From positions 682,001-746,000 of the forward strand of contig NZ_AP027055.1 in NCBI RefSeq assembly GCF_027924905.1: a stretch of DNA of 64,000 nucleotides, read 5' to 3'. A model generated the notes under the pieces. That model saw only the letters and a list, made by a program, of their open reading frames with translations. It had not been told where the DNA came from and did no database searches. The DNA is from Limnohabitans sp. INBF002 (GTDB lineage Bacteria > Pseudomonadota > Gammaproteobacteria > Burkholderiales > Burkholderiaceae_C). How positions within the stretch are numbered: the first letter of the stretch is position 1; each line of letters opens with the position of its first letter. The translations under genes and the position numbers were made by a program. Of this stretch, positions 1-64,000 are shown piece after piece.

Positions 1-154
1 CGCCGGTGTTGAAGGTCAACGTAGCGGGCAGGATGACCCCGACCGACAGCTTGGTGCCATCAGCCAACGTCAGGCCGTGGCTGACGCATTTGCCGTCAAA
101 GTAAACATTCGCTTTGGTGGTGACGCTGGCGCTGTCGATTTTTTCTGTGGTCAT
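1..154 (-). CDS. ppnP: Pyrimidine/purine nucleoside phosphorylase (PpnP, DUF1255), 5' part only
   Basis: The reverse strand reads from an ATG at 154 to the window edge and gives about 51 residues. They include FDGKCVSH and a following stretch resembling L-DGT-xx-S-x-GVILP-xx-LTF-x-TG, which is the signature of the small cupin-fold PpnP (YaiE) family. These enzymes phosphorolyse a wide range of nucleosides to the free base and ribose 1-phosphate in the cytoplasm. The family is about 95-105 residues long, so roughly half is present and the C-terminus lies outside the window. Assignment rests on recalled family motifs; the gene is cut by the window, not broken. Confidence 0.8.
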   Translation of the reverse strand, partial: MTTEKIDSASVTTKANVYFDGKCVSHGLTLADGTKLSVGVILPATLTFNTG

Positions 155-209
155 GGTGTGCGTATCAGTAGGATTGCAAAACCATAGATTTTAGGTGACC
201 CAAAACGAC

Positions 210-232
210 AAAAGCCGCTGAGCGCGGCTTTT
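210..232 (-). terminator. Hairpin terminator after the glycine-zipper gene
   Basis: A 9-bp stem AAAAGCCGC / GCGGCTTTT closes a 5-nt loop. It lies 37 bases downstream of the reverse-strand stop at 270 and ends in a run of U in that direction. Confidence 0.75.
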
Positions 233-269
233 GCTTGCAATCAGCGCCCGAAGAGACGCATGGACGGGT

Positions 270-812
270 TTAGTAGCGAGGTGCAGAGCCTGCTGGTGGC
301 ACACCATAGCTAGTGTTGGCGGGCGTTGTAGGGGCCATCGGGGTGATTTGTAAGCGCACGGTAGGGCCTGGGTCTTGTGGCATTTGCACGGTGTATTGTT
401 TGCCTGCAAACTCATAAACCACGTTGTAAGCCATGGTGCGGTTCTCGTAAAACATTTGCTGGCTGCAGTTTTGAACGTTTTTCACTTCAGGTGTACCTGG
501 GCCTTCGATGTTGTCACCCAAAATAGCGCCACCAAAGAGGCCCGCCATGGTGGCCAAAGCGCGGCCAGAGCCGTTGCCGATTTGGTTGCCAATTGCGCCA
601 CCGGCGATGGCACCCATCGCAGCACCTGCGCCAGACTTTTGACCACCAGTGACCACTTGTTGGTTGTTACACACTTGGCGTGGCACGGCTACTTGTTGAA
701 TGATGGGCGTGCTGGAGATAACTTTGCCAACTTCTTGGGCTTGCACAGAGGCAGAGGCCAACACAGCCATCAGGCCGGCGAGCAATGTGGTTTGAATGGT
801 GATCTTTTTCAT
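270..812 (-). CDS. Secreted glycine-zipper 2TM-domain envelope protein
   Basis: The 180-residue product starts with a clear Sec signal peptide (MKKIT then a hydrophobic run ending ASVQA-QE). Residues about 60-100 form a glycine zipper: GAGAAMGAIAGGAIGNQIG followed by FGGAILGDNIEG, typical of SlyB/Pal-like '2TM' periplasmic or outer-membrane-associated proteins. Two cysteines flank the zipper (VCNN and NCSQ), which may form a disulfide. The C-terminal quarter is proline/threonine rich. Proteins of this class are thought to help envelope integrity, but the exact role of this one cannot be read from sequence. It is transcribed alone and has its own terminator. Confidence 0.8.
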   Translation of the reverse strand: MKKITIQTTLLAGLMAVLASASVQAQEVGKVISSTPIIQQVAVPRQVCNNQQVVTGGQKSGAGAAMGAIAGGAIGNQIGNGSGRALATMAGLFGGAILGDNIEGPGTPEVKNVQNCSQQMFYENRTMAYNVVYEFAGKQYTVQMPQDPGPTVRLQITPMAPTTPANTSYGVPPAGSAPRY

Positions 813-899
813 GGGAAATCCCTTTTTTAACTTGGCAGAAGTGTAGTGCTTGGTTTGTTTTTATCTGTAAAGCGTGGGTAAAACCTGCGCTGAATGGAC

Positions 900-1259
900 T
901 TAGCCTACAACGCGCGCCCAAGCCTCAGGGTTGACGCCCACGATGACGGTTGCACCTTTGACCACCACGGGGCGCTTGATGACGCTGGCGTGTTCCAGCA
1001 TCAAGGCACGTGCCGATGCGTTGTCCACCACGCTGGCTTGGAGGGCAGGGTCCAGCTTGCGCCAAGTCATGCCTTTGCGGTTGACCAACACGTCCCAGCT
1101 CACGTGTTGGAGCCACAGGTCGACGGCTTCGGGCGGTACGCCTTGTTTTTTGAAATCGTGAAACACATAGTCCACGCCATGGTCGCTCAGCCACACGCGG
1201 GCTTTTTTGACGCTGTCGCAGTTGGGGATGCCGTAAACGGTGATGGTTGTTTTGCTCAT
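900..1259 (-). CDS. ArsC/Spx-family thioredoxin-fold protein (YffB-like)
   Basis: The 119-residue product begins MSKTTITVYGIPNCDSVKKA, the thioredoxin-fold start of the ArsC/Spx/YffB family with a single N-terminal cysteine in the PNCDS motif. Downstream NRKGMTWRKL and IKRPVVV match the family's conserved loop and the cis-proline strand. The start at 1259 is preferred over upstream codons because it aligns with relatives. Members include arsenate reductases and proteins of unknown reductase activity; a stand-alone YffB-like role is more likely than arsenic resistance because no ars genes are nearby. The gene is divergent from folC with a 54-bp gap. Confidence 0.8.
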   Translation of the reverse strand: MSKTTITVYGIPNCDSVKKARVWLSDHGVDYVFHDFKKQGVPPEAVDLWLQHVSWDVLVNRKGMTWRKLDPALQASVVDNASARALMLEHASVIKRPVVVKGATVIVGVNPEAWARVVG

Positions 1260-1313
1260 AGGGTGAATCATGCCGCAAACCAAATGCCTGCAGCGGTGGG
1301 CGACAATCGAACG

Positions 1314-2612
1314 ATGAATTCACTCGATAGCTGGCTCGCGCATTGCGAGCGTTTGCACCCCAAAAACATCGACATGGGCCTAGAGCGCGTGCGCACCGTG
1401 GCCGAGCGCATGGCGCTCAAGTTTGATTGCCCCGTCATCACCGTGGCGGGCACCAACGGCAAGGGCTCGACCTGTGCGATGTTGGAAGCCTGTTTGCTTG
1501 AAGCGGGTTACCGCCCCAGCGTGTACACCTCGCCGCATTTGGTGCATTTCCAAGAACGCTGCCGCGTGCATGGCGAAACCGTGCAGCCTGACGACTTGCT
1601 GCCACATTTTGAAAAAGTAGAAGCCGCGCGCACCCAAGGCGGTGAGGTGTCGCTCACTTACTTCGAGTTCACCACCTTGGCGATTTTGAGTTTGATGGCC
1701 TCGTCGCCCATTGACGTGGCCATTCTCGAAGTGGGCTTGGGTGGTCGTTTAGACGCTGTCAATGTGATTGAGCCCACGTGTTCCATCATCACCAGCGTCG
1801 ACTTGGACCACATGGATTTTTTGGGTCATGACCGCGAAACCATTGGCCGCGAGAAGGCGGGCATCATGCGCACGGGCCGCCCCGTCATCGTGAGCGACCC
1901 CGTACCGCCGCAAAGCGTGATTGACCACGCCACCGAAATTGGCGCAGACCTGTGGCTGTTCGGCCGCGATTTCAACTTCACAGGTGACAAACAGCAGTGG
2001 GGTTGGGCAGGGCGGGGTCGTCGCTACAGCGGTTTGGCGTATCCCGCGCTGCGTGGTGCCAACCAGTTGGTCAATGCCAGCGGTGTGTTGGCCGCACTCG
2101 AGGCCTTGCGCAGCGAGATGCCCGTGACGGCCCAAGCCATTCGCAATGGTTTGGCGATGGTGGAGTTGCCTGGACGTTTTCAAATCGTGCCGGGCCAGCC
2201 CGCCTTGGTGTTTGACGTGGCGCACAACGCCCACGCCGTGGCGGCACTCACTGAAAACCTCGATGCCATGGGCTTTTATCCCACCACCCACGTCGTATTT
2301 GGTGCGATGGCAGACAAAGACGTGGCGCCCATGTTGGCGCGTGTGGGGCCGTTGGTGGACCGTTGGTACTTTTGCGATTTGCCCACTGAGCGTGCTGCCA
2401 AAGCCACTCAGTTGCAAGACGTTTGGCAAGCGGGCAACGCACGCAAAGATGTTCAATCCAACACATACGCCAACCCCCAAGCCGCGCTGGACGCGGCTGT
2501 GGCTGCGGCAGACCCCGCTGATAGAATCGTGGTCTTCGGATCGTTCTTCACGGTCGGGGGGATTTTGGCGAATGGCATCCCCCGTTTAGACGCCCCACAT
2601 TTGAGCTCCTGA
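1314..2612 (+). CDS. folC: Bifunctional dihydrofolate synthase / folylpolyglutamate synthase
   Basis: The 432-residue enzyme adds glutamate to dihydropteroate and to tetrahydrofolate in the cytoplasm. The Mur-ligase P-loop is seen as ITVAGTNGKGSTCAMLE near residue 45, followed by YTSPHL, the ELGLGGRLDAVN-like block, DHMDFLG with the metal-binding histidine, and the C-terminal ligase-domain motif VFDVAHNAHA. Length matches the family (about 420-440). The ATG at 1314 is chosen because it gives the usual short N-terminus before the P-loop; an open frame continues upstream but overlaps the divergent gene. It heads the run folC-SPOR-cvpA-purF, the standard betaproteobacterial order. Confidence 0.95.
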   Translation: MNSLDSWLAHCERLHPKNIDMGLERVRTVAERMALKFDCPVITVAGTNGKGSTCAMLEACLLEAGYRPSVYTSPHLVHFQERCRVHGETVQPDDLLPHFEKVEAARTQGGEVSLTYFEFTTLAILSLMASSPIDVAILEVGLGGRLDAVNVIEPTCSIITSVDLDHMDFLGHDRETIGREKAGIMRTGRPVIVSDPVPPQSVIDHATEIGADLWLFGRDFNFTGDKQQWGWAGRGRRYSGLAYPALRGANQLVNASGVLAALEALRSEMPVTAQAIRNGLAMVELPGRFQIVPGQPALVFDVAHNAHAVAALTENLDAMGFYPTTHVVFGAMADKDVAPMLARVGPLVDRWYFCDLPTERAAKATQLQDVWQAGNARKDVQSNTYANPQAALDAAVAAADPADRIVVFGSFFTVGGILANGIPRLDAPHLSS

Positions 2613-2624
2613 GACCCCATTCAC

Positions 2625-3335
2625 ATGGCTTTTTTCAAGTTTCGATTGCCCGGTCAACCGACCAGCGAGTCCCAAGGCAACACCAGCAACTCTCCCGCCG
2701 AGAGCGTAGATGCCATGCGCCGCCGCGCCCGCCACCGTTTGATTGGCGCTTCGGTGTTGGTCGTGTTGGGTGTGGTTGGTTTCCCCTTGCTGTTTGACAC
2801 CCAGCCGCGCCCTGTGTCGGTGGACATTGCGGTCGATATTCCAGACCGCGCGACCGCCAAGCCTTTGGTGGACACATCGACGCCCAAACCTTTGTCGGCT
2901 GCGGCGGGTTTAGATGCCAAAGAGGAAGTGGTGCCTGACACCAAAGCCGAACCCAAGCCAGAAGCAGTTGTGGCGGCTGCCGCTGCGGTGGCTGCTGTGG
3001 TGCCCAAAGCCGAAACCAAGCCCGAGTCAGCCAAGGTCGATGCAAAGCCAGCGGCCAAGCCGGAAGTTAAATCAGACACCAAGCCCAGCGACAGCAAGGA
3101 CGCAGGGTCTCGTTTTGTGGTGCAAGCGGGTACGTTTTCAGATGAAGGCAAGTTGCGCGAAGTTCGCAGCAAGCTGGAAAAAGCGGGCATCACCACCTAC
3201 ACCCAAGTCATCGAGAGCAAAGAAGGTCGCCGTGTGCGCGTGCGCGTCGGACCTTTCACCAGTCGCGACGAAGCCGACAAAGTGGCTCGCAAGATCAAGC
3301 AGTTGCAATTGCAACCGCAAGTCTTGACACTCTGA
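2625..3335 (+). CDS. SPOR-domain cell-division protein (DedD-like)
   Basis: The 236-residue protein has a short cytoplasmic N-terminus, one membrane segment at about residues 37-58 (LIGASVLVVLGVVGFPLLF), a long alanine/proline/lysine-rich periplasmic linker (about 85-160) and a C-terminal SPOR domain (about 162-235; FVVQAGTFSDEGKLREVRSKL and RVRVGPFTSRDEADKV). SPOR domains bind denuded glycan strands in septal peptidoglycan. The architecture and position between folC and cvpA match DedD. The linker carries repeated KPE/KAE units, probably a flexible spacer. It follows folC by 12 bases and probably shares its transcript. Confidence 0.88.
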   Translation: MAFFKFRLPGQPTSESQGNTSNSPAESVDAMRRRARHRLIGASVLVVLGVVGFPLLFDTQPRPVSVDIAVDIPDRATAKPLVDTSTPKPLSAAAGLDAKEEVVPDTKAEPKPEAVVAAAAAVAAVVPKAETKPESAKVDAKPAAKPEVKSDTKPSDSKDAGSRFVVQAGTFSDEGKLREVRSKLEKAGITTYTQVIESKEGRRVRVRVGPFTSRDEADKVARKIKQLQLQPQVLTL

Positions 3336-3342
3336 GCCCCAG

Positions 3343-3837
3343 ATGCAGATGTTGTCGGCCGTAGATTGGATTCTGCTGGCCGTCTTGGGCCTGTCGTTTT
3401 TGCTCGGATTGTGGCGCGGCATTGTCCAAGAGGTGTTGTCACTGCTGGGTTGGGTGGCCGCGTTTTATGTGTCGCAGATGTACGCACCCCTTGCCGCCGC
3501 TTGGCTACCCATGGCGGGCAGCAGCCAGATGTTGCGCTATGCCGCGGGCTTTGTGGTGGTGTTCATTGCAGTATTGGTTGCCACAGTGTTGGTCAGCTGG
3601 ATTGTGAAAAAGCTGGTGTCAGCGGTGGGCCTTGGGCCTTTAGACCGGTTGCTGGGCAGCTTGTTTGGATTGATGCGCGGCGTGGTCATTTTGTTGGCCG
3701 TGACTGTGTTGGTGGGCATGACGCCCATGCGTGACACCGAAGCTTGGAAGCAAGCGCAGGGCACGCAATGGTTGCAACAGTTTTTGCATGTGTTGAAGCC
3801 GGTGTTACCGGCTGATTTTGGAAAGTACCTCCCCTAA
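3343..3837 (+). CDS. cvpA: CvpA family membrane protein
   Basis: The 164-residue protein shows four hydrophobic segments and the CvpA start [29 protein letters not shown]. It is an inner-membrane protein needed for colicin V production in E. coli and linked to envelope homeostasis; its molecular activity is not settled. The stop codon shares one base with the purF start (TAATG), so purF translation is probably coupled to it. The start at 3343 is used; a second ATG at 3349 is possible. Confidence 0.9.
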
Positions 3838-5351
3838 TGTGTGGCATCGTCGGCGTTGCAAGCAACGCACCTGTGAACCAGTTGATTTATGACGCCTTGT
3901 TGCTCTTGCAGCACCGAGGCCAAGATGCCGCGGGCATCGTCACCCAGCTGGACCGTAAATTTTTCATGCACAAAGCCAAGGGCATGGTGCGTGACGTGTT
4001 CCGCACCCGCAACATGCGCGCCTTGCCTGGCAACAACGGCTTGGGCCAAGTGCGTTACCCCACCGCAGGCAATGCGTTCAGCGAAGAAGAGGCTCAGCCT
4101 TTTTACGTGAACGCGCCGTTTGGTTTGGTGCTGGTGCACAACGGCAACTTGACCAACGCGCATGCCTTGAAGGCGGAGTTGTTCTCTGAAGACCACCGCC
4201 ACATCAACACCGAGAGCGACTCTGAGGTGTTGCTCAATGTGCTGGCCCACGAGATTGACAAAGCCACGCGTGGTTTGCCGCTCAAACCTGACGATGTGTT
4301 TGAGTCGGTGCGTCGTGTGCACCGCCGCATCCAAGGTTCTTACGCCGTTATTTCGATGATTGCAGGCCACGGCTTGTTGGCGTTCCGCGACCCGTTTGGC
4401 ATTCGCCCGTTGTGCATTGGCCGTGGTGCGGATGGCACTTACATGGTGGCCAGCGAGTCGGTGGCTTTGGATGGCACGGGTCATGTGTTTGAACGCGACA
4501 TCGCGCCAGGCGAAGCTGTGTTCATTGACTTGGCTGGCAAAGCGCATTTCATGCAATGTGCCGATGCGCCGCAGCTCAAGCCCTGTATTTTTGAATACGT
4601 GTACTTGGCCCGTCCCGACTCCACAATGGATGGCATCTCTGTCTACCAAGCGCGTTTGAACTTGGGCGAGACCTTGGCCAAGCGCGTGGTGTCCATGGTG
4701 CCGCCAACCGACATTGATGTGATCATTCCGATCCCTGAATCCAGCCGCCCCAGCGCCACGCAGCTGGCGCATTTGTTGGGCGTGCCTTACCGCGAAGGTT
4801 TTGTGAAAAACCGTTACGTGGGCCGCACCTTCATCATGCCGGGCCAAGGCGTGCGCAAAAAGTCCGTGCGCCAAAAGCTCAACGTGATTGCCAGCGAATT
4901 CAAAGGCCGCAACGTGTTGTTGGTGGATGACTCCATCGTGCGCGGCACCACCAGCAAAGAGATTGTGCAAATGGCGCGTGATGCCGGTGCACGCAAGGTC
5001 TACTTGGCCAGCGCTGCGCCGCCTGTGCGCTTTCCTAACGTCTACGGCATCGACATGCCCACGCCAGAAGAGTTGGTGGCGCACAACCGCACCATCGACG
5101 AAGTGCGCCAACTCATCGGCTGCGATGCCTTGATTTACCAAGACGTCGATGCCATGAAGCAAGCCGTGCGTGCAGCCACTGCTGGCGATGCGCCCAAGCT
5201 CGACGGCTTTGACGCCTCATGCTTTGACGGCGTGTACGTGACCGGCGATGTGTCTGCGGGCGACATCGTGCGCTTGAATGAAAAACGTGTGGGCACCGAA
5301 GAGGGCGCTGAAGACAACTCGCGCCTCGCCTTGCCCAACCCCTCGGAGTGA
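3837..5351 (+). CDS. purF: Amidophosphoribosyltransferase
   Basis: The 504-residue enzyme makes 5-phosphoribosylamine from PRPP and glutamine, the first committed step of purine synthesis. It begins MCGIVGVAS, so the N-terminal nucleophile cysteine is exposed after removal of Met; the glutaminase domain continues with [12 protein letters not shown]. The C-terminal phosphoribosyltransferase domain carries the PRPP loop [14 protein letters not shown] at about residue 360. Length matches the family. Its start overlaps the cvpA stop by one base, and it leads directly into metZ. Confidence 0.97.
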
Positions 5352-5358
5352 CCTTGGT

Positions 5359-6570
5359 ATGAGCCAACACCCTTTGCCCACTGATTTGCATTTGGAAACT
5401 TTGGCTGTGCGTCTGGCCGCAGACCGCAGCCAGTACGGTGAAAACTCAGAAGCCCTGTACCTGACCAGCGGTTATGTGCAGCCGTCTGCCGAAGCCTCGG
5501 CCCGTCGCTTTGCAGGCGAAGAAGAGGGCTACACCTACGGCCGCTCAGGCAACCCGACGGTGAGCAGCTTCGAAATGCGCTTGGCTGCCTTGGAAGGCAG
5601 CGAGGCTTGCTTGGCCACGTCGTCCGGCATGTCGGCCGTGATGCTGATGTTGTTCAGCTTGCTCAAGGCGGGTGACCATGTGGTGTATTCGCAGTCCATG
5701 TTTGGCTCGACCTTGAAGCTCATTGGCTCCGAGTTTGCACGCTTTGGCGTGGAGTCGACCGTGGTGCCGCAAACCGATGTGGCCGCATGGAAAGCCGCCA
5801 TTCGCCCCAACACCAAAATCTTGTTTGCTGAGACGCCCACCAACCCCTTGACCGAGGTGTGCGACATCGCCGCCTTGGCCGACATGGCGCACAACGCCGG
5901 TGCTTTGCTGGCGGTCGACAACTGCTTCGCTACGCCTGTGTTGCAGCGTCCCATGGGCATGGGTGCAGACATCGTCATGCATTCAGGCACCAAGTATTTG
6001 GACGGCCAAGGCCGCGTGATGGCGGGCGCTTTGTGTGCCAGCGAAAAGCTCATCAAAGAGAAGTTGCTGCCTGTCATGAAAAACAGCGGCATGGTGCTCT
6101 CGCCCTTCAATGCGTGGGTGGTGCTCAAAGGTTTGGAAACGCTCGACATTCGCATGCGCGCCCAAAGCGCACGCGCACACGAGTTGGCCCAGTGGTTGGA
6201 GCAGCATCCTGCGGTGTCGCGCGTGTACTACCCAGGTTTGGCATCGCACCCGCAACATGCCTTGTCGATGAAACAAATGTCGGGCATGGGCGGCGCTGTG
6301 TTGTCGTTTGATGTGAAGGCGGCTGACCCGCAGCAAGCGCGCACTCGCGCTTTTCATGTGCTCGACAGCCTGCGCACGCTCTCGCTGTGTACCAACTTGG
6401 GCGACACCAAAACCTTGCTCACACACCCCGCCAGCACCTCGCACGGCAAGCTGTCGGAAGACCAGCGCCAAGCCGCAGGCATTGGCCAAGGCATGATTCG
6501 CTTGGCGGCAGGCCTTGAGCATTTAGACGATATGAAGGCCGACCTTTTGCGCGGCTTGGACACTCTGTAA
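5359..6570 (+). CDS. metZ: O-succinylhomoserine sulfhydrylase
   Basis: The 403-residue PLP enzyme of the Cys/Met metabolism family makes homocysteine directly from O-succinylhomoserine and sulfide. Visible motifs are YGRSGNPTV near residue 55, the substrate-binding [14 protein letters not shown] and the PLP-lysine motif [16 protein letters not shown] near residue 210, plus the C-terminal [11 protein letters not shown]. The order purF-metZ is typical of betaproteobacteria, which favours MetZ over cystathionine gamma-synthase. The ATG at 5359, 7 bases after the purF stop, gives the standard N-terminus; the open frame runs on upstream but overlaps purF. Confidence 0.93.
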
Positions 6571-6578
6571 ATTTTGTA

Positions 6579-7970
6579 ATGACTTCAAAAATTCGCACCC
6601 GTTTCGCGCCATCACCGACTGGCTTTATTCACCTCGGCAACATTCGTTCGGCTTTGTACCCATGGGCGTTTGCACGCGCCACAGGCGGCGACTTTATTTT
6701 GCGCATTGAAGACACCGACCTTGAGCGTTCTAACCAAGCCTCGGTGGACGTCATCATCGAAGGCATGAAGTGGTTGGGCCTCGACCACGACGAAGGCCCG
6801 TTCTATCAAATGCAGCGCATGGACCGCTACAAGGCCGTGTTGGAAGAACTCAAAGCCGGTGGCCATGTGTACCCCTGCTACATGAGCATGGAAGAGCTCG
6901 ACGCCCTGCGCGAACAGCAAATGGCCAACAAAGAAAAGCCGCGTTACAACGGCACATGGCGCCCCGAGCCAGGCAAGACTTTGCCTGCGATTCCTGAAGG
7001 TGTGAAGCCTGTGCTGCGCTTTAAAAACCCACAAGGCGGCTCGGTCGTGTGGGAAGACAAAGTCAAAGGCCGCATCGAAATCAGCAATGACGAGTTGGAC
7101 GACTTGGTCATTGCCCGCCCCAACGGCACACCCACCTACAACTTCTGCGTGGTGGTGGATGACATCGACATGGCCATCACCCACGTCATCCGTGGAGACG
7201 ACCATGTGAACAACACGCCGCGCCAAATCAACATCTTCAAAGCGCTGGGCAAGGAGATTCCGGTTTACGCCCATTTGCCCACCGTGCTCAACGAGCAAGG
7301 CGAGAAGATGAGCAAGCGCAACGGCGCCAAAGCTGTCACGCAGTACCGCGACGAAGGCTACTTGCCCGATGCGATGGTGAACTACCTCGCGCGCTTGGGC
7401 TGGAGCCACGGCGATGACGAAATTTTCAGCCGTGCTCAGTTCTTAGAGTGGTTCAACCTCGACCACCTTGGGCGCAGCGCTGCACAGTTTGACGAAGCCA
7501 AACTCAAGTGGGTCAATGCCCAGCATTTGAAGGCCATGGCTGATGAGGCGCTGGCACCCTTGATCAGTGCCGAGTTGGCCAAGCGCGGCATCGTGGCTGA
7601 TGACCGCTTGCCCGCCATTTGCGGTTTGTTCAAAGACCGTTGCGACACCTTGTTGGTTTTGGCCGATTGGGCTGCTGCGTTTTACAACGACGTCACCCCG
7701 CAAGCCGATGATGTGGCCAAGCACATCACACCTGCGGTGTTGCCAGCCTTGGATGCCTTGGCTGCCAAACTCAATGCCGTGGGTGAGTGGAGCATCACCC
7801 ACGTCAGCGCAGCGTTCAAAGAGGTGTTGGCTGAACAAGGTTTGAAGATGCCCCAACTGGCCATGCCCGTTCGCGTGCTGGTGATGGGGACGCCTCAAAC
7901 GCCATCGGTCGATGCTGTTCTTTTCCTTTGCGGCAAAGAAAAAGTTTTGGCTCGTTTGACCAAACGCTGA
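6579..7970 (+). CDS. gltX: Glutamyl-tRNA synthetase
   Basis: The 463-residue class I synthetase charges tRNA-Glu. The HIGH-type motif is seen in [17 protein letters not shown] at the N-terminus, the conserved [11 protein letters not shown] follows, and the KMSKR loop is [12 protein letters not shown] near residue 245. Length equals the family norm. It starts 8 bases after metZ. Its 3' end contains the promoter for a tRNA cluster that includes tRNA-Glu, so the enzyme and its substrate are physically linked. Confidence 0.96.
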
Positions 7971-7985
7971 AAAGCTTGCTATACT
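7956..7985 (+). promoter_or_regulatory. Sigma-70-type promoter for the tRNA Ala-Glu-Asp operon
   Basis: TTGACC at 7956-7961 and TATACT at 7980-7985 each match the consensus at five of six bases and are 18 bases apart. They lie across the gltX stop codon and 20 bases before tRNA-Ala. Spacing and position fit a tRNA operon promoter. Confidence 0.75.
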
Positions 7986-8004
7986 ATCGCTCTCGACACC
8001 CAAC

Positions 8005-8080
<76 letters not shown>

Positions 8081-8119
8081 AAAATGTCGAGAAGGTTCGA
8101 AAGAACCAGTCCAGGTTAT

Positions 8120-8195
8120 GACCCTATCGTCTAGAGGCCTAGGACATCACCCTTTCACGGTGAGTACCGGGGTTCGAATCCCCGTAGGGTCGCCA
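8120..8195 (+). tRNA. tRNA-Glu (anticodon TTC)
   Basis: The 76-nt cloverleaf has the acceptor stem GACCCTA/TAGGGTC, the anticodon arm TCACC-CTTTCAC-GGTGA and the T arm CGGGGTTCGAATCCCCG, with an encoded CCA. It lies 39 bases after tRNA-Ala in the same transcript. Confidence 0.97.
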
Positions 8196-8253
8196 AGTTT
8201 TGTAGCACTTGGCTTTGATTGCTCAGGCAATTAAGCAAAAGTTACAGCTACCA

Positions 8254-8330
8254 GGAGTGGTAGTTCAGTTGGTTAGAATACCGGCCTGTCACGCCGGGGG
8301 TCGCGGGTTCGAGTCCCGTCCACTCCGCCA
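8254..8330 (+). tRNA. tRNA-Asp (anticodon GTC), attachment site of the integrated element
   Basis: The 77-nt cloverleaf has the acceptor stem GGAGTGG/CCACTCC, discriminator G, encoded CCA and the anticodon arm CCGGC-CTGTCAC-GCCGG (GTC). The last 18 bases plus two more are repeated exactly at 15433-15452, so the gene was used as an integration site and was restored by the incoming copy of its 3' end. Confidence 0.97.
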
Positions 8331-8332
8331 AA
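8313..8332 (+). repeat. attL: direct repeat at the tRNA-Asp end
   Basis: GTCCCGTCCACTCCGCCAAA is identical to 15433-15452; the flanking bases differ on both sides. It covers the 3' half of the T arm, the acceptor strand, the CCA and two more bases. Confidence 0.92.
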
Positions 8333-8340
8333 ACGATAAA

Positions 8341-8373
8341 GGGTTAGCAAGTATTAACTTGCTAGCCCTTTTT
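8341..8373 (+). terminator. Terminator just inside attL, after tRNA-Asp
   Basis: An 11-bp stem GGGTTAGCAAG / CTTGCTAGCCC with one wobble pair closes a 6-nt loop and is followed by TTTTT. It lies 10 bases after the tRNA and 70 bases before the integrase start. It belongs to the element and would end the tRNA transcript before the integrase. Confidence 0.85.
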
Positions 8374-8425
8374 CCTTGGTGCTTCCTCTAAAAACGAGGC
8401 TATGCGCTGAGATGCAGTCACAGAA

Positions 8426-8445
8426 ACCGTGTAATCTTGCCGTGT
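8426..8445 (+). repeat. Candidate integrase arm-type site, left
   Basis: The 20-bp block matches 15371-15390 at 16 of 20 positions, in the same orientation, with shared ACCGTGTAAT and CGTGT. It overlaps the integrase start codon region, where AGTCACA (8416-8422) and TGTGACT (8443-8449) also form an inverted repeat. Integrase binding or autoregulation is inferred. Confidence 0.4.
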
Positions 8446-10060
8446 GACTAAAGCAACCTTGACCAAATTCCCTGGCATTCACCGCCGCCCAGACTCTGGC
8501 ATTTATCAGTTCGGTCTTAGAGCCCCAAAAGAACTCTTGCATCATTTCCCTAGTGGTTGGGCTATTCGCTGTTCTTTGAAAACGGCAGACCTCCGCACGG
8601 CCAATGAGCAGGCTAAAAAACTGCAAGCTGAGTGGAGCGCTCGTTTTGAAGCGATGCGAACAGGTAAAGCCATTCCCGTGGATTTGGCAGACGTTCGCAC
8701 AAAGCTTTTAAACCGTCTAGAGCAGCTTCTGGTTGAAGTTGATCACCAGTATCAAGGTCTGTCCGTTGAGGAGCGTCTAGAGCGCTCTGATGCTTTAGCG
8801 TGGCAGCTTGCCGATACCCGTTCATGGGTGTCGGGTGGGGGCGTGCCTGATTGGGCAGGTGATTGGATGGAAGAGTTGGATTTCCCCCGCTCTGCACTTT
8901 CTGATTCTGAGGCTATGGGACACCTCTTGACAGTTCTTGAAATTCGTCACGAGGCGTTGACTGACGAAACCAGAACGTTCCCCAAGCGGGTGTCGGTGAT
9001 GAGCTCACGCAGGGGATTGTTAGAGTCGATGGGCGTAGCCGCCGCAGGAAAGTCTTCGACACAACTTCTGACTAAGGGTGCAGCACACAAGATGTCGGAT
9101 GCGTTGGCTGTCTGGCTAGAGACTGAGCACCCATCAAAAACGATTGGAACTTTTACTCGTCACGTAAATCAGTTTTCAGAAATGATGAGCGACCCCACGT
9201 TGGAAGTTATTGATAAGCCGTTAGCTATTGAATTTAGGGACAGTTTGCAAAATTGGGCGGTAGAAAACAACAGAACAGCAAACACCGCTGATAACGTTTT
9301 GGTGACCATACGTGCGATGACTAATGTTGCACGTGACAAGGGCTGGATTACAGCCAATCCGTTCGAGAGGTTGAGTGTAAAGATCGGCGGGCGTGTATTA
9401 GCTAAGCGCGAGCCTTGGTTGCCTCAAGAGTTGAAAGTTCTTTTTGATGACCCAATTTGGCGGGATTACGAGTTACCAAAAGATAAAAAGGCAGGAGCAG
9501 ATGCTGCTTATTGGATTCCATTGATTGCTTGCTACACAGGAGCGCGTGCTTCGGAGATAGCGCAGCTATGGACGGACGATATTGCCGCTGATCTTGGTGT
9601 CGAAGTTATTGAGTTCAGGGCAAACACAACTCGGAATCAAAGCCTCAAAAACGAAGGCTCTTGGAGAGCCGTGCCAATGCACACGGAGCTGATCCGATTG
9701 GGCTTGCCGGAGTACGTGCAGTCCTTACCGAAGGGCCCGCTTTTTCCATTGCTCCCTGTTAAAGGGGCAAATGGAGCAGGAGGACAGTTTGGACAGTGGT
9801 TCGGTAATTTCAAGCGTGCCAAGGGGTTCGAAAGCTCAACTAAAACATTGCACTCTTTCAGGCACCTAGTTGCAAGTGAGCTTCGTTTGCTTTCAGTTGC
9901 AGAGTCCTTGGCTGATGCCATCACAGGACACACGACAGATAGTGTGGTTAGAAAGTTTTACTGTGCAACTATCAGGCGACATGCTGAACGGCTCAGACCC
10001 GAAATTGACAAGCTCAGCTATGAAAACTTATCCCTTCCTAGAGTCTGGAAGGCTTGCTAA
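8444..10060 (+). CDS. Tyrosine-type site-specific integrase of the tRNA-Asp element
   Basis: The 538-residue recombinase starts at a GTG. The N-terminal 60 residues (SGIYQFGLRAPKELLHHF and KTADLRTANEQAKKLQ) resemble the DUF6538-type arm-binding start of many proteobacterial island integrases. A core-binding domain follows at about 215-310. The catalytic domain shows YTGARASEIAQL (first Arg near residue 367), LHSFRHL (HxxR near 470), ITGHT (His near 496) and the tyrosine in KFYCATI near 506. All catalytic positions are present, so it looks active. It reads away from the tRNA it targets. It excises and inserts the element at the tRNA-Asp 3' end. Confidence 0.93.
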   Translation: MTKATLTKFPGIHRRPDSGIYQFGLRAPKELLHHFPSGWAIRCSLKTADLRTANEQAKKLQAEWSARFEAMRTGKAIPVDLADVRTKLLNRLEQLLVEVDHQYQGLSVEERLERSDALAWQLADTRSWVSGGGVPDWAGDWMEELDFPRSALSDSEAMGHLLTVLEIRHEALTDETRTFPKRVSVMSSRRGLLESMGVAAAGKSSTQLLTKGAAHKMSDALAVWLETEHPSKTIGTFTRHVNQFSEMMSDPTLEVIDKPLAIEFRDSLQNWAVENNRTANTADNVLVTIRAMTNVARDKGWITANPFERLSVKIGGRVLAKREPWLPQELKVLFDDPIWRDYELPKDKKAGADAAYWIPLIACYTGARASEIAQLWTDDIAADLGVEVIEFRANTTRNQSLKNEGSWRAVPMHTELIRLGLPEYVQSLPKGPLFPLLPVKGANGAGGQFGQWFGNFKRAKGFESSTKTLHSFRHLVASELRLLSVAESLADAITGHTTDSVVRKFYCATIRRHAERLRPEIDKLSYENLSLPRVWKAC

Positions 10061-10210
10061 TCTCGAAGCTAGCATGGACTCAAGCCTGTTCATATCTGTT
10101 TCATTTTGATTTTCATCGTTGAGTTAAGAACTCTTGTCAATACCCCGCGTCGGATTGCTACAACGGTACCTATTGACCCGAATCTCTCAGTTTGAGAACC
10201 TAGAAATGTT

Positions 10211-10270
10211 GATCGCACCCAACGTGCTTCGAGCCTAAAAAGCTTGTCGTACGCGGTGCGATCTTCTTTT
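10211..10270 (+). terminator. Large hairpin with U-tract between integrase and the next gene
   Basis: GATCGCACC (10211-10219) pairs perfectly with GGTGCGATC (10255-10263) around a 35-nt loop, and the downstream arm runs into TTCTTTTT. It may end integrase transcription or act as a leader structure, because the start codon at 10294 lies only 30 bases after the stem. The rest of 10061-10293 shows a small GAGTT/AACTC hairpin at 10121-10133 and no gene. Confidence 0.5.
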
Positions 10271-10293
10271 TGGCTTTTAAAAAGGATCGGGTA

Positions 10294-10866
10294 ATGATTG
10301 AACAACTGGAAAACGAAGCGATGAGCTTGCTTGCCGCCAATGTGGACAGTAAAGCGCGTGTCCGCGTGAGTGCGGCACACGCAGGCAATGGAATTGACGT
10401 TACTGCCAGAGGCAAGCGTGGGGGCGGTGTGATCTATGGATATAGCTATGGTGGCGTTCGAGTTGATCGTTCAAACTTACTTCTGCTGACGTGCCCTGAG
10501 TCTGCGTGTGAGCTTAGTCAGGCCGTGCAGCGCAAGTGGAGAGAAGAGCATGGATCGGCGAAGCCATCTTCTGAGCGTAAAGGCAGCCTGAGACTGAAGG
10601 TCGCGAGCTTGTTTACTGAAACCCCAGTTGTTGTGGGTTCTCGAAACTGCGTGGCACGCCCTGCATCGTTTGAGTGCGTCACACCTTGTCCCGTGGGTGC
10701 ACATGCTCCGATTCGCATGCACAAGACAGGCTGGGACTTGTTTGAGAACGGGCGTTGCATAGCTGGTGGCTTAGTCCGTCAGTCAGAGACAAACATGCTT
10801 ATCCCTCTACTACCGACCTTGGAGGCTGCTAAGGGTTGGCTAAGCGCTTCTCAGAGTGCCGCTTGA
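10294..10866 (+). CDS. Hypothetical protein, element cargo
   Basis: The 190-residue product is not recognised. The ATG at 10294 is chosen because AAAAGGA sits about 8 bases upstream; a TTG-initiated extension to 10270 is less likely. No signal peptide or membrane segment is visible. The N-terminal third is a mixed alpha/beta stretch with GKRGGGVIYGYSYGGV, and cysteines occur in CPESACEL, NCVARP and VTPCPVG, too irregular for a clear zinc motif. It is followed after 36 bases by the SIMPL-domain gene and probably shares its transcript. It is encoded in AT-richer DNA like the rest of the element. Confidence 0.65.
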   Translation: MIEQLENEAMSLLAANVDSKARVRVSAAHAGNGIDVTARGKRGGGVIYGYSYGGVRVDRSNLLLLTCPESACELSQAVQRKWREEHGSAKPSSERKGSLRLKVASLFTETPVVVGSRNCVARPASFECVTPCPVGAHAPIRMHKTGWDLFENGRCIAGGLVRQSETNMLIPLLPTLEAAKGWLSASQSAA

Positions 10867-10902
10867 GTGAACCCAATCAATTGAATTTAAAAGGAATAGA
10901 AC

Positions 10903-11568
10903 ATGAATGAGCAATCTGAAATTCATATTGAGGGGCGTGGTGCAGTGGATGCGAAGCCGGATGGAATGTGTCTTTTAATAAAGGTCAGCTCGCTGAGCCA
11001 TGACTATCCACAAGCTCTTAGCGGGCTGAACCAGAAAGTTGCGGCAACCAATGCTGCATTGCGTGAGGCTGGGGTTAAAGCACTTGCCGTTACAAAGGCT
11101 TATGTGATTACTGAGCAATGGCGTAATCAGTACGACGAGGCTAAAAAGAAGTTCTTGGGGCATCAAGCGACACAAGCTTTGGAGGTAACGATTCCCTTGG
11201 ATCGTGAGTTGCTTGGGCGAGTAATTAAGGGGCTAGCCTTGAGTGATGCGAAGCCAAGCGTGTCAGTTGATTTTGTTGTTAGGGATATGAATGCCGTTAT
11301 GTTGTTAGCTCGTCAACGTGCCGTGGAGCACGCTAGTGCAACTGCGCTAGATCTTGCTAAATCTGCAGGGCTTCAATTGCGTGGAGTGAAATCCATGACT
11401 TACAAGTCACAAAGCCATTTAATAAACAGTAGCTTGGAACTCAATCTGAATTCAAACATTGACTACTGTTTAGATCTGACTCCTGACGTGAATCCCGACT
11501 TTGTTCGAGGAGAGGAAAACGTGAGCATTGTTTGGTTTGCCTCTAACAGTCCAAAAAATAACGACTAA
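10903..11568 (+). CDS. SIMPL-domain (DUF541, YggE-like) protein without signal peptide
   Basis: The 221-residue product starts IHIEGRGAVDAKPDGMCLLIKVSS, the first strand of the SIMPL/DUF541 fold, and continues with the characteristic late block VDFVVRDMNAVMLLARQRAVEHASATALDLAKSAG, broken here between helix and strand as in YggE/BP26. YggE-type proteins are normally periplasmic and form ring-like oligomers; this one has no signal peptide and should be cytoplasmic. A good ribosome site (AAAAGGAATAG) precedes the ATG. Function in a mobile element is unknown; interaction with a partner encoded next to it is an inference only. Confidence 0.7.
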   Translation: MNEQSEIHIEGRGAVDAKPDGMCLLIKVSSLSHDYPQALSGLNQKVAATNAALREAGVKALAVTKAYVITEQWRNQYDEAKKKFLGHQATQALEVTIPLDRELLGRVIKGLALSDAKPSVSVDFVVRDMNAVMLLARQRAVEHASATALDLAKSAGLQLRGVKSMTYKSQSHLINSSLELNLNSNIDYCLDLTPDVNPDFVRGEENVSIVWFASNSPKNND

Positions 11569-11704
11569 AAAATGAATTGAGTTTTTGAGCCACCACCTGT
11601 GATGTTTCGTTTTGACGGTTTTCCCCCATACCTCGGGTATGTGTTTCCATCATCCACGGAGTGCGGTTCGGTGTGCTCTTCTAATAGATTAAAAGGAGTT
11701 CCGT

Positions 11705-12163
11705 ATGGGTTTTTTTTCTAACATGTTCGAATCGTCTTATGTGAAACAGCATAGACAGGCTGCGCTTGGTGCTGAGCAATTACGATTGGCTGCAGCCAGA
11801 GCACTTGAAATTGAAATTCAATTACTGGTGAAACAGATGGGGATCGCAGCCTCCCTGCATGCGGAAGCATATAGAAGAGGGTTTAAGGAAAACGGGCTTC
11901 ATGAAATCGCAGGAGACTTTGTGTCAGCGTCTGTTGAGCCAGCCGAAACAATAAAGTGGTACACCGAAGGTGCGCCTAAGGTTCAGGCTTATCTTGCAGA
12001 AAAAAAGCATCAAGCTAATTCCGTCACATCGTTAACCGAACTCTCGGAAATGGAGTTACAGCTGCGCGACCACTATGTTAAGAAAAAGACTGAAGTGACT
12101 GAAATGATGATGAAACTTGCTCGACTAAATCGAGACACAGCCCCGATATTGCGGCCGCGTTGA
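11705..12163 (+). CDS. Hypothetical helical protein, element cargo
   Basis: The 152-residue product is not recognised. It is predicted by eye to be mostly helical, with an alanine/leucine-rich stretch at about 20-50 and a heptad-like C-terminal region (about 110-145) with charged residues and MMMKLARLN. No signal peptide is seen. AAAAGGAG lies 6 bases before the ATG. The 136 bases upstream contain a small CATACC-TCG-GGTATG hairpin (11627-11641). A 12-bp stem hairpin follows the stop at 12179-12208. Confidence 0.6.
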   Translation: MGFFSNMFESSYVKQHRQAALGAEQLRLAAARALEIEIQLLVKQMGIAASLHAEAYRRGFKENGLHEIAGDFVSASVEPAETIKWYTEGAPKVQAYLAEKKHQANSVTSLTELSEMELQLRDHYVKKKTEVTEMMMKLARLNRDTAPILRPR

Positions 12164-12180
12164 GCTTAAGTTAATCGACC

Positions 12181-12283
12181 TGTCCGGAAGAGACCACTTT
12201 CGGACAGGTTATCTATGGGTGTCCATAAGGTAGCTTGACAGAGTTTTGGACACATGATTTAATTCGTACATCCCTTTTGGACA
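12181..12283 (+). promoter_or_regulatory. res-like region: five TGTCC half-sites before the serine recombinase
   Basis: Five copies of a TGTCC-R-D-A-A half-site occur: 12181 (+), ending 12206 (-), 12220 (+), ending 12252 (-) and ending 12283 (-). The first pair forms a 26-bp site (12 + AC + 12), the second pair a 33-bp site (12220-12252), and the last a half-site 14 bases before the gene. Known Tn3-type res sites have three subsites of about 28, 34 and 25 bp in this order, with site I farthest from the resolvase gene. The same DNA at 12179-12208 can fold as a hairpin with a 12-bp stem, so a transcriptional terminator role for the first pair is an alternative. Confidence 0.55.
12235..12263 (+). 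promoter_or_regulatory. Promoter of the serine recombinase, inside the res-like region
   Basis: TTGACA at 12235-12240 is a perfect -35 hexamer and TTTAAT at 12258-12263 matches the -10 at five of six bases, spaced 17. It overlaps the second and third putative recombinase sites, so the protein would repress its own gene, as in Tn3 tnpR. Confidence 0.65.
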
Positions 12284-12296
12284 TATGGAGATCATC

Positions 12297-12881
12297 ATGA
12301 GTCGAGTTTTTGCTTATTGCCGCGTTAGTACAAACGAACAGACCACGGACAACCAAGTCCGAGAGATCGTTGCTGCGGGTTTCAATGTTGACCCTAAGCG
12401 AATTATTACTGAAATAGTGTCTGGGAGCGTCGCCGCCCTTGAACGAAAAGGGTTTGCTTTGCTGCTGAATAAATTAGAGTCAGGCGATGTTTTGGTAGTT
12501 ACTAAGTTAGACCGACTAGGGCGCAATGCCATGGATGTTCGATCAACTATCGAAATGCTTGATGCTGCTGTAATTCGTGTTCATTGCCTCGCTCTTGGTG
12601 GTGTGGACTTAACTAGCCCAGCCGGAAAGATGACCATGCAAGTCATTGCTGCGGTAGCTGAGTTTGAGCGTGATCTATTGATTGAGAGAACCCAAGCGGG
12701 AATCAGCCGAGCTAAAGCTGCGGGCACGCATTGTGGGCGGCCAAATCGTTTGACACCAGATTCATCTAAACAAGTTCTTGCTCGCCTGAAGGATGGGATT
12801 TCCGTGGCGGCTTTGGCTAGAGAGCTTCAGGTGAGCCGACAAACAATTATGCGCATTAGAGATACGGCTGTTGTTGGTTGA
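12297..12881 (+). CDS. Small serine recombinase (resolvase/invertase family)
   Basis: The 194-residue product starts [20 protein letters not shown]; the nucleophile is Ser11 in the YCRVST motif with the partner arginine before it. [12 protein letters not shown] and the [15 protein letters not shown] helix are the standard catalytic-domain blocks, and the C-terminal HTH (about 160-190) is [24 protein letters not shown]. Length fits the resolvase/invertase group (180-200). The ATG at 12297 is preferred over 12285 because GGAG lies 6 bases before it. The upstream repeats suggest a resolvase that recombines its own res site; a DNA invertase is possible, but no second inverted site is seen in the window. 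Confidence 0.9.
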
Positions 12882-13014
12882 AGGGTACATATAACGCAAC
12901 AAGTGTGGGTAGCTTTAAGTGAGTACTTAAATATCCATTCTTGATTTTTGGCAATTTCCTTAATCTTCTATAGAAGAAGAGGAGGGGAGGAAGCCTTTTC
13001 TATGAAAGCGTGAA

Positions 13015-13776
13015 ATGAACCAATCTAATAATGCTGGCCTTTGTAATTTTCCTGATGACTTATGTCTTGACATTCAGGATGTTAGTGAGTCACATCGAGC
13101 TTTGAATGAGCCTGTCGATGGTGTGAGTGCTCCTGCTACCTTTGAAGGCGCTAAACCAAAAAAGAATACGAATTTTGATGCTAAATGGAAAGAAGCTGCC
13201 CTAGATCTTCAGGCGAAATTGAGTGAAGCTTGCGATCAGTTAACAAAGCAGTGGTTAGTTAGAAATGGTTATGGCAATGGGCGTGATTGCCGATTGAGAA
13301 TTCGTAGTGAACATCGTGTAAGTGTTAAACCAACTGCCGGTAGCGGAAATGCTTTTAATGCAATTATCCAAACGATACTTACTCGAGAGGGGGCTTTACA
13401 GACTCAAGCGTTTGTTCGTTCAAGGGCGCAGGAGATGTGTCCAACAGTTCCGGTCACGAAAAATTGGAATCAGCCATTGCCGTCGTGGGCTATCAATAAG
13501 GTGATGACGAAAGTGGCTGGCTTTGGTTCTCCGTTTGACACTATCAAACTCAAAAAAGGAGCGACTCTTAACGACCTGCATGCTGCGAGCAAAATTGCCG
13601 TACAAAAGTTCCAAGGCAGAGCAAAAACTTTTACCCCAGAGGTGCTGTTGTCGGACACTCACTTGATTGTTAATGGCGTTCCCTTTGCGATTTCAAAGAA
13701 CAAGTCTGGCGGTAAAGAGTACTCTTGCGTCCGCGTAAGTACGTCGAAGTTTCAAGAGGCGCTTGCTAAGCGGTGA
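13015..13776 (+). CDS. Hypothetical protein, element cargo
   Basis: The 253-residue product is not recognised. It looks soluble, with no signal peptide or membrane helix. Residues about 55-90 form an amphipathic helical stretch (KWKEAALDLQAKLSEACDQ) followed by a basic region CRLRIRSEHRVSVKP; the C-terminal 60 residues are rich in lysine and hydroxyl residues. The purine-rich AGAAGAAGAGGAGGGGAGG tract lies about 25-40 bases upstream of the start, rather far for a ribosome site. The gene stands alone between the recombinase and a convergent membrane-protein gene. Confidence 0.6.
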   Translation: MNQSNNAGLCNFPDDLCLDIQDVSESHRALNEPVDGVSAPATFEGAKPKKNTNFDAKWKEAALDLQAKLSEACDQLTKQWLVRNGYGNGRDCRLRIRSEHRVSVKPTAGSGNAFNAIIQTILTREGALQTQAFVRSRAQEMCPTVPVTKNWNQPLPSWAINKVMTKVAGFGSPFDTIKLKKGATLNDLHAASKIAVQKFQGRAKTFTPEVLLSDTHLIVNGVPFAISKNKSGGKEYSCVRVSTSKFQEALAKR

Positions 13777-13801
13777 TCTCAGACTCATCCATTCTCATGA
13801 A

Positions 13802-14668
13802 TTAAGTTTGCTGGACTGTCTTTGTCCAAGCCTGCGTTATATCGAACCAGACAGTTTTTGTCCTGCCATCGGTTAAGCAAATGTCTAACTTGTCGAAGAT
13901 TCTGTCATTGCCCTCGATAGTCGCTTGGCTTGAAAGTACCCAGCCGGATGATCCACCGTACAACTTATTTAGATAGCCATACTCGACATCTCTTTGCAAC
14001 TCTAAAGAAGAGGCAGGAAGCCAAATAATTTCGTGATCGTCTGGGATAGGGACAAGGCTTCTAGCAATTGAGGGCTTCGTGGAGGGTGCTTCAGTTAGCG
14101 AGGCGATACGTGCTTTTATGTAGCGTGCTCGTGTTCGATTTTCATCGCCGTCCGTTTCAACAAAGAGACGTGTCCAGAGTCCTTGATCAATATTTCCGGA
14201 TGTGATTTCGTTGGCTATACGTGCGTAGTCACTGTTTGATGGTTCATCAATTGCCTTCGTTGCTTGAGAAGCGTTTGCTGCCGATGTACCGCTCGAAGAC
14301 TCTCGCGCTTTTGAGAGCTTTTGCGTTCCTGTGTTTCCTTTCACGCTACCTGCAATTACCTTCTGGTGCTCCCAGCGGTTCTTCACATAGACACCGTTAA
14401 TGATCCAAACAACTGGATTGAATGATAGGACTGTTGATGCAACAAACGCGTACCTGTTGTACTTCAGCATAGAAATACAAACGGCACCATAGGCCAACGT
14501 AAAAATCATGCTCGTGAGTACCCATTTCTTATCGAGCAGCGTCATGAATACAAATGGAACTCCAAGCCCTAAATTTAGCCAAGACCAGACCAACCACCAA
14601 GTAAAGCCAAGCTCTTGTTGATTGGTGGAAGTACGGGGGACATTTATTGCATGTGTGTTGGGTTTCAT
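13802..14668 (-). CDS. Hypothetical membrane protein with C-terminal cytoplasmic domain
   Basis: The 288-residue product has a hydrophobic N-terminal half with about four membrane segments between residues 22 and 95 (TWWLVWSWLNLGLGVPFVFM onwards). A Ser/Ala-rich linker follows, then the block ANEITSGNIDQGLWTRLFVE-TDGDENRTRARYIKARI. That block matches a short helical motif (GxxDxxLWxxLFxExxGDExKxxAxYIKxR) seen at the C-terminus of many bacterial membrane or zinc-ribbon proteins of unknown role. It is divergent from the XRE gene across a 108-bp gap containing tandem repeats, which suggests control by that regulator. Confidence 0.65.
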   Translation of the reverse strand: MKPNTHAINVPRTSTNQQELGFTWWLVWSWLNLGLGVPFVFMTLLDKKWVLTSMIFTLAYGAVCISMLKYNRYAFVASTVLSFNPVVWIINGVYVKNRWEHQKVIAGSVKGNTGTQKLSKARESSSGTSAANASQATKAIDEPSNSDYARIANEITSGNIDQGLWTRLFVETDGDENRTRARYIKARIASLTEAPSTKPSIARSLVPIPDDHEIIWLPASSLELQRDVEYGYLNKLYGGSSGWVLSSQATIEGNDRIFDKLDICLTDGRTKTVWFDITQAWTKTVQQT

Positions 14669-14729
14669 TTATTGAGTTTGTCGTTCTGATTTGTTACCGT
14701 TTTGAGTTGGTTAGTCTGCCATAAATCAA

Positions 14730-14759
14730 ACTCATAGTGTGTGTACTCATAGTATGTAT
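14730..14759. repeat. Tandem 15-bp repeats between the membrane-protein and XRE genes
   Basis: Two adjacent 15-bp units, ACTCATAGTGTGTGT and ACTCATAGTATGTAT, match at 13 of 15 positions. Each contains ACT-CAT-AGT, a small dyad. They lie in the divergent promoter gap and could be operators for the XRE protein. Confidence 0.4.
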
Positions 14760-14776
14760 TTGGGAAGACTTGAGGC

Positions 14777-15031
14777 GTGCCAAAGTTCTCCTCAAATCCA
14801 ATCTCAAAAGAGAAAGTCCAAGTGACTTTTGGAGCGGCGCTTCGCGTATTTAGGGAGAAACAAGGACTCACGCAAGAAAAATTGGCTGAGCTTGCGGATC
14901 TTCATACCAACTATGTGAGTTCGGTGGAAAGAGGGGAGCGGAACTTGTCTTTGCATAACATTGCTAGGCTTGCTAATGCGCTCGCCATCCCCGTTTCAAT
15001 GTTAGTGGGTTCTCTTGATCCAAAACAATAG
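14777..15031 (+). CDS. XRE-family HTH transcriptional regulator
   Basis: The product is 84 residues from a GTG at 14777, or 69 from a GTG at 14822, which has the more usual distance to the HTH. It is a single Cro/C1-type HTH domain: TFGAALRVFREKQGLTQEKL, then ADLHTNYVSSVERGERNLSL and IARLANALAIPVSMLV. Single-domain XRE proteins of this size in islands often repress recombinase or excision genes. Tandem repeats just upstream may be its operators and would also control the divergent membrane protein. Confidence 0.85.
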   Translation: MPKFSSNPISKEKVQVTFGAALRVFREKQGLTQEKLAELADLHTNYVSSVERGERNLSLHNIARLANALAIPVSMLVGSLDPKQ

Positions 15032-15082
15032 ACGAATTATCGAATTGATGATTAAATGGAACTCCAATTAAAAGGAAGTTCT

Positions 15083-15319
15083 ATGAAAAAACTAATCGCA
15101 ATTTTGGCTCTCATCGGATTAGCAACATCTGCTTTTGCCCAGTACGGTCAATACGGCCAACGTGATGTCCAAGTTGATGGTCATACCAAGCGTGACGGTA
15201 CTTATGTTGAGCCGCACCATAGAAGTGCTCCTAACAACACCCAATACGACAACTACAACAGTCGCGGTAACACCAACCCCTACAACGGTCAGCAAGGTAC
15301 GCGTAACCCTCGCTATTGA
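15083..15319 (+). CDS. Small secreted protein of the GYxRxxGTYVxPHxRS type
   Basis: The 78-residue precursor has a signal peptide MKKLIAILALIGLATSAFA and a short mature part rich in Gln, Tyr, Asn and Gly. VDGHTKRDGTYVEPHHRSAP and NSRGNTNPYNGQQGTRNP match a motif found in many small proteobacterial secreted proteins of unknown function, often encoded in islands and phages. AAAAGGAAG 6 bases before the ATG at 15083 decides the start over 15056. It is the last gene before attR. The 113 bases after it hold only the candidate arm site and attR. Confidence 0.75.
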   Translation: MKKLIAILALIGLATSAFAQYGQYGQRDVQVDGHTKRDGTYVEPHHRSAPNNTQYDNYNSRGNTNPYNGQQGTRNPRY

Positions 15320-15370
15320 ACTTGCATGAGCATGTTGCTACACTTCTCACATTGAAACTCTGTGAAACAT

Positions 15371-15390
15371 ACCGTGTAATTTCAGCGTGT
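15371..15390 (+). repeat. Candidate integrase arm-type site, right
   Basis: This is the partner of the block at 8426-8445 and lies about 43 bases inside attR. Paired direct repeats near both ends fit arm-type sites for a tyrosine integrase, but only two copies are seen. Confidence 0.4.
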
Positions 15391-15432
15391 TTCTTTGGCT
15401 AATTCTCTAGGTAAAACGTGGTTTTTGGGCCT

Positions 15433-15452
15433 GTCCCGTCCACTCCGCCAAA
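15433..15452 (+). repeat. attR: distal direct repeat
   Basis: This is the second exact copy of the tRNA-Asp 3' end. It is followed after 4 bases by a strong UUCG-loop terminator that was probably the original terminator of the tRNA operon. Confidence 0.92.
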
Positions 15453-15456
15453 TAAA

Positions 15457-15488
15457 AAGCCTAAGTAGTTCGCTACTTAGGCTTTTTT
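15457..15488 (+). terminator. Strong UUCG-loop terminator beyond attR
   Basis: A perfect 12-bp stem AAGCCTAAGTAG / CTACTTAGGCTT closes a TTCG tetraloop and is followed by TTTT. It starts 7 bases after the CCA of the attR copy, the place where the tRNA operon terminator would stand in the uninterrupted chromosome. Confidence 0.93.
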
Positions 15489-15529
15489 CTTTTCGCTTCA
15501 TTCATGTTTGATGAGCTTGCCGAAAAGAA

Positions 15530-15558
15530 AAAAAGGGGCACCCTACGTGCCCCTTTTT
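15530..15558 (-). terminator. Bidirectional terminator after the VHL-domain gene
   Basis: AAAAAGGGGCAC / GTGCCCCTTTTT closes a 5-nt loop and lies directly at the stop of the reverse-strand gene at 15560. A and T tracts on both sides let it work in both directions. Confidence 0.9.
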
Positions 15559-15559
15559 G

Positions 15560-16036
15560 TTAGCGAATCTCAGCGATGGCTGATGGTTGGTTCGATACAA
15601 AAATATTGAGACACTTATCGCGTTGGTCCGTCACGACCCAAGGGTGTGTTTGGAAGGTCGGTTGTGTGTACTGGCCGTGTGGCGGAATGGCTTTGTAGAA
15701 AACGCGGCGACCGCTGTAATCCAACCAATAGGTACGCACTTCGTGGTTGCTGTTGTTCAGGAATTTCATGGTGGTGTGCACGTTGCCCTGCACAGAGCGC
15801 AAGTTACGCTCGTCACTGCATGAGCCTGAGGCATTTTGCCCTCCGTGCCCTTCGTTTGAGTTGCCATGGTCATGGCGATTGCGATGCTCATTCGCGCGCT
15901 CTTTACCGCGTTGCTGATGCTTATCGATTTCTTGATTGATTTGCTCGAACGGGTTTCCCGCGTGGGCTGCGCAAGCGAAGGTGAGTGCGGAAACCAGACC
16001 CAAAATCATCAGAGGCTGTTTTGCCTTGAACTGCAT
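15560..16036 (-). CDS. Secreted protein with a VHL beta domain
   Basis: The 158-residue precursor has a signal peptide ending CAAHA-G, a charged His/Asn/Arg-rich linker (about 30-72) and a C-terminal domain at about 75-150. That domain reads LRSVQGN, then MKFLNNSNHEVRTYWLDYSG and TFQTHPWVVTD, and aligns with the beta domain of the von Hippel-Lindau protein (LRSV, V-x-F-x-N-x-S, WLNFDG, PPG and HLWLFRD in the human protein). Bacterial VHL-beta proteins are known in sequence databases, mostly secreted, with unknown function. Two cysteines (SGSC and KCLNIF) may form a disulfide across the domain. It has its own terminator. Confidence 0.82.
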   Translation of the reverse strand: MQFKAKQPLMILGLVSALTFACAAHAGNPFEQINQEIDKHQQRGKERANEHRNRHDHGNSNEGHGGQNASGSCSDERNLRSVQGNVHTTMKFLNNSNHEVRTYWLDYSGRRVFYKAIPPHGQYTQPTFQTHPWVVTDQRDKCLNIFVSNQPSAIAEIR

Positions 16037-16127
16037 AGTTGTGCTTTCTTTCTAAAGTGACTAGAAAGAAACGAGAAGATAACTATTTTGGTTTACTTAA
16101 TTTTTAAAATTAATATTATTTAATAGT

Positions 16128-16634
16128 TCAAGAGAGCAGGCTGCGTGGCATTGCCGGTGCTCGGTGTGCCGAAAGGGCATTGACAAGCAGACAACACACA
16201 GCCAGAAACCTCAACACAATTAAGCCTGTCATCCACTGAAGTGGATTTTCGCTGAGGTAAACGTATGCATTGAAGTAATCCATCACCAACGCAGTCGTAG
16301 CGATGCCAACGTAGAGCAGAGAAACTTTTTCAAAGTACCAGTTCTTCAAATAACTGAAGAGGTAAAACGCACTGATTGCGATCACAAAGCAAGCGCGAAA
16401 TACGAGATAACGCTCAAAAGCTTGGGGGTCGAGGGCTCCGAGCTCAAAGTTCCCAATGGCCAGATGCGAAAAGAACAGGAGTTTGACTACTTGCGAAATC
16501 ACCACCGCCAACAAAAACAAGTTGCGGTACTTGAACCACACATCGGTGTCACTCTTTGCTGGCGAATCTTGCCCCATGAGGGCGTTGAGTTCCTCGTCGG
16601 TGATCAGTTGTTGGCCTGCGTGGAAATTGCGCAT
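16128..16634 (-). CDS. Hypothetical membrane protein
   Basis: The 168-residue product has a hydrophilic N-terminus of about 35 residues and four membrane helices (about 38-58, 78-98, 104-122 and 135-155). No known domain is recognised. LITDEELNALM near the N-terminus resembles short soluble leaders seen in small inner-membrane proteins, but this gives no function. The gene is followed by an AT-rich 91-bp gap before the VHL-domain gene and preceded by a weak TCACAC/GTGTGA hairpin at 16686-16707. Confidence 0.65.
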   Translation of the reverse strand: MRNFHAGQQLITDEELNALMGQDSPAKSDTDVWFKYRNLFLLAVVISQVVKLLFFSHLAIGNFELGALDPQAFERYLVFRACFVIAISAFYLFSYLKNWYFEKVSLLYVGIATTALVMDYFNAYVYLSENPLQWMTGLIVLRFLAVCCLLVNALSAHRAPAMPRSLLS

Positions 16635-16761
16635 TGGCGTGTCTTTCGACTTGATTTAGATTTCAAGTTCGAGAAATTTTAAGTCTCACACGTTTTTCGT
16701 TGTGTGATTTTTCGGTGAAGTTCTGTAAAGAGTATGGTTATTTTTTGATAAGAAAAGCAGT

Positions 16762-17007
16762 TCAGTGCGCCTGCGTGGCTTCGTGTACCCAGTCCAGGCC
16801 CTGTGCAAGGGCGTAGTTAGCAGCGTCATCGTGGGTGGCGAAGTCGTCAATGAAGCTCATCACACGGGCGGTGCTGGCGCTGCCGCGACCACTGGCCACA
16901 GAGACGTGCGCTGCAAAACGACCACTGGGTAGAACGCGCGGGCAAGCCGCAATGCGGTATTTGCCGAAGGTGATAGCGTTGTTTTGAATATGAATAGCGG
17001 GAATCAT
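16762..17007 (-). CDS. Small conserved hypothetical protein
   Basis: The 81-residue product from the ATG at 17007 has no signal peptide. The pattern PSGRFAAHVSVASGRGSAS followed by RVMSFIDDF and HDDAANYALAQGLDWV recurs in short Burkholderiales proteins of unknown function, where a beta-hairpin with a Gly-rich turn precedes an alpha helix. A TTG at 17034 would extend it by nine residues without support. Nothing in the context indicates a role. Confidence 0.55.
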   Translation of the reverse strand: MIPAIHIQNNAITFGKYRIAACPRVLPSGRFAAHVSVASGRGSASTARVMSFIDDFATHDDAANYALAQGLDWVHEATQAH

Positions 17008-17138
17008 GAAAATCTTAGAAAAATAGAACGACAAAACATAGCCCTGAAAGGGCTTGTTGAAATACGCGAAGAAGTGGGAATTTACTTAAACGCCCCTCTG
17101 CTGAGGGGCTGCACGGCAATGTAGAGGTGCGTGCTAGA

Positions 17139-17209
17139 AGTCGACTAAAGCGATACGTAAATGTAACAGGTTTAGCACTTTCGTGCTGAACACCTGTATT
17201 TAGTCGACT
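17139..17209 (-). repeat. Nested inverted repeat overlapping the end of the Bug-receptor gene
   Basis: AGTCGACTAAA (17139-17149) and TTTAGTCGACT (17199-17209) are perfect inverted copies. Between them lies a second hairpin built from ACAGGT/ACCTGT around TTAGCAC/GTGCTGA with a TTTC loop. The right arm encodes the last two residues and the stop of the gene ending at 17200. It may be a 3'-end stabilising structure or a terminator without a U-tract. The rest of 17008-17138 holds two short GC hairpins (AGCCCT/AGGGCT near 17040 and CCCCTC/GAGGGG near 17095) and no gene. Confidence 0.6.
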
Positions 17210-18177
17210 TTGCCAATGCGCTGTACCAGTCCCGCCATGTCTTTGGCATCGGTTTGTACATAGCGTTCGAACTCGGGCATGTCTTGGAACATAAACGAGG
17301 TACCTGCTGCAACCATGGCTTGGTTGGCACGCGCATCCGTTGCGGCAAATTTGGCGGCTTGGCGTAACTTGTCAACCACTGCGGCGGGCGTGTTGGCCGG
17401 TACAAACAAGCCAGACCATTGTGCGTAAGTGATGGACACGCCCAGTTCTTTCAAACTCGGAATATCTGGCAATGCCGCTAAACGGCCTTCTCCCCAATGT
17501 GCCAAGGCGCGTAGTTTTCCCGCTTTGATTTGCTGCGCCACACTGGCTGGGCCTGTGGAGAGCGCTTCAATTTGTCCTGAGAGCAAGGCCATGACCGCGG
17601 GCCCTGCGCCCGTGTAGGGCACATGCAACATATGACTTGAGGTGGCAGCCTTGAGCTGCTCCATGGGCACGTGCATGGTGCCGTAGTTGCCGGATGAGCC
17701 AAATGACACTTTGGCTGGATTGTTTTTTACGTAGGCCATGAATTCGGCGTAGGTTTTCCATGGGCTGTCCGCATTGACCACGAGTACCGTGGGGTCCGCG
17801 CTGAAGCGAGCAATGGGTTTGAGTTGGTCTAGCTGAAACATGGGGGCCCGTTTGAGCACTTTATCGGCTTCTGGTAGGACCACCAAAGACGATAACGCCA
17901 TCAGCATCGTGTAGCCATCGGGTTTTGACTTGGCGACTTGCGCCATGCCAATGCCTCCGCCCGCACCGCCTTTGTTCTCTACCACCACAGATTGCTTGAG
18001 GTAGCGGCCCATGGCCTCTGCCACAGGGCGACCGACCGCATCGGCCACACCGCCCGGTGGAAACGGCACCAGCATGGTGATGGGGCGTGTGGGGTAATCC
18101 TCTTGCGCAAATGCGGTGAGCGCGGAGGCCGCAGCCACCATGACCCATGTTTTGAGGAGGGCGATGCGTCGTGTCAT
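17200..18177 (-). CDS. Bug/TctC-family periplasmic solute-binding receptor
   Basis: The 325-residue protein has a signal peptide (MTRRIALLKTWVMVAAASAL, ending AFA-QED). The mature start YPTRPITMLVPFPPGGVAD is diagnostic of Bug proteins, which bind carboxylates or amides for tripartite tricarboxylate transporters or signalling. GGAGGGIGMAQVAKSKPDGYT and GTMHVPMEQL are further conserved blocks. No TctA/TctB membrane genes are nearby, as is usual for the expanded Bug families of Burkholderiales. It precedes no gene on its strand but follows the FAH-family gene by 20 bases, so the ligand may be the carboxylate processed by that enzyme. Confidence 0.92.
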   Translation of the reverse strand: MTRRIALLKTWVMVAAASALTAFAQEDYPTRPITMLVPFPPGGVADAVGRPVAEAMGRYLKQSVVVENKGGAGGGIGMAQVAKSKPDGYTMLMALSSLVVLPEADKVLKRAPMFQLDQLKPIARFSADPTVLVVNADSPWKTYAEFMAYVKNNPAKVSFGSSGNYGTMHVPMEQLKAATSSHMLHVPYTGAGPAVMALLSGQIEALSTGPASVAQQIKAGKLRALAHWGEGRLAALPDIPSLKELGVSITYAQWSGLFVPANTPAAVVDKLRQAAKFAATDARANQAMVAAGTSFMFQDMPEFERYVQTDAKDMAGLVQRIGKVD

Positions 18178-18197
18178 AAAAACCCCTGTGTGAAAAC

Positions 18198-19070
18198 TTA
18201 AACGAATTTGTTTTCGATGTGGCCAATGCCATCAATCTCGACACGCACCACATCGCCTTTTTGCAAATAGCGAGGTGGCTTTAAACCCATACCAACACCC
18301 GCTGGCGTCCCAGTGGCGATGATGTCGCCTGGGTACAGCGTGATGCCGCGTGAGATGGTTTCAATGAGTGTGGGAATATCAAAAATCATGTTCTCAGTGG
18401 GGCCGTCTTGGCGTTGTTCGCCGTTGACGACACCGCGCACACGGGTGTGTGCGCCATCCATCTCATCTGCGGTCACCAACCATGGGCCCATGGGGCAGAA
18501 GGTGTCGAACGATTTACCCATATCCCATTGTTGGTGGCGCATTTGCACATCGCGGGCGGTCACATCGTTCACGATGGTGTAGCCATAAATGTGTTTCATG
18601 GCATCTGCGGCTTTGATGTTTTTGCCACCGTGGCCAATGATGACGGCCAACTCTGACTCGTAATCGATTTGATCGGAGATGGCAGCACCCGGCAATTGCA
18701 CATCATCAAACGGGCCGACCACACATTCAGGCACTTTGGTGAAAACGATGGGCCAGGCTTGTGTGTTGGTGTTGCTGTCTTTGAACACTGAAGTTGACAG
18801 CTCTTTGGCGTGTTCATGGTAGTTGCGACCCACGCACCAAATGTTGCGGCGAGGCACGGGAATCGGGGCTTCTAAATGCACATCTGTCACGGCGACGGTG
18901 TTGTTGCTCAATGCAGGCAATTTGCCGCCAGCCATGACGGCTTCAATCAGGCGCAGTGCGCCGTGGTGGGCCACCTCAGGTGTCACATCAAATGCGGTGA
19001 TGTGTCGGCCATCGGCAGACACTTGGCCGACGTGACGTTGGTTGTGATGGCGGTAAGTGGCAATGCGCAC
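18198..19070 (-). CDS. Fumarylacetoacetate hydrolase (FAH) family protein
   Basis: The 290-residue product carries the FAH fold. CVGRNYHEHAKE gives the catalytic-site lead, DYESELAVIIG provides a metal-binding glutamate, and YTIVNDVTARDVQ provides a metal-binding aspartate. The C-terminal signature is SRGITLYPGDIIATGTPAGVG. Such enzymes cleave acylpyruvates or decarboxylate/isomerise dicarboxylic keto acids in aromatic degradation. The GTG at 19070 is chosen over the longer ATG frame because GGGAG lies 6 bases before it and MRIATYRH is the usual family start. The Bug receptor follows, consistent with uptake of a related carboxylate. Confidence 0.88.
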   Translation of the reverse strand: MRIATYRHHNQRHVGQVSADGRHITAFDVTPEVAHHGALRLIEAVMAGGKLPALSNNTVAVTDVHLEAPIPVPRRNIWCVGRNYHEHAKELSTSVFKDSNTNTQAWPIVFTKVPECVVGPFDDVQLPGAAISDQIDYESELAVIIGHGGKNIKAADAMKHIYGYTIVNDVTARDVQMRHQQWDMGKSFDTFCPMGPWLVTADEMDGAHTRVRGVVNGEQRQDGPTENMIFDIPTLIETISRGITLYPGDIIATGTPAGVGMGLKPPRYLQKGDVVRVEIDGIGHIENKFV

Positions 19071-19163
19071 AGAGAGCTCCCAGATGAATGTTGAATCTGG
19101 GGCGCATGCTAAGGCGTGAGGCAGTGCTTGAGAAGTGCCACCTGTCATCTGTATGACTAGGGT

Positions 19164-20066
19164 TTAGCCGGTGTGTCGACGTCCCACCAAGCCCGATGCC
19201 AGTGCAGTACCCAACACGATCACCAAAGCGCAGCCCATCATCCAGTGCGTGACCACTTCGTCTAAAAACATCACACCAAACAGGTTGGCGAACACCGGAA
19301 TCAAATACGTGACGGTCATGGCGCGCGCAGGGCCGGTGCGCGTCATCAAGCGGAAATACAGCACGTAGGCCAAGGCCGTGCACAGCAGACCTGCAATGCC
19401 CAGCGCCCCCCACGCATGCAGCGACGGCGCTTCGCTGGGCCATGTCAGTAAAGCTGGAATGGTCAGGCCAATGCTTGCACCCCACAGACTGCCTGTGGTG
19501 GTGACGAGCGAAGGCACATTCTGCAAATAGCGCTTGGTGAAGCTGCCGGCAATGCCGTAACAAAACGTGGCAACCAAGCACGCCACCACAGCCAGCCCCG
19601 AGCCGCCAGATTTGAACGAAATGCCACCCGGCACATCGCTGGCCAGTAACACCACACCCGTGAAACCCAAAGCCAAACCTGCAGCACGCGTGGCATTGAG
19701 TTTGTCACCCAACCAAACCCAAGCGATGAGCGCGCCAAACAGGGGCGTGGTGGCATTCAAGATAGAGGTCAGGCCGGTGTTGATGTGCATCAGCGCATAG
19801 GCGTAGCACGCGAAGGGGATGCCCGCATTGAGCAAGCCCGAGGACAAAGTGGGGCGCCAGTGCTGTTGCAGCACGGTGACTTCTCGGCGCCATATCAGTA
19901 CCGGCGTGAGCATGAGCGCTGCCAGCGTGATGCGCACCCAAGCGGTCGGAAATGCGCCAAAGGCATGCGCACCTTCTCGCATGAACAAAAACGAAGAACC
20001 CCACAGCAGTGCCAGCAGCACAAACTCAGGCACCCATTCACGCCAAGGTAGGTGCGTTTCGGTCAT
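19164..20066 (-). CDS. EamA/DMT-family exporter
   Basis: The 300-residue membrane protein has ten predicted helices in two EamA repeats. The N-terminal repeat begins LLALLWGSSFLFMREGA and ends GFTGVVLLASD; the second ends near residue 290. Proteins of this group export amino acids or other small metabolites; the substrate cannot be named. The ATG at 20066 overlaps the ogt stop by four bases (ATGA), so the two are translationally coupled; the open frame upstream is the shadow of ogt. Confidence 0.9.
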   Translation of the reverse strand: MTETHLPWREWVPEFVLLALLWGSSFLFMREGAHAFGAFPTAWVRITLAALMLTPVLIWRREVTVLQQHWRPTLSSGLLNAGIPFACYAYALMHINTGLTSILNATTPLFGALIAWVWLGDKLNATRAAGLALGFTGVVLLASDVPGGISFKSGGSGLAVVACLVATFCYGIAGSFTKRYLQNVPSLVTTTGSLWGASIGLTIPALLTWPSEAPSLHAWGALGIAGLLCTALAYVLYFRLMTRTGPARAMTVTYLIPVFANLFGVMFLDEVVTHWMMGCALVIVLGTALASGLVGRRHTG

Positions 20067-20569
20067 GCGCGCGCGGCCTCCAGTGCGAGCAAATGTTTTT
20101 TGCGGTCTAAGCCGCCTGCAAAGCCCGTGAGCGAACCGTTCGCGCCCAAGACGCGGTGACACGGCACGATGATGCTGTGTGGGTTCTGGCCAATCGCTGC
20201 GCCCACAGCCCGAACTGCCTTTGGATTTGCAATGTCGCGGGCGATGTCGCCATAGGTGCTGGTGTAGCCGTAGGGAATGCGTTGCAAAGCCTGCCACACG
20301 GCGCGCTGAAACGGGGTGCCCCAAGCCGGTTGCAGCTGAATTTCAAACGTTAGGCGTTGGCCTTCAAAGTACTCACGCAGTTGTGTTGCCGCAGCCATCA
20401 AGGTGGGATGTGCGTTGTCGGTGACCCACTGGCTGCTGTCGGGTAGGTGCTCTTGCCGGTGCACAAACCACACGCCTGCCAAACCTTGTTCGGTTGCCGC
20501 TAGCAGCACATCGCCTAGCGGCGAGGTGGTGTGGCTTTGGCAAATGAGGGCTGTTGGCTTGAAGGACAC
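20063..20569 (-). CDS. ogt: Methylated-DNA--protein-cysteine S-methyltransferase
   Basis: The 168-residue suicide enzyme removes methyl groups from O6-methylguanine. The active-site motif is IIVPCHRVLGANGSLTGFAGG near residues 135-155, and the helix-turn-helix DNA-binding block precedes it (AVWQALQRIPYGYTSTYGDIA). There is no Ada N-terminal domain, so it is a stand-alone Ogt. It is coupled to the EamA exporter by a 4-base overlap and divergent from the phosphomannomutase gene. Confidence 0.93.
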   Translation of the reverse strand: MSFKPTALICQSHTTSPLGDVLLAATEQGLAGVWFVHRQEHLPDSSQWVTDNAHPTLMAAATQLREYFEGQRLTFEIQLQPAWGTPFQRAVWQALQRIPYGYTSTYGDIARDIANPKAVRAVGAAIGQNPHSIIVPCHRVLGANGSLTGFAGGLDRKKHLLALEAARA

Positions 20570-20653
20570 AGTGAAATGGGCTTTGAGGCAATGTTTTTCC
20601 CATCATAGTGGGCCGACAAAAACGGTGACTTGGCTCTCTACAATCTCATCACT

Positions 20654-22054
20654 ATGCAAGTTAACGCCTCCATCTTCAAAGCCTACGACATCCGCGGTGT
20701 CGTTCCTTCTACTCTTAATGTTGACGTCGCTGAAGCCTTGGGTCGTGCGTTTGGCACACATGCCGCAGCCTCTGGCGAAAGCACGGTGGCAGTGGGCCGT
20801 GATGGTCGCTTGAGCGGCCCGTCGTTGGTGGAGGCCCTCATTCGCGGCTTGGTCGCTGCGGGCGTGCAGGTGATTGATGTGGGTGCGGTGACGACACCGA
20901 TGCTGTACTTCGCGGCCAGCACCTTGTGCAAGAGCGGCATTCAAGTCACGGGCAGCCACAACCCCAAGGATTACAACGGGTTCAAGATGGTCTTGGGTGG
21001 TCGCGCTATTTATGGCGACGAAATTCAAGGCTTGCGCCACATCATGGAAGCTGAAAGTTGGGCGCTCAAAGCGGGCGGCAGCGTCAAACAGCTTGATGTG
21101 ACGGCTGACTATGTGGCCCGCATCGTGGGCGATGTGCGTTTGAGCCGCCCCATGAAAGTGGTGGTCGACTGCGGCAACGGCATTGCCGGTGCCACCGCGC
21201 CCGGCATCTTCCGCGCTTTAGGTTGCGAAGTGGTTGAGCTGTTCAGCGAGGTGGACGGCAACTTCCCCAACCACCACCCAGACCCCAGCAAGCCAGAAAA
21301 CTTGAAAGACCTGATTCAAGCCCTGAAAACCTCGGGCGCCGAGTTGGGCTTGGCGTTTGACGGTGATGGCGACCGTTTGGGCATCGTCACTCAAGGCGGC
21401 AACAACATTTACCCCGATCGCCAAATGGCCTTGTTCGCCCGCGACGTGCTGTCGCGCGTGCCGGGTGGCGCGATTGTGTTTGACGTGAAGTGTTCGCAGC
21501 GTTTGGCCCCCGCCATTCGCGCAGCCGGCGGCCAAGCCTTGATGTTCAAAACGGGTCACTCGCTCATCAAAGCCAAGATGAAAGAAGTCGATTCGCCTTT
21601 GGGCGGCGAGATGAGCGGCCACATCTTCTTCAAAGAGCGTTGGTTCGGCTTTGACGACGGTACGTACGCCGGTTGCCGCTTGCTCGAAATTGTGAGCCGC
21701 AGCCCCGATGCCAATGCGGTGCTCGACGCTTTGCCCACCAGCTTCTCCACGCCTGAATTGAACGTGGGCTGCGCTGAAGGCGAGCCACACCGTTTGAGCG
21801 CAGAACTGCAGCAGTTGGTGTCGTCGGGCGAATTGCCTTCGCCTGAGTTCAAACCTGAAGCTTGTGTGATTGACGGCTTGCGCATCGACTGGGCCGATGG
21901 CTTTGGCTTGATTCGCGCCTCCAACACCACGCCGGTCTTGGTGTTGCGCTTTGAAGGCCAAACCCAAACCGCGCTAGACCGCATTGAACACGACATGCTG
22001 GCGTTGTTGCGTCGCGTCAAGCCCGATGCGAAGTTTCAAGAGGCCGCGCATTGA
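20654..22054 (+). CDS. Phosphomannomutase/phosphoglucomutase (AlgC/ManB type)
   Basis: The 466-residue enzyme interconverts hexose 1- and 6-phosphates for LPS and exopolysaccharide sugar nucleotides. FKAYDIRGVVP is the family start, QVTGSHNPKDYNGFK carries the phosphoserine near residue 105, AFDGDGDRLGIV is the Mg2+ loop near 240, and GGEMSGHIFFKERWFG is the sugar-specificity loop near 320. The ATG at 20654 gives the normal N-terminus. The stop overlaps the start region of waaC, so it heads a three-gene LPS-core operon. Confidence 0.93.
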   Translation: MQVNASIFKAYDIRGVVPSTLNVDVAEALGRAFGTHAAASGESTVAVGRDGRLSGPSLVEALIRGLVAAGVQVIDVGAVTTPMLYFAASTLCKSGIQVTGSHNPKDYNGFKMVLGGRAIYGDEIQGLRHIMEAESWALKAGGSVKQLDVTADYVARIVGDVRLSRPMKVVVDCGNGIAGATAPGIFRALGCEVVELFSEVDGNFPNHHPDPSKPENLKDLIQALKTSGAELGLAFDGDGDRLGIVTQGGNNIYPDRQMALFARDVLSRVPGGAIVFDVKCSQRLAPAIRAAGGQALMFKTGHSLIKAKMKEVDSPLGGEMSGHIFFKERWFGFDDGTYAGCRLLEIVSRSPDANAVLDALPTSFSTPELNVGCAEGEPHRLSAELQQLVSSGELPSPEFKPEACVIDGLRIDWADGFGLIRASNTTPVLVLRFEGQTQTALDRIEHDMLALLRRVKPDAKFQEAAH

Positions 22055-23073
22055 GCGTGCCAGTGTTGCGCGATCGACAAGCACCCTTGAAGGTGCTCAT
22101 CGTCAAACTTTCGTCACTGGGCGATGTGGTGCATGCCATGCCCGCGGTGATGGACATTCAAGCCGCGTTTCCCAATGCCCAAATTGATTGGGTGGTGGAG
22201 CGTGGTTTTGCACCGCTGGCTGCGCGTTGCGCGGCGGTGCACCGCGTGATTCCGTGTGACCTACGCCGCTGGCGCAAGGGGTTTTTCAAAGCCGATACCC
22301 GCGCGCAAACACGCGCCGAGTGGCAAGCCTTCAAAGCTGATTTGCAGCAAGAGGCGTATGACGTCATCCTCGATTTGCAAGGTCTGACCAAGTCGGCTTG
22401 GGTCGTTTGGCTGGCACGCAAAGCCAAAGGCGGCAAACGCTATGCCTTGGCCAACCGCACCGATGGTTCGGGCTACGAACGCCCCACACGCTGGGTGGCC
22501 GATGTGGCGGTGCCCATCACGCCACACATCCACGCCGTTGCGCGTGGCCGCGTGTTGTGCGCCAAAGCTTTGGGCTATGACGTGCCCGCACATTTGAACT
22601 ATGGCTTGGGCCTTGCGGCTGCGCAGCGCAAGCCCGTGGTGGCTTTGGTGCATGGCACCTCGCGTGCAGACAAAGAATGGCCCTTGTCTCATTGGTTTGA
22701 AATTGGCACGCGCCTGAAACAACAAGGCTTCGATGTGGCCTTGCCCCACGGCAACGAAGCAGAGCGTCTGCGCAGCGAAGCCATCGCGGACATGTTGCCC
22801 GGTGCCGTGGTGTGGCCCCGCTTGTCGCTGGACCAGCTCACCACCGAGATGGCGCAATGCACCGGCGTGATTGGGGTGGACAGCGGTTTGAGCCACATCG
22901 CTGTGGCGTTGGATTTGCCCCATGTTCAGATTTACAACTTCGACACCGCATGGCGCACCGGCCCTGAAGGTTTGACACGTCAACGCAGTGTGGTCGATTG
23001 CCCCACGCCCAGCGTCGATGCCGTGTGGCATGCGTGGCAAGCCTGCTTGAACGCCGAGGGCTCAGCACCGTGA
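22051..23073 (+). CDS. waaC: Lipopolysaccharide heptosyltransferase I
   Basis: The 340-residue GT9 glycosyltransferase adds the first heptose to Kdo2-lipid A on the inner leaflet. VLIVKLSSLGDVVHAMPAV is the family start; HGTSRADKEWP and TGVIGVDSGLSHIAVAL form the ADP-heptose binding site. The start is a TTG at 22051 overlapping the previous stop or a GTG at 22057; both are non-ATG. It is followed with overlapping stop/start by waaA, which makes the acceptor, so the two steps are co-expressed. Confidence 0.93.
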   Translation: MSVPVLRDRQAPLKVLIVKLSSLGDVVHAMPAVMDIQAAFPNAQIDWVVERGFAPLAARCAAVHRVIPCDLRRWRKGFFKADTRAQTRAEWQAFKADLQQEAYDVILDLQGLTKSAWVVWLARKAKGGKRYALANRTDGSGYERPTRWVADVAVPITPHIHAVARGRVLCAKALGYDVPAHLNYGLGLAAAQRKPVVALVHGTSRADKEWPLSHWFEIGTRLKQQGFDVALPHGNEAERLRSEAIADMLPGAVVWPRLSLDQLTTEMAQCTGVIGVDSGLSHIAVALDLPHVQIYNFDTAWRTGPEGLTRQRSVVDCPTPSVDAVWHAWQACLNAEGSAP

Positions 23074-24371
23074 TGCTGCCAATTTACAGCGCGGCTATGT
23101 GGGCTTTGCAGCCTTTGTTGCGCCGCAAGCTGCAACGCCGTGGGCGTGAAGAGGCGGGCTATTTGCAGGCCATCGACGAACGTTTTGGTCACTACATGCA
23201 ACCACCCACAGAAGGTGGCTACGTGTGGGTGCATGCCGTGTCTTTGGGTGAAACACGTGCCGCAGCGGTGCTGCTGCAAGCCTTGCGCGCCGCGCAGCCC
23301 GGCATCCGCATCTTGCTCACCCATGGCACCGCCACGGGGCGTGCGCAAGGCGTGAGCCTGCTACAAGAGGGCGATGTGCAAGTGTGGCAGCCGTGGGACA
23401 CGCCTGCCGCCGTGCAACGTTTTTTGACGCACTTCAAACCGTGTGTGGGCATCATCTTAGAAACCGAGCTGTGGCCCAACTGGGTGGCGCAGTGCAACAA
23501 GGCCAAGGTGCCGCTGGTGCTGGTGAATGCGCGCATGAGTGAGAAAAGCATGCACCAAGCGCAGCGCTTGGCTTGGCTGTCGCGCCCGGCGTACCAAGGC
23601 TTGTCAGCGGTGTTGGCGCAAACGCAGGCCGATGCCGAACGCCTGCAAACCTTGGGTGCCAAGGTGGATGCGGTGCTGGGTAACTTGAAATTCGATGCCA
23701 AGCCTGATGCCGCACAGCTGGCATTGGCGCAAACGTGGAGGCAAAAGCTCTGCCGCCCCGTGGTGCTGTTCACCAGCTCACGCGAAGGCGAAGAGGCCAT
23801 GTGGCTGGACACCTTGCAAGCGCTGAAAGATGCGCCGCGAGACCACCAAGACCACATCCATGCCGTGCATTGGCTGGTGGTGCCACGTCACCCGCAACGC
23901 TTTGATGAAGTGGCAGCTTTGATGGCAGAGCGAGGCTGGAAAGTGTCTCGCCGCAGCCAATGGGCACAGGGGCCAGACACCGATCAACCAGACGACGCTG
24001 ACACCATTTGGCTCGGTGACTCGCTGGGCGAAATGGCTTTGTATTACGGCTTGTCAGACGCCGCATTGTTAGGTGGCAGTTTTGCGCCTTTGGGCGGGCA
24101 AAACTTGATTGAGTCCACCGCCTGTGGTTGCCCCATCATCATGGGGCCACACACGTTTAACTTTGCGGAAGCAGCACAGTTGGCTGAAGAAGCTGGCGCA
24201 GCTTTGCGCGTCGAAGACATGGCACAAGCCGTGACCACGGCTTTGCAAATGGTGAGCTTTGGTCCTGATGCGCATGCACACGTGCAAGCGTGCCAAGAGT
24301 TTTCACAAGCCCACCGAGGCGCGGCGCAGCGCACCGCGCAGGCATTGCTGCCGTATTTGAAAACGAATTAA
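23073..24371 (+). CDS. waaA: 3-deoxy-D-manno-octulosonic acid (Kdo) transferase
   Basis: The 432-residue membrane-anchored GT30 enzyme transfers Kdo to lipid IVA. An N-terminal hydrophobic anchor is followed by YVWVHAVSLGETRAA, ILLTHGTATGR and ETELWPNW, and the C-terminal nucleotide-sugar site is LGGSFAPLGGQNLIES with GPHTFNF. The ATG at 23073 shares a base with the waaC stop (TGATG); a GTG one codon earlier is possible. Its TAA overlaps the TAA of the convergent TolC-family gene by four bases. Confidence 0.93.
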   Translation: MLPIYSAAMWALQPLLRRKLQRRGREEAGYLQAIDERFGHYMQPPTEGGYVWVHAVSLGETRAAAVLLQALRAAQPGIRILLTHGTATGRAQGVSLLQEGDVQVWQPWDTPAAVQRFLTHFKPCVGIILETELWPNWVAQCNKAKVPLVLVNARMSEKSMHQAQRLAWLSRPAYQGLSAVLAQTQADAERLQTLGAKVDAVLGNLKFDAKPDAAQLALAQTWRQKLCRPVVLFTSSREGEEAMWLDTLQALKDAPRDHQDHIHAVHWLVVPRHPQRFDEVAALMAERGWKVSRRSQWAQGPDTDQPDDADTIWLGDSLGEMALYYGLSDAALLGGSFAPLGGQNLIESTACGCPIIMGPHTFNFAEAAQLAEEAGAALRVEDMAQAVTTALQMVSFGPDAHAHVQACQEFSQAHRGAAQRTAQALLPYLKTN

Positions 24372-25726
24372 GGCGCTAGCAAATCGTTGATGGGCTGCAA
24401 GTCTGCAGGCGTCAACGTGCCAGCGGCTTGGCGCAATTTCAGATTGGTCACCAACACGTCGTAACGCGCTTTGGCCAAATCACGCTTGGTTTGGTAGAGC
24501 TGGCTTTGCGAGTTCAGCACGTCGATGTTGATGTTCACGCCCACCGAGTAACCCAGCTTGTTGGCATCCAAGGCGCTTTGGCTAGAAAGTTCGGCTGCTT
24601 CGTAGGCTTTGACTTGGCTCAGGCCTGCGAGCAGACCGAAGTAGGTGTTACGTGTGGCTTGCTCGGTGCTGCGACGTGCGTTTTCTAAGTCCGATTGCGC
24701 TTTGTCTTTCAAAGCGATGGCTTCTTTGACTTTGTAGACGCCACTGAAACCTGCGAACAATGGCACGTTCAAGACGAGGCCGACTGTGGGGTTCCACGTT
24801 GTATACGGATTCGCGATGGCGGGGGTCGTCGTGCCTTTCAAGTTTTCGGTGCGTCCATAGGTCATTTGCGCATCCAGCGTAGGTTTGTGAACAGCCGTGG
24901 CTTTGTCCATTTCGTAGTCAGCTACATCTACCGCCAGCTGGGCTTGGCGAACGGTGGGGCTGAGAGCTTGCGCTTGGCTCACCCATGCATTTACGTCTTC
25001 CTTAGGAAGCTCGACCAAGGTGGTGCTTTTGGCTAAGCGTTTGGGTTTCGCATCGCTCAAGCCCACCACCATGTTGAGGGCAAGACGTTTGGTGCGCAGC
25101 TCGTTTTCGGCAGCGATAGCTTGGGCATTAGTCAAGTCAAAGCGTGCTTGTGCATCGCGCACGCCGGTGATGGTGGCGGTACCTACTTCAAAGTTACGCT
25201 GGGCCGAGGCCAGTTGTTCGCTGACGGCCTTCTTTTGGTTTTGCACCAGCTCCAAGTTGTCTTCGCTGGTGAGCACATCAAAGTAAGCTTGAGCGACGCG
25301 AACTAACAAATCATGCTCGGCGGCTTCGTATTGTGCAGCTGCCTGTTGCAGCTGGCGTCCACCTTGTCGGTAAGTAGCCCAAGCTGCAGGGCGATAAATA
25401 GGCTGAATCAAGGTGGCAGCGGTCGTTTTAGTTTCAAGTTCAGCGACATTCTGTCTAACTGCATCCACACCGGAAATTTGTCTTTGAAGGTCAGTTTTGG
25501 TATGACTTACCGACACTGCAATGTTAGGCAAGATGCCGCCCAGGGCTTGATTCGCTCTGGCCAAGTTCGCCTCAAACTGCGCCTTGGCTGAAATAAAGCC
25601 GGCGTCATAGCCTCGCGCCGCGTCGTACATCTCCACCAAGCTTTGGGCTTGTGCGCCAGATGCAAAAGCCAATGCCACCGCAGCAGTCAAGGGCAGGGTA
25701 CGAAACAGTGAGCGAGAGAGCAACAT
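24368..25726 (-). CDS. TolC-family outer-membrane channel
   Basis: The 452-residue precursor has a signal peptide ending ASGAQA-QSL. Two repeats of the outer-membrane-factor fold are seen, each with a long helical hairpin; LVEMYDAARGYDAGF is the usual TolC start, and YSVGVNINIDVLNSQSQLYQ in the second repeat is the conserved TolC block. It forms the outer-membrane duct for efflux pumps or type I secretion. It is the last gene of a run that starts with the tetR-adaptor-RND genes, so it probably serves that pump. The convergent waaA gene overlaps its stop. Confidence 0.93.
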   Translation of the reverse strand: MLLSRSLFRTLPLTAAVALAFASGAQAQSLVEMYDAARGYDAGFISAKAQFEANLARANQALGGILPNIAVSVSHTKTDLQRQISGVDAVRQNVAELETKTTAATLIQPIYRPAAWATYRQGGRQLQQAAAQYEAAEHDLLVRVAQAYFDVLTSEDNLELVQNQKKAVSEQLASAQRNFEVGTATITGVRDAQARFDLTNAQAIAAENELRTKRLALNMVVGLSDAKPKRLAKSTTLVELPKEDVNAWVSQAQALSPTVRQAQLAVDVADYEMDKATAVHKPTLDAQMTYGRTENLKGTTTPAIANPYTTWNPTVGLVLNVPLFAGFSGVYKVKEAIALKDKAQSDLENARRSTEQATRNTYFGLLAGLSQVKAYEAAELSSQSALDANKLGYSVGVNINIDVLNSQSQLYQTKRDLAKARYDVLVTNLKLRQAAGTLTPADLQPINDLLAP

Positions 25727-25742
25727 GCAGTTCTTTCAAAAA

Positions 25743-26084
25743 TCAATACGTGGGCACAGACGCGTCCACTTGCGACGACCAAGCGTGAATGCCACCCGTG
25801 ATGTTGGCCACATGGCTAAAGCCTTGTTGTGCCAAAAACGCCGCCACTTGCATGCTGCGCGCACCATGGTGGCACAAGCAGGCAATGGGTTGGTCGCGGT
25901 TCAGGTCTTGCAAACGGGCGGGGATGGTGTGCATCACCATCGCGACCAGCTCAAACCCTTGTGGTTGGACGCTGGCCGTTTGCACTTCCCAAGGTTCGCG
26001 CACATCCAGCACCACGGTGGCGCCGTTGGGGGCTTGCGATGCAATCCAGTCTTGCAACTGGGCGGGTTGGACTTGATCAATCAT
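25743..26084 (-). CDS. Rhodanese-like sulfurtransferase
   Basis: The 113-residue single-domain protein shows VVLDVREPWEV and the active-site loop CLCHHGARSMQ, with cysteine as the persulfide carrier and a neighbouring Arg. GHSHVANITGG-like C-terminal block is seen as FSHVANITGGIHAW. It is cytoplasmic (no signal peptide). It is 9 bases from the Pcm-like gene and 16 from the TolC gene, an arrangement common in Comamonadaceae. A role in sulfur transfer is likely, the acceptor is unknown. Confidence 0.9.
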   Translation of the reverse strand: MIDQVQPAQLQDWIASQAPNGATVVLDVREPWEVQTASVQPQGFELVAMVMHTIPARLQDLNRDQPIACLCHHGARSMQVAAFLAQQGFSHVANITGGIHAWSSQVDASVPTY

Positions 26085-26093
26085 GCCGCGCTT

Positions 26094-26747
26094 TTAGAAC
26101 TTGAAGCGAGCGGGCTCTGTAAAGCCTTGTAAACGTGGGGCGGTGTGATCCCACAAAGCTTTGCTGCTCCATGCGGCGTCAGCCGTGCGTGTGTAGAGGG
26201 TGGCAACCATCATCGGTTCTTGGCCCACGATGGCCAGCAGATGACCACCGACTTTGAGTTGTTGCAACAAGGCTTGCGGCACTTCGGCCACTGAGCCACC
26301 GAGCACGATGGCGTCAAACGGGGCATCGCCAGAAGCGCCTGTGCTGCCGTCAGCCACGCGCACATCCACATTGGTGATGCCGGCACGTTGCAGGTTGTTG
26401 CGGGCGTTGCTGGCCAATTCGGGATTGATTTCCAAGCTCACCACGCGTTGGGCGCGGCCAGCCAAGAGGGCAGCCAAGTAGCCGCTGCCGGTGCCGATTT
26501 CCAAAACTTTCTCAGTACCTGTGAGTTGCAGGTCGTGCATCAAGCGCGCATCGACGCGTGGAGGCACCATGGTTTCGCCATGGCCCAAAGGGATGTCGGT
26601 GTCGGCGTAGGCCAGGGCTTGATAGGCCTGTGGCACAAACAATTCGCGTGGCACGTTAGACAACACGGTCAGCACTTGGGGGTCGAGTACCTGCCAAGGG
26701 CGGATTTGTTGTTCGACCATGTTGAAGCGGGCTTGTTGGGTATTCAT
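26094..26747 (-). CDS. Protein-L-isoaspartate O-methyltransferase family protein
   Basis: The 217-residue SAM methyltransferase has motif I VLEIGTGSGYLAALLAG near residue 78, motif II VVSLEINPELA and the motif FDAIVLGGSVAEVPQALLQQL. The Pcm substrate-loop usually reads G-Q-T-I-S-Q-P; here it is GHGETMVPPRVDARL, so it belongs to the divergent Pcm-like branch and repair of isoaspartate is uncertain. It follows the RND pump gene by 51 bases and precedes the rhodanese by 9. Confidence 0.88.
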   Translation of the reverse strand: MNTQQARFNMVEQQIRPWQVLDPQVLTVLSNVPRELFVPQAYQALAYADTDIPLGHGETMVPPRVDARLMHDLQLTGTEKVLEIGTGSGYLAALLAGRAQRVVSLEINPELASNARNNLQRAGITNVDVRVADGSTGASGDAPFDAIVLGGSVAEVPQALLQQLKVGGHLLAIVGQEPMMVATLYTRTADAAWSSKALWDHTAPRLQGFTEPARFKF

Positions 26748-26798
26748 CTCAAAACTCCGGAATTGTTCAGTTGCGTTCAGTTATAGCTAGGCAAAATT

Positions 26799-29700
26799 TT
26801 AACGGGCAGGGCTGTCAGAGCCTGACGACCATTTGCGTTTCATCCATTGGGCTAAATCGTCCAAATAGCAGTACACCACGGGGACGACTACCAAAGTAAG
26901 CAGAGACGAGGTAATCACACCGCCAATCACGGCTTGGCCCATCGGGGCGCGTTGTTCTGAGCCCTCAGACATGGCGAACGCCAAGGGCACCATGCCAAAA
27001 ATCATGGCCAAGGTGGTCATCAAAATGGGGCGCAAACGCACTTCGGCGGCCAGCAACAGGGCATCATGGCGGCTCAGGCCGGGTTTGATCGTGCCATCGG
27101 CGAGTTCTTGGGGTTCGCGGGCGCGGATGGCGAAATCGACCAACAAGATCGCATTTTTGGTGACCAAACCCATCAGCATGATGACGCCAATGACGGAGAA
27201 CATCGACAAGCTCGAACCAAACAACAGCAAAGCCAGCACCACGCCAATCAGGGTGAGGGGCAAGGCCGTCATCAGGGCCATGGGCTGCAGGAAACTTTTG
27301 AACTGGCTGGCCAGAATCATGTAGATGAACACCACGGCCAACAAGAGTGCTGAGATGGCGTAGCCAAACGATTCGGCCATGTTTTTGGTCGAGCCGCCAA
27401 ATTGGTAGCGGTAGCCGGGTGGCATTTGAATGCCGTCCATCACCTTGCGAATGTCGGCAGACACTTCGCCTGCAGAGCGGTTGTACACGTTGGCGTTGAT
27501 GGCCACTTCGCGCATCAGGTCGCGGCGGTTGATTTGGTTGGGGCCTGTGCCCTCAATAACTTGGGCCACTTGGTTCAAGCGGGCCACGCGTGGGCTGCCG
27601 TCGGCGTTGGTGCCAATGGTGAAAGGCAAGCGCTCTAGGTCTTGCATGGCGTTGCGTGCGTTGGGAGCTAAGCGCACATTGACGTCGTAGGTTTGGTCAT
27701 CGGCGGCGCGCCAGTTGGTGACCGTGTTGCCAGCGATCAAAATGCGCAGCTGGTTGCCGATGGCGCCAAGCGACAAGCCGAGGTCATTGGCAGCTTCGCG
27801 CTGCACATTGACTTCGATGGTGGGTTTGTTGGGTTTGACGCTGGAGTCCAAATCGACCAAGCCTGGAATGGTGCGCAGCTTGTCCATGGCTTGCGTCGTC
27901 AGTCGTTCCAGCTCACGCAAGTCGCTGCCTTGCAGCGAAAACTCCACTTGTTTGTTGCCGCCCACCGTGTCTAGCAAACCCGCGTGTGTGACGGTGATGC
28001 CCGGCACTTGGCGCAGGCGCTCGCGCAGAGTGGCCGACATTTGGTCCACACTGCGTTTGCGGTCTTTGCGATCGACCAAGCGGATGTAAATGCTGGCGTA
28101 AATTTTTCCGTTCGCAGCACCCGTGTTGATGGTGGACAGCGTGTAGCGCACCTCGGGGAACTCACGAATGATGGCTTCGACTTGTTGGGCTTTGGCTTCG
28201 GTCACTTCCAACGACGAGCCTACCGGTGTGTAGAAGTTGACCGTGGTTTCAGAGAAGTCTGCCTTGGGCACAAATTCGGTCCCCAGCAGCGGCACCATGA
28301 AGATGCTCAACACAAAAGTGCCGATGGCCAAGCCCACCGTGGCGCGTTTGTGAGCCAAGGCCCATTTCAAGATGCGTTGGTACAAGGCCACCAGCTTGTC
28401 GGTGGTGGTCTCAAACCAAGTGGTGATGGGGCCGATGGTGCGGTCGTAAAACGCATTTGAGTGGCCGTGCTCGCCATGCGCATGGATGGTGGGGTCGTGC
28501 CAGATGGACGACAACATGGGGTCGAGCGTGAAGCTGACAAACATCGAAATGAGCACGGCCGCCACGATGGTGATGCCGAACTCATGGAAGAACTTGCCGA
28601 TGATGCCGCCCATGAAGCCAATGGGCAAAAACACCGCCACGATCGACAGCGTGGTTGCCAGCACGGCCAAGCCAATCTCTTGGGTGCCGTCCATCGCCGC
28701 TTGGTAAGGCGCTTTGCCCATTTGCACATGGCGCACGATGTTTTCGCGCACCACGATGGCGTCGTCAATCAACAAACCTACACACAGAGACAAGGCCATG
28801 AGCGTGATCATGTTGATGGTGAAACCAAACATGTACATGAACAAAAACGTGCCGATGATGGCAATGGGCAACGTGAGGCCGGTGATGACGGTGGAGCGCC
28901 ACGAGTTCAAAAACAAGAACACGATGAGCACGGTCAGCAGCGCACCTTCAATCAGCGTTTGGCGGACGTTGGCCACACCGACGCGGATGGGGCGAGAACC
29001 GTCTTGCACTTGCTCTAAGCGCACACCTGCAGGCAACTGGGCTTTCATCTCGGCCACGGTTTTGTTGAGGCCATCAATCACGTCGATGGTGTTTTCGTCT
29101 TGTGCTTTCTGCACCGTCATCAGCAAGGTGCGTTGGCCGTTGTACAGCGCCAAGCTCTCCACCTCTTGCGCGCCGTCATTCACGGTGGCCACTTGGTTCA
29201 AACGAATCGGCGTGGTGTTTTTGCGCGCTACGATGATTTGGCCAAAGTCTTCAGGGCGCAACATGCGGCCTTGAATTTGAATCACGCGGTCTTGCTGCAG
29301 TGAGCGCAAGCTGCCCACGGGCAAGTCTTGGGTTTCGGTTTTGACAGCGTTCACCACCTGGTCGGCGCTGATGCCCAGCGACTCCATGGCTTGCGGGTTG
29401 AGGTACAAATTGATTTCGCGTTTGGTGCCGCCCACCAACGACACCGAGCCCACGCCGCGCACGTTCTCAAGGCGTTTCTTCAGCACTTGATCGGCCCAGT
29501 TGGTCATCTCTACGGCTGAGAGCGATTTGCCACCTTGTGGTGTTTCGGGCACCACAGCCAGCGACCAAATGGCGCGGCTTGACGGATCAAAGCGCAAGAC
29601 CTTGGGCTCTTTCACGTCATCGCGCAGCGTGGGGCGCAGGGCGGCCACTTTTTCGCGCACGTCGTCAGCGCCTTTGCGGCCATCGATGTGGAGCTGAAAC

Positions 29701-29981
29701 TCAATCACCACCACCGACATGCCTTCGTAACTGCGCGAGGTGAGGGCGCTGATGCCAGCAATCGAGTTGACGCCTTCTTCAATCTTCTTGCTGACTTCGC
29801 TCTCCACAATCTCCGGCGAGGCGCCCGGATATTCGGTGGTGATCACCACCACGGGGAAGTCGATGTTGGGGAACTGGTCAATTTTGAGGCGCTGGTACGA
29901 GAACAAGCCCAGCACCACAAAGGCGAGCATCACCATGGTCGCGAAGACCGGATTTTTTAAACTGACTTTGGTGAACCACAT
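26799..29981 (-). CDS. RND efflux pump inner-membrane transporter (HAE1 family)
   Basis: The 1060-residue protein has the AcrB/MexB layout: a first helix ([20 protein letters not shown]), a large periplasmic loop starting [23 protein letters not shown], helices 2-6 around [21 protein letters not shown] with the paired aspartates of the proton relay in helix 4, a second periplasmic loop and helices 8-12. Length is normal. It begins 15 bases after the adaptor gene, so both are co-expressed under the TetR regulator. It expels hydrophobic or amphiphilic compounds with proton influx; substrate range cannot be told. Confidence 0.95.
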
Positions 29982-29996
29982 GCTGGGTGTGTCGCC

Positions 29997-31181
29997 TTAA
30001 TTGGCAGCGCTGGCTGCAGAAGCCGCAGCATTGGCAGCTTTGGCGGTGTACTTCACCACCATGCCCTCACGCAAGGCGCCCACTTGGCCTTTGAGCAGAG
30101 TGCTGCCTTCAGCCAGGCCTGTCACGCCCACCATGGTTTCAGATTCGGGCTGCGTCAAGTCCATGCCGCGTATGCCAAGGGTGACGGTTTTGTGAACCAC
30201 TTGCAGTTGGTCGCCCAATGGCTCCACCACTTGCACATAAGGTTGTGCGCGGTCGGTGCGTACGGCAGACAAAGGCACAGCCAACACTTGGCTCTTGCCC
30301 ATGCCCAAAATGCCTTTGGCAAACAAACCGTGGCGCAAACCTTCGGCTTTGTCGAGTGCCAAATAAATCAACACGCTGCGGCTGCCGGTTTGGGCGCTGG
30401 GGCTGATGCGTTTGACCTTGGCGCCTACGGTTTCTTTGCGGTCTTCCACTTGCAGCGAAGCCAACTGACCCACGCGCACGTCCATCGATTCGCTGGGGCT
30501 CAAAGGCACTTCCACTTCGAGTTGGCTCAAATCCACCAACTCCATGATCTTGGCGTCAATGGCCACACGTTCGCCCACTTGGGCGGCACGGCCTGAGACG
30601 ATGCCTGCAAAAGGCGCGCGCAAGGTGGCGTCGTCCAAGGCTTTGCGGGCCACGTCGGCACCGGCGATGGCGGCTTTGTGGCTGGCCACGGCACCTTGGT
30701 AGGACGCGTCAGAGTTGTCCATGGCAATTTTGGAGATGAAGCCGCGGTCAACCAAGGATTTGTTGATGTCCCACTGACGCTGCGCGATCTCCATTTGTGA
30801 TTTGGCGGCGCTGGCTGTTTCTGCGGCTTGTTGCCAACGGCGTTGGTATTCGGTGGGGTCAATGCGTGCCAACACGTCGCCCGCTTTGACAGCATCGCCT
30901 TCACGCGCCACAACTTCTTTCAGTTCACCCGCCACGCGGGCTTTGATGACGGCATAGTTCACGGCCTTGACCGTGCCAGACACTGCCAAGCCCTGGGTGA
31001 TGTCGCGCAGCTCGGCTTTCATCACATCGCTACTGGCCAATTCAACTTGTGTTTGCACGGCCACAGGCGCAGAAGCTGCGGCCTGTTGTGCGCTCTTGTT
31101 GCTCATGGCACGCCACACGCCAGCCACCAGGGCCAAAACGATGATGCCGATCACGATCCAACGGGGTTTGATGTTTTTCAT
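29997..31181 (-). CDS. RND efflux periplasmic adaptor subunit
   Basis: The 394-residue membrane-fusion protein has an N-terminal anchor (WIVIGIIVLALVAGVWRAM), the split lipoyl domain (VSGTVKAVNYAVIKARVAGEL ... LRAPFAGIVSGRAAQVGERV), a helical hairpin between the halves and beta-barrel/proximal domains. It ends in an alanine-rich tail. The ATG at 31181 overlaps the tetR stop by four bases (ATGA), which argues for this start and for coupled translation with the regulator. Confidence 0.93.
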   Translation of the reverse strand: MKNIKPRWIVIGIIVLALVAGVWRAMSNKSAQQAAASAPVAVQTQVELASSDVMKAELRDITQGLAVSGTVKAVNYAVIKARVAGELKEVVAREGDAVKAGDVLARIDPTEYQRRWQQAAETASAAKSQMEIAQRQWDINKSLVDRGFISKIAMDNSDASYQGAVASHKAAIAGADVARKALDDATLRAPFAGIVSGRAAQVGERVAIDAKIMELVDLSQLEVEVPLSPSESMDVRVGQLASLQVEDRKETVGAKVKRISPSAQTGSRSVLIYLALDKAEGLRHGLFAKGILGMGKSQVLAVPLSAVRTDRAQPYVQVVEPLGDQLQVVHKTVTLGIRGMDLTQPESETMVGVTGLAEGSTLLKGQVGALREGMVVKYTAKAANAAASAASAAN

Positions 31182-31840
31182 GGGGAGTTCTTTGCGCTCA
31201 TGCCATTGAGCAATAGATCCACGTGCATGTGGATGAATTCTTTGGGGTCGATGATGTTGGCTGAGGCTGCGCAAGCACCCATGGAGTGTTTCCACATCAT
31301 CAAAAAGATCATGGGCGCGATGATGCTGAACACACTTTTGCTCGTGTCCATCTGCTGAAACTCGCCGCGCTCTACGCCACGTTGCAAGATGCTTTGTAGC
31401 AAACCCGTGCCTGGCTCGACCACTTCTTTTTGATAGAACGCTGCAATTTCAGGAAAGTTTTGCGCCTCGCTGATGACCAGTTTGACAATGCCGCTCGCCG
31501 GCGTGTTGCCCACATTGAGCCACCACAAATCCATGGCGTAGTGCAGCATCTCCGCGCTGCTGCCTTCAAACGTTTTGAATTCTTCGTTCCAAGCCGGAAA
31601 CAAGTTGGCGATGTTGTCGCGAATCACCGCTTTGAACAGGTCTTCTTTGCTTTCGAAATACAAAAACAAAGTGCCCTTCGACACGCCTGCGCGTGCCGCC
31701 ACTTCGTCGACACGCGTGGCCGCAAAGCCTTTTTCCACAAACAAGTCCAGCGCAGCCTTGACCAGCTCACCCGGGCGCGCTTCTTTGCGACGCTCTCTTT
31801 TGGGCGAGGTTTCTGCGGAGGAGGGGGCAGTGAAGGGCAC
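31178..31840 (-). CDS. TetR/AcrR-family regulator of the RND operon
   Basis: The 220-residue repressor has an N-terminal HTH (LVKAALDLFVEKGFAATRV, then AARAGVSKGTLFLYFESKEDLF) and a C-terminal ligand and dimer domain. It starts at a GTG. It is the first gene of the operon and overlaps the adaptor start, so it most likely represses itself and the pump together. A palindromic operator candidate lies 10 bases upstream of the start. Confidence 0.92.
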   Translation of the reverse strand: MPFTAPSSAETSPKRERRKEARPGELVKAALDLFVEKGFAATRVDEVAARAGVSKGTLFLYFESKEDLFKAVIRDNIANLFPAWNEEFKTFEGSSAEMLHYAMDLWWLNVGNTPASGIVKLVISEAQNFPEIAAFYQKEVVEPGTGLLQSILQRGVERGEFQQMDTSKSVFSIIAPMIFLMMWKHSMGACAASANIIDPKEFIHMHVDLLLNGMSAKNSP

Positions 31841-31849
31841 GATGTGTTG

Positions 31850-31871
31850 TTAATGACTGATTGGTTATTAA
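31850..31871. promoter_or_regulatory. Candidate TetR operator
   Basis: A 22-bp near-palindrome with outer arms TTAATGAC and GTTATTAA (7 of 8 pairs) lies 10 bases upstream of the tetR GTG. Position and size fit a TetR-family operator; binding by this regulator is inferred. Confidence 0.55.
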
Positions 31872-31977
31872 TGTACCAGCTTAATCCTTTTGGCGCACTT
31901 CAACAATCAAAAGGCCAAGCCATTCGCGCAGGCGCTGACTTTTCGCGTGGTGGTTCGCAATCATAGAATCAAGCCCT

Positions 31978-32535
31978 ATGAAAACCGCGCTGACGCCACC
32001 CACTCAAACCAAGGTCATCACCTTGGGTGGTGGCTGTTTTTGGTGCACCGAAGCGGTGTTTGTGCGCGTCCATGGCGTGCTGGACGTTGAGTCCGGTTAT
32101 TGCAATGGCCACACAAACAATCCCACTTACGCACAAGTGTGCGAGGGCGACACTGGCCACAACGAGGTGGTGCGCTTGGTGTACGACCCAAAAGCCATCA
32201 GCTTGCGTGAGCTGTTGGAAATTTTCTTTGTCATCCACGATCCCACCACCTTGAACCGCCAGGGAAACGATGCGGGCACGCAATACCGCAGCGGTGTTTA
32301 CCTGAGTGACGAGGCGGACCGAACGGTTGCGCAGCAGGTGTTGGACGACGTCAATGCTGCTTTGTCTGGTCGCGTGGTGACTGAGTTGCAACCTTTGCGC
32401 AATTACTGGGCGGCCGAGGCTTATCACCAAGATTATTTCGAACACAACCCACACCAAGGGTATTGCGCCTTTGTGGTGGCCCCCAAGGTGCAGAAGTTTG
32501 TGCAGACCTTTGCCGACAAGGTGAAGCATGGCTGA
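31978..32535 (+). CDS. msrA: Peptide-methionine (S)-S-oxide reductase
   Basis: The 185-residue enzyme repairs oxidised methionine. The catalytic motif GGGCFWCTEAVF is near residue 15, GYCNGHTNNPTYAQVCEGDTGH follows as the conserved MsrA signature in two parts, and AEAYHQDYFEHNPHQGYC is the C-terminal block. There is no signal peptide and no MsrB domain. Its end overlaps the next small gene by 8 bases. Confidence 0.95.
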   Translation: MKTALTPPTQTKVITLGGGCFWCTEAVFVRVHGVLDVESGYCNGHTNNPTYAQVCEGDTGHNEVVRLVYDPKAISLRELLEIFFVIHDPTTLNRQGNDAGTQYRSGVYLSDEADRTVAQQVLDDVNAALSGRVVTELQPLRNYWAAEAYHQDYFEHNPHQGYCAFVVAPKVQKFVQTFADKVKHG

Positions 32536-32938
32536 AATGCTGCGCTGGACGCCCATTGCTTTGAGCCTGCGCACGTTGCGCTGGGTTTTGCTGGCGCTGC
32601 TCACCACGCTGGTCTTGGTGCAAACCGTGGGCATGTTGCACCGCGTGGCACATGCCACGGGCAGCGCACATAGCCTGCTGTCCATGGCGGTGGAGGTGCC
32701 GCACGAGGCCGCATCCCCCACGGACAAAACCAACGTGTTGACCCGTTTGTGGGGTGAGCACAGCAGCTGGGTCGATTGCCAACTGTTTGACCAAGCCTGC
32801 CCCGATGTGTTGCACCACGTGGTGATGGACACCGTGACCGTGGCCACACCGCAGGTGTGGTACGTCGTCTCCTTGCAAGAACGCTTCGCGCTGTTCGAGC
32901 GTTTTTATGCGGCCCGCGGCCCGCCTGCTTTGCTTTGA
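32528..32938 (+). CDS. Small DUF2946-like protein upstream of a TonB receptor
   Basis: The 136-residue product has one N-terminal hydrophobic segment (LRWVLLALLTTLVLVQTVGML) that could be a signal anchor, followed by the exported HRVAHA, then a Trp/His/Cys pair LWGEHSSWVDCQLFDQAC and the C-terminal RFYAARGPPALL. The last motif (xARxPPxL) and the position directly before a TonB-dependent receptor are typical of DUF2946-type proteins linked to metal uptake. The assignment is by pattern memory only. It overlaps msrA by 8 bases. Confidence 0.6.
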   Translation: MAEMLRWTPIALSLRTLRWVLLALLTTLVLVQTVGMLHRVAHATGSAHSLLSMAVEVPHEAASPTDKTNVLTRLWGEHSSWVDCQLFDQACPDVLHHVVMDTVTVATPQVWYVVSLQERFALFERFYAARGPPALL

Positions 32939-33005
32939 ACTGACCCCTTCTCGCGTCTTGTGCTGAATGCCAAGACGCTGTCATTTCTTTGTGAGCAGGT
33001 TTTTT

Positions 33006-35105
33006 ATGTCCCATTTTTTCACGCGCAGCGCTGCAGCCGCTGCAGTTTTTACTTTGTTCGGTCATCACGTTTCCCAGGCCCATGCGCAAGCATCTACGCA
33101 GCTTGACGACGTCACCATCACCTCGCGAGCCTTAGGCAATGCCGCGCTGCTAGTGCCCGCACAACAGCTCTCGGGCGCGGCACTCACACAGCGCCAAGGC
33201 AGTACCTTGGGCGAAACGCTCGACAACTTACCCGGCATCGCCAACAGTTCATTCGGCCCCAACGTAGGCCGTCCCGTGATTCGCGGCATGGAGGGAGACC
33301 GTGTGCGCATCCTGCAAAACAGCGGGGCCAACCTAGATGTGTCGGGTTTGAGTTCAGACCACGCCGTGCCCATTGACCCGCTCACCACCGAGCGCATTGA
33401 AGTGCTGCGCGGCCCAGCGGCTTTGCTTTACAGCGGCGGTGCGATGGGCGGCGTGGTGAACGTGATTGACAACCGCATCGCCCGCGAACGCGCGTTTGAT
33501 GCGCAAGGCGGCGTGATGGGCAAAGCCGAGGTGCGTGCGGGCGGTGCCGCGAACGAACGCAGCACCGGCGCGATGGTGGAAGCCGGCAACGACCAAATGG
33601 CCTTGCATGTAGACGCGTTTGACCGTAGCACCCAACACCTGCGTGTGCCCAAGGACATGAATTGCGATGGCACTCCCAACGGTCGCCGCGTGTGTAACTC
33701 GGCCAGTGACAGCCGAGGCGGTGCGGTGGGCGGCACCTTGTTGTTTGACCGTGGTTACCTTGGTCTGTCAGCCAGCGAATACCGCAGCACGTATGGCACG
33801 GTGGCTGAGCCCACGGTGAGCATTGGCATGCTGCGCCGCCATCAGGTGATGGAAGGCCTGCTACGCGACGTGGGTGTATTTGAAAACCTGAAGTTTCAGC
33901 TGGGCCACACTAACTACACACACACCGAATACGAAGGTGCAGTGGCGGGCACACGTTTTGACAACCAAGGGCGGGACTTTCGCTTAGAAGGCCGGCAACA
34001 GGCGTTGCGCTTGACCAATGGCATGCAACTGGACGGCACGGTTGGCCTTCAGCGTGAAAGCAATGACTTGCAGGCCGAAGGTGCCGAGAAGTTTGTAGGA
34101 CCAAGTCGCACGCAAAGTGCCGCGTTGTTTACCTACCAAGCGCTCAAAACCAGTTGGGGTCAGTTCAGTGCCGGTGCGCGCACCGAGGCGGTCAGCGTGG
34201 CGCTGCGTGAAGATTTTGGTGGCAACGTGGCGCAAGCCCAAAAGTTCAACCCCTTCAGCGTGGGCTTGGGTGTGATGCGCAATTTGCGCGGAGGTGAATC
34301 GCAAAACGGTTGGCAAATCAGCAGCCACCTCAGCGCCAACCAGCGTGCGCCCAAGGATTACGAGCTGTTTGCCCACGGTCCTCATGTGGCCACGGCTGCG
34401 TATGAGTTGGGGAACGCCAGCATCGGTTTAGAAAAAGCCACCCAATTCGATCTGGGCGGCGAGTGGCAACAAGGCACGCACAAATTCGGTGTGACCGCTT
34501 TTAGCTCGCACTTTGCCAACTACATTTCGCAGCAGCCCACAGGTGCATATCGCTTGGCCGATGGCAGTCCAGGCACGACGGCAGACTTACCTGTCTACAA
34601 CTTTGAAGGCGTGCGTGCTCGCTTCTACGGCATCGAGTCCACCGCCAAAGTACGCATGGTGGGTGGGCAAGACGCGCTGCTTTCACGCAACGCTGCGCAC
34701 GGAACGATGGACCTCGAGTTGCGTGCCGATGTGGTGCATGCCCAAGACTTGACACACAACAGCCCCTTGCCACGCATCGCGCCTATGCGTCTAGGTGCCG
34801 ATGCGGTGTGGTCACGCAATGCGTGGGGCGCTCGTTTGGGCTTCATGCACGCCGCCGCACAAAACAGAGTGCCAGACAACGGCGCGAGCCCTGGCGTCAC
34901 CACGGCCGCCAATACCTTATGGAACGCGGCGTTGAACTTTCACACGCACAGCGGCCCCACACATTGGCTGCTGTTTGCGAAGTTGGACAACATCACCAAC
35001 AAATTGGCCTACTCATCCACCTCGGTGTTGACGCAAACCATGGGTAGCAATGCGCCGCCCTTGGCGGGACGTCGCTTGAAAGTCGGCGCGCAGCTGAGCT
35101 TTTAA
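33006..35105 (+). CDS. TonB-dependent outer-membrane receptor, ZnuD-like
   Basis: The 699-residue precursor has a signal peptide ending QAHA-QA, a plug domain (about 35-150) and a 22-strand barrel ending in the C-terminal aromatic GAQLSF. The plug blocks GPNVGRPVIRGMEGDRVRIL and SSDHAVPIDPLTTERIEVLR, followed by GPAALLYSGGAMGGVVN, closely resemble ZnuD-type zinc receptors. The loop CDGTPNGRRVCN inside the barrel, with two cysteines, and several histidines may bind metal. ATG 33006 is chosen since AGCAGG precedes it and a signal peptide follows. Zinc as substrate is inferred by family resemblance; no Zur box is seen. Confidence 0.85.
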   Translation: MSHFFTRSAAAAAVFTLFGHHVSQAHAQASTQLDDVTITSRALGNAALLVPAQQLSGAALTQRQGSTLGETLDNLPGIANSSFGPNVGRPVIRGMEGDRVRILQNSGANLDVSGLSSDHAVPIDPLTTERIEVLRGPAALLYSGGAMGGVVNVIDNRIARERAFDAQGGVMGKAEVRAGGAANERSTGAMVEAGNDQMALHVDAFDRSTQHLRVPKDMNCDGTPNGRRVCNSASDSRGGAVGGTLLFDRGYLGLSASEYRSTYGTVAEPTVSIGMLRRHQVMEGLLRDVGVFENLKFQLGHTNYTHTEYEGAVAGTRFDNQGRDFRLEGRQQALRLTNGMQLDGTVGLQRESNDLQAEGAEKFVGPSRTQSAALFTYQALKTSWGQFSAGARTEAVSVALREDFGGNVAQAQKFNPFSVGLGVMRNLRGGESQNGWQISSHLSANQRAPKDYELFAHGPHVATAAYELGNASIGLEKATQFDLGGEWQQGTHKFGVTAFSSHFANYISQQPTGAYRLADGSPGTTADLPVYNFEGVRARFYGIESTAKVRMVGGQDALLSRNAAHGTMDLELRADVVHAQDLTHNSPLPRIAPMRLGADAVWSRNAWGARLGFMHAAAQNRVPDNGASPGVTTAANTLWNAALNFHTHSGPTHWLLFAKLDNITNKLAYSSTSVLTQTMGSNAPPLAGRRLKVGAQLSF

Positions 35106-35126
35106 AACCAAGTCGCGCAACGAAGT

Positions 35127-35153
35127 AAAAAGCGGCCTCTGTGGCCGCTTTTG
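35127..35153. terminator. Bidirectional terminator between the TonB receptor and pdxH
   Basis: AAAAAGCGGCC / GGCCGCTTTT closes a 5-nt loop between two convergent genes, with A and T tracts on either side. Confidence 0.9.
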
Positions 35154-35168
35154 TTTTGTGCTGAATAT

Positions 35169-35807
35169 TCAAGGTGCCAATCGTTCCCGAATCCAAGTGC
35201 CTTCGGTCGATTGACGATAACGCAAGCGGTCGTGCAAACGGCTCTTGCGGCCTTGCCAAAACTCCCACTGTTCGGGCACCAAACGGTAACCGCCCCAGTG
35301 CGGCGGGCGAGGTGGTTGCAACAAAAACTGCGCGCCGTATTTGGCCGCATTGGCCACCAACGTGCCGCGTCCCTCAATCACTTGGCTTTGTGGGCTGGCC
35401 CAAGCACCGATGCGGGAGTCGAGGGGGCGACTGTTGAAGTACTCGTCACTCTCCGCATCGCTCACTTTTTCCACACGGCCTTCGATGCGGACCACGCGCT
35501 CTAGCTCGACCCAGTGAAACTGCAGTGCGGCAAAAGGGTTGCCCGCCAGTTGCTGGCCCTTGCGGCTGTTGTAGTTGGTGAACCACACAATGCCGCGTTC
35601 GTCATAGCCTTTGATAAGCACCACGCGCGTGCTGGGGCGCAAGTCGCCGCTCACCGTGGCCAAGGTCATGGCGTTGGGCTCGGGCACTTCTGAATCAATC
35701 GCTTCTTTGAGCCATTGGTCGAACTGCTGCATGGGGTTTGCCGCAGAGGCCGATTCGTTGAGTTCAGCGCGTTCGTAGCTTTTGCGAAGGTTGGAAATAT
35801 GACTCAT
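35169..35807 (-). CDS. pdxH: Pyridoxamine 5'-phosphate oxidase
   Basis: The 212-residue FMN enzyme makes pyridoxal 5'-phosphate from pyridoxine or pyridoxamine 5'-phosphate. Conserved blocks are [22 protein letters not shown], split by the flavin-binding loop [16 protein letters not shown], then [35 protein letters not shown] and the C-terminal RLHDRLRYR with active-site Arg/His. The start [16 protein letters not shown] is the normal family start; the upstream 19 codons are not supported. Confidence 0.95.
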
Positions 35808-35919
35808 GGTGGTTCTGTGTGTCGTCCGAGACAAATAAAGGGAAAACCCGAAAAGGAGGTTCACGCATCGTAAATACTTTTCATTGATACTCCACTGTAC
35901 TTATTTTGAGGAGACGTTG

Positions 35920-36384
35920 ATGAGTGTCGATTTTCAGATCAACGGCAAAGCCACCAAGGCCAACGCCGAAACAGACACCCCCCTGTTGTGGGTGATTCGC
36001 GATGAGTTGGGCCTGACGGGCACTAAGTTTGGCTGTGGCGCTGCTTTGTGTGGCGCTTGCACCGTGCATGTGGACGGTCAGCCCACACGTTCTTGCCAAA
36101 CCCCACTTTCTAGCGTTTCTGGCAAAAAAGTCGCCACCGTGGAAAGCCTCTCCAAAGACAACAGCCACCCTTTGCAAGTGGCGTGGATCAAACACGATGT
36201 GCCTCAGTGCGGCTACTGCCAATCGGGTCAGTTGATGAGCGCGGCAGCTTTGCTGGCCAAAAACAAGAATCCCAGTGACGCTGAGATTGACCAAGCCATG
36301 AGTGGCAACCTGTGCCGCTGCGGCACTTACACCCGCGTGCGCGCCGCCATCAAAGATGCCGCCGCCATGATGCGCAAAGCTTGA
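35920..36384 (+). CDS. Molybdenum hydroxylase [2Fe-2S] subunit (IorA-like)
   Basis: The 154-residue subunit carries two [2Fe-2S] clusters: the plant-type site [17 protein letters not shown] near residue 45 and the four-helix-bundle site PQCGYCQSG ... [11 protein letters not shown] near residues 100-140. It passes electrons from the molybdenum subunit. GAGGAG lies 6 bases before the ATG at 35920, which decides the start. The catalytic subunit follows after 17 bases. Confidence 0.93.
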
Positions 36385-36401
36385 ACGCACGGAGAATCCA
36401 C

Positions 36402-38552
36402 ATGACACAGACACACACCTCGCGTCGCTCCTTCCTCCAAGCCTCGGCTGCCGTGACCGGCGGCTTGATGCTCGGCTTTAACCTGCCCGGCACACTTGGC
36501 GAAGCCATGGCCGCAGGCACCGTGCACACGCCCAATGCGTGGGTACACATTGCCGACAACAACGTCATCACACTGCTCTCGGCCCGCTCTGAAATGGGCC
36601 AAGGCGTGTACACGTCCATGCCCATGTTGATTGCCGAAGAGCTCCATGTCGACATCAGCCAAATCAAAGTGGCTGCAGCACCGCCTGATGCGGTGTATGT
36701 CAATGCCTTGTTGGGTGCGCAAATCACAGGCGGTTCCACTTCGGTGCGCGATGGCTGGCTCAAGCTCCGCGTCGCAGGCGCGCAAGTGCGCGAAATGCTG
36801 ATCACCGCAGCTGCTGCACGTTGGGCGGTGGATCGCGATTTGATCCGCGCTGACAAAGGCATGGTTTATGGCCCGAAGGGCTTGAAGTCCACTTATGGTG
36901 AATTGGCCGAAGCTGCAGCTCGCATGCCCGTGCCCGAGAAGCCACCGATGAAAGACCCCAAAGATTTCAAAATCGTGGGCAAGCGCACCAAGCGTGTGGA
37001 CACACCGGCTAAGGTGAATGGCACGGCAGAGTTCGGCATTGACGTGAAGTTGCCCGGCATGGTGTACGCCTCGCTGGCGCAATGCCCCGTGATTGGCGGC
37101 AAGGTCAAGAGCTTTGATGGCGCAAAGGCCAAAGCTTCGGCTGGCGTGATCGACGTGGTGCAAATCAACGACGGCGTGGCTGTGGTCGCCAACAGCTGGT
37201 GGCAAGCCAAAAAAGCCCGCGACTTGCTGACCATCCAATGGGACGAGGGCGCAGGTGCGGCCTTGAGCGATGCCAGCGTGATTGACGGCACACGCCAAGC
37301 CCTGAAAACCGGCAAAGTGCTGGAAATCACCAAGCCGCAAGGCGATGTGGCTGCCGCCCTCAAAGGGGCTGCCAAAGTGGTGGAAGCCGAGTACGTCATC
37401 CCTATGCAGGCGCACGCGCCACTGGAGCCGATGAACTTCACGGCCCATGTGCAAGGCAACAAGGCGTTGCTGATTGGCCCCACGCAGTTCCAACAAGGTG
37501 CGCAAGGTGCCGTGGCGGGCGCTTTGGGTTTCAAGCCAGAAGACGTCACATTGCAAACCACCTTCTTGGGCGGTGGCTTTGGCCGTCGCTTGGAGCTGGA
37601 CTTCATCGTGCAAGCTGCGCAAATTTCAAAGGCCGTGAACAAGCCCGTCAAATTGCTGTGGACCCGCGAAGACGACATGACGCATGACTTCTATCGCCCC
37701 GTGGGTGTGAACCAACTCAAAGCCGGTTTGGATGCGTCAGGCAAGCCCGTCGCTTTGCATTTCAAAGTGGCGTCGCAGTCGGTCACGCAACGCGCCTTTG
37801 GCTTGCCCAAAGACACGATGGACCCGTTCATGGCTGAAGCTGCTGTGGCCGGCTACAACATTGCCAATACCCAGCACGACTTGGTCATTCACGACACCGG
37901 CGTGCGCGTGGGCTACTGGCGTGCGGTGAGTCATAACATGAACGCCTTCGCCAACGAAAGCTTCATGGACGAGCTGGCCAAAGCCGCTGGCAAAGATCCG
38001 TATGAATACCGCATGAGCTTGCTCGCCGGTAAACCTCGCTTTGCCCATGTGCTCAAGCTTGCCGCCGACAAAGCCGGCTGGGGCAAGCCACTGGCCAAAG
38101 GTCGTGCACTCGGCATCGCTTTGATGGAAGGCTATGACACTTACATGGCCCAGGTGGCCGAGGTGAGCGTGGATGCCAATGGCGAGGTGCAAGTGCATCG
38201 CGTGACGGTGGCCGCAGACATGGGCCATATGGTCAACCCCGACACGGTGGAAGCGCAGTTGCAGTCCAGCATCATCTTTGGCATGGGCGCGGCGCTCAAG
38301 CACCAAATCACCATGACCCAGGGTCGTGTGCAAGAGACCAACTATCACAACTTCCAGCCTGTGCGCATGCACGAGGTGCCCAAGATTGACATCGTGTTGG
38401 TCAAGAGCACAGAGAAGCCTGGCGGTATTGGCGAGCCGGCCACGGCGGTGGTGGCACCCGCCATTGCCAACGCGGTGGCCAAGCTGACAGGCAAACGCGT
38501 GCGTCGCTTGCCCATCACGGCCGAGGCGCTCAAGCAAACCGCCGTTGCTTAA
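36402..38552 (+). CDS. Molybdenum hydroxylase catalytic subunit (IorB-like, aldehyde oxidase/xanthine dehydrogenase family)
   Basis: The 716-residue subunit has a Tat signal (SRRSFLQASAAVTGGLMLGF), so the complex is exported folded. ARSEMGQGVYTSMPMLIAEE and FLGGGFGRRLELD bind the cofactor, and the active-site glutamate is in GGIGEPATAVVAPAIANAV near the C-terminus. The two-subunit layout with no FAD subunit is that of isoquinoline 1-oxidoreductase-type enzymes, which use a cytochrome or similar acceptor. Substrate is not predictable. The ATG at 36402 is the start of the Tat signal; the open frame upstream overlaps the small subunit. Confidence 0.92.
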   Translation: MTQTHTSRRSFLQASAAVTGGLMLGFNLPGTLGEAMAAGTVHTPNAWVHIADNNVITLLSARSEMGQGVYTSMPMLIAEELHVDISQIKVAAAPPDAVYVNALLGAQITGGSTSVRDGWLKLRVAGAQVREMLITAAAARWAVDRDLIRADKGMVYGPKGLKSTYGELAEAAARMPVPEKPPMKDPKDFKIVGKRTKRVDTPAKVNGTAEFGIDVKLPGMVYASLAQCPVIGGKVKSFDGAKAKASAGVIDVVQINDGVAVVANSWWQAKKARDLLTIQWDEGAGAALSDASVIDGTRQALKTGKVLEITKPQGDVAAALKGAAKVVEAEYVIPMQAHAPLEPMNFTAHVQGNKALLIGPTQFQQGAQGAVAGALGFKPEDVTLQTTFLGGGFGRRLELDFIVQAAQISKAVNKPVKLLWTREDDMTHDFYRPVGVNQLKAGLDASGKPVALHFKVASQSVTQRAFGLPKDTMDPFMAEAAVAGYNIANTQHDLVIHDTGVRVGYWRAVSHNMNAFANESFMDELAKAAGKDPYEYRMSLLAGKPRFAHVLKLAADKAGWGKPLAKGRALGIALMEGYDTYMAQVAEVSVDANGEVQVHRVTVAADMGHMVNPDTVEAQLQSSIIFGMGAALKHQITMTQGRVQETNYHNFQPVRMHEVPKIDIVLVKSTEKPGGIGEPATAVVAPAIANAVAKLTGKRVRRLPITAEALKQTAVA

Positions 38553-38561
38553 AGGCACGAC

Positions 38562-39551
38562 ATGGAGAGCTTAGACCTGCGTGTGTTGGGGGACGTGCTG
38601 GCTTGGCGTCAAGCTGGGCGGCGCGTCACCTTGGTCACGGTGGTGGAAACGTGGGGCAGTGCCCCGCGCCCACCGGGGGCTTTGCTCGCCGTGCGTGACG
38701 ATGGTGTGGTCAGTGGCTCGGTGTCGGGTGGTTGCGTTGAAGACGATTTGATTGCCCGCATCAAAGCTGGTGAATACGACGCGCTCACGCACCCGTCCAT
38801 GGTGGCCTATGGCGTGAGCAAAGAAGAAGCTGCGCGCTTTGGCTTGCCCTGCGGCGGGACGTTACGGTTGGTGCAAGAGCCCGTCAAAGATGTGGCGTGG
38901 ATTGAAGAGGTGTTACACCGCACGTCTTCGCACCAATTGGTGGCGCGTACTTTGCAGTTGTCGACAGGAGAAGTCACGCTCAGCGAAGCCGCTCGCGGAG
39001 ATGGTCTGCAGTTCGATGGCCTCACGCTCACCACTTTATTTGGCCCACGCTGGCGCTTGTTGTTGATTGGCGCAGGCCAACTCAGCCAAGCCGTGGCGCA
39101 CATGGCCAAGTTGCTCGATTTCGAGGTGCTGGTCTGCGATCCACGTGAGGAGTACGCCGCCACTTTGGGCTTGGATGGTGTGACGCGCGTCATGGGCATG
39201 CCTGACGATGCGGTGCTAGACCTCAAACCTGACGCACACACCGCCATCGTGGCGCTGACGCACGATTCCAAATTGGACGACATGGCCTTGATGGAGGCTT
39301 TGAATTCGGAGGCGTTTTATGTGGGGGCACTCGGCTCACGCCGCAACCAGGCCACGCGCAAACAACGCTTAATGGAACACTTTGACGTGGGTGCAGAGGC
39401 CCTTGAGCGATTGCATGGCCCAGTAGGTTTGAACATTGGCGCTAAAACACCCGCAGAAATTGCGGTGTCCATCATTGCGCAAATCGTGCAAATTAAAAAC
39501 GCGGCAGTGGCTGCGCCTTTGGCGACCGAATCGTCTTGCGTCAAAGCGTGA
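38562..39551 (+). CDS. XdhC/CoxI-family molybdenum-hydroxylase maturation factor
   Basis: The 329-residue protein has an N-terminal XdhC_CoxI domain (RVTLVTVVETWGSAPRPPGA and GSVSGGCVEDDL) and a C-terminal Rossmann domain (RLLLIGAGQLSQAVAHMAK). XdhC proteins bind sulfurated molybdenum cofactor and insert it into the hydroxylase. It starts 9 bases after the catalytic subunit gene and overlaps the next gene by 4 bases. Confidence 0.93.
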   Translation: MESLDLRVLGDVLAWRQAGRRVTLVTVVETWGSAPRPPGALLAVRDDGVVSGSVSGGCVEDDLIARIKAGEYDALTHPSMVAYGVSKEEAARFGLPCGGTLRLVQEPVKDVAWIEEVLHRTSSHQLVARTLQLSTGEVTLSEAARGDGLQFDGLTLTTLFGPRWRLLLIGAGQLSQAVAHMAKLLDFEVLVCDPREEYAATLGLDGVTRVMGMPDDAVLDLKPDAHTAIVALTHDSKLDDMALMEALNSEAFYVGALGSRRNQATRKQRLMEHFDVGAEALERLHGPVGLNIGAKTPAEIAVSIIAQIVQIKNAAVAAPLATESSCVKA

Positions 39552-40108
39552 CCTGGTTGCCCACGGTCATCGTCTTGGCGGCCGGCAAGGGTGAGCGCTT
39601 CAAGGCGTCTGGCGCTGGTGAAAACAAGCTGCAAGCTTTGTTGTGCGGCCGCTTTGTGCGTGACCATGTGTTGGCTGCCGTGCACGCCAGCGGCTTGCCT
39701 TGGCATGTGGTGGAGCGTGGGCACACAGCGCATTTGTCAAATCCAGGCATGGGAGACAGCATTGCCTGCGGTGTGGCAGCCACACAAGGGGCGAAGGGCT
39801 GGCTCATATTGCCCGCAGACTTGCCCCTGATTCAAGCTCAAACCTTGCTAACCATCGCCTCGGCCTTGCAGCAACATGAGGTGGTGGCACCGATTTACCA
39901 AGGGCAGCAAGGCCATCCTGTGGGTTTTGGTGCGTCGTGTGGTGCGGCTTTGATGGAACTCACGGGTGATCAAGGCGCGCGTGCGGTAGTCTGGCAGCAT
40001 CCGGTGTTTCGCTTGCCAGTTGACGACGAAGGTTGCGTGCTGGACGTCGACACAGGCGATGCGTTACGTCTTGCCGAGCAAAAACTTCAAAAACGCAGTC
40101 AAAACTGA
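39548..40108 (+). CDS. MobA-like nucleotidyltransferase (MocA-type, molybdenum cofactor cytidylyltransferase)
   Basis: The 186-residue protein starts with VIVLAAGKGERFKASG, the nucleotide-binding loop, and has LILPADLPLIQAQTL with the metal-binding aspartate, plus GHPVGFGASCGAAL. It probably makes the cytosine dinucleotide form of the cofactor used by this hydroxylase class. The GTG start at 39548 overlaps the XdhC stop (GTGA). Confidence 0.85.
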   Translation: MTWLPTVIVLAAGKGERFKASGAGENKLQALLCGRFVRDHVLAAVHASGLPWHVVERGHTAHLSNPGMGDSIACGVAATQGAKGWLILPADLPLIQAQTLLTIASALQQHEVVAPIYQGQQGHPVGFGASCGAALMELTGDQGARAVVWQHPVFRLPVDDEGCVLDVDTGDALRLAEQKLQKRSQN

Positions 40109-40209
40109 GGGCACTTGATGCGGGTCAAGGGCAACCCCCCGATCAGTCGTTAAGATAACGAATGCCAGCATCTTCTGGCCCAATTGATAACTTTGCCGAG
40201 GTGACTTTG

Positions 40210-40524
40210 ATGAACCAACCTACCAACCGTCGCGTATTCATGATGCAAACCATTTCTGTTGCTGGCGTTGCCGCCTTTGCAACAACTGCTGCACAAGCAG
40301 CAATGGTGGACGAGAAAGACCCACAAGCCGCTGGCTTGAACTACAAAGCTGACGCCACCAAAGTGGACAAAGCCAAGCAACCCAAATACGCTGCGGGTCA
40401 ACAGTGCAGCAACTGCGCGTTGTTCCAAGGCAAAGCGGCTGACGCTGCTGGTGGTTGCCCCTTGTTTGCTGGCAAGCAAGTGGCTGGCAAAGGCTGGTGC
40501 TCGGCTTACGCCAAGAAGGCTTAA
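40210..40524 (+). CDS. High-potential iron-sulfur protein (HiPIP)
   Basis: The 104-residue precursor has a Tat-type signal (TNRRVFMMQTISVAGVAAFA, ending AAQA). Four cysteines for one [4Fe-4S] cluster lie in CSNCALF, GGCPLF and GWCSAY, the HiPIP arrangement. It is a periplasmic one-electron carrier. It has its own terminator and stands 101 bases after the hydroxylase cluster; as a periplasmic carrier next to a Tat-exported hydroxylase it is a possible electron acceptor, which is inference only. Confidence 0.93.
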   Translation: MNQPTNRRVFMMQTISVAGVAAFATTAAQAAMVDEKDPQAAGLNYKADATKVDKAKQPKYAAGQQCSNCALFQGKAADAAGGCPLFAGKQVAGKGWCSAYAKKA

Positions 40525-40560
40525 TTTCAGCCGGGGCTCCCCTTGTTAGGGGCCAAAACA

Positions 40561-40588
40561 AAATGGGAGCCTTTGGGCTCCCATTTTT
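40561..40588. terminator. Terminator after HiPIP
   Basis: AAATGGGAGCC / GGCTCCCATTT closes a TTTG loop and is followed by TTTT; it stands between two convergent genes. Confidence 0.9.
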
Positions 40589-40606
40589 TATGCCAAGCAC
40601 CAACTT

Positions 40607-41380
40607 TCAAGTGCCCGTGAATTTGGGGGCACGTCGCTCAGCAAAAGCAGCACGGCCTTCTGCAAAGTCGTGGCTGTACACCGATTGGCGTGAACGTTCT
40701 TTGAGCGCGGGTTCGTTGTACAAACCAGCCGCTATGTCGTTCAAACTTTTTTTGGTGGTCTGTAGCGCCAAAGGTGCCATGCCACACACAGTGCGCACCG
40801 TTGTCTCAAGTGCGGCCTCAAACGCCTCGGCTTCAACAAGTGCTTCAAACAGCCCTAGCGTTTCTAAGTCTTCAAACGCCATAGATCGCCCCAGCAAGAA
40901 AGCCCGCTTGGTGGCTTGTAGACCCAAGCGGCTCACATAGCGTCGCAGGCCGCTGGGGTAGTAGTGCAAGCCCAGCGCGCAAGCCGGCATGCGCCAAGAC
41001 AAACCGCGTTGCGCCACAATGAAATCACAGGCCAACACCAAGTCTGTCGCGCCGCCATACACGCTGCCGTTTAATGCACAGATCGTCACAGGCCGCAGGC
41101 GTTCCAAAGCCTCTGGAATTTTTTCAAAGAACAAAGGGGCCATGGGGTCGTTGTCAAACCCGCCCACGTTGTAGCCCGCGCTGAACACCGCTTGTTTTTG
41201 TCCTGTGGTCTCTGCGCGCAAGACCACCACTTGCACGGCCATATTGCGGTTGAGTGTCTCAAAGTGGGCCAGCAGCGCCTTGAGGTCTTCGTCGGTCAAG
41301 CTGTTGCGTAACGAGGGACGGCGCAGGGTGAGGGTGGCGGTTGCGCCTTCGATGGTGAGAGTGGGGGAGCCTTCAGTCAT
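40607..41380 (-). CDS. Enoyl-CoA hydratase/isomerase family protein
   Basis: The 257-residue crotonase-fold protein has the oxyanion-hole block AVFSAGYNVGGF near residue 65 and ICALNGSVYGGATDLVLACD near residue 100. The usual catalytic glutamates are not obvious: the position after GG is Ala-Thr and the second is LGLHYYPSG, so hydratase activity is not certain; isomerase or other crotonase chemistry is possible. It is divergent from a 2-hydroxyacid dehydrogenase gene. Confidence 0.87.
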   Translation of the reverse strand: MTEGSPTLTIEGATATLTLRRPSLRNSLTDEDLKALLAHFETLNRNMAVQVVVLRAETTGQKQAVFSAGYNVGGFDNDPMAPLFFEKIPEALERLRPVTICALNGSVYGGATDLVLACDFIVAQRGLSWRMPACALGLHYYPSGLRRYVSRLGLQATKRAFLLGRSMAFEDLETLGLFEALVEAEAFEAALETTVRTVCGMAPLALQTTKKSLNDIAAGLYNEPALKERSRQSVYSHDFAEGRAAFAERRAPKFTGT

Positions 41381-41450
41381 AGCCTGTCATGTTAGCCAAT
41401 CAGCGGGTAGAGTAGGGCTCATAAAAAAGAACAAGCTGGAGGATTCCGCC

Positions 41451-42389
41451 ATGGCTCAAGAAATCATGCAAGTGTCACCCTTGCCGCCGTTCATGATGAA
41501 CGCGCTGCAAGAAGAAAACTACATCGTGCACGACCACACCCACATCAAAGACCCAGGTGCTTTGAGTAAGGTGACCGCGTTGGTCGGTACGGGTGCGGCG
41601 ATGGTGGACAAAAAATTGCTGAGCATGTTGCCCAACGTCAAACTGATTGCCATTTGTGGCGTCGGCTACGACGGTGTGGACGTGTTTGCAGCCAAAGAGA
41701 AAGGCATTGTTGTCACCCACACGCCAGGCGTGTTGACCGACGATGTGGCTGATCTGGCGATGGGCTTGGTGTTGTCGATTGGCCGCCGTATTCCGCAAGC
41801 CGACCGGTTTGTGCGCAATGGTGATTGGGTGAGCGACACCTTTCCCCTGACCCGCAAAGTGACGGGCGCGCGCGTGGGCATTGTGGGCATGGGGCGCATT
41901 GGCCGCGCCATTGCCAAGCGCGCAGCTGGGTTTGACATGCGCATCTCGTACACGGGACGGGAAGCCAAAGCCGATGTGCCCTACACCTTTTACAAAACCG
42001 TGACGGCCTTGGCCGCTGAAGTGGACTACCTTGTGGTGGCGGTGCCCGGTGGCGACAAAACCAAGAATCTGATCAGCGCAGCGGTACTGCAAGCCTTGGG
42101 CCCCAAAGGTTATTTGATCAACATCGCGCGCGGCTCGGTGGTCGATCAACCGGCGTTGGTGCAGGCTTTGAAAGAGAAAAATTTGGCCGGAGCCGCTTTG
42201 GATGTGTTTTGGGATGAGCCGGTGGTAGACCCTGAGTTGCGCCGCATGCACAACGTGGTGCTTACCCCGCACATGGCCAGCTCAACCGAGGAGACGCGCC
42301 GCGCCATGGCCGCCTTGACAATGGACAACTTGCGTGCCTTTTACGAGAAGAAGGCTTTGCCAACGCCTGTGCCCGAGTGTCAAGGTTGA
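41451..42389 (+). CDS. 2-hydroxyacid dehydrogenase (hydroxypyruvate/glyoxylate reductase-like)
   Basis: The 312-residue NAD(P)-dependent enzyme shows the Rossmann motif VGIVGMGRIGRAIAKRA, catalytic Arg in LINIARGSVVDQ, Glu in FWDEPVVD and His in LTPHMASS. It reduces a short 2-keto acid such as hydroxypyruvate or glyoxylate. GGAGG 9 bases before the ATG at 41451 fixes the start; the open frame upstream is the shadow of the divergent gene. Confidence 0.92.
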   Translation: MAQEIMQVSPLPPFMMNALQEENYIVHDHTHIKDPGALSKVTALVGTGAAMVDKKLLSMLPNVKLIAICGVGYDGVDVFAAKEKGIVVTHTPGVLTDDVADLAMGLVLSIGRRIPQADRFVRNGDWVSDTFPLTRKVTGARVGIVGMGRIGRAIAKRAAGFDMRISYTGREAKADVPYTFYKTVTALAAEVDYLVVAVPGGDKTKNLISAAVLQALGPKGYLINIARGSVVDQPALVQALKEKNLAGAALDVFWDEPVVDPELRRMHNVVLTPHMASSTEETRRAMAALTMDNLRAFYEKKALPTPVPECQG

Positions 42390-42410
42390 TGCCATTCAAC
42401 GACCACAAAA

Positions 42411-42438
42411 AAGCCCGCTGATGAGCGGGCTTTTTTGT
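42411..42438. terminator. Terminator between dehydrogenase and helicase genes
   Basis: AAGCCCGCT / AGCGGGCTT closes a GATG loop, flanked by A6 and T6 runs, between convergent genes. Confidence 0.93.
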
Positions 42439-42475
42439 GCTTCTCGCCATTCAAGGCGAGAGGGGCTAAGTGTGC

Positions 42476-44338
42476 TTAGCGTGCGTAACCGCCGCCACCA
42501 CCACCAAAGCCACCGCCTGAACGGCCACCACCACCAGAGCGATTGCCACCACCGCCACCACCACCTGAACGGCGGCCGTAGCCACCGCCACCACCACCGC
42601 CGCGTTTGCGTTCGGTCATGAGGTCCACGCTGGTGCGTGTGGGGTCAGGTTGACGTTGACCGCCACCTTGTGTTTTGTGGCCAAAGGCGTTCACGCCGCT
42701 TTGGGTGCCCAAGTGCGCGTTGGCGCGGGGCTGGAACTCGTCGTCGTCGCGACGTGGGGCGCGGGGCGCATCGAAATCACGCGGTGGGCGTGGTGCATCG
42801 TTGCGTGGGCCACGGTTGTCGAATTGACGGGGTGGACGAGCACCTTGACCTTGTGGGCGATTGCCATCACGTGCAGGACGCTCGCCGCTGCGTGGGGGCC
42901 GGTCACCGAATTGGGCGCGTTCACCATCGCGCGCGGGGCGATCACCCACGCGGTCACGGCTCACATGGCCGCTGGGGCGTGGGGCACGACCTTCTGCGCC
43001 GCCACCACCTTGTCCACCACGACCGCCACCACCATTGCGACCGCCGCCAGCAGCTTTGGTATCGCGAATGCGTTGCATCATTTCGCCGCGCGCAGCCTTC
43101 GCTGCTGCTGCCATGACGTCACGGCCTGGTGGCTTGCCTAAGCCACCCCACAGGGTTTGACGGCCCATGGCGATAGGCTCGGCTTTTTCGTCCGCATCTG
43201 GGCCAAAGCCTTCAACGGCCACCACAGGCACTTGTTGTTTGGTGAAGATTTCAATGTCACGCATGAAACCTTGTTCGTCCAACGACACCAAGCTCACGGC
43301 TTCGCCGCTTGAACCAGCACGGCCTGTGCGGCCAATGCGGTGCACATAGTCTTCGCTGATGTTGGGGATTTCGTAGTTGACCACGTGTGGCAACTCGTCA
43401 ATGTCAATGCCGCGTGCCGCGATGTCGGTGGCCACCAAGGCTCGGATTTCGCCGGTCTTGAAGCCTGACAACGCTTGTGTACGTGCGGTTTGGCTCTTGT
43501 TGCCGTGCAGCGCCATGGCGCTGATGCCGTTCTTGGTCAAGAACTCGGCCACGTTGTTGGCGCCAAACTTGGTGCGTGTGAACACCAGCACCTGGCTCCA
43601 GTTGTGCTCGTTGATGATGTGTGCGAGCAAAGCCTTTTTCTTGCCACGGCCCACAGGGTGAACCACTTGCGTGATGCGTTGCACCGTGGTGTTGCTGGGC
43701 GTGACTTGGATGCTTTGTGGGTCTTTGAGCAAGTTGTTGGCCAGCTCGCGAATTTCGTCGCTGAAGGTGGCAGAGAACAACAAGCTTTGTTTGTCTTTGG
43801 GCACCAACGCCAAGATTTTCTTGACGTCGTGGATGAAGCCCATGTCCAACATGCGGTCGGCTTCGTCGAGTACCAAGATTTCCACGGTCGACAAATCAAG
43901 CAGGCCTTGCTGTTGCAAGTCGAGCAGGCGGCCAGGGGTGGCCACCAAAATGTCCACGCCTTTTTTGATGCGAGCCACTTGCGGGTTCATGCCCACGCCG
44001 CCAAAGATGACGGTGGAGGTCAGCTGCAGGTATTTGCCGTAGTTGCGCACCGACTCTTCCACTTGGGCCGCGAGTTCGCGGGTGGGGGTCAGCACCAAGG
44101 CGCGCACGCCGTACACGCCAAATTTGTTTTCTTTGCTGCGGCTCATGGTGAGCTTGTGCAGCATGGGCAGGGTGAAGGCTGCTGTTTTACCGGTGCCGGT
44201 TTGGGCGCCTGCCAACAAGTCGTGGCCAGCGAGGACCGCTGGAATGGCTTGGGCTTGGATGGGGGTGGGGGTTTCGTAGCCCTGTTCGGCCACAGCTTTT
44301 TGGATGGCCGGAGCCAAATTTAAATCTTCAAATTTCAT
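42476..44338 (-). CDS. rhlE: DEAD-box RNA helicase, RhlE type, with glycine-rich tail
   Basis: The 620-residue helicase has the Q motif ([25 protein letters not shown]), motif I AQTGTGKT, Ia [27 protein letters not shown] and [12 protein letters not shown]. After residue about 390 the tail is basic and Gly/Arg rich, with repeated GDRPxRDGxR-type units and a C-terminal stretch of almost only Gly, Tyr, Arg and Ser, typical of RNA-binding, phase-separating tails. It acts in ribosome assembly and RNA turnover, often at low temperature. ATG 44338 is the start of the Q-motif domain. Confidence 0.93.
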
Positions 44339-44538
44339 GATGGAGCGCTTTATGTCAGCGCATGACACCAACCCGCTTGGCCCGAAGGCCACCCAGTCAA
44401 AGGTCGGCAATATTTACAGGTGAGCTCTAGAAATCACAAACAGAAGTGTTTGGAACCAGCTCCAGCAGAAGTGCTGATGTTGCGGCAACTGGCGGCGGCA
44501 ACGGATCAGATTGTCGCACGGATCTGACAAATTTTATT

Positions 44539-44979
44539 TTACGATTTTTTACAGGTATCCGACTTGAGCGCTTCCAGTGCTGCGGCCATGTCTTTGACAT
44601 TCAAAGCCAGTTCGACAGGTTTGTCGCTGGTTGTTTGTCCTTGAATTCGAATCTTTAAATCGTTCGCGGCCAATGCGCCCATGTTGCGGATACGAATGCA
44701 TTTGCAGGCCGTATCGGTCAGGTTAACGCGGCTCATAGGCACCACGGTTTGGTCGTTCACTGAGACAACGTAGCTTTTGAGATCAGACGTTTCTTTTGTC
44801 GTGATGGTCAACTTCTGAGCCATCAGTTCCAAGCCAGGATTTGCAAGGTTTTGAGCCACGCATTTGTTATCTTGGTCTTTTTGAAACTTCCAACTTGTGG
44901 GTTGATTGCCTTGGGCGCTCACGAAAGTAGAAACAAGTCCTAAAAGACAAATGAGTTGAATTGCCAGTTTTTTAAGCAT
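44539..44979 (-). CDS. Hypothetical secreted protein
   Basis: The 146-residue precursor has a signal peptide (MLKKLAIQLICLLGLVSTFV, ending VSA-QG). The mature part is a likely beta-rich domain with cysteines in NKCVAQN, DTACKCIRI and SDTCKKS. No family is recognised. AT-rich DNA surrounds it: 44980-45151 contains no gene. The 200 bases between it and rhlE also hold none. Confidence 0.7.
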   Translation of the reverse strand: MLKKLAIQLICLLGLVSTFVSAQGNQPTSWKFQKDQDNKCVAQNLANPGLELMAQKLTITTKETSDLKSYVVSVNDQTVVPMSRVNLTDTACKCIRIRNMGALAANDLKIRIQGQTTSDKPVELALNVKDMAAALEALKSDTCKKS

Positions 44980-45151
44980 ATTGGGCTCTGAAATAAGGTA
45001 GCAAATTGTATTCTCATATTCATAAAGATAAAAATTGTTGTTTTGTGTATTTATTTTTTATTGAGTTGGTTTTTGACCCTGCTTTTTGGGGGTATCGCTC
45101 AGCCGAGGATAATGAGAGGTTTATTGCATTCGCTACCCGAAAGAAAACCAA

Positions 45152-46813
45152 ATGGCTCAGTACGTATTTAGTATGAACCGCGTCGGCAAGATCGTGCCGC
45201 CCAAGCGTCAGATCTTGAAAGACATTTCTCTGTCCTTCTTCCCCGGAGCCAAGATTGGCGTGCTGGGCACCAACGGCTCGGGCAAGTCCACCTTGCTCAA
45301 GATCATGGCCGGTATTGACACCGAGATCGAAGGCGAAGCTATTCCAATGTCTGGTCTGAAGATCGGATATTTGCCTCAAGAGCCCCAGCTCAATGCCGAG
45401 CACACCGTGCGCGAAGCCGTCGAAAGCGGCATGGGCGACATCAAGGCCGCACAAGCCCGCCTTGAAGAGGTGTACGCCGCCTACGCCGAAGAAGACGCTG
45501 ACTTTGACGCTTTGGCCGCTGAACAAGCCCAACTCGAAGCCATCATCGCCACCGCTGGCGATGCCTCGGATCACCAACTCGAAATCGCGGCTGACGCGCT
45601 GCGCTTGCCCGCTTGGGACGCCATCATTGGCAAGTTGTCCGGTGGTGAAAAACGCCGCGTGGCTCTGTGCCGTTTGCTGCTGTCCAAGCCCGACATGCTG
45701 TTGCTCGACGAACCCACCAACCACTTGGACGCCGAATCGGTGGACTGGTTGGAACAGTTTTTGGCCCGCTTCTCAGGCACCGTGGTGGCGATCACCCATG
45801 ACCGTTACTTCTTGGACAACGCCGCCGAGTGGATTTTGGAACTCGACCGTGGCCACGGCATTCCCTACAAGGGCAACTACTCCACCTGGTTGGAGCAAAA
45901 AGAAGCCCGTTTGGCTACCGAGCAGCGCACCGAAGACGCACGCTCCAAGGCCATGAAGAAAGAATTGGAGTGGGCTCGTTCCAACCCCAAAGGCCGTCAA
46001 GCCAAGAGCAAGGCGCGTTTGGCCCGCTTTGAAGAGTTGTCTGATCACGAATACCAAAAGCGCAACGAAACCCAGGAAATTTTCATTCCTGTGGCCGAGC
46101 GTTTGGGCCACGAAGTGTTCGAGTTCAAGAACGTCAGCAAGTCGTTTGGCGACCGTGTGTTGATCGACAACCTCAGCTTCACCGTGCCTGCTGGCGCGAT
46201 TGTGGGCATCATCGGCCCCAACGGCGCTGGTAAGTCAACCTTGTTCAAGTTGATCGCAGGCAAAGAGCAGCCCGATACAGGCGAAGTCAAGATCGGTCAA
46301 ACCGTGAAGATGGCCTTTGTGGACCAAAGCCGCGACGACCTGAACGATGACAAAACCGTGTGGGAAGACATCTCCGGTGGTTTGGACATCATGAACGTCG
46401 GCAAGTTCCAAATGCCAAGCCGTGCGTATTGCGGCCGTTTCAACTTCAACGGCGGCGACCAGCAAAAGAAAGTCGGCATGTTGTCCGGCGGTGAGCGTGG
46501 TCGCTTGCACTTGGCCAAGACCTTGATCGAAGGCGGTAACGTGTTGCTGCTGGACGAACCATCGAACGACTTGGACGTGGAAACCTTGCGCGCCTTGGAA
46601 GATGCGCTCTTGGAGTTCGCGGGCTCCGTCATGGTGATTAGCCATGACCGCTGGTTCCTCGACCGCATTGCCACCCACATCTTGGCCGCTGAAGGCGACA
46701 GCCAATGGGTGTTCTTCGACGGCAACTACCAAGAGTACGAAGCCGACAAGAAGAAGCGTTTGGGTGAAGAAGGTGCCAAGCCAAAGCGCGTGCGCTTCAA
46801 GGCCTTGAAGTAA
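45152..46813 (+). CDS. ettA: Energy-dependent translational throttle protein EttA (ABC-F)
   Basis: The 553-residue ABC-F protein has two ATPase domains: Walker [12 protein letters not shown] and GPNGAGKSTLF, signatures LSGGEKRRVALCR and LSGGERGRLHLAK, Walker B LLLDEPTNHLD and LLLDEPSNDLD. The linker between them (about 240-320) carries the P-site tRNA interaction motif with ARSNPKGRQAKSKARL. It has no membrane domain and acts on the ribosome, gating the first peptide bond according to energy charge. Length and start MAQYVFSMNRVGK are standard. Confidence 0.96.
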   Translation: MAQYVFSMNRVGKIVPPKRQILKDISLSFFPGAKIGVLGTNGSGKSTLLKIMAGIDTEIEGEAIPMSGLKIGYLPQEPQLNAEHTVREAVESGMGDIKAAQARLEEVYAAYAEEDADFDALAAEQAQLEAIIATAGDASDHQLEIAADALRLPAWDAIIGKLSGGEKRRVALCRLLLSKPDMLLLDEPTNHLDAESVDWLEQFLARFSGTVVAITHDRYFLDNAAEWILELDRGHGIPYKGNYSTWLEQKEARLATEQRTEDARSKAMKKELEWARSNPKGRQAKSKARLARFEELSDHEYQKRNETQEIFIPVAERLGHEVFEFKNVSKSFGDRVLIDNLSFTVPAGAIVGIIGPNGAGKSTLFKLIAGKEQPDTGEVKIGQTVKMAFVDQSRDDLNDDKTVWEDISGGLDIMNVGKFQMPSRAYCGRFNFNGGDQQKKVGMLSGGERGRLHLAKTLIEGGNVLLLDEPSNDLDVETLRALEDALLEFAGSVMVISHDRWFLDRIATHILAAEGDSQWVFFDGNYQEYEADKKKRLGEEGAKPKRVRFKALK

Positions 46814-46828
46814 TTTTTCCGCTTTGTG

Positions 46829-46864
46829 AAAGCCCAGCCACCTCACGGTGTCTGGGCTTTTTTA
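46829..46864 (+). terminator. Terminator after ettA
   Basis: AAAGCCCAG / CTGGGCTTT closes a 14-nt loop and is followed by TTTT, 16 bases after the ettA stop. Confidence 0.88.
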
Positions 46865-47007
46865 TTTGGGTGCGAGTTTCTGATCGATTGATCTTCGCGT
46901 CATCGTTTTTATTACTTTGATAGGTTTAACTGAATATATAATTGCATACAAATGGTTGCATTTTTGTGCGACTTTACTCAGATTAGTTAAGAGAATAGGA
47001 ACTTTCA

Positions 47008-47640
47008 ATGAATATGCCCCCCTCTAAAGAGCCTTATGACGGTTATTGCGGTACCAGCTACGCCGCCAAAATGTTGGGCATCTCCGTCGGCACCGTACAA
47101 GGATTGGTTGAGAAAAGCGATTTGAAAGCGTGGAAAACCCAAGGTGGTCACCGTCGCATTTCATTGCAGTCGATCCATGACTACCAACGCCGTCACAACT
47201 TGGCACCCGCCTCCATGATGCTGGGCGAAGACCGCCTGCGCGTGCTGGTCGTGGAAGATGACGAAAGCACACGTTTGATGCTGCAAACTAATTTCGACCA
47301 ATGGGGCTTGCCTTTAGATGTGGTCATGTATGCATCTGCCATGGAGGCTTTGCTGGATATGCCCAGCATGCAGCCGCAAGTGCTGTTGACCGATTTGATG
47401 ATGCCTAATGTGGACGGCTTTGAGTTTTTAAAAACCTTGAGCACACATAACCTGTTTAGCAATTTGGCGGTCGTGGTCATGACGGGGTTGAGCCCGGAAG
47501 ATGTGCGAGCCAAAGGCGGCCTGCCTGATGGGGTGCAGTTGTTGCAAAAACCCATTGACATGGACTGGTTGCATGGCTTCCTTGACGCTCTGATGTCTGT
47601 GCGTCAAATCAACCGCCGTTCGCGTGCACAGCCTGCGTAA
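47008..47640 (+). CDS. Response regulator with N-terminal excisionase/MerR-type HTH
   Basis: The 210-residue protein has a DNA-binding domain first (about 14-62: GTSYAAKMLGISVGTVQGLV, then AWKTQGGHRRISLQSIHDY, the HTH_17/excisionase pattern) and a receiver domain second (about 75-200). Receiver residues are the acidic pair in VLVVEDDES, phospho-acceptor Asp in LLTDLMMPNVDGFEF, Thr in VVMTG and Lys in LLQKPID. Normal response regulators place the receiver first, so the order is inverted. No histidine kinase gene is adjacent. The upstream gap is AT-rich with TATAAT at 46937-46942 but no well-spaced -35. Confidence 0.9.
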   Translation: MNMPPSKEPYDGYCGTSYAAKMLGISVGTVQGLVEKSDLKAWKTQGGHRRISLQSIHDYQRRHNLAPASMMLGEDRLRVLVVEDDESTRLMLQTNFDQWGLPLDVVMYASAMEALLDMPSMQPQVLLTDLMMPNVDGFEFLKTLSTHNLFSNLAVVVMTGLSPEDVRAKGGLPDGVQLLQKPIDMDWLHGFLDALMSVRQINRRSRAQPA

Positions 47641-47700
47641 ACCGTGTGGCTTGGTGCCTGCGTGACAGCGCAGGGCGGCAGAGCCAGTTAAGCTCTGTCC

Positions 47701-48705
47701 GTGCTCAAACTATCTGTCCTCGATCAATCCGTTGCTGCCGCTGGCCGAAGCCAAGACGCCGCTATTCGTCAAACCTTGGCTCTCGCCCCTCAGTGCGAGG
47801 CTTGGGGCTATCACCGTTTTTGGGTGAGCGAACACCACAGCCATCCCAGCATTGTGGGCACCGCGCCCGAGGTGTTGATGGCGGCCATTGCCGCACGCAC
47901 CACCCGCATTCGACTGGGCAGTGCGGGCGTCATGCTGCCGCATTACGCGCCCCTCAAGGTTGCTGAACAATTCCGTGTGCTCGATGCTCTGGCCCCTGGT
48001 CGCATTGACTTGGGCGTGGGCCGTGCGCCCGGCAGCGATGGCCGCACAGCACAACTGCTCAACCCCGATCGCCACGCCTCAGAGAACTTCCCACAACAAG
48101 TGATGGAGCTGCAAGCTTGGGTCACGGGCGAGCCCATTCCCGCAGGCCATCCCGGCCACGGCGTGTATGCCTACCCCAGCGGCGCCACCTCCCCCGATGT
48201 GTGGATGTTGGGCAGCTCGGACTACGGCGCACAGCTTGCCGCGCATTTGGGGCTGCCGTACGCCTTTGCCTACTTCATCACCGAAGGGCAGGGCGTGGAC
48301 AACGCTTTCAACCTGTACCGCGCCAACTACCGCCCCAACGAACGCAACCCCAAGCCGCGTGCCACCGTGTGCGTGTGGGCCTTGGCGGCTGACACCGAAG
48401 ACGAAGCTTGGCATTTGTTTCAAAGCCGCGCCCGTTGGAAGATGGACCGCAACACGGGCCGTATCGGCGCTTTGTTGCCTCCCGACCAAGCCGTGCGCGA
48501 CTACAACGCCTCCGAACAAGTGGCCATGGCCGAGTTGCGCGCGGGCGCTCTCGTGGGCAGTGCGCCACAAGTGGCAGACAAGTTGCGCAAGCTCGCCGAG
48601 CGTTTGCAGCTCGACGAAGTGGTCATCATCACCTGGACGCACGACGCCGCAGCCCAGGCCCGCTCGTATGAGCTGTTGGCCAAAGAGTTTTCGTTAACAC
48701 CTTAA
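47701..48705 (+). CDS. LLM-class flavin-dependent oxidoreductase
   Basis: The 334-residue luciferase-like TIM-barrel protein starts at GTG with LSVLDQSVAAAGR and shows FWVSEHHSHPSIVGTAPEVL, GVMLPHYAPLKVAEQFRVLD and ALAPGRIDLGVGRAPG, the group-1 LLM signature. It is an FMN-dependent monooxygenase or oxidoreductase; the substrate is unknown. It precedes the MesD-like gene by 24 bases on the same strand, so the two may be co-transcribed. Confidence 0.9.
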   Translation: MLKLSVLDQSVAAAGRSQDAAIRQTLALAPQCEAWGYHRFWVSEHHSHPSIVGTAPEVLMAAIAARTTRIRLGSAGVMLPHYAPLKVAEQFRVLDALAPGRIDLGVGRAPGSDGRTAQLLNPDRHASENFPQQVMELQAWVTGEPIPAGHPGHGVYAYPSGATSPDVWMLGSSDYGAQLAAHLGLPYAFAYFITEGQGVDNAFNLYRANYRPNERNPKPRATVCVWALAADTEDEAWHLFQSRARWKMDRNTGRIGALLPPDQAVRDYNASEQVAMAELRAGALVGSAPQVADKLRKLAERLQLDEVVIITWTHDAAAQARSYELLAKEFSLTP

Positions 48706-48729
48706 AACCAAATCACCGGAGACCCACCC

Positions 48730-49770
48730 ATGTTTTCAACTGCAATCGCAGGCAGCTTGCCCAAACCCGAATGGTTGGCCGAGACCCACAAGCTCTGGCC
48801 TAAGTGGCAAGCCGAGGGGGACGCGCTTTTGCAAGCCAAAGCCGACGCCACGCTGCTGTGGATCAAGGCACAAGAAGATGCGGGCTTGGATGTGATTGGC
48901 GACGGCGAGCAATCGCGCCAACACTTTGTGCATGGCTTTTTGGAGCAGGTCGAAGGCATCGACTTTGAGAACAAAGTCACCATGGGCATTCGCAACAACC
49001 GTTATGACGCGCAAGTGCCGCAAGTGATTGCGCCTTTGAAGTTGAAAGGCCGTGTGCATGCGTTTGAAGCGCAGTTGGCCCGCGCCCACACGAAGAAAAA
49101 ACTCAAGTTCACCTTGCCCGGCCCCATGACCATCGTCGACACCGTGGCCGACCGTTTCTACGGCAAGGGCAAAGACCCCGTGCAAGGCCGCATCGACATG
49201 GCATTTGCCTTTGCCGAATTGCTCAACCAAGAAGCCTTGGCCCTGCAAGCTGACGGCGTGGACATCATTCAGTTTGACGAACCCGCGTTCAACGTGTACC
49301 TCGACGAGGCCGCAGACTGGGGTGTCAAAGCGCTAGAGCGCGCCGCGCAAGGTTTGACCTGCACCACCGCCGTTCACATTTGTTACGGCTACGGCATCGA
49401 GGCCAACAACAACTGGAAGAAGACCTTGGGCGACGAGTGGCGTCAATACGAAAAAGTGTTGCCAGCTTTGGCCAAGAGCAGCATCCAGCAAGTGAGCCTC
49501 GAGTGTTACCACTCACATGTGCCGCCTGAGATGATGGCGTTGCTGGAAGGCAAAGACGTGATGGTGGGGGTGATTGATGTGGCCAGCGATGTGATTGAAA
49601 CGCCGGAGCAAATTGCCGACACGATTGGCATGGCTTTGAAGTACGTGCCTAAGAACCGTTTGATTGCTTGCACCAACTGTGGTTTGGCGCCGATGAGCCG
49701 TGAGGTGGCGGTGAAGAAGCTGGAGGCTTTGGCGGCTGGGGCTGCGTTGGCTCGTACGCGTTACGCTTGA
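48730..49770 (+). CDS. mesD: MesD-like methionine synthase (MetE C-terminal domain only)
   Basis: The 346-residue protein corresponds to the C-terminal catalytic half of MetE. AGSLPKPEWLAE is the start, GDGEQSRQHFVHGF binds homocysteine, and the zinc ligands are in TAVHICYGYG (His and Cys), SLECYHSH (Glu) and CTNCGLAP (Cys). There is no folate-binding N-terminal half. GVDIIQFDEPAFNVYLDEA and TLGDEWRQYE strongly resemble the folate-independent synthase MesD of aerobic bacteria, which normally works with a DUF1852 partner (MesX). No DUF1852 gene is adjacent here; an LLM flavin oxidoreductase is. Confidence 0.75.
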   Translation: MFSTAIAGSLPKPEWLAETHKLWPKWQAEGDALLQAKADATLLWIKAQEDAGLDVIGDGEQSRQHFVHGFLEQVEGIDFENKVTMGIRNNRYDAQVPQVIAPLKLKGRVHAFEAQLARAHTKKKLKFTLPGPMTIVDTVADRFYGKGKDPVQGRIDMAFAFAELLNQEALALQADGVDIIQFDEPAFNVYLDEAADWGVKALERAAQGLTCTTAVHICYGYGIEANNNWKKTLGDEWRQYEKVLPALAKSSIQQVSLECYHSHVPPEMMALLEGKDVMVGVIDVASDVIETPEQIADTIGMALKYVPKNRLIACTNCGLAPMSREVAVKKLEALAAGAALARTRYA

Positions 49771-49795
49771 GCTTCTTTGCTTTTGCTCGGGAGGC

Positions 49796-49891
49796 GAGGG
49801 GTTTGGGCACCTGTTTACACTCATGTCCCCCGATTCAGGCAAAGCCTGAATCTCCTCCTTGACTTCGCTACAACAGATACCCAAACCCCTC
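49796..49891 (-). repeat. 96-bp structured repeat, copy A
   Basis: The segment folds as a 20-bp outer stem (49796-49815 with 49872-49891), joining strands of 16 and 19 bases, and a 9-bp apical stem GATTCAGGC/GCCTGAATC with an AAA loop. It is the inverted partner of 50005-50100: joining strands match at 15 of 16 and 18 of 19 positions, while stem sequences differ but remain paired. Read on the reverse strand, two C-A mismatches of the outer stem become G-U pairs, which suggests RNA from that strand. The region 49771-50146 holds this pair, a 113-bp spacer and no credible gene. Confidence 0.75.
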
Positions 49892-50004
49892 TCGTCGCGC
49901 ACGAAGATGCTTGCTTGCTTGCCTTCGGCTTTGCAAGCTTTAAAAGTCACGGCTTTGTAACCAAGGTCTCTGCGGCAAGCATTCGCACGCAAACCCAAAG
50001 GCTC

Positions 50005-50100
50005 ATGCAGCTTGGGTGTCTTGTGAAGCGAAGTCAAGGAGGAGAGAGGCGCACAGCGCCTCTCGGGGGACATGAGCGTAACAAGGCGCCCAAGTTGCAT
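50005..50100 (+). repeat. 96-bp structured repeat, copy B
   Basis: Same segment lengths as copy A (20-19-9-3-9-16-20). The outer stem pairs 50005-50024 with 50081-50100 including three G-U pairs; the apical stem is GAGAGGCGC/GCGCCTCTC with an ACA loop. Joining strands are GAAGCGAAGTCAAGGAGGA (50025-50043) and GGGGGACATGAGCGTA (50065-50080); the latter contains an ATG after a G-run that can mimic a translation start. Confidence 0.75.
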
Positions 50101-50146
50101 GGGCCGTCTCAAGCCAAAGAGGCAACAGAGCGAACTAAAAGGCCAG

Positions 50147-50665
50147 TTAAGCGCACCCACCATCACCACAGCTACCGCTGCCGTGAATCTCATCTTCAGG
50201 CAAAGCCTCAGGCGCAGTGACGATGCCAGTCACAGCGTCATAGCCCACACGGCGCAGATGCAAGGCCAAAGCCGCATCCATGGTTTGGGCGTGTTGAGGG
50301 AACCAAATGCCCAGCTCGTGTGCCATTTGGCGCATCACGGCCATGTCGCCTTTTTCGCGGCCACGGCGCAAGCCTTCGCGCATGACTTCTAACACCACGT
50401 TGTGTTGCATGGTGTGGCAGTTGCTGGATGAAAACTTGGTGTCTTTCATCCACTTGTCTTCACCACCAAAGTGGTCTTCGGTGTGTTCAATCAACGCTGC
50501 GAAGCGCTCAGCCAAGGTGTCGTCGTCAGCCAGTTCTGTCGCGGCCAGCAGGTCGACAAACTCACGGTGCGTGTCGTCCATGAAGTCCAGCTCTAAGGAC
50601 AAAGCGTCAGACCAAGCGAGGGTGACTTCGCGGGTGGGCAATGTGGCGGTGAGTGTGTCGGACAT
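50147..50665 (-). CDS. Hemerythrin-domain protein
   Basis: The 172-residue protein is a four-helix hemerythrin: DFMDDTHREFVDLL, LIEHTEDHFGGEDKWM, NCHTMQHNVVLEVM and WFPQHAQTMDAAL supply the His/Glu/Asp ligands of the di-iron site. It binds oxygen or senses oxygen, iron or nitric oxide in the cytoplasm. The C-terminus HGSGSCGDGGCA carries two extra cysteines in a flexible tail. The ATG at 50665 is used; the frame opens eight codons earlier. It is not close enough to another gene to suggest an operon. Confidence 0.88.
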   Translation of the reverse strand: MSDTLTATLPTREVTLAWSDALSLELDFMDDTHREFVDLLAATELADDDTLAERFAALIEHTEDHFGGEDKWMKDTKFSSSNCHTMQHNVVLEVMREGLRRGREKGDMAVMRQMAHELGIWFPQHAQTMDAALALHLRRVGYDAVTGIVTAPEALPEDEIHGSGSCGDGGCA

Positions 50666-50751
50666 AGGAACTTTCGAATAGAACGGCAAGACGTTTTGAC
50701 TTTGTAGGTGCAGAGCTTAATTCTAAGAAGCTGGCGCACCCTTGCGCTGGG

Positions 50752-52095
50752 TCAAACCCCGCGCAGCCAAGCGGCAAATCGGCGCAAATAACTGGGTTCG
50801 GCCACGAAGATGGCCAGCGTGACCGCCGCATTGGCCACGCCTGTCCAGAAGAAGATGTCGGGGATGGTCATGCCCGCACTCAGCATGGCGCCTGCGATGA
50901 GTGAGCTGGCAATCATGAACAACGCGTTGATGATGTTGTTGGCCGCGATGATGCGCGCCACTTCGTGGGACTTGCTCTCGATTTGAATCAGCGCATACAT
51001 GGGCACGCTGTAAATGCCAGTGAACAGGCTGAGCAACAACAAGTCGGCCATGATGCGCCAATGCTGGCTGTGTGCCATGAACATTTGAATGCCCATCAAC
51101 GGCACATCGGGCAGTTGGTTAGAGGCCATGAACAGGTCCATCGCAAACAGCGTCATGCCTATTGCACCCAAAGGCGCTAAGCCAATTTCCACGCGGCCGC
51201 GGCTGAGGTATTCGCACAAGAGAGAACCGGCACCAATGCCCACCGAAAACAGCACCAACAAAAGCGAAGCCACTTGCGCGTCACCGTGCAGCACTTCTTT
51301 GGCAAAGCTAGGAAACTGGCTCAAAAAGACCGCACCAAAAAACCACATCCAGCTGATGCCCAGCAGGGTTTGAAACACTTTGGCGTTGGCGCGCGCCAGA
51401 CCCAAGTTGTGTAGCGTTTCGGTGATGGGGTTCCAGTTGATGGTTTGCTCGGGGTGGGTTGGGCTGAGCGGGGGAATGCGTCCGCTCATCCAGCGGCCAA
51501 ACACCGCCACGGCCACGCAAGCCACAGCGACTGTGGCATGGCCAATGTCAGGCACGGCCACCAACAAACCACCCGCCACATTGCCCAACAAAATGGCCAC
51601 AAAGGTGCCCATCTCGGTCATGCCATTGCCGCCCGTGAGTTCGTGCTCATCCAGCACGCGTGGCAAATACGAATACTTCACAGGCCCAAACACGGTGGAG
51701 TGCAAGCCCATCAAAAACGTGCACGCCAGCAACACGGCGGCTTGCTCCGTCATAAAGCCCACAGCAGCGAGCGCCATGATGCCAATTTCACAGTTTTTGA
51801 CCCACCGCATGATGACGGGGTGTGCGTACTTTTCGGCCAGCTGACCACTGGTGGCCGAGAACAACAAATAGGGAAGGATGAACAGTGCCCCAATCACCAA
51901 GCCCGCTAAGGAGACGGGCAACCAGCTCACGCTGAGCTGGTAGGTCACCATCACGGTGAAGGCGAACTTGAACAGGTTGTCGTTCGCCGCACCGCAAAAC
52001 TGCGTCCAGAAAAACGGCCCAAACCGACGTTGATTTAAGAGTGCGAACTGGTTGGCTTCGCGTTGGATAAAACTGTCGTTGGTTGGGCGGTTCAT
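50752..52095 (-). CDS. MFS transporter, LplT-like
   Basis: The 447-residue membrane protein has about 12 helices. The N-terminus FALLNQRRFGPFFWTQFCGAANDNLFKFAF, broken at FG, and GLHSTVFGPVKYSYLPRVL are the signature of LplT, the lysophospholipid flippase, and of the MFS half of LplT-Aas fusions. The fused acyltransferase/acyl-ACP synthetase found in many proteobacteria is absent here and not adjacent. It probably moves lysophospholipid across the inner membrane. Confidence 0.85.
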   Translation of the reverse strand: MNRPTNDSFIQREANQFALLNQRRFGPFFWTQFCGAANDNLFKFAFTVMVTYQLSVSWLPVSLAGLVIGALFILPYLLFSATSGQLAEKYAHPVIMRWVKNCEIGIMALAAVGFMTEQAAVLLACTFLMGLHSTVFGPVKYSYLPRVLDEHELTGGNGMTEMGTFVAILLGNVAGGLLVAVPDIGHATVAVACVAVAVFGRWMSGRIPPLSPTHPEQTINWNPITETLHNLGLARANAKVFQTLLGISWMWFFGAVFLSQFPSFAKEVLHGDAQVASLLLVLFSVGIGAGSLLCEYLSRGRVEIGLAPLGAIGMTLFAMDLFMASNQLPDVPLMGIQMFMAHSQHWRIMADLLLLSLFTGIYSVPMYALIQIESKSHEVARIIAANNIINALFMIASSLIAGAMLSAGMTIPDIFFWTGVANAAVTLAIFVAEPSYLRRFAAWLRGV

Positions 52096-52101
52096 TGAGG
52101 A

Positions 52102-53283
52102 TTAAAGACGCTCAAAAATAGCAGCGATGCCTTGGCCGCCACCAATACACATGGTGACCAAAGCGTACTTGCCGTTGATGCGTTGCAGTTCGTACAGGGC
52201 CTTGACTGTAATCAAAGCACCGGTCGCACCGATGGGGTGACCCAAAGAAATGCCAGAACCGTTGGGGTTCACTTTGGCAGGGTCCAGGCCCAACTCTTTG
52301 CTCACGGCGCAGGCTTGTGCGGCAAAGGCTTCGTTGGCTTCAATCACGTCCATGTCGTTGGTGGTGAGGCCGGCCTTTTGCAGCGCGAGGCGTGATGCTG
52401 ACACAGGGCCCATGCCCATGATTTTTGGGTCGAGGCCGGTGTGAGCGTAAGACACCAAACGTGCGAGTGGCTTTGCACCACGGGCTTGCGCTGCTTTGGC
52501 TTCCATCAACACCACAGCCGCAGCCGCGTCGTTGATGCCCGATGCGTTACCCGCGGTGACCGTGCCGTTTTCTTTGATGAACACGGGCTTGAGTTTGGTC
52601 ATGTCTTCCAACTTGCAGTTGGGGCGGAAGTGCTCGTCGGTGGCATAAGCCACATCGCCTTTTTTGCTCTTGAGCATCACAGGCACGATTTGGTCTTTGA
52701 AGTAGCCTGCTTCGGTGGCGCGTTGGGCGCGGTTGTGGCTTTCGACCGCCGCAGCGTCTTGCATGTCGCGGGTGATGCCAAATTTAGCAGCCACGTTTTC
52801 AGCGGTCACGCCCATGTGGATGTTTTGGAAGGGGTCGTGCAAAGCGCCCACCACCATGTCGACCATCTTGGTGTCGCCCATGCGTGCGCCCCAGCGAGCG
52901 CTGAGAGAAGCGTAAGGGCCACGGCTCATGTTTTCAGCGCCGCCGCCAATGGCGATGTCGCAGTCACCCAGCATGATGGACTGGCTGGCACTCACGATGG
53001 CTTGCAAGCCCGAACCGCACAAACGGTTCACGTTGAAAGCGGGCGTGTCTTCGGCGCAGCCGCCGTTGATGGCTGCCACGCGAGACAGGTACATGTCTTT
53101 GGGTTCGGTGTTCACCACATGGCCAAACACGACATGGCCTACGTCTTTGCCGTCGATGTGGGCACGGGCCAAGGACTCGCGCACCACTTGGGCCGCCAAC
53201 TCGGTGGGGGGAATGTCTTTCAGGCTACCGCCGTAGGTACCAATGGCTGTACGAACACCGCTGACCACAACTACTTCACGCAT
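52102..53283 (-). CDS. Acetyl-CoA C-acyltransferase (thiolase)
   Basis: The 393-residue thiolase has the nucleophile in NRLCGSGLQAIVSASQ near residue 88, the conserved NPNGSGISLGHPIGATGA near 340 with the catalytic His, and the second cysteine in VTMCIGGGQGIAAIFE near the C-terminus. Length fits AtoB/PhaA-type biosynthetic or beta-oxidation thiolases; which one cannot be decided. It stands 6 bases before the MFS gene on the same strand. Confidence 0.93.
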   Translation of the reverse strand: MREVVVVSGVRTAIGTYGGSLKDIPPTELAAQVVRESLARAHIDGKDVGHVVFGHVVNTEPKDMYLSRVAAINGGCAEDTPAFNVNRLCGSGLQAIVSASQSIMLGDCDIAIGGGAENMSRGPYASLSARWGARMGDTKMVDMVVGALHDPFQNIHMGVTAENVAAKFGITRDMQDAAAVESHNRAQRATEAGYFKDQIVPVMLKSKKGDVAYATDEHFRPNCKLEDMTKLKPVFIKENGTVTAGNASGINDAAAAVVLMEAKAAQARGAKPLARLVSYAHTGLDPKIMGMGPVSASRLALQKAGLTTNDMDVIEANEAFAAQACAVSKELGLDPAKVNPNGSGISLGHPIGATGALITVKALYELQRINGKYALVTMCIGGGQGIAAIFERL

Positions 53284-53345
53284 TTTTGTCTCCAGTTATA
53301 AAAGTTAGAACCAAATGAGTTTGCGCCGCTTTTGCTACAGATCTC

Positions 53346-54026
53346 TTACGGCTGAACGCTTAAAACATAGGGGTTTACCGCAGACCACGGCACAGGCGCT
53401 GAAAAGGCCAGGGGTTTTTCGCTAAACGGGTGCGGAAAACCAATGTCCTGCGCGTGCAGCATCAGACGCGGCGTGAGCGCCAAGATGTCGGGCGGCGCAT
53501 AGAGCGAGTCGCCCAGCATGGGGTGCCCTAGGCTTTGCATGTGCACACGCAGCTGGTGGGTACGGCCCGTGAAGGGCTCTAGCTCAATCAAGCTGGCGGT
53601 GTCGCCCGCTTGCACCATGCGCCACAGGCTCAGGCTGGGCTTGCCGTCGGGGTGAATGATGTGAATGGGGCGGCGTTCCCAGTCGAGCATGATGTTGCCT
53701 TCAATGGCACGCCAGCCTTCTTCGTTGGTGGGCACGTGCGCTTGGGTGAGCAGCGGGTTGCCCGCCACCACCGCCATGTAGCGCTTGCTTACCTGACGGG
53801 TTTCAAACAAACGGCTGATGCGGCGCTGCGACTCAATGCCGCGCGCCATCACGATGAGGCCCGAGGTGTCTTGGTCCAGGCGGTGCACCACCAGTGCGTC
53901 GGTGTAAATGTCTTGCACGCGCTTGGACAAGCAGTCCTGCTTCTCAGGCCCACGGCCCGGCACAGACAGCAGTCCGCTGGGTTTTTCGAATACCAGCAGG
54001 TGTTCGTCTTCGTAAATCGGGTTCAT
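53346..54026 (-). CDS. RluA-family pseudouridine synthase
   Basis: The 226-residue enzyme has the catalytic motif VVHRLDQDTSGLIVMA near residue 45, PSLSLWRMVQ and the C-terminal TGRTHQLRVHMQSLGHPMLGD. No S4 domain is present, as in RluA, which modifies 23S rRNA and tRNA, and in TruC. The exact target cannot be set by sequence alone. It forms a close reverse-strand run with the ferredoxin gene (12 bases). Confidence 0.9.
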   Translation of the reverse strand: MNPIYEDEHLLVFEKPSGLLSVPGRGPEKQDCLSKRVQDIYTDALVVHRLDQDTSGLIVMARGIESQRRISRLFETRQVSKRYMAVVAGNPLLTQAHVPTNEEGWRAIEGNIMLDWERRPIHIIHPDGKPSLSLWRMVQAGDTASLIELEPFTGRTHQLRVHMQSLGHPMLGDSLYAPPDILALTPRLMLHAQDIGFPHPFSEKPLAFSAPVPWSAVNPYVLSVQP

Positions 54027-54038
54027 GTGTGAGTGGGT

Positions 54039-54344
54039 TTATGTGGCGCGTGCCTGTGTTTGCTCCAGCACCACATCTGTGGTGGGGCGCGCCACGCAGG
54101 GCAGCACATAGCCCTCGGCTTTTTCTTCGGCGCTCAGGCCCGGCCACTCAATGGTGTACGTCACTTCTCCGCTCACCAGACGGCACACGCAGGTGCGGCA
54201 CGTGCCATTGCGGCAAGAGCTGGGCAGCTCGATGCGTGACAGCTCGGCGGCTTCGAGCAGGGTGAGGTCACCCTCGACGTCGTATTGCAGGCCAGCGGGC
54301 GCCACCTTGACGGTGAAGATTTGAAAATTCTCTGGGGCAGTCAT
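54039..54344 (-). CDS. Plant-type [2Fe-2S] ferredoxin
   Basis: The 101-residue protein has the cluster motif SSCRNGTCRTCVCRL (C-x4-C-x2-C) followed after 30 residues by the fourth cysteine in LPCVARP. It is soluble and stands alone without a reductase domain, so it is a one-electron carrier for an unidentified oxygenase or reductase. It is in a tight run with a 92-residue hypothetical gene upstream (9 bases) and an RluA-type gene downstream. Confidence 0.9.
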   Translation of the reverse strand: MTAPENFQIFTVKVAPAGLQYDVEGDLTLLEAAELSRIELPSSCRNGTCRTCVCRLVSGEVTYTIEWPGLSAEEKAEGYVLPCVARPTTDVVLEQTQARAT

Positions 54345-54353
54345 GCTTAGTGG

Positions 54354-54632
54354 TTAATTCGATGCAGTCAATTTCGCTTCGGCTTTGTCCAGCACCAGCG
54401 CAAGGTTGTCTAGCAAATCGGTTTGGCTGAAAGAGCAGCTTTCTTCCGAGAACAAGGCGCTCGATTCCAGCCGATCCACCAGCCCTAGCCACACCTCTTC
54501 AAACTGAGGCGGCAGGGCTTTGAACAAAGCTTGCTGCGCGCGCGCCGTTTGCACAAACGCACGGTCTGTAGCGGCATCGTTGCGCAGGGCCGCGAGTGCC
54601 GTGCGAAGTGTGGCGATAGCGGCGACAGGCAT
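54354..54632 (-). CDS. Hypothetical protein between small ORF and ferredoxin
   Basis: The 92-residue product is predicted all-helical by eye and not recognised. Features are an Ala-rich start, LPPQFEEVWLGLVDRLESS and a Cys-Ser-Phe-Ser stretch ESCSFSQTDLLDNLALVLDKAEAKL. Its ATG shares bases with the stop of the upstream 46-residue frame (TAATG), and the ferredoxin begins 9 bases after its stop, so the three genes are probably one transcription unit. Confidence 0.65.
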   Translation of the reverse strand: MPVAAIATLRTALAALRNDAATDRAFVQTARAQQALFKALPPQFEEVWLGLVDRLESSALFSEESCSFSQTDLLDNLALVLDKAEAKLTASN

Positions 54633-54772
54633 TACTTGTTCTTGATCTTGCCGCGTGGAGCGACGTAAGTGGTGGGTGGGTTGGGACGATCCGAGGTGGA
54701 GGTCTTGGGAGGTGACGTGTCCTTTTTAGGCTTCTTTGTCATTTTGTTGCTGTGTTGTTCGCCTTTGGCCAT
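54632..54772 (-). CDS. 46-residue basic protein
   Basis: A short reverse-strand frame with a good ribosome site (GAAGGTGAT before the ATG at 54772) encodes a Lys/Pro/Thr-rich peptide ending TTYVAPRGKIKNK. A later in-frame ATG at 54742 would give 36 residues. Its TAA overlaps the ATG of the following gene, which supports real translation. Small basic proteins with a YVAPRGKIxNK end occur in related bacteria; function is unknown. Confidence 0.6.
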   Translation of the reverse strand: MAKGEQHSNKMTKKPKKDTSPPKTSTSDRPNPPTTYVAPRGKIKNK

Positions 54773-54809
54773 ATCACCTTCGTTGTAGTTATCTCGGATT
54801 GAGATGGGG

Positions 54810-55349
54810 TCATGGTAATTCAGTCTCTTGCCAGGTACCCAGCGGCAAATCTTGCACGTTGTAGGGGCCGATGTTTGTGCGTATCAAACGCAGCGTGGGC
54901 AGGCCCACGGCGGCGGTCATGCGGCGCACTTGGCGGTTGCGGCCTTCGCGGATGGTGAGCTCTATCCACGAGGTGGACTTGGTCTGTCGCACGCGAATGG
55001 GTGGGTCGCGCTCCCACAGGTACACGGGGGCTTCTGCGGCGCGTGCGCGAGCGGGCAGCGTCATGCCGTCGTTGAGCATCACGCCGTTGGCGAGGGCTTG
55101 CAGCGCGGCCTCATCGGCCACGCCTTCGACTTGTGCGAGGTAGGTTTTCTCCATCTTGAAACGCGGGTCGGCAATGCGGGCTTGCAGCTGGCCATCGTCG
55201 GTGAGCAGCAGCAGGCCTTCGCTGTCGGCGTCTAAGCGGCCTGCCACGTACACGCCGGGCAGGTTGATGAAATCTTTCAGGCCACGCCATTTCCCCTCGG
55301 GGGTGAACTGGCTGAGCACGCCGTAGGGCTTGTTAAAACGAATCAGCAT
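54810..55349 (-). CDS. rluE: 23S rRNA pseudouridine synthase, RsuA/RluE family
   Basis: The 179-residue enzyme starts directly with the catalytic domain (LIRFNKPYGVLSQFTPEGKW), which is the RluE form without an S4 domain. VAGRLDADSEGLLLLTDDG contains the catalytic Asp and REGRNRQVRRMTAAVGLPTLRLIR is the RsuA-family C-terminal signature. RluE modifies position 2457 (E. coli numbering) of 23S rRNA. Confidence 0.9.
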   Translation of the reverse strand: MLIRFNKPYGVLSQFTPEGKWRGLKDFINLPGVYVAGRLDADSEGLLLLTDDGQLQARIADPRFKMEKTYLAQVEGVADEAALQALANGVMLNDGMTLPARARAAEAPVYLWERDPPIRVRQTKSTSWIELTIREGRNRQVRRMTAAVGLPTLRLIRTNIGPYNVQDLPLGTWQETELP

Positions 55350-55427
55350 GGGACATGAAAAGCGAACGAAGGCTAGAGCGTATCAGCCTCGGGGCTGTGC
55401 TTTGGTGCACGCGGCTACCATGGACGC

Positions 55428-56120
55428 ATGACTGCCCATTTTGAAAGCGTGCAAAACGCCGCGATGTACCCCGATGCCTTTGATGTGGCAGCCCCCGAAA
55501 TTGCCTTTGAACGCGACCTGTGGCCGCGCAAGCTGGGCGTGTTTGTGCGCAATGCGCCTGCGGCTGAAGGTGCTGCAACTGATTCCCCGCCTGATGAAAA
55601 GGCGCTGATAGCGCCGGTGCGCGAACTGGCTGTAGGCCAATTTGGCTTTGTGCCGCAGTGGGTCAAGTCGGCATCCGATGCCAAGCTGCGTTCCACCAAG
55701 ATGGTCAATGCCCGCTCGGAAACCGTCACCACGTCCAACAACTTTCGCGATGCGTGGCTGGCAGGCCAGCGCTGCATCGTGCCCATGATGGCGTTTTTTG
55801 AAGACGACTGGCGCAGTGGCAAAGCCGTGCCCACGCGCATCACCCGTGTGGACGGCAAGCCCATGGGCGTGGCGGGCATTTGGGAGCGTTGGGCCAAAGA
55901 CGGTGCAGAAATCATCAGCTTCACGCTGCTGACCGTCAACGCCAACAGCCACGCCTTGCTGCACCGCTACCAACAAAACGGCAATGAAAAACGCATGCCC
56001 GTCATCTTGGGCGAGGGCGCGTATGACGCGTGGCTCAATACCAAGCCTGAGAAAGCGCGTGAATTTATGCGCGCTTACTCGGCGCAGTTGTTGACGGCCA
56101 ATCCGGTCGAGAAAAAGTAA
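55428..56120 (+). CDS. SRAP (HMCES/YedK)-family protein lacking the catalytic cysteine
   Basis: The 230-residue protein aligns with SRAP proteins: VNARSETV (Asn94), the FFEDDW glutamate (Glu125), RCIVPMMAF and NEKRMPVIL. SRAP enzymes shield abasic sites by a thiazolidine link through Cys2, exposed after Met removal, assisted by a C-terminal His. Here the start is MTAHFESVQ where relatives read M-C-x-H-F-E, so residue 2 is Thr, and the His position before EKRM appears to be Gln. Both substitutions argue against the usual chemistry. No upstream in-frame start supplies a cysteine. The gene is divergent from rluE. Confidence 0.8.
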   Translation: MTAHFESVQNAAMYPDAFDVAAPEIAFERDLWPRKLGVFVRNAPAAEGAATDSPPDEKALIAPVRELAVGQFGFVPQWVKSASDAKLRSTKMVNARSETVTTSNNFRDAWLAGQRCIVPMMAFFEDDWRSGKAVPTRITRVDGKPMGVAGIWERWAKDGAEIISFTLLTVNANSHALLHRYQQNGNEKRMPVILGEGAYDAWLNTKPEKAREFMRAYSAQLLTANPVEKK

Positions 56121-56124
56121 GCCG

Positions 56125-56433
56125 TTAAACCATCTGCACCACCAGCTTTTTGCCGCAGGCTTGTGCGTACTTGCGCAGCGTGGCAAAAGAGGGTGAGTGT
56201 TTTTCGCTGCGCAGCGACGATTCAAGCCGAGAAATAGCCGACACCGTGGTGCCCATGCGCGCAGCCACATCGGCTTGAGTGAGGCCCGCAGCCAAACGCG
56301 CATCGAGCATGGCGTGCAGCGTGGAATATTCCTCTTCCAGCGCGTCATAGGCTTTCTTCACGCCAGGCTTGGCAAGCAATGCCTTTTTAAAAGCCGCATC
56401 ATGCGGCACGGGTTTGTATCCGTTGTTAGCCAT
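56125..56433 (-). CDS. XRE-family antitoxin (HigA-like)
   Basis: The 102-residue product has an N-terminal helical extension (about 1-40, AAFKKALLAKPGVKKAYDALE) and a C-terminal XRE HTH (GLTQADVAARMGTTVSAISRLES). The extension probably binds the toxin encoded just upstream. ATG 56433 is preferred to 56442 because AAAGGA is then 8 bases away. It overlaps the toxin gene by 8 bases, the usual order toxin-antitoxin of higBA. Confidence 0.85.
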   Translation of the reverse strand: MANNGYKPVPHDAAFKKALLAKPGVKKAYDALEEEYSTLHAMLDARLAAGLTQADVAARMGTTVSAISRLESSLRSEKHSPSFATLRKYAQACGKKLVVQMV

Positions 56434-56812
56434 GTTGCACATCCTTTAATCGTTTGCGTGCCACGCGCATTTCTGCGTCTGGTGTTTCTTGTGTTTTCTT
56501 CACGAACGAGTGCAGCACCACAATGGTCTTGCCCACTTGCGTGCAATAAAACACCCGCCCAATTCCTTCTGGCCCTTTCGGGCGCAGCTCAAACAAACCG
56601 CCGCCCATCGCGCGTGAGTGCGGCATGCGAAGGTCTGCGCCGTAGAGTGCCATCGCTTCGGTCAGTCGCAGATAGTCAGCCGCGATGCCCGCTGGCATGG
56701 CCCATACATCGCGCTGAACACGGTCGTTGTAATAGGTGATTTGCCAGTTTGAGGTTTGTGAGATGTTAGCATATTTGCTAATATGATCTAGTGCTCTGGG
56801 TCTTGAAGTCAT
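56426..56812 (-). CDS. RelE/HigB-type toxin (phage Gp49-like, DUF891)
   Basis: The 128-residue product carries the HigB/Gp49 pattern: WQITYYNDRVQRDVWAMPAG, GADLRMPHSRAMGGGLFELR and RVFYCTQVGKTIVVLHSFVKK, followed by KKTQETPDAEMRVARKR. Such toxins cleave mRNA on the ribosome. The family core starts near WQITYYN; the 22 residues before it have no clear role and lie over a palindrome that may be the operator. No better start exists downstream, so ATG 56812 is kept. Confidence 0.83.
   Translation of the reverse strand: MTSRPRALDHISKYANISQTSNWQITYYNDRVQRDVWAMPAGIAADYLRLTEAMALYGADLRMPHSRAMGGGLFELRPKGPEGIGRVFYCTQVGKTIVVLHSFVKKTQETPDAEMRVARKRLKDVQHG
56766..56781. promoter_or_regulatory. Palindrome, candidate HigA operator
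   Basis: TTAGCA-TATT-TGCTAA is a perfect dyad that extends to 9-bp arms with one G-T pair. It lies 31-46 bases inside the annotated toxin frame. Type II antitoxins with XRE domains bind such dyads at their own promoter; this role is inferred. Confidence 0.5.
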
Positions 56813-56888
56813 GCAAGCTTTTTAGCTTTGCATGGCTATGCGCTGTTTGTTTGTGGCTTGAGCTTTGTTTAAGTGGCAATCAGTAATG

Positions 56889-57380
56889 CTAATTTTGAAT
56901 GTAATGAAGCATGTCAATGATGCTGCTTGCAGCAGAAGAACTTTGTGATTTGGTTTCTTGCTGCAAATCTAATAGGACTTGCTTGTAGGGAATTAGTGAA
57001 ACGCCTAAATCTTTCATGTAATCAAGCTCAGTTGCATCTCTAACGACACCATGAACCAGTACGTATCGCCAGCTCGCATCAGGAACAATGACATTTCGGC
57101 GTGTCACTTTTTTCTCTGAGGTGAATTTCTTTTCAACCCAAGCCTGAATACCTTCTTGTATTTCAATAGAACTTCGTTTTCTAGCGCTTGAATCTCCACC
57201 GATATATCCAATCGGGCGATAACTGATTTGCACCTCAACATGCCAAAACTCATTGCCTGATGGCGATGAGCGAACGCCAAGCAAATCAATTTCATCAACA
57301 CCTTGTTTGATACCGCGCATGGTGAAGAAGTTCTGACGGTTAAGCCATTCTTCAACCAACTGTTCGTCAAGGATTGCCAT
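56889..57380 (-). CDS. Putative PD-(D/E)XK-like protein
   Basis: The 163-residue protein has FFTMRGIKQGVDEIDLLGVR followed by a beta-strand FWHVEVQIS. Asp32 and Glu49-x-Gln51 are spaced as in the PD-(D/E)XK nuclease core with Gln in place of the usual Lys. The C-terminal half (WRYVLVHGVVRDATEL and LGVSLIPYKQVLLDL) is a second alpha/beta segment. The family is unnamed to me; nuclease activity is inferred from the motif only. It begins 3 bases upstream of the glnS stop on the same strand and follows the TA pair. Confidence 0.6.
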   Translation of the reverse strand: MAILDEQLVEEWLNRQNFFTMRGIKQGVDEIDLLGVRSSPSGNEFWHVEVQISYRPIGYIGGDSSARKRSSIEIQEGIQAWVEKKFTSEKKVTRRNVIVPDASWRYVLVHGVVRDATELDYMKDLGVSLIPYKQVLLDLQQETKSQSSSAASSIIDMLHYIQN

Positions 57381-57383
57381 TGC

Positions 57384-59216
57384 TTACTTCGCCCAAGTGT
57401 CCTTGAGCCCCGTGATCTTGTTAAACACCAACTTACCCCCCGCATGGTCCACGCGGTCGGTCACAAAGTAGCCGTGGCGTTCAAACTGAAAGTGCGCACC
57501 TGCGGGCACGTGGGCCAGCGAAGGCTCCACATACGCGGTCACCACTTTCAGGCTGTCGGGGTTGAGGGCGGTTAGGAAATCTTTGCCGCCTGCGTCGGGT
57601 TGAGCGTCGGTGAACAAGCGGTCATACAAACGCACTTCTGCTTGCAGGCCATCGTTCACGCCCACCCAGGTGATGGCGGCACTGGCCTTGACGGTGGCGC
57701 TGCCTGGGGTGCCGCTCTTGGTGTCGGGGATGACAGTGGCTTGGACTTCTGTGATGTTGCCAGCCGCGTCTTTCGTGCAGCCCGTGCACTCGATGACGTA
57801 GCCGCCTTTGAGACGAACCTTGTTGCCAGGGTAGAGACGTTTGTAGCCTTTGGGTGGCACTTCGGCGAAGTCGTCACGCTCAATCCACACTTCTTTGCCA
57901 ATTTTGAAATGGCGCGTAGGAACTTCAGCGCCTTCGTCAGCGTGAGGCAATGCAGCTTGTGTGCAAGGCTCTAGGTGGCCCGCACCCATCACCTCGTCCC
58001 AGTTGGTGAGCACAAGTTTGACGGGGTCCAGCACAGCCATGGCGCGGTGTGCGGTGTTTTCCAGGTCTTCGCGCAGGCAGCCTTCGAGTGTGCTGTAGTC
58101 GATCCAGCTGTCGCTCTTGGTCACGCCAATGCGGTCGGCAAACAGGCGCAGGCTTGTCGGGGTGTAGCCACGGCGGCGCAGGCCCACGATGGTGGGCATG
58201 CGGGGGTCGTCCCAGCCGCTGACTTTGCCTTCGTTCACCAGTTGCGCCAGCTTGCGTTTGCTGGTGATGACGTAAGTGAGGTTGAGGCGCGAAAACTCAT
58301 ATTGCTTAGGCGAAGGCGCGGCCAGCAGTTTGCATTCGCACAGGCGTTCCATCAGCCAGTCGTAGAACGGGCGCTGATCTTCAAATTCCAGTGTGCAGAT
58401 GCTGTGGGTGATTTGCTCCAGCGCGTCTTCGATGGGGTGGGCAAAGGTGTACATCGGGTAGATGCACCATGTGTCGCCCGTGTGGTGGTGGGTGGCGCGG
58501 CGGATGCGGTAGATGGCCGGGTCGCGCAGGTTGATGTTGGGCGAGGCCATGTCGATCTTGGCGCGCAGCACGGCAGCGCCGTCGGCCAACTTGCCATCGC
58601 GCATTTCGCGAAAGCGTGCGAGGTTTTCAGCCGATGTGCGTGAGCGGAATGGGCTGTCTACGCCGGGTTTGCCAAAGTCGCCCCGGTTGGCGCGCATGTC
58701 TTCGGCGCTTTGTTCGTCCACGTAGGCGTGGCCGGCTTCTATCAGCGCCTCGGCGGCGCGGTACATGAAGTCGAAGTAGTCGCTGGCCTGGTAGGGAGCG
58801 GCGCTGCAGTCCTCGGATGCGGCTGCGCCTTGGGCTTGCCCCAGCTGCGCCCAGCTAAAGCCGAGCCATTTCACGGCGTCGATGATGCTGTTGACGTATT
58901 CGGTGTCTTCTTTTTCGGGGTTGGTGTCGTCAAAGCGCAGGTGGCAGACGCCGCCGTATTCCTTGGCCAGACCGAAATTGATGCAGATGCTTTTGGCGTG
59001 GCCGACGTGCAGGTAGCCGTTGGGCTCGGGCGGAAAGCGGGTGCGGATCTTGGCCGGGTCGGGCTCGCCCGCAGCGTGGTGCGCGGCGTCGCCGGGGCTG
59101 CCTGCCCAGCGGCGGCTGGCGTAGGTGCCTTGGGCCAAATCGTTGTCGATGATTTGGCGCAAAAAGTTGCTGGGCTTGTGGTCTTGTTCTGTCGCAGTGG
59201 GGGCGGGTTTCGTCAT
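57384..59216 (-). CDS. glnS: Glutaminyl-tRNA synthetase
   Basis: The 610-residue class I synthetase has the HIGH-type motif PPEPNGYLHVGHAKSICIN, LRFDDTNPEKEDTEY and the KMSKS-equivalent VITSKRKLAQL, then the two anticodon-binding barrels. Length is near the family norm (about 550-590) with an extra insert in the acceptor-binding region (about 115-135, GQAQGAAASEDCS) that is low-complexity. It charges tRNA-Gln. Confidence 0.96.
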   Translation of the reverse strand: MTKPAPTATEQDHKPSNFLRQIIDNDLAQGTYASRRWAGSPGDAAHHAAGEPDPAKIRTRFPPEPNGYLHVGHAKSICINFGLAKEYGGVCHLRFDDTNPEKEDTEYVNSIIDAVKWLGFSWAQLGQAQGAAASEDCSAAPYQASDYFDFMYRAAEALIEAGHAYVDEQSAEDMRANRGDFGKPGVDSPFRSRTSAENLARFREMRDGKLADGAAVLRAKIDMASPNINLRDPAIYRIRRATHHHTGDTWCIYPMYTFAHPIEDALEQITHSICTLEFEDQRPFYDWLMERLCECKLLAAPSPKQYEFSRLNLTYVITSKRKLAQLVNEGKVSGWDDPRMPTIVGLRRRGYTPTSLRLFADRIGVTKSDSWIDYSTLEGCLREDLENTAHRAMAVLDPVKLVLTNWDEVMGAGHLEPCTQAALPHADEGAEVPTRHFKIGKEVWIERDDFAEVPPKGYKRLYPGNKVRLKGGYVIECTGCTKDAAGNITEVQATVIPDTKSGTPGSATVKASAAITWVGVNDGLQAEVRLYDRLFTDAQPDAGGKDFLTALNPDSLKVVTAYVEPSLAHVPAGAHFQFERHGYFVTDRVDHAGGKLVFNKITGLKDTWAK

Positions 59217-59244
59217 GCCGTGATTTTAGGCGGGGCCAGTGGCC

Positions 59245-59938
<694 letters not shown>

Positions 59939-59955
<17 letters not shown>

Positions 59956-61207
59956 TCACAGGGTCAAGTCGGGCGGCGCGCATGGCTGGGGCAAACGAGG
60001 CGATCAGCCCCGTGGCGGTGGCCAGCAACAAGGCCATGGCAAACATCAAAGGCTCAAAGCTCACGGCAAACATCACCGTGCCATCGGGGTTGCGTTGGGC
60101 TTGCTGCCAAACCACAAGCCCCGCCGAGCCCAGCGCCGAACCTGCCAGCGCACCCCCAAAGCCAAGCAGCCCGCCTTGCAGCAAAAAGATGCGCAGGATT
60201 TGTTCACGCGTGATGCCCATGGCGCGCAAGATGCCAATCTCACGCGACTTTTGAACCACAGACACCACCAACACACTGGCAATGCCAAACGCCACCGACA
60301 AACCCACAAACACGCGAATGGCTGTGTTGGCGGTGGTTTGTGCGCTGATGGCGGTGAAAAACTGCTCGTTGGTTTTGATCCAGCTGTCCGCGTCGACGCC
60401 TGTGAGTTGGGTGATGCGGTGCGCCACCAACTCTGCGCCGTACACATCGTGCACGGTGACATCCAAGGTCGACACGCCACCTGGAAGTCCCAGCAAACTT
60501 TGCGCGGAGCGCAGCGCCATCATCGTGGTGCGTGCGTTGGCCGGTTTGTTGCCCAGGTCAAAAATGCCGGTGATGGTCAGCGTGTTGGCGTGGCCGCTGG
60601 CTGAGGTGACACGCAGCTTGTCGCCCACCGAGACGCCCAAATCGTTGGCCAACTCGGTGCCGATCAAGATGTCGTTGATGGTGATGCGTGCTGTGCCGCG
60701 CACTATTTTTTCTGGCATGGGCACGATGCGAAAGTACAGCTCGGGCTCAATGCCCACCACGTTGATGGCGCGGCTGGCCTCGCCCCGCACCACCAAGGCC
60801 GAGCCGTTGGCAGCGGGCGAGACCACGTTCACCTCGGGCAGCGCACGTATTTGCGCGGCCACGCTTTGCCATTGGTCAATGCTTTTGAGCCGTTGCAGCG
60901 GCGGCTGCACGATGCTGCCTTCGACGGTCAAAGGGTCTGCCCCGCGCAGCGCGCGTGCCGTTTCTTTGGGAGGCAGCAGTTGGATGTGGGCTTGGCCCGT
61001 CAACACACGTTTCACAAAGTTGGTTTGCAAGCCGCTGAGCAAGGCCGACATGAAAACGATCACGCCCACGCCAATGGCCACACCGCCGATGATGAAAATG
61101 GTTTGCACACGACCTTCGCGTAAAAAACGCAGCGCCACCAGCCATTCAAACGGCATCCAGCGAGGCAGCGGCTGGATGGCGGGTGGTGTGCGTGTGCCGT
61201 CGCTCAT
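59939..61207 (-). CDS. ABC transporter permease (FtsX/MacB type)
   Basis: The 422-residue permease has an N-terminal helix (about 35-60), a large periplasmic domain (about 65-280) and three C-terminal helices in the FtsX block ([20 protein letters not shown], then [20 protein letters not shown]). This is the four-helix MacB/LolC topology, with no fused ATPase. It overlaps both neighbours, so the three proteins are made together. Confidence 0.92.
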
Positions 61208-62448
61208 TTCGCCACAAGGTTGGAGACAGGCCGCACGCGGGCTTTGTCGTTCACCGGTAGAGCCGCCGTGGCCAACACTTGGTCATTGGCGGCCAGCCCC
61301 TCCAGCACTTCGCACATGCCTTGGCTGCGTAGGCCAAGGCGGATAGGCGTGCGAATCGCTTTGCCGCTGACCACCTTCATCACCCAAGGTTCAGGGCTGT
61401 CTAAGTTATGGACGGCTTCGGTGGGCACCAGCACGGCTTGGCTGCGCTTGGCGACTTCGATGTCTACCGACACCGTCATGTCTTGTCGCACATACGCGGG
61501 TGGCTGGGACACGCGCAGCTTGACTTCCACAGAGCCGCGTTGCGCATCTACGCCGGGGTTGATGTACATCAGCTCGGCGGTGAAGCGTTGATCGGGGTAC
61601 GCATCGGACGACACCGAGGCGGTTTGCCCCACTTTGAGCAAGTTCAAATGCTTCTCATCAATCTGCACGACCACCTGCGTTTCACCCTCGGGCGAGAGCA
61701 CCATCAACACCTTGCCTGCTTGCACGGCATCGCCAGGCTCGACGTTGCGCGCAATCAGTGTGCCCGCAGCTGGCGCCAACACTTGGCTGTAGCGAAGCCG
61801 TGCGCGTGCCAGCTCGGCACCCGCTTGGGCTTGTGACAAAGCGGTCTCTGCCACGGCCATGTCGCTGCCACCCGCACGCGTGCTGCTGAGTTGTTGCTGG
61901 GTGATTTTGAGTTGTGAGCGCATCACCTGTTCGGCACGCGTGGCCTCATCCAAGGCGGCTTGACCGATGAAGCCTTTGCTGAACAACTCTTGCGTGCGTT
62001 GCAAGGCGCGCGCAGCGGTGTCTTGGTTGACTTGTGCTTGGCGCATGGTTTGCTCGGCCAATGGGGCTTGCACTTCGCGCAACTGGCGCAGCTTGGCTTG
62101 GGCTTGGGCCACGGCTGACTCGGCTTGCCGCGCATTGGCCACCAGCTCTGCGTCTTCCAGCTGAATCAACGGTTGTGCTGCCGTCACTGTTTGGCCTTCG
62201 TTCACAGGCACGGCCTTGACGGTGCCGGTGATTTGCACGCCCAAATCCACGCGGTGTGGGCTTTCGATGTGGCCGCTGGCCACCACGGTTTGCACAAAAT
62301 CGCGTTGCACCACCACTGCCACAGGCGTTTTCGGCCCCAGCCAGAAGTTCAGCCCTAGCCAAACGGCCAAGCCTAAAACGGTGCAGGCGATGAGAATTTG
62401 GGTGCGGTAAGCGCGTAGGTTTTGTATCAAAGACATAGCAAAACCCAT
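61204..62448 (-). CDS. Periplasmic adaptor (MacA-like) of the ABC exporter
   Basis: The 414-residue protein has an anchor helix (ILIACTVLGLAVWLGLNFWL), the lipoyl halves (SGHIESPHRVDLGVQITGTV and RYSQVLAPAAGTLIARNVEPG), a long coiled-coil hairpin between them (about 95-205) and beta-barrel domains. It couples the ABC permease to a TolC channel. The stop overlaps the permease start by 4 bases (ATGA). Start 62448 or 62436 both fit; the divergent RNB gene begins 33 bases away. Confidence 0.9.
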   Translation of the reverse strand: MGFAMSLIQNLRAYRTQILIACTVLGLAVWLGLNFWLGPKTPVAVVVQRDFVQTVVASGHIESPHRVDLGVQITGTVKAVPVNEGQTVTAAQPLIQLEDAELVANARQAESAVAQAQAKLRQLREVQAPLAEQTMRQAQVNQDTAARALQRTQELFSKGFIGQAALDEATRAEQVMRSQLKITQQQLSSTRAGGSDMAVAETALSQAQAGAELARARLRYSQVLAPAAGTLIARNVEPGDAVQAGKVLMVLSPEGETQVVVQIDEKHLNLLKVGQTASVSSDAYPDQRFTAELMYINPGVDAQRGSVEVKLRVSQPPAYVRQDMTVSVDIEVAKRSQAVLVPTEAVHNLDSPEPWVMKVVSGKAIRTPIRLGLRSQGMCEVLEGLAANDQVLATAALPVNDKARVRPVSNLVAK

Positions 62449-62481
62449 GATACGCCCGCCACCACCAGCTACATTCGTGCT

Positions 62482-63954
62482 ATGGGGTACAAACACTTTC
62501 TCGGTCGTTCAGATTTGTCATTGATTGCGGGGCAAGCCATGATCGAGCGTGGTTTAGAGCCCGAGTTTTCTCGGGCGGCCTTGCAAGAACTCAAGGCCAT
62601 CGCGCACGCCGGGCAAGACATCGACCCGCGCGTGGTGGACATGACGGCTTGGTTGTGGTGCTCCATCGACAACGATGACTCTCGCGACCTAGACCAACTC
62701 ACCGTGGCAGAAAAACAAGCGGATGGCCAAACCAAGGTGTGGGTAGCCGTGGCCGATGTGGATGTGTTGGTGCCCAAAAGCTCTGCCCTGGATGCGCACG
62801 CCAAACACAACACCACCTCGGTGTACACCTCGACGCGCATTTTCCCCATGCTGCCCGATCGCTTGTGCACGGATCTCACCTCGCTCAATCCGCATCAAGA
62901 ACGTTTGGCCGTGGTGGTGGAGATGTGCATCAATGCCAATGCCGAAGTGACCCACAGCCAGCTCTACCGCGCCAAGGTGCACAACAAAGCCAAGCTGGCC
63001 TACGACGCGATTTCTGATTGGATTGAAGGCGACGAAGCTTTGCCTGATCCGGCGCAAGCGGTGCATGGCATGGCTGAGCAGTTGCTGTTACAAGACGCGG
63101 TCGCTCAGAGTCTGCGCGCACGTCGGCATGCCCACGGTTCGTTGGAGTTTGAAACCTTGCAACCCCATGCGGTGTTTGAAGGCGAGCGTGTGGTGGCGAT
63201 TCGCCAACAAGTGCAAAACCGTGCGCGTCAGTTGATTGAAGAATTCATGATTGCGGCCAACACCTGCACGGCCCAATTTTTGGCACATCACGGGCACGCC
63301 TCGCTGCGCCGCGTGGTGCGCTCGCCAGAGCGTTGGCAGCGCATCGTGGCCTTGGCCGCCACGTATGACGAACATTTGCCGCCCGAGCCCGATTCGTCCG
63401 CCTTAGAAACTTTCTTAGCCAAGCGCCACAAAGCCGACCCTGTGCGCTTTCCGGATTTGTCATTGATCGTCGTCAAGCTCATGGGCTCGGGTGAATATGT
63501 AGTGGAGCGCGCCAACAGCGAAGCCATTGGCCACTTTGGCTTGTCCGTGCGCGACTACACCCACTCCACGGCACCCAACCGCCGGTACCCCGACTTGGTG
63601 ACACAGCGCATGATCAAAAGCGTGTTGATGGGCGCGCCTGCCCCCTACAGCAGCGCCGAATTAGAGTCGCTGGCCTTGCATTGCACCCAGCAAGAAGATG
63701 CCGCACGCAAAGTGGAGCGCCGCATGCGTAAATCCGAATCTGCCTTGATGCTCGCGGGCCACATCGGTCAGGTGTTTGAGGCCGTGGTCACGGGCAAAAC
63801 GTCCAGCGGCACCTGGGTGCGGGTGTTTTCGCCACCGGTTGAAGGCATGCTCACGTCCTACACCTCAGACCATGAGGTGGGTGAACTGTTGCGCGTGAAA
63901 TTGATCCACACCAATGTCGAACAAGGCTTCATTGACTTCGCTGCTTGGGGTTGA
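62482..63954 (+). CDS. RNB-domain exoribonuclease (RNase II/R family, short form)
   Basis: The 490-residue enzyme is almost all catalytic RNB domain: DNDDSRDLDQLTVAEK supplies the metal-binding aspartates, VWVAVADVDVLVPKSSALD follows, and SVRDYTHSTAPNRRYPDLVTQRM is the conserved Arg/Tyr block. A small S1-like barrel closes the C-terminus (QVFEAVVTGKTSSGTWVRVF). The N-terminal cold-shock domains of RNase R are absent, as in the short RNB proteins of Burkholderiales. It degrades RNA from the 3' end. Confidence 0.92.
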   Translation: MGYKHFLGRSDLSLIAGQAMIERGLEPEFSRAALQELKAIAHAGQDIDPRVVDMTAWLWCSIDNDDSRDLDQLTVAEKQADGQTKVWVAVADVDVLVPKSSALDAHAKHNTTSVYTSTRIFPMLPDRLCTDLTSLNPHQERLAVVVEMCINANAEVTHSQLYRAKVHNKAKLAYDAISDWIEGDEALPDPAQAVHGMAEQLLLQDAVAQSLRARRHAHGSLEFETLQPHAVFEGERVVAIRQQVQNRARQLIEEFMIAANTCTAQFLAHHGHASLRRVVRSPERWQRIVALAATYDEHLPPEPDSSALETFLAKRHKADPVRFPDLSLIVVKLMGSGEYVVERANSEAIGHFGLSVRDYTHSTAPNRRYPDLVTQRMIKSVLMGAPAPYSSAELESLALHCTQQEDAARKVERRMRKSESALMLAGHIGQVFEAVVTGKTSSGTWVRVFSPPVEGMLTSYTSDHEVGELLRVKLIHTNVEQGFIDFAAWG

Positions 63955-63992
63955 GCTGCACCCTCGATAATTGCGAGAGTTCAAGGAGTTGT

Positions 63993-64000
63993 ATGGATAT
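63993..64000 (+). CDS. Start of the next gene, cut by the window
   Basis: AAGGAG at 63983-63988 precedes an ATG at 63993 with normal spacing, 38 bases after the RNB gene. Only ATG GAT plus two bases are present, so nothing can be said of the product. Confidence 0.4.

Follow-up and report, generated by a model that had tools for sequence, protein, structure and literature searches.

A paired-hairpin unit between convergent genes of Limnohabitans belongs to a widespread, apparently undescribed family of structured repeats

Two inverted hairpins between convergent genes of Limnohabitans sp. INBF002 form the two arms of a single unit rather than having inserted independently, and this unit belongs to a real and widespread family of paired structured repeats that is apparently unnamed and undescribed. 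We tentatively favour the explanation that the ~300-bp unit of this dispersed paired-hairpin family is a non-autonomous mobile element in the style of REPIN/BIME, moved in trans, an explanation that in our estimation falls a little short of probable.

The window, i.e. the whole stretch of DNA that was analysed, comprises 64,000 nt of contig NZ_AP027055.1 (positions 682,001-746,000, forward strand). Both arms were delimited by predicted folding, by a covariance model and by same-arm relatives, and their internal boundaries are those of the fold. Arm A (49796-49891, 96 nt) is read on the - strand; its outer stem pairs 49872-49891 with 49796-49815, its core strands are 49853-49871 and 49816-49831, and its apical stem pairs 49844-49852 with 49832-49840 around a loop at 49841-49843. 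Arm B (50005-50100, 96 nt) is read on the + strand, with an outer stem of 50005-50024 paired with 50081-50100, core strands at 50025-50043 and 50065-50080, and an apical stem of 50044-50052 paired with 50056-50064 around a loop at 50053-50055. The poorly conserved spacer between them (49892-50004) is 113 bp here. To the left, the stop codon of a Meth_synt_2 gene (PF01717; 48730-49770, + strand) lies 25 bp ahead of arm A; to the right, a hemerythrin-domain gene (PF01814; 50147-50689, - strand), convergent with the left gene, ends 46 bp past arm B. A sequence-only reading of this DNA had described two inverted 96-bp copies with segment lengths of 20-19-9-3-9-16-20; both were located exactly where it had placed them, and the predicted folds of both agree with these lengths on the strands that it had chosen. 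The folds are very stable (arm A -53.8 kcal/mol, z -9.3; arm B -56.6 kcal/mol, z -8.5), being equalled by 0 of 200 shuffles in either case, and the arms score 110.7 bits (A) and 111.9 bits (B) with the covariance model, of which both copies are part. An identical 14-mer is shared by the apical hairpin of arm A (49834-49847) and the hemerythrin gene (50195-50208).

The covariance model was built from 11 copies of the same genus, in which 98.7% of cells were paired, compared with 79.0% after shuffling and 31.5-44.8% when the pairing partners were slid. A larger alignment (A2) comprises the top 150 of 173 matches; it was fitted to the model and so leans towards the model's structure, and its rows include related loci and are not independent. 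Within these best 150 of 173 copies, changes on both sides were found at 29 of 29 stem pairs, and 97.0% of cells were paired (60.4% shuffled; 35-43% slid), so the pairing that had been noticed in the two window copies is kept in other copies too. The stem pairs included 271 G-T cells and 23 A-C cells, and therefore selection acts on one strand, as a fold. This bears out, on a much larger set, the earlier observation that the same outer-stem positions are C-A mismatches on one strand and G-U pairs on the other.

The two strands between the stems, which the sequence-only reading had called joining strands and had found to be nearly identical between the copies, match at 18/19 and 15/16 positions in the aligned rows. 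Their name is misleading because much of both strands is base-paired: they form a further helix, in which 133-150 of the 150 rows have standard pairs at the A2 columns 24-88, 25-87, 29-83, 30-81 and 31-80. Between these standard pairs lie tandem G-A pairs (131/150 and 136/150 rows), replaced by Watson-Crick or wobble pairs in 16 and 12 of the 150 rows; such a core context would be favourable to sheared G-A pairing, in DNA as in RNA. The majority core of the best 150 of 173 copies reads AGCGAAGTMAAGGAGGAG ... CGGGGGACATGAGCG, and the bases of GGGGGACATG/AAGGAGGA, for which a likeness to a translation start had been suggested earlier, are core positions, some of which covary. In the purine stretch (GGAGG or GGGGG) the odd letters swap jointly, i.e. 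an A-G pair becomes G-A: G occurs at column 37 in 9 A2 rows, always together with A at column 77, and A occurs at column 77 in 11 rows, 9 of which are those with G at column 37 (Fisher p = 6.6e-13, with non-independent rows and kinship uncorrected). Each of the eight positions flanking this swap is G in 147 or more of the 150 rows. With GG-N-GG standing opposite GG-N-GG, the hairpin might contain a two-tier quadruplex.

The covariance model was used to search related genomes, as the sequence-only reading had proposed, and matched 168 of 399 genomes of the same family (73 of 141 genera), many genomes having at least ~10 matches; in searches of this size the filters lose weak matches. Further out the distribution is patchy, with matches in 13 of 300 genomes sampled from the order (5 from the same family and 8 from two others) and 4 of 369 sampled from the class (2 from the same family and 2 from one other). 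Within its own genome the window's unit was the only match to a sequence search, and the covariance model gave one further significant match, ~4 kb outside the window (E 9e-8). The exact core pattern occurred in at least 119 stretches of genome contigs. In a set of 16 genomes it was present 0-16 times per genome (a lower bound), and the reversed control pattern 0 times. The 80 matches listed by name include many Comamonadaceae and other Burkholderiales, some Rhodocyclales, and Luteimonas and Pseudoxanthomonas, which we take to be Xanthomonadaceae. Contigs titled Bacillus subtilis SK7B5 (L112 and L120) also carry the element and are possibly mislabelled or contaminated. Matches were found in 3 of 72,556 plasmid records, all three with arms by the covariance model; one copy lies between catechol-operon genes of a Burkholderia anthina plasmid. 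A phage origin was considered and rejected: viral contigs held just 1 exact core-pattern match, and a phage collection gave nothing beyond 19-22 bp matches at E = 4. No Rfam 15 family reached its gathering threshold over window positions 49700-50200 (best sub-threshold E 0.45), and the 2 Rfam matches in 20 other loci both lie away from the element, so the earlier impression that it matches no known element stands for the stretches searched. In the parts of the open literature covered by our search, no description of the element was found.

Arms were counted as model hits filtered by the core motif plus motif hits, a procedure that misses partners with decayed cores, and the loci were gathered by close-match searches, which biases them to well-kept copies. 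Among 143 non-redundant close arm pairs 138 were head to head (-,+), the others being (+,-) in 2 cases, (++) in 2 and (--) in 1. The spacer had a median of 54 bp over the 138 doublets and measured 50-59 bp in 76 of them; locus L187 departs from the usual 50-60 bp with a 282-bp spacer that contains short tandem repeats. A further 86 arms had no recognised partner, of which 24 lie near a contig or locus end, and some have a decayed partner (e.g. L301). At L139 a variant element (691-1069 and 3858-4240, ~2.8 kb apart) lies inside a longer inverted repeat, whose arms measure 265 and 76 bp and are 95% complementary.

The doublets lie behind stop codons. With genes called from codon usage rather than taken from annotation, 108 doublets had genes on both sides, i.e. 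40 convergent, 60 co-directional, 6 divergent and 2 overlapping a gene, while 774 other gene neighbours at the same loci were convergent in 106 cases, co-directional in 537 and divergent in 131. Doublets were thus enriched between convergent genes (40/106 vs 106/774, p = 1.4e-8) and rare between divergent ones (6/106 vs 131/774, p = 0.0015), the doublets being non-redundant and the background including redundant loci. The median distance from stop codon to doublet was 43 nt.

This position raises the alternative that the unit is kept by the host as an RNA-level 3'-end element, the doublet being a two-way terminator, processing or stability element for both convergent genes, whose transcripts would each read one antisense arm and then one sense arm. 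We consider this possible but doubtful. The convergent enrichment and divergent rarity, the short distance past the stop codon and the G-T bias on the sense strand all argue for it, as does the better conservation of the core than of the spacer at an orthologous site: at the window's locus in five relatives the core strands are 0.80-1.00 identical and the spacer 0.30-0.73, which suggests post-insertion selection or arm-to-arm conversion more than debris alone. The coding gene there is 0.85-0.92 identical, so that the core does no better than coding sequence, and a position behind genes is also expected of tolerated insertions. Against a sense-strand function, the sense arm of doublets between co-directional genes was not significantly better conserved than the antisense arm (better in 26, worse in 18 and tied in 16 of 60, p = 0.18), and a preference of lone arms between such genes for one strand was rejected (14 sense, 17 antisense). 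Neither of the window's two arms is followed by a T-run, i.e. a U-tract in the transcript, as an intrinsic terminator would be. DNA-level mobility and RNA-level 3'-end function are both possible.

The strong covariation and the conserved internal core would also suit a ribozyme or other structured non-coding RNA that is transcribed from its own promoter. We regard this as unlikely, in view of the missing Rfam match in the window and the 20 other loci and of the strict head-to-head doublets at gene 3' ends, rare between divergent genes, an arrangement atypical of sRNA genes.

Comparison of the arms with one another revealed that hairpins can be exchanged between them. The two arms of L156 have cores without any difference over 48 bp, whereas its apparent orthologue, the unit at L083, carries two different hairpins, and at L187 both arms have one shared apical hairpin. 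A complete change of the apical hairpin can therefore, judging from these sequences, come from a whole-hairpin swap between arms. It had been noted earlier that, between the window's arms, both partners are changed in five of the nine apical pairs; the count is correct, but the changes need not be five compensatory events, because such a swap is possible. Changes within one kind of arm were examined in copies of the same arm, where five outer-stem pairs change on both sides in each arm set (alignments A5, with 9 of 16 rows confirmed at the window's locus and one insertion that misplaces an apical pair, and A6, with 7 of 17). That all compensatory changes are a neutral by-product of palindrome template switching and hairpin exchange between arms is very improbable: the exchange of cores and hairpins at L156 and L187 speaks for it, but palindrome correction would be expected to erase the mismatched core, and neither the 271 G-T against 23 A-C cells nor the A-G to G-A swap would be explained.

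We return to the non-autonomous mobile element. Units of one genome were compared in 107 best alignments, 48 of which have their two limits within 25 bp of the unit ends; of the remaining 59, 34 end further inside, 23 extend 26-100 bp outward and 2 are larger duplications. Copies within one genome are old, with a median identity of 77%. An empty site was found in genome G251, which lacks the unit where the congeneric G383 has one, with flanks 90-91% identical. Seven sites without a recognised counterpart were queried between these two genomes, giving 4 unit-sized gaps, 1 empty site, 1 lone arm and 1 unclear case; where the flanks are separated by a gap of about unit size (4/7 sites) the site is therefore probably filled, and one of the four gaps is backed by a covariance-model match. 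G251 also has a different ~30-bp repeat with more than 40 matches in the genome (query positions ~1430-1479). Three relatives (L189-L191) have no unit at the locus of the window, where just 11-24 bp separate the aligned ends of the two flanking genes; other relatives keep both arms or one, and in L186 arm B is largely deleted. By eye no target-site duplication was seen at this one locus. Cargo between the arms was considered for 8.5-kb and 4.8-kb intervals in L217 and L067 and rejected, because each locus holds two doublets far apart and the intervals are not inside one doublet. In a single case (L156:6475-7410) an Mrr-type restriction endonuclease gene (PF04471, PF14338) does lie inside a doublet; its apparent orthologue at L083 has a spacer of just 96 bp, and the locus is probably the same as that of two arms 1.3 kb apart in G319.

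As to what might move the unit, the sequence-only reading had suggested looking for a RAYT-type or other transposase in genomes with many copies. PF01797 (Y1_Tnp) was present in 292 of the 399 family genomes, mostly once among the matches listed, and its presence was independent of the element (126/168 genomes with the element, 166/231 without; Fisher p = 0.49, for the whole Y1_Tnp family and with kinship uncorrected, so that RAYT subgroups may behave otherwise); 25 of the 75 genomes with seven or more element matches had no Y1_Tnp match. RAYT was therefore rejected as a general mobiliser, and the mechanism described for REPs in passages of PMC2817692 and PMC3116915 is unsupported here as a general explanation, a link to a subgroup still being possible. 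The earlier proposal of a mobile or regulatory structured element thus holds in part: the element is repeated across many family genomes, selected on a single strand (G-T bias) and probably mobile; a general RAYT link is unsupported. In G251 two IS110-family copies (transposase PF01548 + PF02371; L334 ~1410-2594 and L332 ~1234-2418) lie at the identical core point of arm A in two unlike doublets; the two copies could stem from separate insertions or from a single one that recombination spread. Given this identical position, the element looks like a landing site for IS110-family IS. Passages of PMC11187229 report that ISPa11 targets REP sequences and that IS1111 members target attC sites.

Sequence comparison shows that the arms form doublets, that selection acts on a single strand, that the doublets lie behind genes and are repeated as whole units, and that orthologous sites may be filled or empty; from this we infer a non-autonomous mobile element of REPIN/BIME style. 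Each arm is a ~96-nt imperfect hairpin whose outer and apical stems vary in sequence but stay paired and whose purine-rich core is conserved and non-canonical, and two unlike arms stand head to head (-,+) across a short spacer. An arm exposed as a single-stranded hairpin would have its core recognised by a trans-acting transposase or recombinase, as a rule other than RAYT/Y1, and units would persist mainly behind stop codons, because, we propose, neither promoters nor reading frames are disturbed there. Counted against mobility are that no mobiliser was found, with Y1_Tnp unassociated, that the copies are old, and that 59 of the 107 alignments end inside the unit or run outside it. A bolder version, that this is a new selfish or domesticated class of paired elements with a non-Watson-Crick core, a possible quadruplex and a non-RAYT enzyme that recognises the folded single strand, is speculative and in our view rather unlikely.

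The family adds to the interspersed repeats an apparently undescribed, widespread and structured member with unusually strong covariation, including a swapping purine-purine pair and tandem G-A pairs replaced by Watson-Crick pairs. The lack of a general RAYT link raises the question of which enzyme, if any, moves it, and its position between convergent genes offers straightforward tests of 3'-end function and of single-strand recognition.

Several known systems share features with the family. Like integron attC sites, it has a single-strand-selected imperfect hairpin with conserved non-paired parts, and it serves as an apparent landing site for the IS110 family as some attC sites do for IS1111 members; unlike them it forms head-to-head doublets, and the loci that were read showed no obvious cassette array. 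Across the best 150 of 173 copies, no GTT/AAC core-site triplet is conspicuous by its conservation. MITEs likewise are short non-coding units of fairly constant length with inverted ends and, as here, an empty site, but the two ends of our unit are unlike in sequence and each is a complete hairpin; a parent IS was not found, nor was a target duplication seen by eye at the single locus examined for it. The GTAG/CGTC REP superfamilies are also palindromes that form head-to-head dimers; their stems, according to passages of PMC3733652, are 5-13 bp, whereas those here are 20 + 9 bp, and neither tag is present in the core consensus of the best 150 of 173 copies. The closest likeness is to REPIN/BIME-1, and two defining REPIN/BIME features failed as tested here: presence did not correlate with a cognate RAYT (whole Y1_Tnp family, 399 genomes, p = 0.49), whereas REPIN/BIME-1 are RAYT-mobilised, and in place of short 20-40 bp REPs with a GTAG-type tag there are ~96-nt two-stem arms with a conserved non-canonical core. 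Exact-pattern counts also differ, at 0-16 per genome (16 genomes, lower bound) against the usual > 100. In organisation the family is like REPIN/BIME: its repeated unit is an extragenic inverted doublet with a short spacer (138/143 close pairs (-,+)), paired with compensatory changes and present in several copies in many genomes, alongside lone arms.
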